From assembly GCA_013373015.1 (NCBI GenBank), contig JABXIQ010000019.1, positions 1 to 44,784 of the forward strand: 44,784 nt of DNA. The letters run 5' to 3'. Positions 1 to 44,784 of the stretch are shown one piece after another. The position numbers were made by a program, and so were the translations under genes. The notes below the pieces were generated by a model that worked only from the letters and a program-made list of their open reading frames with translations, was not told the DNA's origin and made no database searches. Source of the stretch: Kangiellaceae bacterium. Lineage in GTDB: Bacteria; Pseudomonadota; Gammaproteobacteria; Enterobacterales; Kangiellaceae. Position 1 is the stretch's first letter. Every line of letters starts with the position of its first letter.

Positions 1-191
1 GCTGCTTCGTCCTGCATGTGATGTACAGTACGATCAACCTCTTCCATCAATTGCGTTTTCCAAGCCGTTAAAATGTTACGAAAATGCTCATATTGAGCAT
101 CATTCATATATTCTTCGCCTTTTTTCTCTTGGTAAGGCTCAATTCCTAGCTTCTCTAGGGTTGCATTAGTTGCTGCTTTTTTACGTGGCAT
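1..191 (-). CDS. dksA: DksA, RNA polymerase-binding transcription factor (N-terminal part)
   Basis: This partial gene starts at 191 on the minus strand and runs off the left edge, so only about 63 N-terminal residues are visible. The protein begins MPRKKAATNATLEKLGIEPY and continues with the YMNDAQYEHFRNIL stretch, which is typical of the DksA globular and coiled-coil region. DksA binds the secondary channel of RNA polymerase and works with ppGpp in stringent control. The zinc finger and the coiled-coil tip lie outside the window. The gene lies just downstream of sfsA in the same direction, the order also found in E. coli, which supports the call. I see no convincing promoter in the 185 bases between the two genes. 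Confidence 0.93.
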   Translation of the reverse strand, partial: MPRKKAATNATLEKLGIEPYQEKKGEEYMNDAQYEHFRNILTAWKTQLMEEVDRTVHHMQDEA

Positions 192-376
192 CTAATAATG
201 CTCCATTTGACTAAAACTGTGTTCACTTGAATATTTTGTTCAAAAAATAGCCTAAAAGTGGCCAGAACGAAATTTAGTGAAACAGGGATATTATCCCTAT
301 GAATGACAATTGAAAAGCTGAATTTGTCAAAAAAGATTAAAAAAAACACTTTTCACCGCTAACCCAATGATTTTAT

Positions 377-1129
377 TTATAAAATCACTGGTAAAGCCTG
401 TTGCAGTTTTATATCTGCGGGGCTGATATGGGTATTGTAAGCCATGATTTCAACCCCAGAGTGGCTGGCAAGCCTTAATAATTCAGCATATTGCGGATCG
501 ATGTGTTGCGCAGGACTGACGCTGGTGATACCAGTGTGTTGCACTAAAAACAACAAAACTGCTCTATGACCTTGTTCAACCATCATCATGAGTTCACGCA
601 AATGCTTTTGTGCACGGGTTGACACTGCGTCGGGGAAAAAACCTGCGCCTTGAGCCAAATCGTTTTCAAGCTCTTTTTCAAGCCCAGTTCCAAGTTTAGT
701 CTCAAGTAAGGTCACTGTTTTAATTTCTACGTAACAATCGCGTTTGTTGTCACAACTGAGCAACAAATCAATGCGACTGTTTTCATCGCCATATTTTACT
801 TCTTGCAGGATCTGATCATAGCCCTGCAACTCGTGAATAATCTGATTTTCGATTCCTTCAATAACGATGCGGTTGGCAAGATGGGTATTGATACACAACA
901 TATCGCCATCAGAACTTTGTCTTAATACCCAAGTATAGCGATATTTGCGTTTGGGATTTTCGGAGTCTAGTAGCCAAACTTCATCACCTGCCTGCCAGCA
1001 ATTTTTCATTGAGCCTGTATTGGGGCAATGGGCGGTAAACTCTCCTAATTTTGGATGTTGAACATCGGCTAAAAAGCGTTTATAGCGCTTTTTTAAGCGC
1101 GCTTTGATTAAGGGTGGAGAGAATTTCAT
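377..1129 (-). CDS. sfsA: SfsA, DNA/RNA nuclease-like protein
   Basis: The 250-residue product has the usual SfsA length. It shows the family blocks HCPNTGSMKNC near residue 34, a charged GDENSRIDLLL segment, and CYVEIKTVTL. The Asp of RIDLLL and the Glu-x-Lys of VEIK fit the PD-(D/E)XK nuclease-like core described for this family. The physiological role is unclear; in E. coli it was found as a sugar fermentation stimulation factor. The start ATG at 1129 lies three bases after the stop of the upstream unknown gene, so the two are probably cotranscribed with dksA downstream. An AT-rich inverted repeat at 367-388 overlaps the sfsA stop codon, but no T-run follows it directly. Confidence 0.93.
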   Translation of the reverse strand: MKFSPPLIKARLKKRYKRFLADVQHPKLGEFTAHCPNTGSMKNCWQAGDEVWLLDSENPKRKYRYTWVLRQSSDGDMLCINTHLANRIVIEGIENQIIHELQGYDQILQEVKYGDENSRIDLLLSCDNKRDCYVEIKTVTLLETKLGTGLEKELENDLAQGAGFFPDAVSTRAQKHLRELMMMVEQGHRAVLLFLVQHTGITSVSPAQHIDPQYAELLRLASHSGVEIMAYNTHISPADIKLQQALPVIL

Positions 1130-1132
1130 GGG

Positions 1133-1714
1133 TTATTTATTGGGTGGATACAACAATATGATAGTTTCTTGTGCTCCCATTTGTACAGGAGTAAAGGATA
1201 TTTGTTTATCTTCTATGGTATTAAAAAAATGGCCAAAGAAGCTTTGAAGTTCAGAAAAATGGTATTGGCTAGTTGTCATTTTACAAACGGTAACTTTACA
1301 TTCAAATTTGAGATCTTTTAACACTAGAACTTCTGATTTTGGGTATATTTCTTGAGTCACCAAATTATACAGTTCTCGCTCTTGTGTGTAAGACAAGCTT
1401 GCGTTCGTAACTTGTTGTTGCTCAAATTCTTTTAATGCCTCTTGAGAATTTTGGGTAAATTTATCGTTTAGATAAGTGGATTGCTCAGTTTCGGAAGTTA
1501 GTTCTTCTTGAATGATAACTTCTGTTTGGTTTTGCTTAAGTGAGGTCAAACTTGAACTCGATTCGGCAACCGTTTCAGCCTCTGTCTCAAGTGCTATATA
1601 AGTAGTAGAGTTTGTTGTAGTTTCAGTTGTAATTGTAGATTTTTGCTTAAAATAAATACTAGAACCAATGGCAAGAGCAAATAGAGTTAGGCTCCCTATA
1701 ATTTTTTTATCCAT
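1133..1714 (-). CDS. Unknown exported or membrane-anchored protein
   Basis: I do not recognise this 193-residue protein. It has a short hydrophobic N-terminal segment (about residues 5-21, SLTLFALAIGSSIYF in the core) that looks like a signal anchor. A low-complexity Thr/Glu/Ser-rich linker follows to about residue 90, then a small C-terminal domain. Two cysteines at 139 and 144 (ECKVTVCK) are spaced like the ExCxxxxC pair seen in many small exported proteins of proteobacteria and probably form a disulfide. The gene sits between the Rieske gene and sfsA with short gaps and points the same way, so it is likely part of that run. No function is proposed. Confidence 0.7.
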   Translation of the reverse strand: MDKKIIGSLTLFALAIGSSIYFKQKSTITTETTTNSTTYIALETEAETVAESSSSLTSLKQNQTEVIIQEELTSETEQSTYLNDKFTQNSQEALKEFEQQQVTNASLSYTQERELYNLVTQEIYPKSEVLVLKDLKFECKVTVCKMTTSQYHFSELQSFFGHFFNTIEDKQISFTPVQMGAQETIILLYPPNK

Positions 1715-1738
1715 ACTTTTCTCTATTCCAAGTTAAGA

Positions 1739-2068
1739 TTATTCAGCAATAAACACTTTGCCATTTTCCACTTCAAGCGCGACAGTACTAAGCTTAGCGC
1801 CAGCACAAGGGCCTGCCACACACTTGCCTGTTTCTGGCTCAAACAAAGCGCCATGAGTAAAGCACATTAAATAAGCTTGATCGTCAGTCATAAATTGGTC
1901 TTGTTGCCAGTTAAGATCCGTCCCTGCATGTGGGCAGCGGTTGACATAGCCATACACATTTAAGCCGCGGCGAACCACAATCAAGTCGCGATCTTCAGCT
2001 GCATGAGGATGCGGATAGGCTTTGGCTTGTCCATCTTCAATATCCGTAACTAAACATATTGGCGTCAT
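1739..2068 (-). CDS. Rieske [2Fe-2S] ferredoxin-like protein
   Basis: This small soluble Rieske protein has about 109 residues. The cluster ligands are visible as CPHAGTDLNW (Cys-x-His) and, about 20 residues later, CFTHGALFEPETGKC (Cys-x-x-His). They form the standard CxH...CxxH pair of Rieske centres, with no membrane anchor. Such free-standing proteins act as ferredoxin-type electron carriers or oxygenase partners; the partner here is unknown. I chose the ATG at 2068 because GAGAG lies five bases upstream. The longer frame would begin with a TTG at 2080. It is the first gene of the run that continues to dksA. Confidence 0.85.
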   Translation of the reverse strand: MTPICLVTDIEDGQAKAYPHPHAAEDRDLIVVRRGLNVYGYVNRCPHAGTDLNWQQDQFMTDDQAYLMCFTHGALFEPETGKCVAGPCAGAKLSTVALEVENGKVFIAE

Positions 2069-2167
2069 AATGGCTCTCAAGGTTAAATTGTGAGATTTTT
2101 TCTTGCTTAAAGTGTATCAGTATAAAAAATCCACGCAATATGGACAGGGGTTCGTTACAATAGTTCT

Positions 2168-2992
2168 ATGAAAAATCTTTATCTGTGGCTACTGACGCCA
2201 CTCATTATTTATATTATTTACGTTGCGGTGTTTTATGTGCTGCAACGGCGGATACTGTTCCCTGTGTCAGCATTGCCAGCCCATAATGCCAGTTTAGTTG
2301 AAAAAGCAGGTGGGGAATTAATTTCATTGGCTTTTAATGATGAAGGTCAAACCGCCGAAATCGCCTATTTACCACCATTAATTAAAAAGGACGGGCAGCA
2401 TTATCCGGTAATTTTATTGGCTCATGGTAATGGTAATATCATTGATGATTGGGCGGGACGTATGGATTTTATGCGCCAACAAGGTTTTGCCATTGTGTTA
2501 GCTGAATATCCAGGTTATGGGCGCTCGCAAGGTCGCCCAAGCTATCAAACTATTAAACAAGCCATGCGCTCTGCCTATCAGTGGATTGAGCACAACCCGC
2601 AATTAGACAAGGATAATATTGTATTTGTAGGACGATCGATGGGTGGTGGGGCTGTATTGACATTGGTTGAAGACGGGGTTAACCCTAAAGCATTAATCTT
2701 GATGTCCACCTATTCCAGTATTGCCGATCTGGCTAAATCTCGTGGTTTGCCCAGTTTCTTAGTGCGCGACCCGTTTGATAACGTGTCTGCATTAGCCAAA
2801 TATCAAGGGCCTAGTTATTTAATTCATGGTGTTGCGGATAAAACAGTTCCAATCAGTATGTTGCATCAGTTACGCGTGGTGGCGCATGATGCAAGCTATA
2901 AAATCTATGATACAGCGCATTCGGATACTCCTGATGACTGGTCGCAATTTTGGCAAGATGCACTGGCCTTTGTTAGACCCAAGATTCTATAA
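2168..2992 (+). CDS. Alpha/beta hydrolase, membrane-anchored
   Basis: The 274-residue product has an N-terminal transmembrane segment (about residues 3-25) followed by an alpha/beta hydrolase domain. The oxyanion-region motif AHGNGN is at about residue 84. The nucleophile elbow is GRSMGG near residue 155, a GxSxG motif with Ser as nucleophile. A late Asp in GVADKTVP and a His in DTAHSD could complete the triad. The architecture resembles the BEM46/YfhR-like group of serine hydrolases; the substrate is unknown. There is no clear ribosome binding site before the ATG. It is divergent from the Rieske gene, about 100 bases away. Confidence 0.85.
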   Translation: MKNLYLWLLTPLIIYIIYVAVFYVLQRRILFPVSALPAHNASLVEKAGGELISLAFNDEGQTAEIAYLPPLIKKDGQHYPVILLAHGNGNIIDDWAGRMDFMRQQGFAIVLAEYPGYGRSQGRPSYQTIKQAMRSAYQWIEHNPQLDKDNIVFVGRSMGGGAVLTLVEDGVNPKALILMSTYSSIADLAKSRGLPSFLVRDPFDNVSALAKYQGPSYLIHGVADKTVPISMLHQLRVVAHDASYKIYDTAHSDTPDDWSQFWQDALAFVRPKIL

Positions 2993-3048
2993 GAGTATAA
3001 TCAAGCACTTTTTCAGCTTTGGATTGAAGGTTATTTTGCTTTTGATAC

Positions 3049-3078
3049 TTGTTATTCCACACAAGCGCACAATATAGT
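3049..3078 (+). promoter_or_regulatory. Possible sigma-70 promoter for ribA
   Basis: A TTGTTA box at 3049-3054 and a TATAGT box at 3073-3078 are separated by 18 bases, upstream of ribA. Both boxes match the consensus only partly. There is no FMN-riboswitch-like structure that I can recognise in the leader. Confidence 0.35.
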
Positions 3079-3182
3079 GTAAAATAGCCACACAATTTCA
3101 ACAGTTTAGTTGGCTCTAAGTGGATTGATATTCGCCAAGGTAAAGCCAGCTAGATGTGTTTAGCATTTTTATCATTGAACTA

Positions 3183-3803
3183 ATGGCAACAGAACAATTT
3201 ACCCAACAACCAATGCAGCAAGACCGTCTGCAAGCCAAACTACCTACTCCGTGGGGCGATTTCACTATTCACGCGTTAGAAAGTGCTGATGGTAAAGAGC
3301 ATGTGGCCTTAACGTTTGGTGATTGGGTAGGTCAATGCACCAGTCAACAGCCTGTATTGGCGCGTATTCACTCTGAGTGCTTAACGGGCGATGCACTGTT
3401 TAGCTTGCGCTGCGATTGTGGTTTTCAACTACAAGCAGCCCTGCAAAAGATTGCCAAACAAGGTTGTGGCGTTTTGTTGTATTTGCGTCAAGAGGGTCGT
3501 GGAATTGGCTTAACCAATAAAATTCGTGCTTATTCGTTGCAAGATCAGGGTATGGATACGGTGCAGGCTAATGAACACTTGGGTTTTGGTGCTGATGAGC
3601 GTGATTTCAAAATTGCCTCTGATGCTTTAGAGCAACTGGGTGTTTCAGCCATTCGCTTAATGACTAATAATCCGCGTAAAGTACAATCGATGATCGATGC
3701 AGGGATTAACGTTATAGAGCGCGTACCCTTGAAATTTGGCGAAAACCCCCATAATGAAAATTACCTTTCAACAAAGCAGTCTAAATTAGGACATTTGTTC
3801 TAG
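3183..3803 (+). CDS. ribA: GTP cyclohydrolase II
   Basis: This enzyme opens the imidazole ring of GTP in the first committed step of riboflavin synthesis, releasing formate and pyrophosphate. The zinc-binding pattern [17 protein letters not shown] (three cysteines) is present. So are the catalytic stretch [17 protein letters not shown] and the C-terminal MTNNPRKV block. The length of about 206 residues is normal for a monofunctional RibA with no DHBP synthase domain. The ATG at 3183 is preferred. A longer frame with a GTG at 3156 adds nine residues of no family likeness, and neither start has a good ribosome binding site. Confidence 0.93.
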
Positions 3804-3918
3804 CATTAGCTGTTTATTGTGTTTTTTATCGATCAAACGTTTTTACATTTGCGGTCATAATCCACTTATTGATAAGCTACGCTCAAGTAATTTTTATTAA
3901 TATTAGGCGCTAGCAAAA

Positions 3919-5187
3919 ATGACATTGCAAATATTTCTTTCAGACCAGCCCGCTCCAAAACAATGGGGTGAGTCAGCTTTACTCAGTTATGGTGAAGATA
4001 AAGTTACCATTCATAATCACGATCCTGAATCTATTCAAATAGCGGCTCGTAAGTTAGCTGCTCAAGGCTTATCTTTCTTCGCCTTACAAGGTGGTTGGCA
4101 GCTTGAACAACAATGGGCTTTTTTCCAAGGAGCTTATGACCCTAAGTTTGATGTTCAGATCGAGTATGACGAGCTTAATGATGAGCAAAGCCAAGAATTG
4201 GACGCGCGAGTTCAAGTGAGTCGTTGGATGCGCTCAATTGTTAATGAAACGCCAGAAATTTTAGCTCCAGAAGTGTTAGCGCAAGAAGCTGCAGATTTTA
4301 TTCAAGGCCTAGCACCAAGTCATGTACGCTATCAAATCATTAAAGGTGAAGACTTAGTTAAGCAAGGTCATATTGGCACTTGGGAAGTGGGGCGTGGTAG
4401 TGAACGACCACCAGCGATATTAAAACTAGAGTTTGATCCGAACAATGATGGCGCCGCACCTGTAGCGGCTTTAGTGGGTAAAGGGATTACTTTCGATAGT
4501 GGCGGCTATAGCATTAAGCCGAGCGCTGGCATGTTGCACATGAAAGCCGACATGGGCGGTGCCGCAACAGTAACTGGTGGTTTGGCTTTAGCGATCTTGC
4601 GTGGGTTAGATAAACCTGTCCATTTATATCTGTGCTGTGCTGAAAACTTGATCAGCGGTCATGCTTATAAGCTGGGCGATATTTTGACCTATCCCAATGG
4701 TGTAACAGTAGAAATACAAAATACCGATGCGGAAGGACGAATTGTGTTAGCGGATGGTTTGTTATTAGCAGGCCAGTCAGGCGCAGAAACTATTATTGAT
4801 GCAGCGACTTTAACAGGCGCTGCGGTTACCGCCTTGGGTGAAGATTATAATGCGGTATTTGCTTTAGATGATGTGGCTAGAGCACATTATTTGAAAGTCG
4901 CCAGTGAAGAAAGCGAACGCCATTGGCCGCTGCCGTTAGAGCCTTTTCACGCTGCAAAATGCCCTTCAAATTTCGCTGAAACAGCAAACAGCCGTCCTGT
5001 GAAAGGTGGCGGTCCTGGAGGAGCAAGTAACGCGGCAGGCTTCTTGTCACGCTTTGTTCCGAATGAAGGCAAAGGTTGGATCCATGTAGATTTAGCGGCA
5101 GCGTATCGCGATAACGCTACTGCAAAATGGTCAGCAGGTGGTACAGGTGTTGGCTTTAGGGCGATTGCGAGACGTTTGCTTAATTAG
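3919..5187 (+). CDS. pepB: Aminopeptidase PepB (M17 family)
   Basis: This is a cytosolic leucyl-aminopeptidase-family enzyme that removes N-terminal residues from peptides using two metal ions. At 422 residues it matches the compact PepB subgroup in length and along the whole chain, rather than the longer PepA. The metal and active-site blocks are visible: VGKGITFDSGGYSIKP, MKADMGGAA and the M17 signature NTDAEGRIVLADGL. It ends in convergent overlap with the acetyltransferase gene: the stop codons share bases 5184-5187. It stands alone, so its role is probably general peptide turnover. It lies near the borosin genes but on the other side of the acetyltransferase gene. Confidence 0.94.
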   Translation: MTLQIFLSDQPAPKQWGESALLSYGEDKVTIHNHDPESIQIAARKLAAQGLSFFALQGGWQLEQQWAFFQGAYDPKFDVQIEYDELNDEQSQELDARVQVSRWMRSIVNETPEILAPEVLAQEAADFIQGLAPSHVRYQIIKGEDLVKQGHIGTWEVGRGSERPPAILKLEFDPNNDGAAPVAALVGKGITFDSGGYSIKPSAGMLHMKADMGGAATVTGGLALAILRGLDKPVHLYLCCAENLISGHAYKLGDILTYPNGVTVEIQNTDAEGRIVLADGLLLAGQSGAETIIDAATLTGAAVTALGEDYNAVFALDDVARAHYLKVASEESERHWPLPLEPFHAAKCPSNFAETANSRPVKGGGPGGASNAAGFLSRFVPNEGKGWIHVDLAAAYRDNATAKWSAGGTGVGFRAIARRLLN

Positions 5188-5729
5188 TCAAGATAAGAGC
5201 ACTCCTCTTTGAGCAAGGTATAAAGGGGAGTGTCGTAATATACTTCGTTTATTTTCCAATTTGCTCTTAATAAGGCTTCCTGTTGATACTCAGACTTCTC
5301 TAAAATTTTAATACAACTTTTATTATCTATGATAGGAGGCCCATTTAGCTTATTAAATCCTATTTCATTGAAGCAGTATTTAGTCATTGATTTTAAGATC
5401 TCGGTACCAAGCCCTAATGACTGATATTCTTCAAGTAGCATCACCCCCATATTCGCTTGCATAGTCGCTTTGTCAAATGTTTTGAAGCCGCACAAACCGA
5501 TGTCTTTATCATAGATTTTGTGATGAACGACAAGAAGGCAATAGTTTGAACTGTTGAGTTGCCATTCTTTAAGTTGTAAAGGAAATGACTTTTCTGCTTG
5601 CGCAACAGAAAGTGTTGGGGCTATATACTTCATTATATTGCTATCAGTATAAATTGATTTATATAACTCAAGATGAGACTGATTGAGCGAATAGAATAAA
5701 AGATTGTCTGAACTAAAGGTATGTTTCAT
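5184..5729 (-). CDS. GNAT family N-acetyltransferase
   Basis: The product of about 181 residues is of the RimJ/RimL-like GNAT type. The acetyl-CoA-binding motif A is seen as YQSLGLGTEILKSM, preceded by the beta-strand segment ANMGVMLLEEY. FNKLNGPPIIDNKSCIKILEK is the usual later stretch with the Asn-x-x-Ser turn. The start at ATG 5729 is chosen over a TTG at 5744; neither has a strong ribosome site. It is divergent from the borosin methyltransferase gene by about 60 bases and overlaps the end of pepB. Its substrate cannot be read from the sequence. A tailoring role in the neighbouring peptide pathway is only a possibility, and the base composition of this stretch looks AT-rich like its borosin neighbours. 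Confidence 0.82.
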   Translation of the reverse strand: MKHTFSSDNLLFYSLNQSHLELYKSIYTDSNIMKYIAPTLSVAQAEKSFPLQLKEWQLNSSNYCLLVVHHKIYDKDIGLCGFKTFDKATMQANMGVMLLEEYQSLGLGTEILKSMTKYCFNEIGFNKLNGPPIIDNKSCIKILEKSEYQQEALLRANWKINEVYYDTPLYTLLKEECSYLD

Positions 5730-5791
5730 ATAGGTAGTGATCAAGTCATTGTTGGTGTATTCTTGAGTTCTGATTATATATAAAAAATGAG

Positions 5792-6556
5792 ATGAAAAAA
5801 GGCAGATTAGATTGTGTAGGCTTGGGTATAACTCTTGGGGCTCATATCACTCCAGAAGCAATGAGTGTTCTTGCAAATGCGGATGTGGTTTTTACAGCTA
5901 CGTCTAGCGGGATTGTTGAAGAGTGGGTTAAAACTATTAATAAGAATACTATTAGCTTGCAGACTTTATATGCAGAAGGGAAGTCGCGTAAACAAACTTA
6001 TAATGACATGGTGGACATGCTGCTAAAGCATGTGCGAGCTGGGGAAAATGTTTGTGGTGCTTTTTATGGACATCCAGGTGTATTTGCTTTGGCCCCACAT
6101 AAAGCAATAAAAAAAGCCAAAGCGGAAGGTTTTGAAGCTAAAATGCAACCAGGGATTTCAGCGGAAGATTGTTTAATTGCTGATCTTGGCTTAGACCCAG
6201 GAGCAACAGGGTGTCAACAGTTTGAGACAAGCCAATTCATGTTCTATCATAGGGTGATTGACCCTGCCTGCATGGTTATTTTGTGGCAAATAGGTTTAGC
6301 TGGTGATCAAGATTCAAAGGCGTTTTCAACTGATACCCATAAATTAAAGGAGCTGATATCTTTATTAAGTAGAGTGTATTCGTTAGAACATGAAGTTATA
6401 GTATATGAGGCAAAAGTTTTGGCTATTGATGAGACCCGCATAGAAAAAATTAAACTTAAAGAGCTAGCGGATATACATTTAACTCAGAGTAGTACATTGG
6501 TGATACCACCTAAAACAAGATTAATTGACATTAAGTTAGAAAATAGTGTTGAATAG
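5792..6556 (+). CDS. Split-borosin peptide alpha-N-methyltransferase (SonM/OphMA-like)
   Basis: This 254-residue SAM-dependent methyltransferase has the tetrapyrrole-methylase fold. It matches enzymes that N-methylate backbone amides of a ribosomal peptide. Seen in the sequence: the N-terminal LDCVGLGITLGAHIT strand and loop, Y60 in the LYAEGKSRKQTYNDM helix with R66 and Y70, Y92 in FYGHPGVF, the PGISAEDCLIADLGLDP block (SAM site), and a C-terminal VIPPK. The spacing of Y60, R66, Y70 and Y92 equals that of the catalytic Y66, R72, Y76 and Y98 which I recall for OphMA, shifted by six. Unlike OphMA there is no fused core peptide; the chain ends soon after the VIPPK strand, as in SonM. The substrate is almost certainly the product of the next gene, 30 bases downstream. 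The ribosome site is poor (ATGAG only), in contrast with the next gene. The family call is strong; the identity of the product is not known. Confidence 0.93.
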   Translation: MKKGRLDCVGLGITLGAHITPEAMSVLANADVVFTATSSGIVEEWVKTINKNTISLQTLYAEGKSRKQTYNDMVDMLLKHVRAGENVCGAFYGHPGVFALAPHKAIKKAKAEGFEAKMQPGISAEDCLIADLGLDPGATGCQQFETSQFMFYHRVIDPACMVILWQIGLAGDQDSKAFSTDTHKLKELISLLSRVYSLEHEVIVYEAKVLAIDETRIEKIKLKELADIHLTQSSTLVIPPKTRLIDIKLENSVE

Positions 6557-6586
6557 CCAAGTTATTAAATAATTCAGGGGACGTAT

Positions 6587-6832
6587 ATGAACAATATTAT
6601 CAATGTTTTAGATGCCGTAGCAAAATCTGGTTCTAACCTGTCGCAAGAAGAGATTGTTGCATTATGTGAAAATGCTTGCTTATCTGATGCAGAAACAAAA
6701 GCAATTATTGCAAAAGATCACCAGAAAATTGCAGAGTTAATGAATGCAAGACAGAATGTATGCGCAATATTAGTACCTGCAGAAGATGATGAAGATGATT
6801 CGGATAGCGATTCTGAAGAAATAGCTGCTTAA
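6587..6832 (+). CDS. Split-borosin precursor peptide (SonA-like)
   Basis: The 81-residue product is read as the methyltransferase substrate. Residues 1-55 look helical. The segment L32-L51 (LSDAETKAIIAKDHQKIAEL) aligns without gaps to the second half of the borosin binding domain of SonA from Shewanella, with the Leu, Asp, Ala, Lys and Leu pattern kept. The predicted core follows: V58-C59-A60-I61-L62-V63-P64. By position from L51, I61 and V63 correspond to the two residues methylated in SonA; this is inference. The C-terminus is an acidic run of Asp, Ser and Glu from E66 to E78, unlike the short SonA tail. A strong ribosome site, AGGGGA at 6576-6581, five bases before the ATG, fits high expression relative to the enzyme. 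Four stop codons in a row end the frame. Confidence 0.85.
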   Translation: MNNIINVLDAVAKSGSNLSQEEIVALCENACLSDAETKAIIAKDHQKIAELMNARQNVCAILVPAEDDEDDSDSDSEEIAA

Positions 6833-6837
6833 TAATA

Positions 6838-8604
6838 GTGAAGCGAACTAGGAATACAAGTTATAAAAATAAAGCCTCAAGTTTAATCGCTTGGGGCTTT
6901 GGTTTATTCTTGAGTTTTTCTGTCTACGCAGAAAAAACTTCAGTTGAAGAGCTTTTGATAGAAGCCGATGCAATAAAAAGTAGTGATTTCTTGCAGCTTG
7001 AGAAATTTCTAATTGAAATTGAGGCTCAAGAAGCAGATCTCTCTTCGGCACAGCAAGAGTTTTATAAATACTTACAAAGCTATTCGCTTGCTTATAAGGG
7101 GGATTATGAGCAAGCACTTAGGGGGTTTGAGTCTCTTGCAAAAATATCAGATCAAGTGGAATTATCATATCGAGCTAGAATATCACTTGCAAATATCTAT
7201 GCAATAACTCGGGATTATTCAAAAGGTTTCAAAAATTTGCATGAGCTGATTGCTAATAACCATAATATTAGTAATGACGAAATAAGGCAGCAAGGGTTAA
7301 TTATTGCTTCTCTCATCTATAATACCTATCAAAAATATGATCTCAGTAAGGAATATGCAGGCAAGTTATTACAAGAAAGCCCCACAGGGCGAAACTTGTG
7401 TTTTATAAAACAGCTGCAACTGGATTCAATGTTTCAATTAGATGAGTTGCAGTCTGTGGAACAAGAGCTCAATGAAGGTGTTTTATTGTGCGAAGATGCA
7501 AAAGAAAATATTGCTGCAGCTCTACTCAAAATCAATATAGCTCGTCATTATTTAAATAACTCTGATGCGATGAAAGCGCTCGAGTACTTAGAAGGCCACT
7601 CAAGTTCTATTCACGATACAAACTACCCTAGAGTAATAGCGGAGTACTATATTTTATTTGCAAGAGCAAAATGGCAACTCGGAGAGCAAGGTGATGCTAT
7701 TAACTTTGCAAGTAAAGTGTTAGATATCTCGGATAATGATCGATTTATAAAGCCGAGAGTTATGGCTTATGCCTTATTGCACGAGATAAAAAAGGCTAAT
7801 GGCGATTTTAAGATGGCGCTAGATTATTACGAAAAATATTCAGAAGCAGATAAAGCTCAAATAAACGAAATTCTTGCTCAGCAATTAGCCTACAACATTG
7901 TTGAGCAGCAAACGCAGGAAAAAGTACAAGAGATTAAGCTGCTAAATAAACAAAACGAAGTATTAACCCTGCAACAAAATCTTGCAAAGAAGGAAGCTGC
8001 TAATGATAAGCTTGCCATTGCATTATTAGTTTCTATTCTTGGCTTTATTGGTTTTTGGACTTATCGCATAAAACGTAATCAAATTAAATTGCGTAAGCAA
8101 GCTGAAGTAGATCAGCTAACAGGTGTTAGTACACGCCATCATTTTTACGAGTCTGCTAGAGCCTTGTTGCAGAGTTGCGAATCTTCCGATCAAGAGGTGT
8201 CATTTATTTTATTTGACATGGATAGCTTCAAGAAAATTAATGATCATTATGGACATTTAGTTGGCGATTACGTGCTGAAAGAGGCGTTATCGGCATCTAT
8301 GGTCTGTTGGCGTAAAAATGACTTGGCTGGACGATTGGGTGGTGAAGAGTTTGCTATTTTATTACCAGCTTGCGACTTGGATAAAGCGGCTCAAATTGCA
8401 GAGCATTGTCGTAGAAAAATTTCCGAAGTTGACACTAGCGAATCAGGCCATCAGTTTCCAATCTCAGCTAGTTTTGGTGTAACCAGTAGTAAATATTCAG
8501 GTTATGAGCTTAAAGAGCTCATTGCAGACTCTGATCGCATGATGTATGTCGCGAAAGATGAAGGGCGTGATAGAGTTAAAGTGATTAACAGCGGTATTTA
8601 CTAG
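6838..8604 (+). CDS. Membrane diguanylate cyclase with periplasmic TPR-like sensor
   Basis: The 588-residue protein has a signal peptide (MKRTRNTSYKN basic part, hydrophobic SLIAWGFGLFLSFSV, cut after VYA). A helical, TPR-like periplasmic region spans about residues 30-345. A coiled coil (about 350-392) and a transmembrane helix (IALLVSILGFIGFW) follow, then a cytoplasmic GGDEF domain. The active site is GGEEF near residue 502, and RKND just before it is an inhibitory I-site, so it should make c-di-GMP under product feedback. The GTG start at 6838 overlaps the stop codons after the precursor gene and has no ribosome site of its own, which suggests reinitiation after the precursor is translated. 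A terminator-like hairpin lies within the signal-peptide codons. Whether it belongs functionally to the borosin pathway is unknown. Confidence 0.9.
   Translation: MKRTRNTSYKNKASSLIAWGFGLFLSFSVYAEKTSVEELLIEADAIKSSDFLQLEKFLIEIEAQEADLSSAQQEFYKYLQSYSLAYKGDYEQALRGFESLAKISDQVELSYRARISLANIYAITRDYSKGFKNLHELIANNHNISNDEIRQQGLIIASLIYNTYQKYDLSKEYAGKLLQESPTGRNLCFIKQLQLDSMFQLDELQSVEQELNEGVLLCEDAKENIAAALLKINIARHYLNNSDAMKALEYLEGHSSSIHDTNYPRVIAEYYILFARAKWQLGEQGDAINFASKVLDISDNDRFIKPRVMAYALLHEIKKANGDFKMALDYYEKYSEADKAQINEILAQQLAYNIVEQQTQEKVQEIKLLNKQNEVLTLQQNLAKKEAANDKLAIALLVSILGFIGFWTYRIKRNQIKLRKQAEVDQLTGVSTRHHFYESARALLQSCESSDQEVSFILFDMDSFKKINDHYGHLVGDYVLKEALSASMVCWRKNDLAGRLGGEEFAILLPACDLDKAAQIAEHCRRKISEVDTSESGHQFPISASFGVTSSKYSGYELKELIADSDRMMYVAKDEGRDRVKVINSGIY
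6871..6900 (+). terminator. Terminator-like hairpin after the borosin precursor
   Basis: An 11-bp stem with one T-G wobble (6871-6881 with 6890-6900) and an 8-base loop lies 38 bases after the precursor stop, inside the first codons of the diguanylate cyclase gene. T-rich sequence follows but is interrupted (GG, then TTTATT, then a later TTTTT). It could be an attenuator that lets more precursor than cyclase RNA be made, or it could occur by chance within the signal-peptide codons. Confidence 0.45.
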
Positions 8605-8622
8605 CAATATTAACTAATATTG
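8605..8622. terminator. AT-rich hairpin between convergent genes
   Basis: A perfect 8-bp inverted repeat (CAATATTA, AC, TAATATTG) lies between the ends of the diguanylate cyclase gene and thpR. It is weak as a terminator because it is AT-only in the upper stem and lacks a clean T-run, but its place suits a shared end for both transcripts. Confidence 0.3.
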
Positions 8623-8627
8623 TTCAA

Positions 8628-9209
8628 TTAAGATTTTCCAAGAATTTTTTCTTTTAAGCTAGGCTGATAAATTGGCCATTCTTCAATAGTATGATAATAA
8701 ACTCCTTTGTCATTAAATAATGACTGCATCAAACTGAATGACCGAACTTCAGCGACAAATTTATAACGAGTGGATAAATCCGTGTTTGGGGTGCATTGCC
8801 GATATAGACTGACGTGCGGACGATAGTTATTTTTGTCTTTTTTAAAAGGAAATTTTTTTGTAGCTAAATTGTTTAATATTCTGTTCCGCAACTCTAATAA
8901 CTGAGCAGAACCTTCATTTGGTTCAATACAGCCAATTTGAGCTTTGGGATAATACGCAAGGCTAGATAGTTGGATTTGAAAGGGCTGAATTTGTGGAATA
9001 GTGATTGCGTCAATTAGCTCCTCAATTCGGTCTTGAGGTAAATAACCAAGAAACTTTAGTGTTATATGAAAATTATGAGGGCTAATAGGATGGCCCAAAA
9101 AATGATGTTGTCTTTGTATTTTTTCAAGGTAATCTTTGGTATTTTGAGCAAGATCTATTGCAAAGAACAGTCTTGCCATATTTTTGTCATTTTTTGCAAT
9201 ATTATTCAT
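8628..9209 (-). CDS. thpR: RNA 2',3'-cyclic phosphodiesterase (2'-5' RNA ligase family)
   Basis: The 193-residue protein belongs to the 2H phosphoesterase superfamily. Both catalytic HxT/S motifs are present: HITLKFLG near residue 48 and HVSLYR near residue 132, with the usual RLFFAID N-terminal strand. Members hydrolyse 2',3'-cyclic phosphates on RNA ends and can join tRNA halves in reverse. The frame starts at 9209, but MARLFFAID at 9179 matches the family start better. Neither has a clear ribosome site. It is divergent from mrcB. Confidence 0.87.
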   Translation of the reverse strand: MNNIAKNDKNMARLFFAIDLAQNTKDYLEKIQRQHHFLGHPISPHNFHITLKFLGYLPQDRIEELIDAITIPQIQPFQIQLSSLAYYPKAQIGCIEPNEGSAQLLELRNRILNNLATKKFPFKKDKNNYRPHVSLYRQCTPNTDLSTRYKFVAEVRSFSLMQSLFNDKGVYYHTIEEWPIYQPSLKEKILGKS

Positions 9210-9228
9210 ATCAACTGTAATGATTAGT

Positions 9229-9257
9229 TTGTTAGAATTATTATAACTATTTATAAC
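9229..9257 (+). promoter_or_regulatory. Probable sigma-70 promoter of mrcB
   Basis: TTGTTA at 9229-9234 and TATAAC at 9252-9257 are separated by exactly 17 bases in the short space between thpR and mrcB. The expected transcript would have a leader of about ten bases before the mrcB ATG, which itself lacks a ribosome binding site. Confidence 0.45.
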
Positions 9258-9273
9258 AGTATGACTAACCCTT

Positions 9274-11547
9274 ATGTCAGGTAAGAAGAAAACAGGCTCG
9301 CAGTCTCAACCTAAGCAAAGTTTGTGGCAGAGATTTAAATCAATCTTTTGGAAATTGGCATTGATTGGTACGGTCTTGCTGTTTGGCTTTGTCATTTACT
9401 GCGATTCATTAATCCAAAAGCAATTCAAAGAAAACCGTTGGCAGCTTCCTGCTAAGGTATATGCACAGCCGCTTGAAATCATCAGTGGAAAGCGTATTAC
9501 CCCAACTCGAATAAAACAAGAACTTGATTTGTTAGGTTATCGCAAGGTAATTAAGGCGACTCGCCCAGGTGACTATGAGCAGTATGGTGAATATTACTAT
9601 ATTTTTGTACGTGAATTTCAGTTCTGGGATGGAGTGCAGCGACAGCAAGAAATTGCCTTTAGTATTAAAGATGGCAAAGTAGAAGGTTTGAAAGACCATG
9701 TTAATGGACAGCTGCTCCAGATGGCACGCTTAGATCCAGTACTAGCGGGACAAATTTATCCTAATAAATTGGAAGATCGAATTTTAGTAAAGTTAGAGGA
9801 TATTCCTGATCATCTAAAGAAAGCATTACTCCTTACAGAAGATAATGATTTTTATGATCATAAAGGCGTTTCAGCAAAAGCGATAGCTCGGGCATTTTGG
9901 CATAATTTGACTAGTAAAGGTGGGATGCAAGGTGGCAGTACCATTACCCAACAATTAGTTAAAAACTATTTTTTGACCAACGAAAGAAGCTTGTGGCGCA
10001 AATTTAGAGAAGCCGTTATGGCTGTAATTTTGGAGATGCGCTATGAAAAAGATGAAATCTTACAAGCTTATTTCAATGAAGTTTTCTTTGGTCAAGATCG
10101 TAGCCGAGCTATTCATGGAGTAGGTTTAGCTAGCAGCTTCTTTTTTGATAAAAATGTGCAGGAGCTAACTCCAGCACAATCAGCTTTGCTAGTAGCTATT
10201 CTCAAAGGGCCTTCTTTATACGATCCGCGTCGCAATCCAGAAAATGCCCTTAAAAGACGAAACTTGGTGTTGCGCTTATTAAATGACGCTGGTGTGTTGA
10301 ATGAGCAAGAATATCAGGAGCAACGAGACACAACTTTATCGGTAGTCAGTAAACCAAAGTTGCGTTTATCAAAGGTTCCAGCTTTTATGGATTTAGTAAA
10401 GCGTCAATTGAAACAATCTTATTCGGATGAAGAGTTAAACTCAGTAGGTCTAAATATTTTCACAACCTTAGACCCTGTTATTCAGCGCTATGCTGAGCAA
10501 GCAGTTGAACGAGCGGTGACTAAAGTAGAAAAAAATCGAGGCATTGAAACTAATAGCTTACAGGCTGCTTCGATCATTACCGATAGTCAAAGTGGAAAAA
10601 TCTTAGCGGTAATTGGAGATAGAAAAGCAGGCTTTTCAGGTTTTAATCGAGCTCTTGATGCGAACCGTCAAATAGGCTCTGTTATTAAACCATTTGTGGT
10701 ATTAGCTGCTTTGGAAAAGAGCAATAAGTACACGTTAGCAACCAAAATAGACGACCAACCTCTTTCACTTAAACAAAGGGATGGCTCGACTTGGCAGCCT
10801 AGAAACTATGATAAAAAGTATCATGGCAATGTCCCTTTATTTGAAGTGTTAACAAAATCTTATAACATCGCTATGGCACGTTTAGGTCAGCAAATAGGTA
10901 TTGAGAATGTTGCTGAGTTTATTGAACAGGCTGGAGTGGACAAAGATGTTCCTGCGCTCGATGCTTTGCCATTAGGTGTACTAGAAATGTCGCCTTTAGA
11001 ACTAACCGAGCTTTATCAGTCGTTAGCAAGTAATGGTTATCGAATAAAACCATCTTCAATCATTGCAGTAACTAATAATCAAGGAGAATTGCTAGAGCGT
11101 TATCCTGTTGAGTCAAAAAGAATTGCATCAGAGTTGAATACTTATTTAGTTCAAGCAAATATGCAGATGGTTGTAGAGCGAGGAACGGGTAAATTTCTTC
11201 ATCAACGTAACCCTTTTACAAGTTTTGCTGGAAAAACTGGAACAACTAATGATCTAAAAGATTCATGGTTTGCAGGCTTCTCTGGTGAGCATTTAGCGAT
11301 AGTGTGGGTAGGACGAGACGATAATCAAGATGCCAATATTTCTGGCTCAACAGCTGCTTTACCCGTTTTTAGCGAAATTTTTGATGGTATTAATACCGAG
11401 TCTTTACGTTTAGGCTATGATCCAGAAATTGAATGGAAGTTAATTGATGTGAGCAGTGGTTTGCTTGCTAGCGATGGTTGCAAAAATGTTTCAAGCGTGC
11501 CCTTTGTTAGAGGTTCTGCACCAAAGCAATACGCCAATTGTTTATAG
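9274..11547 (+). CDS. mrcB: Penicillin-binding protein 1b, bifunctional peptidoglycan synthase
   Basis: The 757-residue class A PBP polymerises lipid II and crosslinks the stem peptides. After a cytoplasmic basic tail comes one membrane helix (about residues 27-46). A UB2H-like region with RPGDYEQYGEYYYIFVREF follows (about 60-150). The GT51 glycosyltransferase has its catalytic Glu in TEDNDFYDHKG near residue 190 and the GGSTITQQLVKN block. The transpeptidase carries SVIK (Ser nucleophile near 469), SYN and KTGTT (near 653). The UB2H region marks it as PBP1b rather than PBP1a; in E. coli that region binds LpoB, but no lpoB gene is seen here. Confidence 0.95.
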   Translation: MSGKKKTGSQSQPKQSLWQRFKSIFWKLALIGTVLLFGFVIYCDSLIQKQFKENRWQLPAKVYAQPLEIISGKRITPTRIKQELDLLGYRKVIKATRPGDYEQYGEYYYIFVREFQFWDGVQRQQEIAFSIKDGKVEGLKDHVNGQLLQMARLDPVLAGQIYPNKLEDRILVKLEDIPDHLKKALLLTEDNDFYDHKGVSAKAIARAFWHNLTSKGGMQGGSTITQQLVKNYFLTNERSLWRKFREAVMAVILEMRYEKDEILQAYFNEVFFGQDRSRAIHGVGLASSFFFDKNVQELTPAQSALLVAILKGPSLYDPRRNPENALKRRNLVLRLLNDAGVLNEQEYQEQRDTTLSVVSKPKLRLSKVPAFMDLVKRQLKQSYSDEELNSVGLNIFTTLDPVIQRYAEQAVERAVTKVEKNRGIETNSLQAASIITDSQSGKILAVIGDRKAGFSGFNRALDANRQIGSVIKPFVVLAALEKSNKYTLATKIDDQPLSLKQRDGSTWQPRNYDKKYHGNVPLFEVLTKSYNIAMARLGQQIGIENVAEFIEQAGVDKDVPALDALPLGVLEMSPLELTELYQSLASNGYRIKPSSIIAVTNNQGELLERYPVESKRIASELNTYLVQANMQMVVERGTGKFLHQRNPFTSFAGKTGTTNDLKDSWFAGFSGEHLAIVWVGRDDNQDANISGSTAALPVFSEIFDGINTESLRLGYDPEIEWKLIDVSSGLLASDGCKNVSSVPFVRGSAPKQYANCL

Positions 11548-11554
11548 GTTTACT

Positions 11555-11995
11555 ATGTTTGAATTACACCCTGTTTTAGAAAAAGATACTATTCATATTG
11601 GTGATTTTGAATTGTCACAATTGCTATGGATGAATGATTCCCAATATCCTTGGGCAATATTAGTACCCAAAATTAATGGTATAAGAGAAGTTTTTGAACT
11701 TGATTCCAAGCAGCAGCAACAATTGATGTTGGAATCTAATGCTTTACTCCAAGCTATGAACATAGTCTTTAGTGCAGATAAAATGAACCTGGCTGCGTTA
11801 GGTAATATGGTGCCTCAGCTACATATTCATCACATTGCTAGATTTCAAGATGATGTAGCATGGCCGAATCCAGTGTGGGGCGTAAGCCCTGCTATTGCTT
11901 ATACCGCAGAGCAGTTAGCGATGGCAATTCAACCTTTATTGAAAGAGCTAACAGAAAAGTGTGACTTTAAAGAAGCCGCTATTAAAAGTTTTTGA
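11555..11995 (+). CDS. HIT family protein
   Basis: The product of about 146 residues belongs to the histidine triad superfamily of nucleotide hydrolases or transferases. The motif is seen as VPQLHIHHIARF near residue 90, preceded by AALGN and followed by the gammaproteobacterial AWPNPVWG tail. This subgroup keeps the first two His of the triad. The true start is taken as the ATG at 11555, seven bases after the mrcB stop. An ORF that begins earlier overlaps mrcB and adds 33 residues with no likeness to the family. The substrate is unknown. It is probably cotranscribed with mrcB. Confidence 0.85.
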   Translation: MFELHPVLEKDTIHIGDFELSQLLWMNDSQYPWAILVPKINGIREVFELDSKQQQQLMLESNALLQAMNIVFSADKMNLAALGNMVPQLHIHHIARFQDDVAWPNPVWGVSPAIAYTAEQLAMAIQPLLKELTEKCDFKEAAIKSF

Positions 11996-12003
11996 TAGCG
12001 GCT
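11974..12003. terminator. Hairpin at the convergent end of the HIT gene and the kynurenine operon
   Basis: A perfect 9-bp stem (AGCCGCTAT with ATAGCGGCT) and a 12-base loop overlap the HIT stop codon. On the minus strand it is followed by TTCTTTAAAG and on the plus strand by AAATTATT, so neither side has a strong T-run. It probably ends transcription in one or both directions. Confidence 0.4.
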
Positions 12004-12021
12004 AAATTATTGAACATTATT

Positions 12022-13119
12022 TTATGGGCGAGAAAAATCAAATTGCGAATTTTCAAGCCATTTGATTTGAGTATCTTGTGGTAAGTCAGAAATAACCTTA
12101 GCAATTGCTAGAGCAAGGTTAGTCATATTTTCTACATCAATAACTGTCATATCATCATTTGCTTGATGGTAATGATTTTGGCCATTCCACACAGATATGG
12201 CATGAACAGGTATGCCTTTCATTGCGACTTTTTGTTTTTCACGAAAGACTTTTACCATCTTTTCACGGGTCATATCCATGAGTGCAAATGGCGCATTATC
12301 AGATCGCATAAAAAGCCCTTGTTCTGCAAATGGGTCTTTGCCAAGCGTCCAGCCATGCTGAGCTAATTGTTGTTGCATAGTGGGAAACAAGCTTGAGTAA
12401 TCTGAGCCAGTCATCCATGCTGTATTCTTTTCGCCTTTGGTGCCTACTAATTCAAACATAAAGCCAGATTCGATTTGATTAAGAGGTAGCGTAGGATTTT
12501 CAACGAAGTGCTTAGAACCTAATAAACCCAGTTCTTCAGCATCCCAAGCCGCAATCATCACGTTAAACGGTAAGGACTGAAGTTTAGCCAACTGCTTGGC
12601 GATTAACAGGCTGGTAACAACACCGCTGGCATCATCATCTGCCCCGTTAAAAATTTGGTCACCTTCAAGGCTCGGATTGGTACCAACGTGATCATAATGA
12701 GCACCAATGATAATAAAACGATCACTATCGCAGTGGCATGGTAGATAGCCGAGAATATTTGCAGCAGGAAGTTCGCCGTCCTTAGTTTGTGCAAGAAAAT
12801 CTTGTTTGTAATCTGCTTGATCTGGTAGCGGCTGAATACCTATTTCTTGGTATTGTTGAATCAGCCATTGCTGAGCTTCAAGCATTTGAGGCGAGCCTGT
12901 TTTACGACCTTGCATTTCATCACTGGTAAGATAATTCATCCACTCATCAGCTAATTCATAATTGCTTTTAGCTGGATTGATACTTTGTTGAGAAGCTTTA
13001 GTAGGCTCAGACGATTTCGATTGATCATTATTAACAACGTCAGTCGTTTCTGATTTGATATTACTACATGCTGTTAAAACAATCGCGAAAGCTGTTGAAG
13101 CGATTAGAGTTTTCATCAT
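12022..13119 (-). CDS. M28 family zinc peptidase, lipoprotein
   Basis: The 365-residue product has a lipoprotein signal peptide (hydrophobic SFAIVL-like segment, lipobox LTAC, Cys18), so it is tethered in the envelope. The M28 aminopeptidase metal ligands are visible: GAHYDHVG, GADDDASG, DAEELGLLGS and a late His in NHYHQANDD. It is likely to act as a cocatalytic two-zinc aminopeptidase on exported or external peptides. Its ATG overlaps the kmo stop codon (ATGA at 13116-13119), so it is translationally coupled to the kynurenine operon as its last gene. That link is odd but could reflect release of tryptophan from peptides; this is inference. Confidence 0.88.
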   Translation of the reverse strand: MMKTLIASTAFAIVLTACSNIKSETTDVVNNDQSKSSEPTKASQQSINPAKSNYELADEWMNYLTSDEMQGRKTGSPQMLEAQQWLIQQYQEIGIQPLPDQADYKQDFLAQTKDGELPAANILGYLPCHCDSDRFIIIGAHYDHVGTNPSLEGDQIFNGADDDASGVVTSLLIAKQLAKLQSLPFNVMIAAWDAEELGLLGSKHFVENPTLPLNQIESGFMFELVGTKGEKNTAWMTGSDYSSLFPTMQQQLAQHGWTLGKDPFAEQGLFMRSDNAPFALMDMTREKMVKVFREKQKVAMKGIPVHAISVWNGQNHYHQANDDMTVIDVENMTNLALAIAKVISDLPQDTQIKWLENSQFDFSRP

Positions 13120-14507
13120 TGCAAATACTCTCTTGAAAGGGTTGAAAGCTGTTGTTCAACCAAATTATTGGCCAATTGCCAGTCTAATTGCTCAGTGCTT
13201 TCAATTCCATCGCTTAATTGTTGCAAAATATTAGCTTGGAGCAAACCACGACTTTTGGCCTCTGCGTAAGGAATATGATGGAACATAACCATTGAATAAC
13301 GCGGGATAAATTGTAGTGGGAATTTTTTCTCCAGCTCAAACGAAATGGCTTTTTTGAGATGGAACTTAGGATCTCTTACCGAGTCACGCATTTCAATATA
13401 GTTTTCTAAAGCCATATCTGCAATAGCATTAGCATTATCCCTACGCGCTTCGGTAAAGGCTGGCATAACTTGCTGCCAATCATCATCAAACTTATTTAAT
13501 AAAGCATTCAATTCAGCACAATCTTCAAAGCCGCAGTTCATACCTTGTCCATGAAATGGAACGACCGCATGAGCGGCATCACCAAACAGTAATGTATCTT
13601 TATAGTGCCACTGCTTGCTACGAACCGTACCTAAAATTCCAGTTGGGTTGTCGAAAAACATTTGGCTCAAGTTTGGGATCAGTTGATAAGCATCATTAAA
13701 CTGAGTTTGGAAAAAATTATTGACGGATTCGTGAGTTGTTAACTGTTCAAAACTAATTTCATTGTGCTTTGAGTTATCTTTTGGCATAAATAAGGTGACG
13801 GTAAAGTCGCCTTCTAAGTTAGGTAGAGCAATCAACATATAACCGCCGCGTGGCCAGATATGTAGAGCTTCTTTCTCGATCAGATAGTTGCCATTCTCTC
13901 CAGCAGGGATTGTTAACTCTTTATAATGGTGCTCAAGCAACTCAGCGCTGAAGTCTCCCATATCGCGATCTTCTCGAATACGGCGGACCTTTGAACCAGC
14001 TCCATCAGTTGCGAGTAGGATATCAAAGTTATGCTGCTCGGTAGTGTCATTGATCCAGTTATTAACCGTTAATTGATTTTCATCAAAATCGACATCTATA
14101 AGTTTATGCTTAAAGTGAAAAGTTACATTCCCTGTAGCTTCGGCTTCATCACGTAGCAAGCTAACCAATCCAGAACGCGATACTGAATAAATAACTTCTT
14201 CTGGTTTTTGTCCATACGATTGAAATTGAAGCTTGCCATCAATGTCATGCAGCATACGTCCCTTCATTGGAATGAGTAAATTTTTGACTTTATCCATGAT
14301 GCCAACCTGCTGCAATGGGCGAATACCACGGTTAGCAAGTGCTAAATTAATAGAACGTCCGGCAGGAATCGACTCTTTGCGGATATCTGGGAGTTTCTCA
14401 TAAACAGTAACCTTGTAACCGCGTTGGCCAAGATAGATACTCATCAGTGAGCCAACTAAACCTGCACCAATAATGGTAATATGCTTATCCAGCTTGCTTG
14501 TTAACAT
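13116..14507 (-). CDS. kmo: Kynurenine 3-monooxygenase
   Basis: This FAD- and NADPH-dependent monooxygenase converts L-kynurenine to 3-hydroxykynurenine. The 463-residue chain shows the N-terminal Rossmann FAD motif GAGLVGSLMSIYLGQRGYKV. The GRSINLALANRGIRPLQQVG block is typical of KMO, as are the second FAD motif LFGDAAHAVVPFHGQGMN and the C-terminal membrane-associating helix region. It overlaps the kynU stop by one base (TAATG), and its own stop overlaps the M28 peptidase start. With kynureninase next to it, the operon can make 3-hydroxyanthranilate from kynurenine. Confidence 0.95.
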   Translation of the reverse strand: MLTSKLDKHITIIGAGLVGSLMSIYLGQRGYKVTVYEKLPDIRKESIPAGRSINLALANRGIRPLQQVGIMDKVKNLLIPMKGRMLHDIDGKLQFQSYGQKPEEVIYSVSRSGLVSLLRDEAEATGNVTFHFKHKLIDVDFDENQLTVNNWINDTTEQHNFDILLATDGAGSKVRRIREDRDMGDFSAELLEHHYKELTIPAGENGNYLIEKEALHIWPRGGYMLIALPNLEGDFTVTLFMPKDNSKHNEISFEQLTTHESVNNFFQTQFNDAYQLIPNLSQMFFDNPTGILGTVRSKQWHYKDTLLFGDAAHAVVPFHGQGMNCGFEDCAELNALLNKFDDDWQQVMPAFTEARRDNANAIADMALENYIEMRDSVRDPKFHLKKAISFELEKKFPLQFIPRYSMVMFHHIPYAEAKSRGLLQANILQQLSDGIESTEQLDWQLANNLVEQQLSTLSREYLQ

Positions 14508-15805
14508 TATGAAATCTCCAAGCTATTTTTTAAAATCGTGACAAATTTGAACGCGTCTTGAAAAGAATTATATAAGGGTACTGGAGCCACTCTAATGACA
14601 TTAGGGTAACGGAAGTCACAAGTAACGCCTGCCGCTTCAATGCGATCAAACACTGTTTTACCATCAAGGTCATGTAAGTTAACGGTTAGTGATAACTGAC
14701 AACCTGAAGCATTGATGTCATTAGGAGTGATAATACTAATTTCATCACCAAGCTCTTGTTCAAGTAAACTGCGCAAATAGCTTGTGAGCTTGATTGCTTT
14801 TTCGCGTAGCGGATTAATCCCACCAGCCTGTTTAAAGGTATCCAAAGAAGCCCGAATTGCCGCTAGGGACAATATCGGTGGGTTCGACAGTTGCCATGAT
14901 TCAGCCGATTCGATAGGTATAAAGTTATTTTCCATGCGGAAACGCGACTCTTTATCGTGTCCCCACCAGCCAGCAAAACGCGGTAATTCATTATTCAAAA
15001 ACAATTCGGAGCTGTGGTGCTTTTCATGTACAAAACATCCAGCAACGGAACCAGGGCCTGAGTTGAGATATTTGTATGTGCACCAGGCGGCAAAATCAAC
15101 ATTCCATTCGTGAAGTTGCATAGGAATATTGCCAGTTGCATGGGCTAGATCAAAGCCAACGTTGCAGCCTTTGCGATGTCCTGCTTCAGTAATGGTTTTC
15201 ATATCCAATACTTGGCCCGTGTAATATTGAACACCTGGCAGCATAATTAATGCAATTTCATTGCCTTGGCTCTCAATGATCTCAAGAATATCTTCAGTGC
15301 GAAGTATCGTTTCGCCATCACGAGGTTTGGCAAGTAGCATGCAGTCTTCTGGATCAAAACCATGAAAGCGAATTTGTGATTCGACGGCATAGTGATCAGA
15401 TGGAAAAGCATGATCTTCAATTAATATTTTGTTGCGGGTTGCTGTGGGTCGATAAAAGCTTACCATCATAAAGTGCAGGTTCGCTGTTAACGAATTCATG
15501 CAAACTACTTCAGATGTTTTAGCGCCAACTAGTTTGGCGGATTCTTCAGTTAAAAACTCGTGATAGGGCATCCAAGGGAAATCTCCTGAGAAATGTCCCT
15601 TTACACCGAGCTTTTGCCATTGTGACAGCTCATAGTTTAAATAGTCGCTGGTTCTTTTGGGTTGTAGTCCTAAAGAGTTTCCGCAAAAATAAATTTCATC
15701 TTCTCCATTATCTTGCTTTGGGATATGAAATTGTTGACGCATGTGCGCTAACGGATCTTTCTGATCTAGTTGGCGTGCGTATTCAAGTGAAAAAATAGTG
15801 TTCAT
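14507..15805 (-). CDS. kynU: Kynureninase
   Basis: This PLP enzyme cleaves kynurenine or 3-hydroxykynurenine to (3-hydroxy)anthranilate and alanine. The 432-residue protein has the family features YFCGNSLGLQPK, FPSDHYAVESQI, the PLP Asp in VGFDLAHATGN and the Schiff-base Lys in CTYKYLNSGPGS. Because kmo and 3-hydroxyanthranilate dioxygenase are in the same run, the main substrate is probably 3-hydroxykynurenine. The gap to the upstream cyclase-family gene is only eight bases. Confidence 0.95.
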   Translation of the reverse strand: MNTIFSLEYARQLDQKDPLAHMRQQFHIPKQDNGEDEIYFCGNSLGLQPKRTSDYLNYELSQWQKLGVKGHFSGDFPWMPYHEFLTEESAKLVGAKTSEVVCMNSLTANLHFMMVSFYRPTATRNKILIEDHAFPSDHYAVESQIRFHGFDPEDCMLLAKPRDGETILRTEDILEIIESQGNEIALIMLPGVQYYTGQVLDMKTITEAGHRKGCNVGFDLAHATGNIPMQLHEWNVDFAAWCTYKYLNSGPGSVAGCFVHEKHHSSELFLNNELPRFAGWWGHDKESRFRMENNFIPIESAESWQLSNPPILSLAAIRASLDTFKQAGGINPLREKAIKLTSYLRSLLEQELGDEISIITPNDINASGCQLSLTVNLHDLDGKTVFDRIEAAGVTCDFRYPNVIRVAPVPLYNSFQDAFKFVTILKNSLEIS

Positions 15806-15813
15806 ATAAATCT

Positions 15814-16653
15814 CTACAATTGCTCTTTATCAGCAATTAAGGTTAATGGGTATAAAAGTGGCTTGCTTGGCGCTGCATCTAATTCAAAAGCAGGAAACTG
15901 CAAATTTAATAAATACAAACCATCATCAATATCATCATCAACAAAAACCATTTCAGTTACTGTACGTTCGGTATTGGCTTTATCTAACAGTTGATGGCTA
16001 CCTTCAGTGATATTCCAGAAAATATGGTGATTGGTTAATCGACCTTCATCGTACATTTTGTCGATAGAAGGAAAATCCACTAACAAATGTTTAATGTTAC
16101 TTTGTGCTAGCCAACGTATTGCCTGTTGGGTGAAGAAGGGTGGTTGCCAGTCTGCCCCATAGACTGCTGATTTCTTTTGTTTTGAATTGGGAAGTGTACG
16201 AATAACTAATGCTTCAAGGTCTTTCAGTGTATTTTCATCAATAGCTAGCTGAAGAGAGCGTAAGGTGATTACTTGATCATGTTGCTCTAAGTCTGGGCGA
16301 TAAGACTCACTGGTTTTGCCTGCTTCAATTGGAGCAATGGATACCAACAAGCAACTAGCCAGGCTATTGTTATTAATAGAAGCAATAGTAACTGTTTGAT
16401 TGACAATATGTTGGACGGATTCGGTATGAGTGCCATTGCAATGCGGAACCATCGTAATTTGGTCAACATTGCAACTCCCACCTTTTTGCGTATCACCCAC
16501 AAAACCATCCCCTGCAAGCGTTTCGCGTTTTGCGATTGATGCACCAAAATGATTGGGTTGTTCACCATTGAAGTTCACATTGATAGCAATGGATAATGGC
16601 TTGTCGATATCGACATGATATAGTTTGCCATTAATTTCTGCGTTAATCTTCAT
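15814..16653 (-). CDS. Cyclase-family metal hydrolase, probable kynurenine formamidase
   Basis: The 279-residue protein carries the cyclase-family metal motif H71-C-N-G-T-H76-T-E78-S-V-Q-H82, a variant of the HxGTHxDxPxH signature of bacterial KynB. The first spacing has an extra residue, Glu replaces Asp, and the protein is longer than typical KynB (about 210 residues). Its place directly upstream of kynU in a kynurenine operon, with no other formamidase there, makes hydrolysis of N-formylkynurenine the likely job. I leave the gene symbol empty because of the unusual length and motif. A tryptophan 2,3-dioxygenase gene is not in the window. Confidence 0.8.
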   Translation of the reverse strand: MKINAEINGKLYHVDIDKPLSIAINVNFNGEQPNHFGASIAKRETLAGDGFVGDTQKGGSCNVDQITMVPHCNGTHTESVQHIVNQTVTIASINNNSLASCLLVSIAPIEAGKTSESYRPDLEQHDQVITLRSLQLAIDENTLKDLEALVIRTLPNSKQKKSAVYGADWQPPFFTQQAIRWLAQSNIKHLLVDFPSIDKMYDEGRLTNHHIFWNITEGSHQLLDKANTERTVTEMVFVDDDIDDGLYLLNLQFPAFELDAAPSKPLLYPLTLIADKEQL

Positions 16654-16671
16654 CTGATATCCTCAGTTACA

Positions 16672-17691
16672 TTAAGGCATGAACAACTGCTTGTCCAAGT
16701 TTAGCCATTCCAAAGCCGTTCCATGCAGCAAACGGTCGGTTGTTGTTTGATCGTAATTCATGGAACTGATTAATTTACCGGGTTCTAGCTCACCTAATGG
16801 AAATGGATAGTCTGTACCTAAGGCTAATTTTTTTGAACCCATAAGATCAACTAAATACCTCAACATATTGGGATCATGAACTAGAGTATCTAAATAAATT
16901 TGCTCCAAGTATTTACGAGGATGGTGAGGATTATCTACTGCCAACAAATCAGGGCGAACATCAAAAGCATGCTCAATTCGACCAATTGCAGAAGGGAAAC
17001 CGCCGCCGCCATGAGCAAAAGCAATACGCAAATTTGGCAAACGCTCTAACACGCCACCGAAGATCATGGAGCAAATGGCTAATGATGTTTCGGCAGGCAT
17101 ACCGACTAACCAAGGTAGCCAATACTTTTCCATCTTTTCTTTGCCAACCATATCCCATGGGTGAACAAAAACAGCTGCTCCTAATTCTTCTGCTGCTTGG
17201 AAAATTTCGAATAAATTAGGGTCATTGAGATTCCAATCATTAATATGTGAGCCAATCTGAACACCTGCCAAGCCAATTTCTTTAACGCAACGCTCTAATT
17301 CTTGAATGGCTAATTTGGGTGATTGCATGGGTAATGTGCCCAAGCCAATAAAGCGTTTAGGATATTTGGCGACAATGCCCGCAATATGATCATTCAAATA
17401 GCGGGAGAGATCGTGAGTGTGTTCAGGTTTGGCCCAGTAATTAAACATCACTGGAACAGTTGATAATACTTGAACATGTACTCCATGCTGATCGCACTCA
17501 TGCATACGAACTTCAGGCGACCAACAGTTTTCCTCGATCTCGCGGAAAAATTTGCCATCAATCATCATCCGCGCACAGCCACATTTATGATGATCTAAAG
17601 AAACAAATCCACCATAACCGTATTTTGCTTTTAAGTCGGGCCAATTCTCAGGCAAGATATGAGTATGGATATCAATCTTAAGTGAGCTCAT
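16672..17691 (-). CDS. nbaD: 2-amino-3-carboxymuconate-6-semialdehyde decarboxylase
   Basis: This amidohydrolase-family decarboxylase acts on the ring-opened product of 3-hydroxyanthranilate. It begins [20 protein letters not shown], which contains the metal-binding HTH pair. Other landmarks are [15 protein letters not shown], a metal His in [13 protein letters not shown], the active-site region [16 protein letters not shown] and the late Asp in [11 protein letters not shown]. The length of about 339 residues is usual for ACMSD. I take the ATG at 17691 rather than the frame start at 17766, since the family starts at the HTH strand and the longer form would overlap the next gene upstream. Confidence 0.93.
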
Positions 17692-17692
17692 A

Positions 17693-18223
17693 CTATAGCT
17701 CCAGCTTGTTTTGTTTGGGCATAACCGTGCCGCAGTTCTTACAAGTTCGGTGTTGTTCACTTTCAAGGAAGCGCTCGAACACAGGTAAAAAATCTTTTTC
17801 TACATTGTTTAATGTAAAGTACTCTTCATAGAGCTTTTCATCACAGTTATCGCAAAACCACATTAAACCGTCTAACTCACCCTCGAGTCGTTTGCGTTCA
17901 ACCACTAAACCGATTGATCCAGCAAACCGTACTGGTGAATGTGGTACTTTGGGTGGTAACAGAAATACTTCTCCAGCTTTAATCGGGTAGTCCACTTTTT
18001 TACCATCTTGAATGGTTTTGAGTAGCATTTCGCCCTCAAGCTGATAGAAAAACTCAGGGCCTTCATCATAATGATAATCGCGACGCCCATTAGGACCACC
18101 GACGACCATGACGATAAAGTCGTCTTGCTCAAATACTTGCTTATTACAAACTGGCGGTTTTAACAGGTGACGATGGTCATTGATCCATTGCTGGAAATTA
18201 AAAGGTGCGGCAGGCTTACTCAT
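17693..18223 (-). CDS. nbaC: 3-hydroxyanthranilate 3,4-dioxygenase
   Basis: This non-haem iron cupin dioxygenase opens the ring of 3-hydroxyanthranilate to 2-amino-3-carboxymuconate semialdehyde. The ligands His-Glu-His are in [20 protein letters not shown] and VPHSPVRF. The C-terminal bacterial rubredoxin-like iron site shows two CxxC motifs, CDNC and CKNC. The length is about 176 residues. The ATG at 18223 has an AAGGA site seven bases upstream; the longer TTG start at 18229 is less likely. The ATG of the next gene (nbaD) falls two bases from its stop, consistent with tight coupling. Confidence 0.95.
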
Positions 18224-18240
18224 AATCAATTCCTTCTCTG

Positions 18241-18660
18241 TTATTCATCAATGGTTGCGATGCACTTAAGTTCTATGGCAATTGGTGTCGGTAAACAATT
18301 GATTTCAATGGTTGTGCGGCAAGGTTGGTTGTCGGCAAAATATTCAGCATACACCTTATTATAGGTGTTGAAATCATCTTTCATATTGGTCAAAAATACT
18401 TGAACATCAACTAACTGATCCCAGCTTGAACCTGCGTCTTCTAGAACCGCGCGCACATTATCGAACACGCTGCGACATTGGGTTTCAATACAATATTCAA
18501 CAATGTTTCCATCAGCATCTAAGGTGACGCCAGGAATATCTTTGCTGCCTCTTTGCCGAGGGCCAACCCCAGATAAGAAGAGTAAATTACCCACTTTTCT
18601 GGCGTGGGGGTATAGGCCTACTGGTTCGGGGGCTTTGTTGCTTACGATTTTCTCAGACAT
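18241..18660 (-). CDS. nbaF: 2-aminomuconate deaminase (RidA family)
   Basis: The 139-residue RidA-fold protein is likely to deaminate 2-aminomuconate to 4-oxalocrotonate in the 3-hydroxyanthranilate meta pathway. RidA features seen are [44 protein letters not shown] and [11 protein letters not shown]. The long C-terminal form and the [13 protein letters not shown] insertion match the aminomuconate deaminase branch rather than plain RidA. It is the first gene of the operon and has GAGAGAAAG just upstream of the start. The branch assignment rests partly on the genes around it. Confidence 0.88.
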
Positions 18661-19181
18661 TTTTCTTTCTCTCTTAAAGTGTTTTCGCCACTCGGCGAGT
18701 CACTTTTTCTTGCGCTGACAAGAAAAAGTAACCAAAAAGAAGTCAGCCCCTATATTTAGGTCATGCAGGCATGACTTCCTTCAAAATATATCGTCATTAA
18801 CGCACCACGAAATACCGTCCATCCATGTCCTGAATTTCATTAATCCAATCGTCCTGATTGGATTTGCTATTCCTAATATATTTTTCAGCTAAATATAAAG
18901 GGTTTATGGCGCTTTTTATTAGTTGAGTACCTAGCTTTTTAAGTCAAACCAAACAGAAGTATTGAAAATACTAGGATTTATAGGCGTACGCAAATATTCG
19001 CCTATGACAAATTGATGGAGTAGGGCGTTAATTCAAGATCCATTTGCAGCCAGAGATGCTAGCAAAGATAGAGCCTGATGTTTTTTGATGAGGAAAATAT
19101 TTCATGAAGTAATTTATATACAATCTTTAGAGTTAAAGCAAGAGTATAGCTTGGTCTTTACTTAGCTATACCCGTTGCAAA
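18661..19181. other. Intergenic region with several inverted repeats, no gene seen
   Basis: This 521-base stretch separates the kynurenine operon from yajQ. No convincing reading frame is present. Inverted repeats beyond the composite element include ATAGGCG at 18980-18986 with CGCCTAT at 18999-19005, and GTATAGC at 19144-19150 with GCTATAC at 19165-19171, the latter just downstream of yajQ and possibly its end. A weak minus-strand promoter (TTGACT then ACTAAT, 18-base gap, near 18930-18960) may drive the kynurenine operon. If so, its leader would carry the composite repeat. Confidence 0.5.
18690..18864. repeat. Composite palindromic repeat, three main hairpins
   Basis: Three main inverted repeats lie in a row. 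ACTTTTTCTTG/CAAGAAAAAGT has a six-base loop (18702-18729) and is preceded by the small palindrome ACTCggcGAGT. GTCATGC/GCATGAC has a two-base loop (18760-18775). AATCCAATC/GATTGGATT has a five-base loop (18842-18864). The first unit resembles a repeat that I recall as common in intergenic DNA of many gammaproteobacteria. No second copy is seen in this window. The regular build suggests a small mobile or REP-like element rather than a terminator. Confidence 0.55.
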
Positions 19182-19667
19182 TTAATCCCTAAAGTTCTTA
19201 AACTGGAATGGTTGTCCTAAGTCGGCTTCGCGTACGATGGCCATGGCGGATTGCAAGTCATCACGCTTTTTACCTGTTACACGGACTTCTTCGCCTTGGA
19301 TGGCTGCTTGGACTTTGATTTTTGAGTCTTTAATGGCTTTGACTATTTTTTTGGCAATCTCTTTTTCGATGCCTTGCTTGAAAGTAGCTGTTTTATAAAA
19401 GGTTTTACCCGAGTGGGTTGCTTCTTCGGTGATTTCTAGCGCATTGACATCAATACTGCGTTTAACGCAGCATTTGTAGAGCATATCGATCATCTGATCA
19501 ACTTGAAAGTCAGCTTCGGCAGTGATTTTTACCGCATCGCCATTTAGCTCGAAACTAGCATCAACACCACGAAAATCAAAGCGCGTGGTCAGTTCACGGT
19601 TAGCATTATCCACTACGTTGGTGATTTCGTGCTTATCGACTTCTGAAATAATATCAAATGATGGCAT
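19182..19667 (-). CDS. yajQ: YajQ family nucleotide-binding protein
   Basis: The 161-residue protein matches YajQ along its full length: [20 protein letters not shown] at the start, [11 protein letters not shown] and [16 protein letters not shown] in the middle, and [11 protein letters not shown] at the end. It has two ferredoxin-like domains. Members bind c-di-GMP in some bacteria (shown for the Xanthomonas homologue) and also nucleic acids; the role here is not known. The gene stands alone with an intergenic region on both sides. Confidence 0.93.
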
Positions 19668-19858
19668 TTTGTTCTCAAGGGTTTGGTCAATTATTGGATC
19701 TGATTATAAAGCAAAACTAATTCAGACCAAAATATTCCGCTATAAATCAAATAGGTAATAGGTTTTGGGTATTTAGTTTTCTGCGATGTGACAAGCACCT
19801 TTCAATCAGACATAATCGGAGTATTCGATGATCAATTGGAAAGAGTTAGCGGGGAAAT

Positions 19859-21769
19859 ATGATGTTTCAAAAGAAAGCCATTTGCATGTTATTGACCACG
19901 AGTTTATTAGCGGCTTGCAGTAATGACAACAATGATGCCGTAGAAAGCAGTAAAGTTATAGAGCAAAAACAAGAGGTTACAACAGAGCAAGCTGAAACAA
20001 TCACTCAATTGGCAGAAAAGTCACAAGTGAGTGTTAATCATGTTTATGATCAAGCAACCACTGTTTTATTCAAGGCGCGAGCACTGCAGGCCAGTATGTT
20101 TGGAGTAACAGAAGAAGTTGCTGGTGGCTATTATGCCGATCAATTAGAGGATTATTCTCCTGCGGCTGAAACTGGTTTACGAGAAAAGTTGCGTGATCAT
20201 TATAAGAATTTGCTAACCATGCATGCGGATACTGAAGCAGGAGAGGAAACTCGTAAGGTAATGGCCAATTTGGCACGTTACTACGCTGGAGAGCCTAATT
20301 TTGATGTGGGCTATATAGACGTTTGGATGGGGCATACGCCGTTTATTGTTAGCCAGATCAGCGGTCCTGTTATTGATGTTCCTAATTTATTACAAAATAA
20401 TCACCCCTTAAAAACAGAACAAGATGTTAAAGATTATTTAGCTAGAATGGCTAAGTTTGATCGATTTGTTGGCAGTGTAAACAAAAAGGTTTTGTCTGAT
20501 GCTGAGCAAGGCTGGATACCACCTAAGGTTATCATTAACGGTGCTTTGAGTTTCTTGCAGGGTTTTGTTCAAGCTGAGCCTAATCAACATGCCTTGGTCA
20601 CCAATTTGCAGGCAAAAATAGCGAATATTCATGGTATCGATTCAGAGCAAAAAGCAGCCTATATTAGCCAAGCTGAAAAGAGTCTTGAAACGGTGGTTTA
20701 TCCTGCATATCAAGAGCTAGCAAAAACAATGGCTAGTTTATTGGATAAAGCCACTGATGAGTCAGGAATTTGGGCGCAACCTAATGGTGATGCCTTCTAC
20801 CAAGATGCTGTGCGCCAACTTGGTGATACCGATTTAAGTCCGCAGGAGATCCATCAAATTGGCCTTGATGAAGTCGAGCGAATCAGCAAAGAGATGGATG
20901 CAATTTTACGAGCAGAGGGCTACAAAGAAGGTTCTGTGGGCGCCAGAATGGCGAGTCTCAATGATGAAGAACGTTTTATCTATGAGGATTCAGATCAAGG
21001 CCGCCAGCAGTTGCTTGATGATCTCAATGGAATGTTGGCTGATATCAACAAAGTTATGCCAAGCCAATTTGCGACGATCCCGCCTTACGATGTTGAAATT
21101 CGCAGAATTCCAGTAGAGCGTCAAGAAGGCGCTCCTGGTGGCCAATATACTCCGCCCACTTTGGATGGTTCGGCTCCAGGTATTTACTGGATCAACTTGC
21201 GTGATATGGAATCAAATCCAAAATTTGATTTAAAAACATTAACTTATCATGAAGCCAATCCAGGTCACCATTGGCAAATTGCCTTGAATATGGCGCAGGA
21301 AGATTTACCTTTGATGCGACGAATTGCACCCTACAATGCGTATGTGGAAGGTTGGGCTTTATATTCTGAGCGAGTAGCTTCGGAAATGGGTATGTATAAA
21401 GATGATCCATTTGGTGATCTAGGTCGCTTGAAAGCCGAGTTGTTTCGAGCTGTACGTTTAGTGGTCGATACAGGATTACATGCCAAAAAGTGGTCGCGTG
21501 AACAAGCCATTGATTATATGGCAGAAAAAACAGGTTCCGCGAAATCTGGTGTTGTTTCTGAAATTGAGCGTTATATGGCATGGCCAGGTCAGGCTTTGGG
21601 TTATAAGCTGGGTATGTTGAATATCTTGAGTCAGCGAGAAAAAGCCAAACAAGCTCTTGGTGACAAGTTTGATATCAAAGCTTTCCATGACCTTGTATTA
21701 TTAGGTGGCGCAGTGCCTATGTCGGTTCTTAACGAAAAGATTACTCGATGGGTAGAAACGCAACGATAA
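19859..21769 (+). CDS. DUF885 family lipoprotein, probable zinc metallopeptidase
   Basis: The 636-residue protein has a lipoprotein signal peptide with lipobox LAAC near residue 20. A long helical DUF885 domain follows. The likely zinc site is TYHEANPGHHWQIAL (HExxxGHH-type), followed about 28 residues later by the EGWALYSERV block with a possible third ligand Glu. The family is widespread and is inferred to be peptidases, but substrates are poorly known. A GGGGA site lies just before tandem ATG codons (19859 and 19862). A strong terminator follows the gene. Confidence 0.9.
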   Translation: MMFQKKAICMLLTTSLLAACSNDNNDAVESSKVIEQKQEVTTEQAETITQLAEKSQVSVNHVYDQATTVLFKARALQASMFGVTEEVAGGYYADQLEDYSPAAETGLREKLRDHYKNLLTMHADTEAGEETRKVMANLARYYAGEPNFDVGYIDVWMGHTPFIVSQISGPVIDVPNLLQNNHPLKTEQDVKDYLARMAKFDRFVGSVNKKVLSDAEQGWIPPKVIINGALSFLQGFVQAEPNQHALVTNLQAKIANIHGIDSEQKAAYISQAEKSLETVVYPAYQELAKTMASLLDKATDESGIWAQPNGDAFYQDAVRQLGDTDLSPQEIHQIGLDEVERISKEMDAILRAEGYKEGSVGARMASLNDEERFIYEDSDQGRQQLLDDLNGMLADINKVMPSQFATIPPYDVEIRRIPVERQEGAPGGQYTPPTLDGSAPGIYWINLRDMESNPKFDLKTLTYHEANPGHHWQIALNMAQEDLPLMRRIAPYNAYVEGWALYSERVASEMGMYKDDPFGDLGRLKAELFRAVRLVVDTGLHAKKWSREQAIDYMAEKTGSAKSGVVSEIERYMAWPGQALGYKLGMLNILSQREKAKQALGDKFDIKAFHDLVLLGGAVPMSVLNEKITRWVETQR

Positions 21770-21780
21770 CTAACAATAAG

Positions 21781-21803
21781 AGCAGCCAAACGGCTGCTTT
21801 TTT
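21781..21803 (+). terminator. Rho-independent terminator of the DUF885 gene
   Basis: A 7-bp GC-rich stem (AGCAGCC with GGCTGCT) and a 4-base loop are followed by a run of T, 11 bases after the stop codon. Confidence 0.9.
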
Positions 21804-21819
21804 GTTTAAAATGAACGGG

Positions 21820-22107
21820 TTACAAAAACTCTAATGCAATAGCGTCTTCATCTTCTCGGACAAACAAAACTGGAAAGACTGAGGTTTTTCCAGATTTTTT
21901 GCTAATAAATCCATGAATGTGTAGTTGCATCAATTCGCCCGCAGAAAATTTAACAGATTTATCTACTGGTGCTTTTAGTAACACTCCTGTATCAGAAATG
22001 TTAATAGTTTGCGTGTCAAGAACCTTGTCACCATTAACTAAACTGGCTTCTAAAGTCATACGCACTCGATCTGAGCGTCTAAAGTTGTTCATTGCTTCTG
22101 CGTACAT
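21820..22107 (-). CDS. PilZ domain protein
   Basis: The 95-residue single-domain protein shows both c-di-GMP-binding motifs of PilZ: the arginine motif in FRRSDRVRM near residue 10 and the NISDTGVLL loop (D/NxSxxG) near residue 41. It should act as a small c-di-GMP receptor; the partner is unknown. MNNFRRSD at 22092 is an alternative start. It is similar in layout to the next gene, including an HIHGxxxxxSxKT block, which points to a tandem duplication. The gene converges on the terminator of the DUF885 gene. Confidence 0.85.
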   Translation of the reverse strand: MYAEAMNNFRRSDRVRMTLEASLVNGDKVLDTQTINISDTGVLLKAPVDKSVKFSAGELMQLHIHGFISKKSGKTSVFPVLFVREDEDAIALEFL

Positions 22108-22186
22108 CGTAACTGCGATACCTTTAATTTAATCATTATCAATATGAGTTGCAGCTTGCTTGATTATTAGTATGAGCACGACATGA

Positions 22187-22462
22187 TTAGGTTACAAAGG
22201 TTAAGGCGATCGATTGTTCTTCTACGCGACTAATTTGCATGGTTAATATCATGGTTTTACTTTCAGAAGCCACCATTAAGCCATGAATATGCGCTTTTAC
22301 TTGATCGCCAACTTTGAGCCTAAAATCAAGGTCAGGTTGTTTTTTTATTAAAACGCCAGACTCCGAAATATCAATGGTTTCAGATATATAGGCGTGCTGT
22401 CCCTTAATCAAGGTGGTTGGAAGAGCAATCTTTGCCCTAGCACCTTGGCGTTCATCCTTCAT
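22187..22462 (-). CDS. PilZ domain protein (paralogue)
   Basis: The second PilZ protein has about 91 residues from the ATG at 22462, which has an AGG seven bases upstream; a longer frame begins at 22525. The c-di-GMP motifs are RQGAR near the start and DISESGVLI. The later HIHGLMVASESKT stretch parallels HIHGFISKKSGKT in the neighbouring gene. The two genes lie 80 bases apart in the same direction and could be cotranscribed. Confidence 0.83.
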   Translation of the reverse strand: MKDERQGARAKIALPTTLIKGQHAYISETIDISESGVLIKKQPDLDFRLKVGDQVKAHIHGLMVASESKTMILTMQISRVEEQSIALTFVT

Positions 22463-22589
22463 TATTGACCTATCAATGCGTTGCAAGCTGCTTAGACTCA
22501 ATCCAAGCAGCTTATAGGCTAACAAGATAGATTAATGATGCACTATGGTAGTTATGTATCGGAAAGTATCAGATGGGCGTGTGAAGTCT

Positions 22590-24032
22590 TCAGTACTTTA
22601 TGCACACATTCTTGGGTTCGGTAAAGAAACGCATGGCTTCCAAGCCGCCTTCACGGCCCACGCCTGAGCTTTTTACGCCACCAAACGGAGTCCGCAAGTC
22701 GCGCAATAACCAGCAGTTGATCCAGACAATTCCAGCTTCAATTTGTTTCGCTACACGATGAGCGCGTTTGAGATCGTTAGTCCATACGCTAGAGGCTAAT
22801 CCGTATTGGGTGCCGTTAGCTAATTCCAGTGCTTGTTGCTCATCATCAAAGGGCATTATGCTGCAAACAGGGCCAAAAATTTCTTCTTGGTTGGTACGGC
22901 ACTGGTTGGTTAAACCTTCTATCACCGTTGGCTCGACAAAGAAGCCATTAGCGCAACGCCCATCAAGTTGGTGTCGTTTGCCCCCTGTTAAAATAGTGCC
23001 GCCTTCTTGCTTCGCAAGTTCAATATAGGACAACACTTTATTCATGTGAGCTTCGGAAACCAAAGCGCCATGTTGCGTCTGCTCATCTAGCGGATCGCCA
23101 ATCTTGAGCTTTTCGACTAGTTCAACAAACGCTTGCTTAAACTGTTCATAAATGGGGCGTTCGATATAAATACGCGAGCCGCATAAACAAATTTGTCCCT
23201 GATTGGAAAATGCCGCGCGAACCACTTCTTTGACGGTTTCTTCAAAATCACAATCGGCAAACACTAGCGTTGGGTTTTTACCGCCAAGCTCTAAAGATAA
23301 TTTCTTGAACATACCCGCAGTAGCTTGAGTGATATGAGCGCCAGTCGCGGAGCCGCCAGTAAAACTAATCGCCTTAATTTTAGGGTGGGTAGTGATTGGG
23401 CCACCAATACTTGCACCACTACCATGTAGAATATTAAGCACACCAGCTGGTAACCCGGCCTCAATACATAATTTTGAAAAAAGATAGGCGGTCATGGGAG
23501 TGACTTCTGAGGGCTTGGCAATGACCACATTACCAGTTGCCAGCGCAGGAGCAATTTTCCAGGTGAATAAATATAGCGGAAAATTCCAAGGTGAAATACA
23601 GCCCACAATGCCAATGGGGTCGCGCAAAGTGTAGTTTATAGCGATATTTTCCATGGCATGACTTTCGCTCGAGAACTGAGTTCCAGCATGAGCAAAAAAA
23701 CGTATGTTGGCAGAAGATCGATAAATATCTACCTTACGAGCAAAAGCGATTGGCTTGCCATTATCAATGGCTTCAGCACGAGCTAAATCTTCAGCATTAG
23801 CATCAATTAAATCAGCGAGTCGGCACAAAATGGCTGCTCGTTTTTCTAACGAGGTATTGGCCCAGCTATATTGTGCTTGTTGTGCGGCTGTTACAGCAAA
23901 CTCAAGATCCTGCTGGCAAGAATTTGGGATCTGGCTATAAACTTGCCCTGTAGCTGGTTCAACATTGTCTAAGTAATTGCCAGCTCGCGGTGCAACAAGT
24001 TGACCATTGATGTAATTTTCAATTATTTGCAT
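22590..24032 (-). CDS. nbaE: Aldehyde dehydrogenase, probable 2-aminomuconate-semialdehyde dehydrogenase
   Basis: The 480-residue NAD-dependent aldehyde dehydrogenase has the catalytic Glu in LELGGKNPTLVFADCD and the catalytic Cys in FSNQGQICLCGSRIY. GFFVEPTVIEGL and EIFGPVCSIMPF are the later family blocks. The close match to the muconic-semialdehyde dehydrogenase branch, together with the kynurenine operon 4 kb away that lacks this step, suggests it oxidises 2-aminomuconate 6-semialdehyde. The separate location means that its assignment is partly inferred; a general hydroxymuconic semialdehyde or betaine-aldehyde-type enzyme is the alternative. An SDR gene precedes it in the same direction. 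Confidence 0.8.
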   Translation of the reverse strand: MQIIENYINGQLVAPRAGNYLDNVEPATGQVYSQIPNSCQQDLEFAVTAAQQAQYSWANTSLEKRAAILCRLADLIDANAEDLARAEAIDNGKPIAFARKVDIYRSSANIRFFAHAGTQFSSESHAMENIAINYTLRDPIGIVGCISPWNFPLYLFTWKIAPALATGNVVIAKPSEVTPMTAYLFSKLCIEAGLPAGVLNILHGSGASIGGPITTHPKIKAISFTGGSATGAHITQATAGMFKKLSLELGGKNPTLVFADCDFEETVKEVVRAAFSNQGQICLCGSRIYIERPIYEQFKQAFVELVEKLKIGDPLDEQTQHGALVSEAHMNKVLSYIELAKQEGGTILTGGKRHQLDGRCANGFFVEPTVIEGLTNQCRTNQEEIFGPVCSIMPFDDEQQALELANGTQYGLASSVWTNDLKRAHRVAKQIEAGIVWINCWLLRDLRTPFGGVKSSGVGREGGLEAMRFFTEPKNVCIKY

Positions 24033-24108
24033 GTGCTTTATTACCTAGTTTGGCTAATGCTAGTTCTACCGATTAAGCTACAGGTTGCCGCATGTTTAGC
24101 AACATTTA

Positions 24109-24900
24109 TTACAGACAAGAAGTTCTTCCACCATCGACAGGCAGGTTTATCCCAGTAATATAGCTGGCTGCAGGTGATGCTAAAAAACCTACCGCATTGG
24201 CAAATTCTTCTGGCTCTCCAAAGCGCTTCATTGGAATGATGGACTTTTCTTCTTCTGACATTTCATCAATTGAAATACCCGATTTTTTTGCTTTGTTCTC
24301 AATAATGGCGCTTAATCTAACCGTATTAGTCGCACCTGGTAACACGTTATTTACCGTGATGTTAAATTGACCCAGTTCATTAGCTAAGGTCTTTGCCCAG
24401 TTAGCAACAGCGCCACGCACCGTGTTTGATACCCCAAGGCCATTGAGCGGCTGCTTGACAGAAGTTGAAATCACATTGACGATACGGCCATATTGCGCTT
24501 GCTGCATACCTGGTAGTAGTAATTTCATCAGCTCGTGATTACACACTAGATGTTGATTAAAAGCGGCAAGAAACTGTTCTGTTTGCGCGGTATGCGCAGG
24601 ACCTGGTGCCGGACCGCCAGTGTTATTGATTAGGATCTGGATGGTTTCACCACTCTCAAGATAGTCACCCACCGATGCCTTGACCTGCTCAGGATAGGCA
24701 AAGTCGGCTAGTAAAATATCATGTTTTTGGCCTTGTGAGGTATCAAGTTCAGCGCGAACTTCGTCCAAACTGGCTCTATTGCGTGCTAATAAAACTACAT
24801 CAGCGCCTTGTTTGGCTAGTTGAATGGCAATTGCTTTGCCCATTCCTTGGCTTGAGCCGCAGACCAGCGCTCTTTTTCCTGATAGTTGTAAATTCATCAT
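24109..24900 (-). CDS. SDR family protein lacking the usual catalytic Tyr/Lys
   Basis: The protein of about 263 residues has a Rossmann start, GKRALVCGSSQGMGKAIA, and the NNTGGPAPG motif in place of NNAG. Where most short-chain dehydrogenases have YxxxK, this protein reads LGVSNTVRGAVANWAKTL, so the catalytic Tyr and Lys are replaced. This matches an FabG-like SDR subgroup known to depart from the classic tetrad. It ends in PVDGGRTSCL. It lies 76 bases upstream of the aldehyde dehydrogenase and probably shares its transcript, so it may take part in the same catabolic route. The reaction is not known. The start at the MMNLQLSGK double ATG is preferred over the upstream 24942. Confidence 0.83.
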   Translation of the reverse strand: MMNLQLSGKRALVCGSSQGMGKAIAIQLAKQGADVVLLARNRASLDEVRAELDTSQGQKHDILLADFAYPEQVKASVGDYLESGETIQILINNTGGPAPGPAHTAQTEQFLAAFNQHLVCNHELMKLLLPGMQQAQYGRIVNVISTSVKQPLNGLGVSNTVRGAVANWAKTLANELGQFNITVNNVLPGATNTVRLSAIIENKAKKSGISIDEMSEEEKSIIPMKRFGEPEEFANAVGFLASPAASYITGINLPVDGGRTSCL

Positions 24901-25082
24901 ACTAGTTGTGTTTATACTGAAAATAAACCAGCATTTAAGCATAAATCGGGGATGAAATGAATTGGCAATCAGAACAAAGCGATGCTTGGTTTCTGTTTAT
25001 CCTGTCTCAGACTGCTCACTGCAATTTGTAAGAATCCGCAAGCCTATTGTGTGAACTTATTGATGATCGTAACAGATGAGTA

Positions 25083-26852
25083 TTAACTCATGAAGGTTAC
25101 TTGATTGCGGCCGTTTTTCTTCGATTGGTAAAGGGCTTTATCTGCTCGCCAGAACAAACTCTCTAAACTGTCATCTTCGTGCGAGGTGCTCACGCCAAAA
25201 CTACAAGTTATATTGCCTATAGTATCGAAGGTTTTATCATGAATAAGAGTTCGTAACTTTTCAGCTAATATTTTAGCTGGTCCAGACACTGTCGCTGGAC
25301 AAAGGATGGCAAACTCTTCACCGCCCCAGCGGGCAAGTACGTCAGTCTTGCGAATATTGTGGCCAATGAGTTTGGCAAGCTCTTGCAACACATAGTCACC
25401 AGTAAGATGACCAAAGTTATCATTGATGTTTTTGAAAAAATCCACATCAATCAAGATCAATGATAGTTTTTCGCCACTAGCGCTGTGGTATTGGTAGGCA
25501 TTTTCTAAGTATTCACGGTTAAAAAGCCCCGTGAGCTTGTCTTTATTGACTTTGCTTTCCAACACGATCGTTTTGTTCTCTAGCTGTTTCTTATGGTTTA
25601 AGTAATAAAACATTAACAGCAAAGAGGCCAATAAATATAAGAGATAAGGCAGAAAATCAGGGTATGTTAAGTCTGCCAATTGCGGAGCTTTTGGCTTTTT
25701 TAGTGGTACAGTAGAGACTTGTAACTTGTTCAAAATACCAGTTGCAGAATAGGTATTATAAATGTCACCACCGTATTCGCCTGGCGCACTTTGGTTCGAA
25801 AGGACATACTGGATGATGGCTTGTTGGTCGATTTGCTCAAGTAGTCCTAAGCGCCAATACATCCACACCAATAAGTGGGTAGCTTTCATTGAAGCTTGAT
25901 TAGAATCAATTTTGCGCGAATAGGCGCCCGCGTCAGTAACAAATTTTTGTTTTATGGTGTTTTGAATATCGACAATGTTCAAGTGGTTGAGCGCAAAACT
26001 ATTTTGCTCAGTTGCGGTGGCATTTTTTAGATGCCATAAGGAAATAAAGGCGCGAAAAATGTCATAGCTATCATCAGCCACGCTGCCTTGTTCTTCGGCA
26101 TAACTTTGGTTGTTCTTATCCCATAAAGAATCAATGTAGGTAATGAATTGATACTGAAAAGTGCTATCAAACTGCTGTTGCGTGTGCGCTTGAATAATCC
26201 CCAAAGCGCGCATGGCAAAAGAGCTACACTTTAAGCACGAGCGTTGTTGATATTTTGGATAATGGGGATCCCAAAAGCCGCCATCAGCATTTTGATGTTG
26301 CAATATAAAGCGTTTAACGGCATCTAAATTAATGTTCGGGTTATCTAAGCTGTTAAGGGCGTTTAGCGTTAGCAAAGCGTCCATAGTAGGTCTAATGCCA
26401 AGAGGTTGATCCAGTTGAGTGGCAAATCCGGCAACCAGTTGTCCATTACTGTCTTGGTATTCTTGATAGCGCTCGAGTACAAATTCACTAGTCGCTTGGG
26501 TGTTAATAGCGGATAATCCTTGCAACTCCTGTAAGGTCGAAACTGCATAGCGAGTGGCACGCAAACTATTGGCATTAAGTTGCGAGGGCTCGTTAATCAA
26601 ATCAGGGTTGGTAACAAAATAACCTTTGGCATTTTGGCGAATGGCTAACCAATCTATGGTTTTTTGCGGCTCATAGTAGATATTATTTTTATGATATTCG
26701 GCTAAGCGTTCTTGGTACTGCTTGTCCAACTGCTGGTTAACTTGTAGTGTACTTTGATAATGATAATGCAAAGCTATGCCCATCACTAAAGCGATAATCG
26801 CTAAAGCTATCAAGTAAATAAAACCAACTTGTTTGTGGGTAGATGCAATCAA
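25083..26852 (-). CDS. Diguanylate cyclase with alpha/alpha-toroid-like sensor
   Basis: The 589-residue protein has a signal anchor (about residues 9-28). A large periplasmic region with repeated helical pairs resembling the prenyltransferase / terpenoid-cyclase toroid fold follows; segments include RYAVSTLQELQGL, PTMDALLTLNALNSL, QNADGGFWDPHYP, SSFAMRALGII, DIFRAFISLWHL and NTYSATGILNKL. A second membrane helix (LLYLLASLLLMFYYL) leads to a cytoplasmic GGDEF domain with active-site GGEEF and the inhibitory site RKTD just before it. It should synthesise c-di-GMP in response to something bound outside. The start is a TTG at 26852 with no ribosome site, lying at the T-tract of the hemL terminator; a later start is possible but would cut the anchor. 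Confidence 0.85.
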   Translation of the reverse strand: MIASTHKQVGFIYLIALAIIALVMGIALHYHYQSTLQVNQQLDKQYQERLAEYHKNNIYYEPQKTIDWLAIRQNAKGYFVTNPDLINEPSQLNANSLRATRYAVSTLQELQGLSAINTQATSEFVLERYQEYQDSNGQLVAGFATQLDQPLGIRPTMDALLTLNALNSLDNPNINLDAVKRFILQHQNADGGFWDPHYPKYQQRSCLKCSSFAMRALGIIQAHTQQQFDSTFQYQFITYIDSLWDKNNQSYAEEQGSVADDSYDIFRAFISLWHLKNATATEQNSFALNHLNIVDIQNTIKQKFVTDAGAYSRKIDSNQASMKATHLLVWMYWRLGLLEQIDQQAIIQYVLSNQSAPGEYGGDIYNTYSATGILNKLQVSTVPLKKPKAPQLADLTYPDFLPYLLYLLASLLLMFYYLNHKKQLENKTIVLESKVNKDKLTGLFNREYLENAYQYHSASGEKLSLILIDVDFFKNINDNFGHLTGDYVLQELAKLIGHNIRKTDVLARWGGEEFAILCPATVSGPAKILAEKLRTLIHDKTFDTIGNITCSFGVSTSHEDDSLESLFWRADKALYQSKKNGRNQVTFMS

Positions 26853-26885
26853 AACAAAAAATCCAAGTCAAAAAGGACTTGGATT
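26850..26885 (-). terminator. Rho-independent terminator after hemL
   Basis: A perfect 10-bp stem (AATCCAAGTC at 26860-26869 with GACTTGGATT at 26876-26885) and a six-base loop lie about 60 bases beyond the hemL stop on the minus strand. The run TTTTTTGTTTT follows in that direction and reaches the start of the diguanylate cyclase gene. Confidence 0.85.
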
Positions 26886-26942
26886 GTATGTAAATTAATC
26901 AGATGCTTCTATGACAAAAGTGTAAATTTTTATAATATTTAG

Positions 26943-28226
26943 TTATAAATTGATTTCAACAGCTTCTTTGAAAGCGTCTAATGTTAGCTCAAGCTCTTTT
27001 GCACCATGTTGCGATGAAACAAATCCTGCTTCAAAAGCGGATGGTGCGAGATAAATCTGCTGATCAAGCATAGCATGATAAAACTGTTTGAACTTATTGA
27101 TATCGCCTGAGGCAACTTGTTGATAAGTAGTAACTTTTTTATGCTCATTAAAGAAAAAACCAAACATAGAGCCTACATGATTGGTGGTGAAAGCAATGCC
27201 TTTGTGTTTGGCTATAGCACGCATTTCAGAGACTAAAGTATCGGTATAGTCAAATAAGGGTTGGTAAAAATCTGGTTGGGATAACTCATTTAATGCTGCT
27301 AAGCCTGCCGCCATCGCAATGGGGTTGCCGGACAGGGTTCCTGCTTGATAAACAGGACCAAGCGGCGCTAGGTGTGACATGATTTCTTTTTTGCCGCCAA
27401 ATGCACCCACAGGCATACCGCCACCAATCACCTTGCCTAAACAAGTCATGTCAGGTTTGATATTGTAATAGCCTTGTGCGCCATCAATACCCATTCTAAA
27501 CCCTGTCATGACTTCATCGAAAATCAACACTGCACCATATTGATCGCACAAGTCTCTTAAACCCTCTAGGAAACCTGAAACAGGCGGAATACAGTTCATG
27601 TTGCCAGCGATTGGCTCAACAATGATTGAGGAAATATCTTCTGGATATTGTTCGAAAAAGGCTTTGACTGAATCTAAGTTATTGAATTCAGCTGTGAGTG
27701 TGTGTTTAGCAAAATCAGCTGGTACGCCTGGTGAGGTTGGCTCTCCAAGCGTTAAAGCGCCAGAGCCTGCTTTGACTAATAAGCAATCAGCATGGCCATG
27801 GTAACAGCCTTCAAATTTGATAAATTTGTCACGCCCCGTATAACCACGAGCTAAACGCAATGCACTCATGGTGGCCTCAGTGCCGGAATTGACCATGCGC
27901 ACCATTTCCATCGATGGGATCAAAGAGCAAATTTTTTCCGCCATTTCTGCTTCGATTTCGGTAGGTGCGCCATAACTTAAGCCTTTTTCCGCGGCTTTAA
28001 TGACTGCTTCGCGAATCGCAGGGTGGTTATGGCCTAAAATCATTGGCCCCCATGAGCCGACATAATCTACATAGCGCTTACCATCAGCAGAGGTAAAGTA
28101 AGCCCCATCAGCAGACTCAATAAAAATAGGATCGCCGCCAACACCATTAAATGCACGAACAGGAGAATTGACGCCACCTGGGATATGTTGCTTGGCTCGA
28201 GAAAAAAGTTGTTCAGAAATTGTCAT
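26943..28226 (-). CDS. hemL: Glutamate-1-semialdehyde 2,1-aminomutase
   Basis: This PLP enzyme forms 5-aminolevulinate from glutamate-1-semialdehyde in the C5 route of haem synthesis. At 427 residues it has the family length. It begins with [20 protein letters not shown] and shows [16 protein letters not shown], the PLP Asp in [11 protein letters not shown] and the Schiff-base Lys in [17 protein letters not shown]. It lies 10 bases after pyrB in the same direction, and a terminator follows. Confidence 0.96.
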
Positions 28227-28236
28227 AACAGTTTTA

Positions 28237-29244
28237 CTATTTATTAGAGCGCCAGCTCACTGGCGCTTCATGTTGTGTTAATTGATTTTCAACCCCCAGT
28301 ACTAAGGCAAACAAAGCCATTCGCACTTTAACGCCATTATCACTTTGACGGAAGATAGCTAGGTTAGGATTGCTGTTCATATCATCACTAAGCTCATTGG
28401 CTTGCGGACGCGCATCTCGCGGAAGCGGGTGCATGATAATGGTATTTTGCTCACAGTGTTGCTCATAAAGCGCTTGCGTTAAGCGGTATTTGCCGCGATA
28501 TAAATCGGCCTCTTGTTGCGACTCAAAGCGCTCTTCTTGTACTCGCGTCATGTACACTACATCTTGCCCAGCTAGGCCTTCTGTCAGGGTTTCAGTGATG
28601 GTTACAGGGATATTGGCGTTGTCACAAACTGATAAAATCTTGTCCGGCATGCCCAAGGCGGCTGGTGCGACGAAGGTCATTTCTACATTAGGGAATAGGC
28701 TTAATACGCGGCTAAGCGAATGAACTGTTCGTCCGTTTTTCAGATCACCGACCATAGCAATGCGTAGTGTATTTTTCGATTTGCCTACTCGTTCTAGTTC
28801 ATCAAAAATGGTGTAGGTATCCAATAAGGCTTGTGTAGGATGTTCATTGGCACCATCACCTCCGTTTAAGACGGGTACATTGCTGCCGTTGGCAAACTCT
28901 GCAACGGAATACATCTCAGGGTGGCGCATAGCCACTGCGTCTGCATAACCAGAAATGACCCGAGCGGTATCAAACAAGGATTCGCCTTTACTTAATGATG
29001 AGGTTCCCATGCCAACAGTTTCCATAACTCTTCCACCTAGCAAGTTAAAAGCGCTGGCGAAACTTACACGAGTGCGGGTGCTGGGTTCGAAAAATAAACT
29101 GGCTAAGGTGGCGCCGTCTAGAACGGTACAACGCTTTTGACGTCTAGTATAAGGTGTCATCTGTGAGGCTGTGTGCAGGATCTGCTCGACTGCTTCACGA
29201 TCAAATTGATCGACGGATAAAATGTGTTGCCCTTGAAATTGCAT
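28237..29244 (-). CDS. pyrB: Aspartate carbamoyltransferase
   Basis: This enzyme joins carbamoyl phosphate and aspartate in pyrimidine synthesis. The carbamoyl-phosphate site [16 protein letters not shown] is near residue 51. [12 protein letters not shown], the substrate loop around [10 protein letters not shown] and the [14 protein letters not shown] motif are all present. At 335 residues it is slightly longer than the E. coli catalytic chain. No pyrI follows; the next gene is hemL. The upstream 249 bases hold the divergent control region shared with the rubredoxin gene. Confidence 0.95.
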
Positions 29245-29493
29245 AAATTACCCTAACTATTCTCTACGATGCCGTATTCTTGGAATTGGCTTACAGCTTA
29301 ATACTTTAAGGTAAACCATTCTGTACGGCGATAACTGGCGCAATTCTATCATGAAAGGTGGTTTTTGTTGCCACATAATCAGCGTGTTAGCTAGAAATTG
29401 AGGCCAAATAGGCTAGAATGTCGACTAAATTATCTCCTTGGCGAGTGTTTGAGAATGTCTTGCCGAACGTGACTGTGTAAAAAGAGGTTTGCT

Positions 29494-29682
29494 GTGGAAT
29501 TTAAAAAATACCGTTGTTTGGTTTGTGATTTTATTTATGACGAAGAGTTAGGCTGGGAAGAAGATGATATTGCCCCAGGAACTAAGTGGGAAGATATTCC
29601 AGACGATTGGTATTGTCCTGATTGTGGCGTAGGCAAAGAGGATTTCGAACTGATGACTGACGAGCTTAAAAAGTCACTATAA
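29494..29682 (+). CDS. Rubredoxin
   Basis: The 62-residue protein carries one iron atom on four cysteines: YRCLVCDFIYDEELG and YCPDCGVGKEDFE, the two CxxC knuckles of rubredoxin. It is a one-electron carrier; in gammaproteobacteria such proteins often serve alkane hydroxylases or oxidative-stress reductases, but no partner gene is nearby. The start is a GTG at 29494 with AGAGG seven bases upstream. It is followed by a strong terminator, so it is a single-gene unit. Confidence 0.93.
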   Translation: MEFKKYRCLVCDFIYDEELGWEEDDIAPGTKWEDIPDDWYCPDCGVGKEDFELMTDELKKSL

Positions 29683-29704
29683 TGCTAGCCTTATTGTTAT
29701 AGTA

Positions 29705-29728
29705 AAAGCGCCTATTGGCGCTTTTTTT
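29705..29728 (+). terminator. Rho-independent terminator of the rubredoxin gene
   Basis: The stem AAAGCGCC with GGCGCTTT has the 4-base loop TATT and is followed by a T-run, about 22 bases after the stop. Confidence 0.9.
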
Positions 29729-29940
29729 GGTTGTGTTAAGGTGTTTTTTTATCAAAAGCAATTCTATCATGTGCTTTTGGGCGTTTGATAAAGAATTCAT
29801 GTAATATCAAATAGTTAGAATTACCACAAATTTTCTGAGATTTAGTGGGAATAAAATTAAGCATGGATCGTTAATAGTATGAATGGGCAAGAAATATCTG
29901 CATTCAAAAACATCTTAAGTCGTGAAATTTAGGAATATAT

Positions 29941-30519
29941 GTGGCAAACAGGCAATTACATCCAGAAACAGAAGAGCTTTTAACCTTCAGTCGCAAAGCG
30001 TTGATCTTTGCTGTGCAGATCTTGGGTAATCAAAGTGAGGCTGAAGATGTGGTACAAGCCAGTATTGAAAAAGCTTTGAGTCACCCCAGCGCACCGCATG
30101 GTGGTGTGGATCTGCAAAAATGGTTGTATCGAGTGGTGCGCAACGCGGCGATTGATCGGATCCGGCAGCAGGCTAGAGAAAGCGAAGAAGCGAGCGAATC
30201 GCAGTTGGTTCGTGAAGGCGGAAACCCTGAAAGCCAACTTGAGCAACAACAGTTGCAACAGCAAGTTCGATTGGCATTAGCTAGTTTGCCAGCAGCTATG
30301 CGGGAAATATTAGTGTTGAAAGATTTCCACGATTGTAGTTATGAGGATATTGCAGAAATATTATCCATTGCTAAAGGTACCGTGATGTCTCGTTTACATC
30401 GAGCACGAATGGCACTGCGTCAGCAATTGTTAGATATCCAGCAAAATACTAGTAGTCATAGCAGTAATGTAGTGGTTTTAGATGCTCAGCAAAGAGCACC
30501 AATTTCAAGAAACAAATAG
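29941..30519 (+). CDS. ECF-type RNA polymerase sigma factor
   Basis: The 192-residue sigma-70-family factor contains only regions 2 and 4. Region 2 is GNQSEAEDVVQASIEKALSH followed by KWLYRVVRNAAIDRIRQQ. Region 4 is SLPAAMREILVLKDFHDCSY with the helix-turn-helix IAEILSIAKGTVMSRLHRARM. The start is a GTG with AGGAA upstream. An anti-sigma gene follows after a nine-base gap, so the pair forms a typical regulated unit. The target genes and signal are unknown. Confidence 0.9.
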   Translation: MANRQLHPETEELLTFSRKALIFAVQILGNQSEAEDVVQASIEKALSHPSAPHGGVDLQKWLYRVVRNAAIDRIRQQARESEEASESQLVREGGNPESQLEQQQLQQQVRLALASLPAAMREILVLKDFHDCSYEDIAEILSIAKGTVMSRLHRARMALRQQLLDIQQNTSSHSSNVVVLDAQQRAPISRNK

Positions 30520-30528
30520 AGGTTATTG

Positions 30529-30966
30529 ATGAAACTGTGTGAAAAAACTCAAGAGTTAGTCAGTGGCTATATTGATCAAGAGTTGACACAACAAGAGCGA
30601 CAGCTAGTCCGTGTACACATCGAATCATGTGATGATTGTCGCTCAATTTACCAAGATTTATTAGCCATAAAGCAAAGCTTGGGGAATATAACATACCCTG
30701 AATGTGAGGAGGCCAAAGTGGATAAAATACTCAATGAGCCAACATCAAAATTAATGTCAGTTGTCGGTTGGATTATGTTAATAGTTGGTTATGTTGGATT
30801 CTTAGTATGGCAACTTTTTACTTTTTACACCCAAGAGGGCGTCCCCATGTGGCTTAAAGTTGGTGTGTTTTTAATTGAGGCAGGTTTTTTATTGTTGCTT
30901 GGCAGTGTGTTGAGACAACGTCTGATTGCCAATAAGACCGATAGATACAACAAAGTAAAGCTGTAA
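30529..30966 (+). CDS. Membrane anti-sigma factor with zinc-finger (zf-HC2-like)
   Basis: The product has about 145 residues. The N-terminal anti-sigma domain carries the motif HIESCDDC (HxxxCxxC) near residue 30, as in zinc-binding anti-sigma factors. Two membrane helices follow (about residues 77-98 and 110-128). It would hold the preceding ECF sigma at the membrane until a signal, possibly redox because of the Zn-Cys site, releases it. The ATG at 30529 follows GAGG by six bases; a TTG one codon upstream is ignored. Confidence 0.87.
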   Translation: MKLCEKTQELVSGYIDQELTQQERQLVRVHIESCDDCRSIYQDLLAIKQSLGNITYPECEEAKVDKILNEPTSKLMSVVGWIMLIVGYVGFLVWQLFTFYTQEGVPMWLKVGVFLIEAGFLLLLGSVLRQRLIANKTDRYNKVKL

Positions 30967-30995
30967 AAACTTATATAAATAGAAGGAAAAGAACA

Positions 30996-31334
30996 ATGTT
31001 AAATGATGTGCAGGTTTATACGTTAGAACAAATACCAGGCTATAAAATTGTTAAAGTACTTGGCTTGGTGCGCGGTAATTCGGTGCGTTCGCGCCATGTT
31101 GGTAAAGATATCTTGGCAAGTTTGCGCAATTTAGTGGGTGGTGAAGTGCATGAGTACACCAAATTAATGGCGGAAAGCCGCGAGCAGGCAATAGATCGAA
31201 TGGCGGAAGAGGCCAAAATGCTTGGAGCCAATGCGGTGCTTGGAGCTCGTTTTTCAACTTCAATGGTCGCTTCAGCTGCGGCTGAATTATTAGCATTTGG
31301 CACTGCGGTGGTGTTGGAAAAAGGAGAGGATTAG
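30996..31334 (+). CDS. YbjQ family protein
   Basis: The 112-residue protein is of the YbjQ/UPF0145 heavy-metal-binding-like family. It shows the family blocks LGLVRGNSVRSRHVGKDI, EYTKLMAESREQAIDRM and LGANAVLGARFSTSMV. The function is unknown. AAGGA lies nine bases before the ATG. It follows the sigma/anti-sigma pair by 29 bases and may be the third gene of that unit. Confidence 0.88.
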   Translation: MLNDVQVYTLEQIPGYKIVKVLGLVRGNSVRSRHVGKDILASLRNLVGGEVHEYTKLMAESREQAIDRMAEEAKMLGANAVLGARFSTSMVASAAAELLAFGTAVVLEKGED

Positions 31335-31526
31335 CAATCTAGAAAGGAGGTCATTAGCTGTAATATTGAGCAAAGTTGTGCATCTATAACTTACAAATGA
31401 AATAGCGGGTTTTAAATTGCGTTATTTTGACATTTCGTTGATGTAAAGATTTGTATTCTTGCCTAATACTGTTTTTTAGGATTAGCCATCAATGATGCTT
31501 ATCAGACTTACTATTGGTAAATATAG

Positions 31527-32861
31527 ATGCAAAAAAAAATAACTTTGTTATTGTTAACGGTTTTACTCAGTGTGGCGGGGCTTAGTCTCCTCGCTTTGGG
31601 TTTTAAAAATACGCAAAATACAAGTCCCTTTATTGATAAACAAGCAGCAAAAGAATTATCAGAAGAAATGGACGCAACCAAGCAAGTGGACTCTATTGTG
31701 CTAGGTGAAGGGTGCTTTTGGGGTGCTGAAAAAAGGCTTGAAGCGTTACCAGGGGTAATTGATGCTGTATCGGGTTACGCTGATGGGCAGGGGCATCCTG
31801 CAACCTATCAAGAAATTACCAAGCGCAAACATAAAAACAACCCGAATAATTATGCGGAAGTGGTTAAAGTGACATTTAATCCTCAGCAGATCAGCCTGCA
31901 AACCATTTTAAAGGATTATTTTGAATCACATGATCCAACTCAAATAAACCGCCAAGGCAATGACGTCGGAACTCAATATCGTTCGACTATCTTAACTAAT
32001 AGTCAGCAGCAAGCCGATATCGCCAATCAACTGATAGCGCAATATCAGCAGCTCCTGACGCAAGCTGGTTACGGTGATATTGTGACTATTGTTAAACCGT
32101 TAGATAAGTTTCATCCGGCTGAAGAATACCACCAAGATTATCTTAAAAAGAACCCTAATGGTTATTGTCCTGATCATTCTACAGGCATTAAGTTTGATGC
32201 TTCACAGCAAGTTGCTAAAGTCGATAATAGTGATTTACAAAAGGGCAAACAGATAGTGGTGGTTGACTCTGAAAACTACTGTCCTTATTGTGAGAAATTT
32301 AAAAAAGATGTGGCAAATGATTATCAGGGAAGTATTCCACTAACCTATCGCTTTGCTTCTCAGCTTGATGGGCTTGAAATCAAAACTCCGACTTGGGCTA
32401 CTCCAACGATTTTATTTCTAGAGAATGGGGTAGAGGTTTTAGGCCATCAAGGTTATTTATCGAGCAGCGAATTTTATCAAGTACTTGGTGCTTTTAAGTT
32501 AGGCGATAGCGAAGCATATCAAGTGGCTTTTCAAAAAAGTACGGATGGTCGCTTTTGTAAGCAATATGAAATCTTCAAGAATACTCCTGATGGTGTATTT
32601 GTCGATAAACTCAGTGGTGCAGCCTTGTTCGATACTCGCGATCGCTTTAATTCTGGTACTGGTTGGTTATCGTTCACTAAACCTGTAGATGGTTCGGTAA
32701 CCGAGCATTTGGATACCAGTTTTGGCATGGTGCGCACTGAAATTCGCTCTAAATCAACAGGCATTCATTTAGGTCATGTGTTTGATGATGGCCCAAATGG
32801 TAAGTTACGTTATTGTATTAATGCGACTGTTTTAGAGTTTATACCAAGAGCAAAAAGCTAA
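31527..32861 (+). CDS. Exported MsrA - thioredoxin-like - MsrB fusion
   Basis: The 444-residue protein repairs methionine sulfoxide. An N-terminal signal or anchor (about residues 5-25) sends it to the periplasm. MsrA follows, with catalytic C63 in GEGCFWGAEKRLE and SHDPTQINRQGNDVGTQYRS. A thioredoxin-like segment has the redox pair CPYC near residue 252 and a cis-Pro-like TWATPTILF. MsrB ends with RTEIRSKSTGIHLGHVFDDG and its catalytic Cys in LRYCIN. The MsrB part lacks the zinc CxxC pairs. The domain order differs from Neisseria PilB, where the thioredoxin domain is first. The central domain probably recycles both reductases; how electrons reach it is unclear. Confidence 0.9.
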   Translation: MQKKITLLLLTVLLSVAGLSLLALGFKNTQNTSPFIDKQAAKELSEEMDATKQVDSIVLGEGCFWGAEKRLEALPGVIDAVSGYADGQGHPATYQEITKRKHKNNPNNYAEVVKVTFNPQQISLQTILKDYFESHDPTQINRQGNDVGTQYRSTILTNSQQQADIANQLIAQYQQLLTQAGYGDIVTIVKPLDKFHPAEEYHQDYLKKNPNGYCPDHSTGIKFDASQQVAKVDNSDLQKGKQIVVVDSENYCPYCEKFKKDVANDYQGSIPLTYRFASQLDGLEIKTPTWATPTILFLENGVEVLGHQGYLSSSEFYQVLGAFKLGDSEAYQVAFQKSTDGRFCKQYEIFKNTPDGVFVDKLSGAALFDTRDRFNSGTGWLSFTKPVDGSVTEHLDTSFGMVRTEIRSKSTGIHLGHVFDDGPNGKLRYCINATVLEFIPRAKS

Positions 32862-32945
32862 AGCATAATTCGCCATAATTGAGCATTTGTCAGCCATAAT
32901 AGAACGTTATTATTGACTTCTAAAATTCTTTTTTGGGGAGTCAAT

Positions 32946-34250
32946 ATGTCGCCGCAACCATTATCTCGCTTTGGTAATAGTATTACCATTAAACTTGTTG
33001 TAATTATGCTATTACTGTTTCTACTACAAATTCCAATGATTTACGTTAGCTCTCTGATTGATGAGCGGCAAAATATGCAGTATCAAGCTGCAAATGATAT
33101 TGCCCAGCGTTGGGGCGGTGTGCAACATATTGGAGCGCCTTTGCTGGATGTGAATTTTACCCAGCAAAAAATGGTTAAGGATAAACTGGTTACTTATACT
33201 TATTCGAATAAGGTGTTGCCAAATGATTTGCAAATCAATGTTCAACTGGATGCTGAAAAACGTTATTTAGGTATTTATGAATTTCCTGTGTATGTAAGTG
33301 ATATTAGTATGCATGGAACCATTGAAATTGAGCCTCAGTCCTATTTTGGGCAAGCTAATGATTGGGCGGTTAAACGTTTGTTCATCCCCATTCGTGAAAT
33401 GCGAGGTTTGAAATACATTAAATCTATGAAAGTTAATGGTGTAGAGCGGAAAAGAGCACAACATCAAGGTGAGTATCAAGGTTTACAAGGTTTCTGGGTC
33501 GATTTAGAAAGCTTACAACAAACGTCAAAAATCACATTTGATATAGAGCTTCGTCTGTCAGGTAGTCAACAACTTTCAGTGCTGCCTATGGCTGGACAAA
33601 CAGCGGTTATGATGGAGTCAAATTGGTCATCACCTTCATTCAATGGTCAGTTCTTGCCAGAAAAGCGTGATATTAGTGAGCAAGGATTTAGTGCGCAATG
33701 GACGGTCAATGAACTTAATCACGGTTTAGGGCGAGTGTTAGAGCATGGCAAAAATTACGAGCTTACCAACATGCCGCAGGTGGGTATTGAAATATATATT
33801 CCTGCTGATGTGTATCAAGTAAACGAACGCAGTGTGAAATATGGGATGTTGATCATGTTATTAACGTTTGCAGGTTTTTTTCTAGCTGAAATGTTCTTCA
33901 AGCGACGACTGCATCCGTTTCAATACTTGATGATCGGTTTCTCGTTAGTGGTGTTTTACTTACTCTTATTATCTTTGTCCGAGCACCTCATTTTCGATTG
34001 GGCATTCTTGTTATCAGCACTGGCCGTAATCAGCATGATCTCAGGTTATTGTATGGTCGTACTCGGCAGTACAAAGCGCGGTTTGTTTACAGGAATATTA
34101 TTTATAGTGCTTTATGGATTTATATATGTGCTGGTTAAATCTGAACAGTTATCGTTGTTAATGGGTGCGCTAGGGATTTGGTTGTTCTTGTCAGCCGTAA
34201 TGTATTTAACGCGCAAGATAGATTGGTATGAAGTTAATAAAAATGGTTAA
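32946..34250 (+). CDS. creD: CreD family inner membrane protein
   Basis: The product has about 434 residues. One N-terminal membrane helix (about residues 14-36) precedes a large periplasmic domain with the typical RQNMQYQAANDIAQRWGGVQ opening. The C-terminal half has about five membrane helices (about residues 285-420). This is the layout of CreD, which is linked to envelope stress and beta-lactam response in the CreBC regulon; no creBC genes are visible here. The start at ATG 32946 follows GGGGAG by five bases; the frame upstream to 32913 is not used. Confidence 0.88.
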   Translation: MSPQPLSRFGNSITIKLVVIMLLLFLLQIPMIYVSSLIDERQNMQYQAANDIAQRWGGVQHIGAPLLDVNFTQQKMVKDKLVTYTYSNKVLPNDLQINVQLDAEKRYLGIYEFPVYVSDISMHGTIEIEPQSYFGQANDWAVKRLFIPIREMRGLKYIKSMKVNGVERKRAQHQGEYQGLQGFWVDLESLQQTSKITFDIELRLSGSQQLSVLPMAGQTAVMMESNWSSPSFNGQFLPEKRDISEQGFSAQWTVNELNHGLGRVLEHGKNYELTNMPQVGIEIYIPADVYQVNERSVKYGMLIMLLTFAGFFLAEMFFKRRLHPFQYLMIGFSLVVFYLLLLSLSEHLIFDWAFLLSALAVISMISGYCMVVLGSTKRGLFTGILFIVLYGFIYVLVKSEQLSLLMGALGIWLFLSAVMYLTRKIDWYEVNKNG

Positions 34251-34268
34251 GCTTAAAAGGGCTTAACC
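34245..34268. terminator. Hairpin shared by convergent creD and hemJ
   Basis: The inverted repeat GGTTAAGC / GCTTAACC with an 8-base loop covers the stop codons of both genes, which lie only two bases apart. There is no long T-run on either side, so termination may be partial. Confidence 0.45.
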
Positions 34269-34672
34269 ACCGCTAAGATAACTGCGCCGAGTAACACCAG
34301 TACAGGAAGCTCATTGAATACGCGGAAGTATGTATGGCTTTTTTTGCAAGTGCCTTGGCTGAATTGTTTTTGATAATAGCCGCACACAAAATGATAAATG
34401 ACTAATAAAACAATTAAGGCCATTTTTGCATGGAACCAACCAGATGTAAGGTAATACTGCCAATTATAGGAAGCCAACCATAAGCCAAAAACAATGGTTA
34501 GCACCATAAATGGCGTAATAAAACGATAAAGTTTTTGCGCCATAAGGTTCAGCTGATTAAATGCTCCATCGTTTTCAGTCATGGCTAAATTGACAAATAT
34601 ACGCGGCAAATAAAAAATTCCAGCGAACCAAGCGACCATAAAAAAGATATGAAATGTTTTAACCCACAACAT
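34253..34672 (-). CDS. hemJ: HemJ-type protoporphyrinogen oxidase (CopD-like membrane protein)
   Basis: The 139-residue protein has four predicted membrane helices. It shows the HemJ signature LWVKTFHIFFMVAWFAGIFY with the conserved His in the first helix, a Lys in the third (WFHAKMALIVLL), and the C-terminal FNELPVLVLLGAVIL-VVKPF. HemJ converts protoporphyrinogen IX to protoporphyrin IX in many gammaproteobacteria that lack HemG and HemY. It follows the ClC gene by 15 bases in the same direction, so the two are probably cotranscribed. Confidence 0.88.
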   Translation of the reverse strand: MLWVKTFHIFFMVAWFAGIFYLPRIFVNLAMTENDGAFNQLNLMAQKLYRFITPFMVLTIVFGLWLASYNWQYYLTSGWFHAKMALIVLLVIYHFVCGYYQKQFSQGTCKKSHTYFRVFNELPVLVLLGAVILAVVKPF

Positions 34673-34687
34673 AGAGCAGCCTTATAA

Positions 34688-36538
34688 TTATTGAGATGGT
34701 AATTTTGAATAAATATATTGGTCAGTAATCATATCGCGAGTGACTACCCCATAAATACGCTCTTGATCATCTTGTGTGATGCGGTACACATAGGCAGCGC
34801 TAATTTTTCGCTGTTCCATCTTGTCGAATGCCTCTTCCAGAGTTGCTTGCAAGTTAATTGAAACCACATCTTGGCGATTGGCGGGAATTTTCATCAGGTT
34901 TACAGGTTTTTCTTTTTGTTTTTCCACGGTTTTAGTTTGCATCGTTTCTGTGCTAACTGCTGATGAGGTTTCAACTATCTGTTCGGATTCGTCGGTTTCT
35001 TGCACAGCATCATCGGTTTGTTTATCTTGTTGCTCCATCAAGTAACGCACTAAATCACTGGCAACCATTAAGGATATAACATGATCATCTTCTTTAATTA
35101 GAACCCAGCGTGGCTTTTCTACAAGCGCTTGCTCGATTTGACTGGGTGTACTACGGATATTTAAGTTGGCATAACTGCGAGACATAACTCCTGCAACACC
35201 AATACTGCGTAGCACTTGCTTGATCGGGCTGACCGTCAACTCTAAGCCGCGATCTGCCATCTGAGTTTCCCAGAACGAACGCTGCTTAAAGATTTGGGTT
35301 ACTACCATATTGGCAACAACAATTGAAAACATGCCTGGTAAAATAATGTTCGGGTTATTGGTTAATTCCAATAAAGCCATTAAGGCGGCCAGCGGAGCTT
35401 GCAATACCGCGCTCATTAACGTGGCCATGCCAACCATTGCGTAGAAACCTTCGTAACTGGCGTAAGCAGGAAATATCTGTCCGCCGACATTGCCCATAAT
35501 GCCGCCGATCATAGCGCCTAGAAATAGTGTTGGGCCAATGACACCGCCTGGTAAACCTAAGCCAGAACAGATGATAGTTGCTAAGAATTTTCCAGCAAGG
35601 GCGAGGATTAATACATTCAGCACCAACTCACCTTGAATGGCACCATTGACCGTGTCATATCCGACGCCCATTACTTGCGGAACTTGTAAGGCGATGATGC
35701 CAACGCAAGTTCCAGCAACCGTAGTCTTTACCCAAACAGGCCATTCTTTACTAAACTTGGTTACTCTGCGAGTAATAAAGATAAAGGCACTGGCAATTAT
35801 CCCTCCTACTAAACCTAATAGGAGAAAATAAGGCATTTCCGATAATGATTGAATGTCTAACTTTGAGGGCACGTTAAACGCTGCAGCACTGCCAAATACC
35901 CACTGGGTCATTACTGCGCCAGCAACTGAGGCCAAAATAATTGGAATGAAGCTTGCTACAGCATATTCCATAACAATGATTTCCATAGCGAAAATCACCC
36001 CAGCCAATGGCGTATTGAAGCTGGCTGAAATAGCCGCTGCACAGCCGCAACCGACTAAAATTCGAGTGCTATTGTTGGGTAGTTTTAATTTTTGTCCGAT
36101 CCAACTTCCCGAGGTAGAGCCTAGATGAATTCCGGGGCCTTCACGACCAACAGATTGACCAGAGGCAATGGTTAAACCTCCGATAAAAAATTGCACAATA
36201 GCATTTTTTACTGGTAGTTGGCCTTGGTGATAAGCCATACGCTCTAGTACATGGGAAACACCCACTTGACGATTTTCAGGTTTTAACTGTTGTAATAATA
36301 GGCCAACAATCAATCCGCCAACTGCTGGTAGTCCAAAATGAATCCATTGACTGAGCTCTTCGAAATCGGTGTCATGTTGTTTATCGGTTGCCCACAATAC
36401 GATGGAGCTTTCGGTGAATAAGCGAAATAAAATGTTAGAACCACCCGCAACAATGCCGCAAATTAGGCCAATAATCGCCATTAGGGCCAGTGCGTCGAAG
36501 CCCCCTAAGCGTAAACGTAAGCGATCAATTAGCGTCAT
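34688..36538 (-). CDS. ClC family chloride transporter with C-terminal CBS domains
   Basis: The 616-residue protein has the ClC membrane domain (about residues 1-430). The selectivity and gating blocks GREGPGIHLGS (gating Glu) and LGLPGGVIGPTLFLG are present, so it could be an H+/Cl- antiporter. The region corresponding to the Ser-containing GSGIP motif is less clear. A cytoplasmic pair of CBS domains follows (about residues 445-505 and 550-612), separated by an acidic, Gln/Thr/Glu-rich linker of about 55 residues. CBS pairs commonly bind adenine nucleotides. The gene is followed by hemJ. Confidence 0.9.
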   Translation of the reverse strand: MTLIDRLRLRLGGFDALALMAIIGLICGIVAGGSNILFRLFTESSIVLWATDKQHDTDFEELSQWIHFGLPAVGGLIVGLLLQQLKPENRQVGVSHVLERMAYHQGQLPVKNAIVQFFIGGLTIASGQSVGREGPGIHLGSTSGSWIGQKLKLPNNSTRILVGCGCAAAISASFNTPLAGVIFAMEIIVMEYAVASFIPIILASVAGAVMTQWVFGSAAAFNVPSKLDIQSLSEMPYFLLLGLVGGIIASAFIFITRRVTKFSKEWPVWVKTTVAGTCVGIIALQVPQVMGVGYDTVNGAIQGELVLNVLILALAGKFLATIICSGLGLPGGVIGPTLFLGAMIGGIMGNVGGQIFPAYASYEGFYAMVGMATLMSAVLQAPLAALMALLELTNNPNIILPGMFSIVVANMVVTQIFKQRSFWETQMADRGLELTVSPIKQVLRSIGVAGVMSRSYANLNIRSTPSQIEQALVEKPRWVLIKEDDHVISLMVASDLVRYLMEQQDKQTDDAVQETDESEQIVETSSAVSTETMQTKTVEKQKEKPVNLMKIPANRQDVVSINLQATLEEAFDKMEQRKISAAYVYRITQDDQERIYGVVTRDMITDQYIYSKLPSQ

Positions 36539-36715
36539 TTAGTTGTCGTATTGTGAAAAGTACGGTTCCCTACGACTGATTATTCTGCTTAAATGCGCCA
36601 TTCGAGAAACGAATAATGCTGTAAACCTGATATCAGCAGAAAAAATTAGCCATTACATTCAATTAGTTACATAATAAGTAAATGCAGCTTGAAGAACAAA
36701 TAATTTCAACGATTT

Positions 36716-37519
36716 ATGAGCAATGATCTTCATCAACCCGATTATGTGATCCGAAAAAAGCGTCCGCCCAGTTGGTATTGGAGCTGGGCAGGTGTTGCGT
36801 TGGCGATCTTTTTGGTTGCCATGGGGTTAGGCTACTGGCTTAACCAAAAGCAGCACACTTTTTCGGATACAGCCAAAGAGCAGTTTACTCAGCTTGAACA
36901 GCAGCTGGATAATGCTAATGCCGGCGTGATCCATTGGCAGCAACAATACAATGTTGAACATCAAATAACCTTGCAGTTACAACAGGAAATGCGCGAGCAG
37001 CAAATTGAAATTGCGAATTTGAGGAAAGAACACGAAGCGTTTCAACGAATTTTTGATCCAGAAGCGATAGAGTCGGGTTTGCAGATTGCCAGTTTGGTAT
37101 GGTCCTCGGCTGGTGTGTCACAGTTTAATTATCGTTTGCTGTTGATCCAAGCAAAGCAGCAAAACCGTGAAATATCGGGGACTTTTGCGATCAGTTTGAT
37201 AGGTGAGCAAGCTGGCGAGCCTAAAAACTATGAACTGACTGATATTGGCGATCTGAACGAAAACAACAGCACATTCAAGTTTAAGTACATGGACAGCCAT
37301 CAAGGACGCTTTAGTATTCCAGAGGGTTTTAGTCCTCGTTTTGTAAGGGTTACTGCGAAAATCTCTGGGCGTGGTGGCAAGGCTATATTACAAGACTTTA
37401 CTTGGCAAAGTGATGTTGAAGTCAATTCCCTTAAACAGGATAAGCAAGAACTAGCGCAACCAAGCGATAGTGAGCAGTCGAATATAACTGAGGTAGAAGA
37501 GAGCGATGTGGGGCAATAA
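36716..37519 (+). CDS. Membrane coiled-coil protein (DUF6776-like)
   Basis: The 267-residue protein has a basic cytoplasmic start, one membrane helix (about residues 25-42), a Gln-rich coiled coil (about 50-115) and a C-terminal beta-rich domain. I place it near the DUF6776 proteins often found before a bactofilin gene; its biochemical role is unknown. Its last 14 bases overlap the start of the bactofilin gene, which points to translational coupling and perhaps a shared job in envelope shape or anchoring. Confidence 0.75.
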   Translation: MSNDLHQPDYVIRKKRPPSWYWSWAGVALAIFLVAMGLGYWLNQKQHTFSDTAKEQFTQLEQQLDNANAGVIHWQQQYNVEHQITLQLQQEMREQQIEIANLRKEHEAFQRIFDPEAIESGLQIASLVWSSAGVSQFNYRLLLIQAKQQNREISGTFAISLIGEQAGEPKNYELTDIGDLNENNSTFKFKYMDSHQGRFSIPEGFSPRFVRVTAKISGRGGKAILQDFTWQSDVEVNSLKQDKQELAQPSDSEQSNITEVEESDVGQ

Positions 37520-37961
37520 AAAACAATCGAATAACGTGGATACTCTGATCGCAGAAGGAACATGCATTACTGGCGACATTACGTTTGATGGCGCTTTGTT
37601 TATTGATGGTCAAATCAATGGCAATATCAGTTGCCCGCTAGAATCTAATTCAATCTTGTCTATTGGAACTCATGGCAAAATCGAGGGTGATATCGAAGTG
37701 CCTAACGTAGTGATTTTTGGTCATGTCCAAGGTAATGTTCAAGTGAATGGTAAAGTTGAATTGAAACCAGGCTCAAAAGTTACTGGTGATTTGCGCTATA
37801 AAGTGATCGAAATGAACGCTGGTGCGCAAGTTAATGGAAAAATGATTGCTATGGGTGAAACTCAAGCGTTAGAGCACAAGCCCGAAGTTTCGGTAGTCGA
37901 TTCAAAGGCAAGCGACTCAAACGATAAGTCAGGCGAAGAAGCTAAAGCGGTTAACGCTTGA
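37506..37961 (+). CDS. Bactofilin
   Basis: The 151-residue protein has the repeated beta-helix pattern of bactofilin: TLIAEGTCITGDITFDGALF, IDGQINGNI, IEGDIEVPNVVIFGHVQGNV and LKPGSKVTGDL with regular Gly and hydrophobic spacing. A short polar tail rich in Ser and Lys follows. Bactofilins form polymers and help place cell-wall enzymes or structures. The start overlaps the coiled-coil gene upstream. Confidence 0.92.
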   Translation: MWGNKKQSNNVDTLIAEGTCITGDITFDGALFIDGQINGNISCPLESNSILSIGTHGKIEGDIEVPNVVIFGHVQGNVQVNGKVELKPGSKVTGDLRYKVIEMNAGAQVNGKMIAMGETQALEHKPEVSVVDSKASDSNDKSGEEAKAVNA

Positions 37962-38003
37962 TGGTTTGCTCTGTCTTCGTTTGATAAAACGATGCTTGAT
38001 ATA

Positions 38004-38034
38004 TTGCCGCTCAGTCCCAATATTGGGTTATAAT
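38004..38034 (+). promoter_or_regulatory. Probable erpA promoter with a palindrome in the spacer
   Basis: TTGCCG at 38004-38009 and a perfect TATAAT at 38029-38034 are separated by 19 bases. Between them lies the perfect 12-bp palindrome CCCAATATTGGG (38016-38027), which could be a repressor site. It does not have the spacing of an IscR type 2 site (CC and GG are too close). Confidence 0.5.
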
Positions 38035-38076
38035 AAGGTTGTAGTTACTTCTATTTTTAAGCGTTGAGAAAATTTC

Positions 38077-38403
38077 ATGTCAATTACCATTACCCAAGCT
38101 GCTAGTAAGAAAGTGCGCACTTTGATTGATGAAGAGCAGAATGATAACTTGAAACTGCGTGTGTTTGTTACAGGCGGCGGTTGTTCAGGCTTTCAATATG
38201 GCTTTAGCTTTGATGAAAAGCAAAACGATGTGGACACGGTGATTGAGCAAGACGGTATCAAAGTGCTAGTTGATCCTTTGAGCTTCCAGTATCTAATGGG
38301 CTCCGAAGTGGATTATACCGAAGGTTTGCAGGGTTCTCGCTTTTTGATTAACAACCCGCAAGCCAAATCAACTTGCGGTTGTGGTTCATCGTTTACCATT
38401 TAA
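38077..38403 (+). CDS. erpA: Iron-sulfur cluster insertion protein ErpA
   Basis: The 108-residue A-type carrier has the three cluster cysteines: [11 protein letters not shown] and the C-terminal [22 protein letters not shown] and [12 protein letters not shown] are typical of ErpA. It hands Fe-S clusters to apo-enzymes such as those of isoprenoid synthesis. It is followed by a strong terminator and has its own promoter, so it is a single-gene unit. ErpA next to anmK and tyrS is a known order in gammaproteobacteria. Confidence 0.95.
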
Positions 38404-38429
38404 GCTAGATAATTCTATTTGATTATACA

Positions 38430-38453
38430 AAAGGAGCCGAGGGGCTCCTTTTT
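38430..38453 (+). terminator. Rho-independent terminator of erpA
   Basis: The stem AAAGGAGCC with GGCTCCTTT and the loop GAGG is followed by T residues, about 27 bases after the stop. Confidence 0.9.
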
Positions 38454-38508
38454 AGTAAGCATAAGGTTTGCTAAGGGCAAACATCAATCTTAAATAAGGC
38501 ATGCTTTG

Positions 38509-39000
38509 CTATAATTTTCTGCCCAAACGTTTCTCAACTTGTTTCTTTTCCCACTCAGCGCCAAAAATAAAAGGTATGTCTAATACGCCTATTGCATGAC
38601 CAATTAGGCCTACACCCCAGCCCAATGTTGGCCAAATCGCCCACAGCACCTTAGGCGTTGCGGTAAGATTGAAGATCCAAGCGGCAGGGATCATAACTAA
38701 AAAAATCAGTAAATGAATATAAAAGCCACGAAGCTCTTTAACTTGCTCAATAGCTTTAGCTTCTTCATAGGTAAGTTGTGTATCGTGTTGCATAATCGGC
38801 TCCTCGGCTGAATTGATTAGGTAGTGTTGAGACAGTTCAGACACATCAATTTCAAACACAGAAGCTAGTGATTTTAAGGTTTCAAGACTAGCATTTTCGC
38901 CACGCTCTAGTCGCTGAATGGTACGCGTGCTTAGTCCACTAATGTCGGCTAGTTGTTCTTGAGACCAGCCACGTTGTAATCGTAATTTCTTGACTAACAT
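38509..39000 (-). CDS. XRE-type regulator with a C-terminal 2TM domain
   Basis: The 163-residue protein starts with a Cro/CI-like helix-turn-helix (LRLQRGWSQEQLADISGLST then RTIQRLERGENASLETLKSLA). A linker follows and then two membrane helices (about residues 91-110 and 118-138) in the 2TM-domain style. It is likely to be a membrane-bound transcription regulator. The helix-turn-helix is closely similar to that in the gene at 43554, so the two are paralogues flanking the anmK-tyrS block. Targets are unknown. Confidence 0.85.
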   Translation of the reverse strand: MLVKKLRLQRGWSQEQLADISGLSTRTIQRLERGENASLETLKSLASVFEIDVSELSQHYLINSAEEPIMQHDTQLTYEEAKAIEQVKELRGFYIHLLIFLVMIPAAWIFNLTATPKVLWAIWPTLGWGVGLIGHAIGVLDIPFIFGAEWEKKQVEKRLGRKL

Positions 39001-39161
39001 AATCGATAATTTCGCTATTAGGCTACTGGGTTACGGCTTCAGAGCTTCGTGTATTTGTTGGAGCTATTGTGGAAAATTATACGGCAATAGGCCACGACAC
39101 CCAAACGTAATCAGAGCGACAGTTATTATAATTCAATAGTTTATATGCGAATTACGACAGC

Positions 39162-40274
39162 TTATGGCGGATAAATGGCGCCTAAAACAGCATCTCGTTT
39201 GGCGCCAGTAACCGAGCTAAGACTACCATTTAAGCCAGCTAAACTTTGTTGAGCGAGCCAAGCAAAGGCCATGGCTTCTACCCAGTCGGGGTCAACGCCA
39301 AACTCGAAAGTGCTTTGCACAGTGAAATTTGGGATCAGCTTATTCAAGCGTTCCATTAAAAAGGCATTATGTGCACCGCCACCACAGACTAAGATATCAC
39401 CTTGTTCACAGTGATTATCAATAGCATCAGCCACGCTGTGCGCTGTCAATTCCAGTAAAGTTCGTTGTACATCATTAGCTTGGTAGGCTTCGGGCAAATG
39501 AAGATCAAGCCATTCAAGATTGAAGTATTCGCGTCCAGTGCTTTTGGGAGCGGGTTCTGAAAAATAACTATCATTAAGCATTGATTCCAACAGCGAGGAC
39601 ATTAGCTCGCCTGTTCGCGCCCACTGACCATCCCGATCAAAATCTTCGCCTTGGTGTTTTTTGATCCAGCGATCCATTAAGGTATTGGCTGGCCCTGTAT
39701 CATAACCAACTACTGGCTGATTAGGTTGTAGGACACTGATGTTAGCGATCCCTCCCAAGTTTAACACAATTCGCGGTTGTGCGATTGAACCAAAAAGGGC
39801 TTGATGAAAAGCTGGGACTAAAGGTGCGCCTTGACCGCCGAGAGCAACATCTTTACGGCGGAAATCAGCAACGGTGGTGATCCCTGTCATTGCACTAATT
39901 CGGTTGGCATCGCCAATTTGAAGGGTAAAAGGGTGTTTGGCATACGGATGGTGGCGTACCGTTTGTCCGTGGCTACCAATGGCTACTATATCATTTTTAT
40001 TCAGGTTAGCCTTTTCAATTACCGCAATAGCTGCATAACCAAGTAACTCGCCGATCTGCTGATCGAGTTGGCCTAGCTCATCAATCGCATCACCGTGGTA
40101 TTCCGATTGGCTGATCGCGTGAATAGCATTTTGGATGTCAGTTGGAATAGGGTAGCTCAATGAGCTGACTAAAAGACAGCGAGTTGAGGTTGTTGTAACA
40201 GATGAGATATCTACAAGAACAGCATCAATACTATCGACGCTGGTTCCTGAGATTAAACCAATGAAATAGGCCAT
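39162..40274 (-). CDS. anmK: Anhydro-N-acetylmuramic acid kinase
   Basis: This enzyme phosphorylates and opens 1,6-anhydroMurNAc in peptidoglycan recycling. The product of about 370 residues begins MAYFIGLISGTSVDSIDAVL (phosphate-binding GTS). It shows AIGSHGQTVRHHP, ADFRRKDVALGGQGAPLVP, NLGGIANIS and CGGGAHNAFLMERL. The ATG at 40274 is preferred to 40292 because AAGGAG lies just upstream. It follows the M23 endopeptidase gene by 49 bases; both act on the cell wall. Confidence 0.94.
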   Translation of the reverse strand: MAYFIGLISGTSVDSIDAVLVDISSVTTTSTRCLLVSSLSYPIPTDIQNAIHAISQSEYHGDAIDELGQLDQQIGELLGYAAIAVIEKANLNKNDIVAIGSHGQTVRHHPYAKHPFTLQIGDANRISAMTGITTVADFRRKDVALGGQGAPLVPAFHQALFGSIAQPRIVLNLGGIANISVLQPNQPVVGYDTGPANTLMDRWIKKHQGEDFDRDGQWARTGELMSSLLESMLNDSYFSEPAPKSTGREYFNLEWLDLHLPEAYQANDVQRTLLELTAHSVADAIDNHCEQGDILVCGGGAHNAFLMERLNKLIPNFTVQSTFEFGVDPDWVEAMAFAWLAQQSLAGLNGSLSSVTGAKRDAVLGAIYPP

Positions 40275-40323
40275 AAGCTCCTTGCGGCGCAAGCTGTTAT
40301 AAGGTTTTAAGGATTATAACAGC

Positions 40324-41949
40324 TTATTTTTGTAATTTTGTAGCGTCTGTTGAGGTCGCTGATGATTCGCTATTTGCGCGAGCAAAGTAAGTGGTTCGCT
40401 CAGTTTGCAGTTTTTCCAGTAAAGGCTTGGTCTGCTCTTTGAAACGAGCTAATTCTGTCTTTGGTACAGGCGCTGCATGCGGTAACTTAACCGTACGCGG
40501 ATTGCGATGAACGCCACCGACTACAAATTCATAATGCAAATGCGGTGCTTGTGACATACCTGTTGAGCCAACATAGCCAACAATTTGACCTTGTTTTACT
40601 CTCTCGCCAGATTTAACTGCGCGTTTAGAGAAGTGTAAATATTTGGTCACAACATTATTGCCATGTTGGATAAACACATAATGACCATTATATTTGTTGT
40701 AGGCTGATTTCACCACGCGACCGTCGCCCGCGGCACGAACAGGAGTGCCTGTTGGTGCGCGATAGTCCACACCTCGATGCGGTTTTACGCGCTTTTGAAT
40801 CGGGTGGAAACGCTTAGGATTAAAGTTTGAGCTAACGTAGTTGAATTTAAGCGGAGCGCGTAAGAATGACTTGCGCAGTGCTTTACCTTCGGGCGAATAG
40901 TAAGCGGTACGATTATTCGAATCAGTGTATTGAACTGCCGCATAGTGATCACCTTGATTGGTAAATTCAGCGGAAAGAATGTCCCCATAGCCTACTTTTT
41001 TGCCGTCGATATATTTCTCTTGATATAGCACAGAGAAGTTATCGCCTTTGCGAATTTCTAGTGCAAAATCAATGTCATATTCGAATACGCCAGCTAACTC
41101 CATAATCACGCCATCAGGCAAATTAGCTTCTTTACCAGCGTTATAGAAACTGCTGCTAATGGTTGCCGTAGCAAAACGCTGTTTGTACTCAACTGCCTTC
41201 TTGTCAATTGAAACATCGAATTGCTTGTCATTGGTTTTGGTGACAACCAATGTTTCGCTCAAGCTGTAAGGATAACGCAAGGCTTGGAAGCTGTCGTCGT
41301 CGTTGGCAGCAAATTCTAGTTCATGACCTGGGCGAATTTTTTGTAATTTCTTAATCTGATCGCCAGACTTCATGATGTAATGCAGATCTTTTGAGCTAAA
41401 ACCTTGATTTTTGAAGATTTTTGCAAGGCTATCACCATTACTTACAGTGACTTTTCGCCAATCAATTTGTGGCTCTGAAGGTTGTAACCATTCAACACTT
41501 TGCTCAATAGCACTTTCTACGGTGTTCAAGGTGTTGGCAATTTCTTGCGCTGTTGCGGTTTGCTCATTGGGTGCTGAGGTCGGCACTTCAAGTGCAGACG
41601 TTGAAGCGTTTGTGTTCTGAGCCTGCTGTGGAGCAATTGTCAACGATAGCTGCCCATTTTGTTGAGACAATTCAGTCTCATGAGAGCCTTTAATTGTTGC
41701 CGATTCCGTTGTTGAAAGTGAAAGATTAAGAGGTAATGACTGAGTTGTCGTTTCTAATACTAGTGACTCTTCTCCTGGAGCCATGTTATCACTTGATGCG
41801 CTTGGCGAGCCCCATGGATAAAGGTAGCTTGCGGTTGCTACAGTGCCAGCAACCAGCGCGGTCGTCACTAAAATTCCCTTTCGACGTTGTTTTTTACGCG
41901 AAAAAAGCGGTTTTTTAGGGCCTAAACCCTTATAGTCTCGGTTAATCAT
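40324..41949 (-). CDS. M23 family peptidoglycan endopeptidase (MepM-like)
   Basis: The 541-residue protein has a basic N-terminus and one membrane helix (about residues 27-45), then a low-complexity Ser/Thr-rich stretch. A LysM/OapA-like region (DSLAKIFKNQGFSSKDLHYI) precedes the LytM catalytic domain. Zinc ligands are in PHRGVDYRAPTG (HxxxD) and PHLHYEFVV (HxH). It should cut D-Ala-mDAP crosslinks. It resembles E. coli MepM in layout, with a longer N-terminal region. It is divergent from tyrS and followed by anmK. Confidence 0.9.
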   Translation of the reverse strand: MINRDYKGLGPKKPLFSRKKQRRKGILVTTALVAGTVATASYLYPWGSPSASSDNMAPGEESLVLETTTQSLPLNLSLSTTESATIKGSHETELSQQNGQLSLTIAPQQAQNTNASTSALEVPTSAPNEQTATAQEIANTLNTVESAIEQSVEWLQPSEPQIDWRKVTVSNGDSLAKIFKNQGFSSKDLHYIMKSGDQIKKLQKIRPGHELEFAANDDDSFQALRYPYSLSETLVVTKTNDKQFDVSIDKKAVEYKQRFATATISSSFYNAGKEANLPDGVIMELAGVFEYDIDFALEIRKGDNFSVLYQEKYIDGKKVGYGDILSAEFTNQGDHYAAVQYTDSNNRTAYYSPEGKALRKSFLRAPLKFNYVSSNFNPKRFHPIQKRVKPHRGVDYRAPTGTPVRAAGDGRVVKSAYNKYNGHYVFIQHGNNVVTKYLHFSKRAVKSGERVKQGQIVGYVGSTGMSQAPHLHYEFVVGGVHRNPRTVKLPHAAPVPKTELARFKEQTKPLLEKLQTERTTYFARANSESSATSTDATKLQK

Positions 41950-42214
41950 CGTCAGAGTTAAGAAAGTGCTTTAAGTTGTAAGTGCGCAATAACCATAACC
42001 ATCTCAGGCCATTTGGTCAATGTAAAATAGTGTCAAAATGGCATTTTTTTATACTTTCGTTTGAAAATGTGAAAAAAACGCATTTTTTTCACACTTATCT
42101 AAGACAATTTGCTAGTAAATTGGTCGCAATAAGGCGTTGCAACAAGTTTTTTTTCCTGTATCTTTGGCCGAACCGACAGTGCATTAGTAATAAAGATAAA
42201 TAAATAGGTTGATT

Positions 42215-43423
42215 ATGAGCGTCACTCAGGAACAGGTTGAACAAGCATTTGCCGAAATTAAGCGCGGTGCCGATGAAATTCTGGTTGAAGAAGAGTTATT
42301 GGATAAGCTGAAAACTGGTCGTCCGCTAAAAATTAAAGCTGGATTTGATCCAACGGCTCCTGATTTGCATCTTGGACATACGGTTTTGATCAATAAATTG
42401 CGTCAGTTTCAGCAACTTGGCCATGAAGTTATTTTCTTGATTGGTGACTTTACCGGAATGATAGGCGATCCAACGGGTAAAAATGCTACTCGTAAGCCTT
42501 TGACCCAAGAAGATGTTATGGCAAACGCTGAAACCTATAAAGAGCAAGTATTCAAAATCCTTGATCCAGAGAAAACCACTATCGCTTTTAATTCGCAATG
42601 GATGGAAGAGCTGGGCGCTGCAGGTATGATCCGTTTGGCGTCACTTTCAACCGTCGCTCGTATGTTAGAGCGTGATGATTTCAAAAAGCGTTATGCCAAT
42701 GAGCAACCTATTGCTATTCATGAATTTATGTATCCTTTGGCGCAAGGTTATGATTCGGTAGCTTTAGAATGCGATGTTGAACTAGGCGGAACTGATCAAC
42801 GCTTTAACCTGTTGATGGGGCGTGAGTTACAAAAGCATTATGGACAGCAGCCGCAGACCGTATTGATGATGCCATTGTTGGAAGGTCTAGATGGCGTACA
42901 AAAAATGTCTAAGTCTTTGGGTAATTATATTGGTATAACCGAAGCGCCTGGCGTCATGTATCAAAAGATCTTGTCGATTTCAGATGACTTAATGTGGCGC
43001 TATTTTGATTTATTGTCATTCCGTAGCATCGCTGAGATTAACCAGTTTAAAGCGGATGTTGATGCTGGCACTAACCCGCGTGATATTAAAATATTGCTCG
43101 CCAAAGAAATTATTGAGCGTTTTCATGGCAAAGAAGCTGCTGAAAATGCTCAAAATGCAGCAGGCAATATCATTAAAGAAGGTGAGGTTCCTGATGGTAC
43201 GCCTGAAGTTGAGGTGGCTTTAGATGGAGCCGAACAACTACCAATTAGTGCGATCATTAATCGTGCTGGCCTTGCTATGAATGGCGCCCAGGCCAAAGAT
43301 ATGCTGAAAAATGGACGCGTGAAGGTAGATTGGGAAGTGGTTGAAGCTTCTTGCATGTTGGGTGCTGGCCGTTATTTGATTCAAGCGGGTAAAAAGAAAA
43401 TCGCTTACGTCACCATTGCATAG
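42215..43423 (+). CDS. tyrS: Tyrosyl-tRNA synthetase
   Basis: This class I synthetase charges tRNA-Tyr. The product of about 402 residues has the HIGH-type motif [14 protein letters not shown] and the KMSKS motif in [13 protein letters not shown], with [13 protein letters not shown] and [12 protein letters not shown] in the core. An S4 RNA-binding domain lies at the C-terminus. It resembles the Pseudomonas TyrZ branch, which is also upstream of an rRNA operon. The start at ATG 42215 is preferred; the earlier TTG is unlikely. Confidence 0.95.
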
Positions 43424-43553
43424 AATATGTAAGTGATTGATTTTTAATGCTTGGCGTATAACTGTCGTAGTATTTGTAGCTATTTTGCGTAAAAGTTTCG
43501 TAACCAAATAGATAAACCTAGCGCACACTGAATTTTTATTCGGAGTGCGCATA

Positions 43554-44072
43554 ATGAACTCAAGAGATATGAAACTTATAATCAATCAAGTGAAAAAATT
43601 GCGTGAGCAAAAGGCATGGAGTCAGACTCATTTAGCCGAGGTCAGTGACTTGAGCTTACGAACTATTCAAAGAATTGAGCGTGAACAGAAAGCATCGCCA
43701 GAATCGGTTAAGGCTTTGGCATCCGTTTTCGGTGTTTTACCAGAACATTTGTTGCTAGAGAGTGATACAGCTAGGACTTTAACCAAACAAAAAAGTCAAA
43801 ATTCCCCAAAGTTACTGGTTTCATCTACTATGGTCGCTGCAATCATAGCCTTTGTTATTGCCTTTGTATGGACCAGTGCCTCGGCTCAAGCTGATCTAAC
43901 ATTAGACATTTCAGCTTCTCTAAAACAATCAGTGGCGGATTCACAAGATGATTTTGCTGAACTTGCTGATCAAAAAGCTGTTGATGAGGGTGTTCTTGGC
44001 GGGTGGGGGCTGGAACGCTGGAACCAGTATGGCTTCTCCACACGTTGCGGGTGTTGCTGCCTTAATCATTAG
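43554..44072 (+). CDS. XRE-type membrane regulator, C-terminus disrupted
   Basis: The 172-residue reading frame has an N-terminal helix-turn-helix (LREQKAWSQTHLAEVSDLSL then RTIQRIEREQKASPESVKA), a linker and one membrane helix (about residues 88-108). A short exported region follows, but from about residue 150 it reads out of frame through the subtilase remnant, ending in a Cys-rich nonsense tail (TRCGCCCLNH). The regulator part is similar to the gene at 38509. CGGAG lies eight bases before the ATG at 43554. The true C-terminus may have been lost by recombination or by a single-base indel in the G-run near 44004. Confidence 0.7.
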   Translation: MNSRDMKLIINQVKKLREQKAWSQTHLAEVSDLSLRTIQRIEREQKASPESVKALASVFGVLPEHLLLESDTARTLTKQKSQNSPKLLVSSTMVAAIIAFVIAFVWTSASAQADLTLDISASLKQSVADSQDDFAELADQKAVDEGVLGGWGLERWNQYGFSTRCGCCCLNH

Positions 44073-44196
44073 TGAGCACGGTGGAAATATCAGTGTTCAA
44101 CAGCTTGAGCGTGAATTAAAAGCTCGTGCTGAGAATACCTCAGGTGGTGGTAATAGCTCTGATGTTGGGCATGGCCGAGTATCGTCAGGTCACTAA
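43999..44196 (+). pseudogene. Remnant of an S8 (subtilase) protease, C-terminal end
   Basis: In the frame one base ahead of the regulator gene, the sequence reads GWNAGTSMASPHVAGVAALI, the catalytic-Ser block of subtilases, then a helical stretch and GHGRVSSGH before a stop at 44196. The catalytic Asp and His regions of a subtilase are absent, so this is only the last 65 or so residues. The join with the regulator gene lies somewhere between about 43930 and 44000. Confidence 0.75.
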
Positions 44197-44220
44197 TACC
44201 TTAACATTAGTTTTAACTTA

Positions 44221-44245
44221 AAAGGTCGCTTATGCGGCCTTTTTT
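44221..44245 (+). terminator. Rho-independent terminator after the subtilase remnant
   Basis: AAAGGTCGC pairs with GCGGCCTTT (one wobble) around the loop TTAT, followed by T residues, 25 bases after the stop of the remnant. Confidence 0.88.
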
Positions 44246-44374
44246 ATTGTTAGCATAATAAGGTAGACAATAAAGCTTAAGTGGTAGAACAGCCTATATC
44301 TGACTGATTTATAAGCACTTTGGATGATAAATAATCGTCTAAGCAATTATTTTCAAAAAGATCGAAAAAAGATC

Positions 44375-44402
44375 TTGCGTCCGCAAAATCCCTGCCTATA
44401 AT
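44375..44402 (+). promoter_or_regulatory. rRNA operon promoter P1
   Basis: TTGCGT at 44375-44380 and a perfect TATAAT at 44397-44402 are separated by 16 bases. A GC-rich discriminator (GCGCACC) follows, as expected for stringently controlled rRNA promoters. Confidence 0.7.
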
Positions 44403-44522
44403 GCGCACCACTTCGAAGCAAACCTAAGTACTTAAAGCAAGTCTTAGCAGCTTTGGGAATAGCAGGAAGCTAACGTTATAGTAAGGCAAATTCATTAAAT
44501 GAAAAAAGTTTTACGAAAGGTG

Positions 44523-44550
44523 TTGACAGGAAGTTAAGGCGCTATATAAT
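44523..44550 (+). promoter_or_regulatory. rRNA operon promoter P2
   Basis: Perfect TTGACA (44523-44528) and TATAAT (44545-44550) are separated by 16 bases, with the discriminator GCGCGCC. A-rich sequence lies just upstream (UP-element-like). Confidence 0.85.
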
Positions 44551-44647
44551 GCGCGCCGCTTTGCAAGAAACGCAAGGCAAAATAACCAAGGAAAAGGTGC
44601 TTTTGAAACGAGTTTAAAAATTAATTTAAAAAAGTTTCAAAAGAGTG

Positions 44648-44675
44648 TTGACAGGCAGTTAGGGCGATATATAAT
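44648..44675 (+). promoter_or_regulatory. rRNA operon promoter P3, near-copy of P2
   Basis: Perfect TTGACA (44648-44653) and TATAAT (44670-44675) are separated by 16 bases. The surrounding bases (GTGTTGACAGG, TTAGGGCG, GTGCGCCC) repeat those of P2, 125 bases upstream, with few changes. Confidence 0.85.
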
Positions 44676-44784
44676 GTGCGCCCACTTGAGCAGAGCGAGT
44701 TCTCTGACAAGACGTTCTTTAACAGTATAGATAAGACAATTTGTGTGGGCACTTATGTCGAAGAATGCAACGCATTATCGATGA
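44676..44784 (+). promoter_or_regulatory. rRNA leader with boxA
   Basis: The boxA-like element CGTTCTTTAACA is at 44713-44724, and downstream GACAATTTGTGTGGGCACTT matches the leader of gammaproteobacterial rRNA operons. It supports Nus-factor antitermination. The 16S rRNA itself must start beyond the right edge. Confidence 0.85.

Follow-up and report, generated by a model that had tools for sequence, protein, structure and literature searches.

A Kangiellaceae DNA stretch of 44,784 nucleotides (the window) almost certainly carries a split borosin pathway, judged by sequence comparison: the gene at 5792-6556 would encode a backbone N-methyltransferase and the gene at 6587-6832 its own precursor. 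The two functions thus lie on separate genes, as a split borosin requires. We lean towards a wider reading, in which a protease-processed, N-methylated peptide would be sensed by the adjacent TPR-diguanylate cyclase. Taken as a borosin, the locus adds one more member to a known family; the cassette as a whole, which has a core class, a protease and a sensor of its own, amounts to a variant. A sequence-only reading had already proposed the split pathway. To it are added here the large family to which the precursor belongs, the TPR-GGDEF and GNAT genes, an unlinked protease gene and a second borosin locus. The features are as follows.

5184..5744, minus strand: GNAT acetyltransferase gene (Pfam Acetyltransf_3, E 1.1e-15), divergent from the methyltransferase gene here
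5792..6556, plus strand: predicted split borosin peptide-backbone N-methyltransferase, 254 aa (SonM match, active-site residues, class A branch)
6576..6580, plus strand: AGGGG, putative ribosome-binding site of the precursor gene, read from the sequence six bases ahead of its ATG
6587..6832, plus strand: class A borosin precursor peptide, 81 aa (genus-excluded profile, SonA-type profile, AlphaFold2)
6587..6751, plus strand: leader, residues 1-55, proposed borosin-binding helical domain (alignment A1, AlphaFold2 model, SonA similarity)
6752..6784, plus strand: proposed core QNVCAILVPAE, residues 56-66 (longest conserved block of alignment A1, consensus VCxLxPAEDDE)
6785..6829, plus strand: acidic tail, residues 67-81 (D/E-rich tail in most class A precursors)
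6838..8604, plus strand: signal peptide-TPR-membrane helix-GGDEF protein, proposed sensor diguanylate cyclase, 588 aa (Pfam, hydropathy, AlphaFold2)

The methyltransferase belongs with borosin enzymes

Both ORFs lie on the plus strand exactly where the sequence-only reading had placed them (254 and 81 aa). That reading had singled out Y60, R66, Y70 and Y92 of the enzyme by the spacing of the catalytic residues of OphMA. All four are there, aligned with SonM Y58, R67, Y71 and Y93, and the motifs FYGHPGVF and SAEDCLIADL that it named can be read in the translation. SonM and SonA form the type IV split borosin of Shewanella oneidensis, in which these four SonM residues were mutated and measured (PMC8429565). 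The window pair resembles SonM-SonA in having a separate methyltransferase and a short precursor and in keeping the four active-site residues.

The best PDB match of the methyltransferase is SonM (E 5.5e-69), and the fungal enzymes dbOphM, OphMA and MroMA are matched at E 2.1e-46 to 3.5e-44. Against the NCBIfam corrin and YabN models it scored far under the cut-offs; for YabN it reached 53.7 bits, compared with 525 required. We also built a quick tree of 73 rows, for which class A, class B and unclassified rows (defined below) were drawn at random from a larger set. SonM grouped with 14 SonA-type rows in a supported clade. Unlike SonM, the window enzyme sits in a separate branch (SH-aLRT 98), which holds all 30 class A rows and nothing else. 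Two tetrapyrrole methylases of the same genome fall outside the borosin rows, on very long outgroup branches and in a tree that holds no corrin methylase. Hence the phylogeny that the sequence-only reading had named as its own test does not place the enzyme inside the tetrapyrrole methylases, within these limits of outgroup and sampling. A corrin or sirohaem methylase identity was rejected on the NCBIfam scores, the PDB matches and the tree, and a split borosin pathway is supported as the best reading by the matches to SonM, dbOphM, OphMA and MroMA.

The precursor has a family of its own

The earlier reading had aligned precursor residues L32-L51 to SonA without gaps. This alignment is real and, taken alone, weak: it scores 32 (BLOSUM62) over 20 residues, a value attained by 11 of 1000 shuffled versions of the precursor and by none of 86 other small ORFs. 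Given these 11 shuffles, we dropped the gapless match as proof by itself. SonA was absent at E<=10 from a phmmer search of the precursor against PDB chains. Profiles were more telling. A SonA-type profile from which class A rows had been left out found the window precursor at E 0.0019 over residues 29-61, ahead of all other window segments (669 searched; runner-up E 2.9). At E<=0.001 the same profile picked out 15 of the 55 distinct class A precursors but none of 661 other small ORFs; hence, at the level of sequence, the class A and SonA precursor families probably share their leader by distant descent.

Is the window ORF truly a precursor? From 44 class A precursors of other genera we built a profile; it had a sole significant match among the 669 window segments, at 6569-6829 on the plus strand (E 1.9e-17), with the next matches at E 1.3 and 3.3; its 44 rows had been picked using an earlier profile that contained the window and its genus. 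Without the acidic tail, this profile still found the precursor at E 1.3e-14. Since both the 44-row profile and a family of 54 loci single it out, we take the window ORF to be a real precursor. The claim that it differs clearly from SonA also stands: it belongs to a family of its own, here called class A, to which SonA is a distant relative only.

AlphaFold2 predicted helices at residues 3-17, 20-29, 34-41 and 45-51 of the precursor (mean pLDDT 80.7), that is, four helices where the borosin-binding domain has five. Foldseek with this model gave a best E of 1.5, and no SonA chain stood among the 50 listed of 83 matches. The class A architecture is a helical leader (from the model of the window member), a conserved core of about VC-x-L-x-PAED(D) and a D/E-rich tail (38-row alignment A1). 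The modelled helical leader and the distant sequence similarity are shared with SonA; the conserved VC-x-L-x-PAEDDE core and the acidic tail set the window precursor apart from it. No signal peptide was seen in the precursor by eye. The acidic tail is presumably removed upon maturation.

Class A recurs in several genera

"Class A" is a label coined in this analysis and may equal a published borosin type; class B denotes SonA-type loci. The listing of methyltransferases had 145 rows; before counting, 126 of the loci were read together with their flanks and 19 were left out, one of which (G002), read afterwards, proved to be SonA-type. Eight more loci were added and three duplicates removed, giving 131 loci: 54 class A, 56 class B and 21 unclassified, the last being those without a recognised precursor. 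The class A and class B profiles behind these counts were grown iteratively on the same loci at E<0.001, and their weakest members stand near 5e-4. A class A precursor ORF lies near the methyltransferase in the 54 non-redundant loci, which span several genera.

Within the window's genus, 12 genomes carry class A and 8 do not, one of the 8 (G008) being 55% complete. In the 8 genomes without it, pepA adjoins thpR-mrcB, so that the site occupied by the cassette in class A genomes is empty. One genome from outside the order sample (G012) was assigned to class A manually when the species tree was made, and a later check of its precursor gave E 3.1e-23. A promoter scan of the window stayed below background (8 found, 12.4 expected).

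A TPR-GGDEF protein and a GNAT enzyme accompany the pair

The product of 6838-8604 matches the GGDEF family of Pfam at E 8.1e-41, and its TPR_12 match falls under the cut-off of that family. AlphaFold2 modelled the protein at pLDDT 91.5 with an N-terminal half of helical repeats, and Foldseek matched the model to GGDEF structures (best E 9.4e-15). Motif and fold are those of a diguanylate cyclase, with GGEEF at residues 501-505 and RKND five residues before it. The N-terminus looks signal-like by eye and hydropathy gives one hydrophobic stretch, at 388-411; hence the TPR part, at about residues 33-380, is predicted to be periplasmic. Within it, C188 and C218 (7399-7401 and 7489-7491) are invariant in 51 of the 51 rows of alignment A2 and could form a periplasmic disulfide. 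A terminator-like hairpin at 6870-6901 lies inside the start of the TPR-GGDEF frame as called, at a frequency near background (3 found, 2.1 expected).

TPR, GGDEF or both lie downstream of the methyltransferase in all 54 class A loci (TPR in 52; GGDEF in 51, including L072 through a partial match only). The 20 genomes of the genus carry 7 to 35 GGDEF genes each. GGDEF is also not special to class A: it stands downstream in 22 of 56 SonA-type loci and upstream in 15 of 21 unclassified loci, hence no single core has the cyclase link to itself. In having TPR or GGDEF genes alongside, the window locus is like many of the SonA-type loci sampled.

Upstream of the methyltransferase, at no more than 1.1 kb, 43 of 54 class A loci have a GNAT gene (on the same strand in 40), compared with 2 of the 56 class B loci and 1 of the 21 unclassified ones. 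In the window and two further members of the genus it is on the opposite strand. That the GNAT enzyme acetylates the peptide is a guess.

A shewasin-like aspartic protease co-occurs with class A

Away from the borosin genes, on contig 47 (G000), this genome encodes an aspartic protease (PF00026, E 5.3e-15) with the motifs DTGSS and DCGSS and no signal peptide by eye. Its top PDB matches are BACE1 and BACE2. It thus has the marks of a shewasin, namely two catalytic Asp motifs, membership of family A1 and BACE as the nearest solved relatives. The shewasin D paper calls shewasins close to BACE and reports acid, pepstatin-sensitive activity for shewasin D (PMC4814920). By that description, the protease here is like shewasins A and D in its Asp motifs, the lack of a signal peptide by eye and BACE as nearest relative (PMC4814920).

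How closely does this protease follow class A? A PF00026 protease is encoded by 43 of the 394 genomes in the order sample. Of the 48 class A genomes, 37 have it, versus 0 of 47 other methyltransferase-bearing genomes, while 6 genomes have it without class A and 340 have neither. The shewasin profile (A3) matched in none of those 6. Among 57 class A loci, 25 have the protease gene linked on the upstream side of the methyltransferase (among the 54 non-redundant ones, 23), with its end 0.5-1.1 kb before the latter, and the sole other protease-linked locus is a stretch common to a class A locus. With its protease and GNAT neighbours, class A is unlike the SonA-type loci, where these stand at 0 of 56 and 2 of 56. 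In the window's genus the protease is present in 12 of 12 class A genomes (separate from the cassette wherever the locus was read) and absent from the 8 others, a pattern that amounts to one event on the species tree, not twelve, and that weakens the co-occurrence there.

Eleven class A genomes lack a PF00026 match. Three are fragmented drafts (G031, G074, G395), 7 have a core without PA[EDK], and the shewasin profile found in the eleven just one 57-residue stretch, in a single genome, upstream of the methyltransferase. The protease is present in 34 of the 38 class A genomes whose core has PA[EDK] and in 3 of the 10 whose core has not, counts that ignore kinship. Because of the co-occurrence and linkage with class A, we consider it probable that the aspartic protease is the maturase of the precursor. 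Lee et al. (2024, ACS Chem Biol) reportedly identified a borosin precursor as the native substrate of shewasin A.

Beside the unlinked protease gene of the window genome lies a gene for a ZnuD-like TonB-dependent receptor (L169). Long ORFs beside the protease at L170-L172 resemble it by eye. As a general partner the TonB receptor found no support, as none of 26 fetched stretches around linked proteases carries a relative.

The core covaries with the TPR part of the neighbour

Perhaps the peptide and its proposed sensor have changed together? The covariation analysis covered 49 class A loci out of 54; in 38 of the 49 the core has the PA[EDK] motif. Controlling for methyltransferase and GGDEF, core distance correlated with TPR distance at partial r 0.36-0.54 in the five larger subsets (0-2 of 1000 permutations). 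For core and methyltransferase the partial r was -0.07 to 0.06 in class A loci, and for core and GGDEF -0.07 to 0.09 (with ranks, 0.19 and 0.21 in the two sets retaining odd cores). Core and protease did not covary (0.035, 22 loci), the link between core and GNAT was weaker (0.21; 6 of 1000 permutations, 40 loci), and core and signalling helix gave about 0.3 beyond TPR. The leader followed the methyltransferase (0.36-0.57, five larger sets) and also the TPR part (0.31-0.45). With these further links of core and leader, the core-TPR signal is not wholly specific. In the window's genus alone (11 loci), core-TPR covariation was weaker, at 0.305 (54 of 1000 permutations).

When cores were simulated on gene trees, the observed value was reached in 107 of 500 runs on the TPR tree, 10 of 500 on the joint tree and 0 of 500 on the methyltransferase tree. 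These simulations indicate that the core tracks the history of the sensor gene and not that of the enzyme. They also show the permutation counts to be inflated by shared ancestry, and hence the core-TPR covariation is suggestive only. Co-adaptation of core and TPR is suggested.

Other borosin loci

The same genome holds a second borosin locus (L002, G000:C49:26644-27372). There a SonA-like precursor (SonA E 3.9e-9) directly precedes a methyltransferase 46% identical to that of the window, followed by a TPR protein with a signal-like start and no GGDEF; a glycine-cleavage-like gene lies beside it, by eye. Elsewhere in the sample, at L085, a borosin methyltransferase is followed by an ORF of 144 residues that contains some six near-identical repeats of SHKALIITPKAQA. 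The ORF lies about 757-1191 bases past the start of the second methyltransferase (oriented) and has the look of a multi-core precursor. At L075, L077 and L078 there are forms with two repeats (KLLLLEPT..HKLLLLTP). At L072 (G219, genus g10) the class A precursor is present in two near-identical copies whose core is altered; a TPR match is missing, GGDEF matches in part only, and of the protease there is just the 57-residue match. Here the partners may be decaying together.

Discussion

We propose the following mechanism. By homology to SonM, the methyltransferase would bind the precursor, a separate peptide of 81 residues, by its helical leader and would methylate backbone amides in the hydrophobic core, at about residues 56-66, in the N- to C-terminal direction. 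The shewasin-like protease, unlinked in this genus and adjacent to the methyltransferase in many relatives, would then cut the precursor. The freed N-methylated peptide would get to the periplasm and bind the TPR domain of the adjacent membrane protein, and this binding would control the GGEEF diguanylate cyclase domain, closing an autocrine circuit from peptide to c-di-GMP. That the peptide is the ligand of the TPR sensor we infer with some doubt, as a possibility not far short of even. Against sensing in the periplasm stand the precursor, in which no signal peptide was seen by eye, and the neighbours read, among which no exporter was identified.

A precedent for a TPR-controlled cyclase exists for the sensor step. 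In RcbB, a TPR-GGDEF protein of Vibrio vulnificus, the TPR part represses cyclase activity and the operon partner de-represses it (PMC12282931). The locus here is like RcbAB in placing a TPR-GGDEF protein beside the gene for a possible controlling product, and it differs in that the RcbAB partner is another TPR protein, found at the cell pole (PMC12282931). The word methyltransferase is absent from that paper (PMC12282931).

The proposed sensor may also be set beside the RRNPP receptors in general. In these receptors, such as Rap and PlcR, a TPR domain senses a small peptide; they are cytoplasmic and have other outputs. The TPR proposed here would likewise act as a small-peptide sensor, and unlike theirs it is predicted to be periplasmic, with a GGDEF output. 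A cytoplasmic receptor of RRNPP type for an imported peptide does not fit the signal-like N-terminus and the single stretch at 388-411 (hydropathy and eye).

Might the locus instead make an ordinary secreted borosin product, for example an antimicrobial or metal-binding one, with the TPR-GGDEF protein merely timing production or sensing something else? This has an appreciable chance of being right, although we do not expect it. GGDEF genes beside SonA-type and unclassified loci fit it, the acidic tail could bind metal, and in the window genome the protease gene adjoins the ZnuD-like TonB receptor gene. Relatives of that receptor are nevertheless missing from all 26 stretches fetched around linked proteases, and no other block of the precursor is conserved over as great a length as the core, which is not what a diversifying toxin would show. 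The core also covaries with the TPR part and not with methyltransferase or protease, which is suggestive only. Another thought is that the methylated precursor works inside the cell as a whole small protein that keeps its tail and regulates the neighbouring proteins. The D/E-rich tail of most class A precursors and the precursor's lack of a signal peptide by eye speak for it, as does the build-up of shewasin D in the cytoplasm noted in its description (PMC4814920). We judge it unlikely, given the strong association with an aspartic protease and the covariation of the core with the predicted periplasmic part of the neighbour.

Very improbable, finally, is a tetrapyrrole methylase relative with some other substrate beside an unrelated small ORF. 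The Pfam family assigned to the enzyme is indeed TP_methylase, a superfamily that includes borosin enzymes too. PDB matches and tree put the enzyme among the latter, and the precursor family accompanies the methyltransferase in 54 loci of several genera. We retain the split borosin whose processed peptide would be sensed by the adjacent TPR-diguanylate cyclase.

Not all single links of this cassette are new, because the link between the protease and borosins has reportedly been described in part already. The same holds for GGDEF, since a GGDEF domain is present in a figure legend on borosin types (PMC11395268). For a class A core family with a matching sensor, no description was found in the searchable literature, outside which lie most subscription papers, including two main split-borosin surveys.

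For one class of borosins, the cassette puts forward a core, a protease and a sensor, and it predicts c-di-GMP output as an assay. The recurrence of the gene set in other bacteria suggests that the peptide could be a signal. More tentatively, this class may consist of peptide signals, each a defined peptide made by backbone N-methylation and aspartic-protease cutting, whose N-methylation perhaps lets the peptide cross the inner membrane without an exporter, the window locus being one autocrine c-di-GMP circuit. If this holds, bacteria would have a new kind of signal, namely a backbone-methylated peptide that works through a TPR-cyclase receptor.
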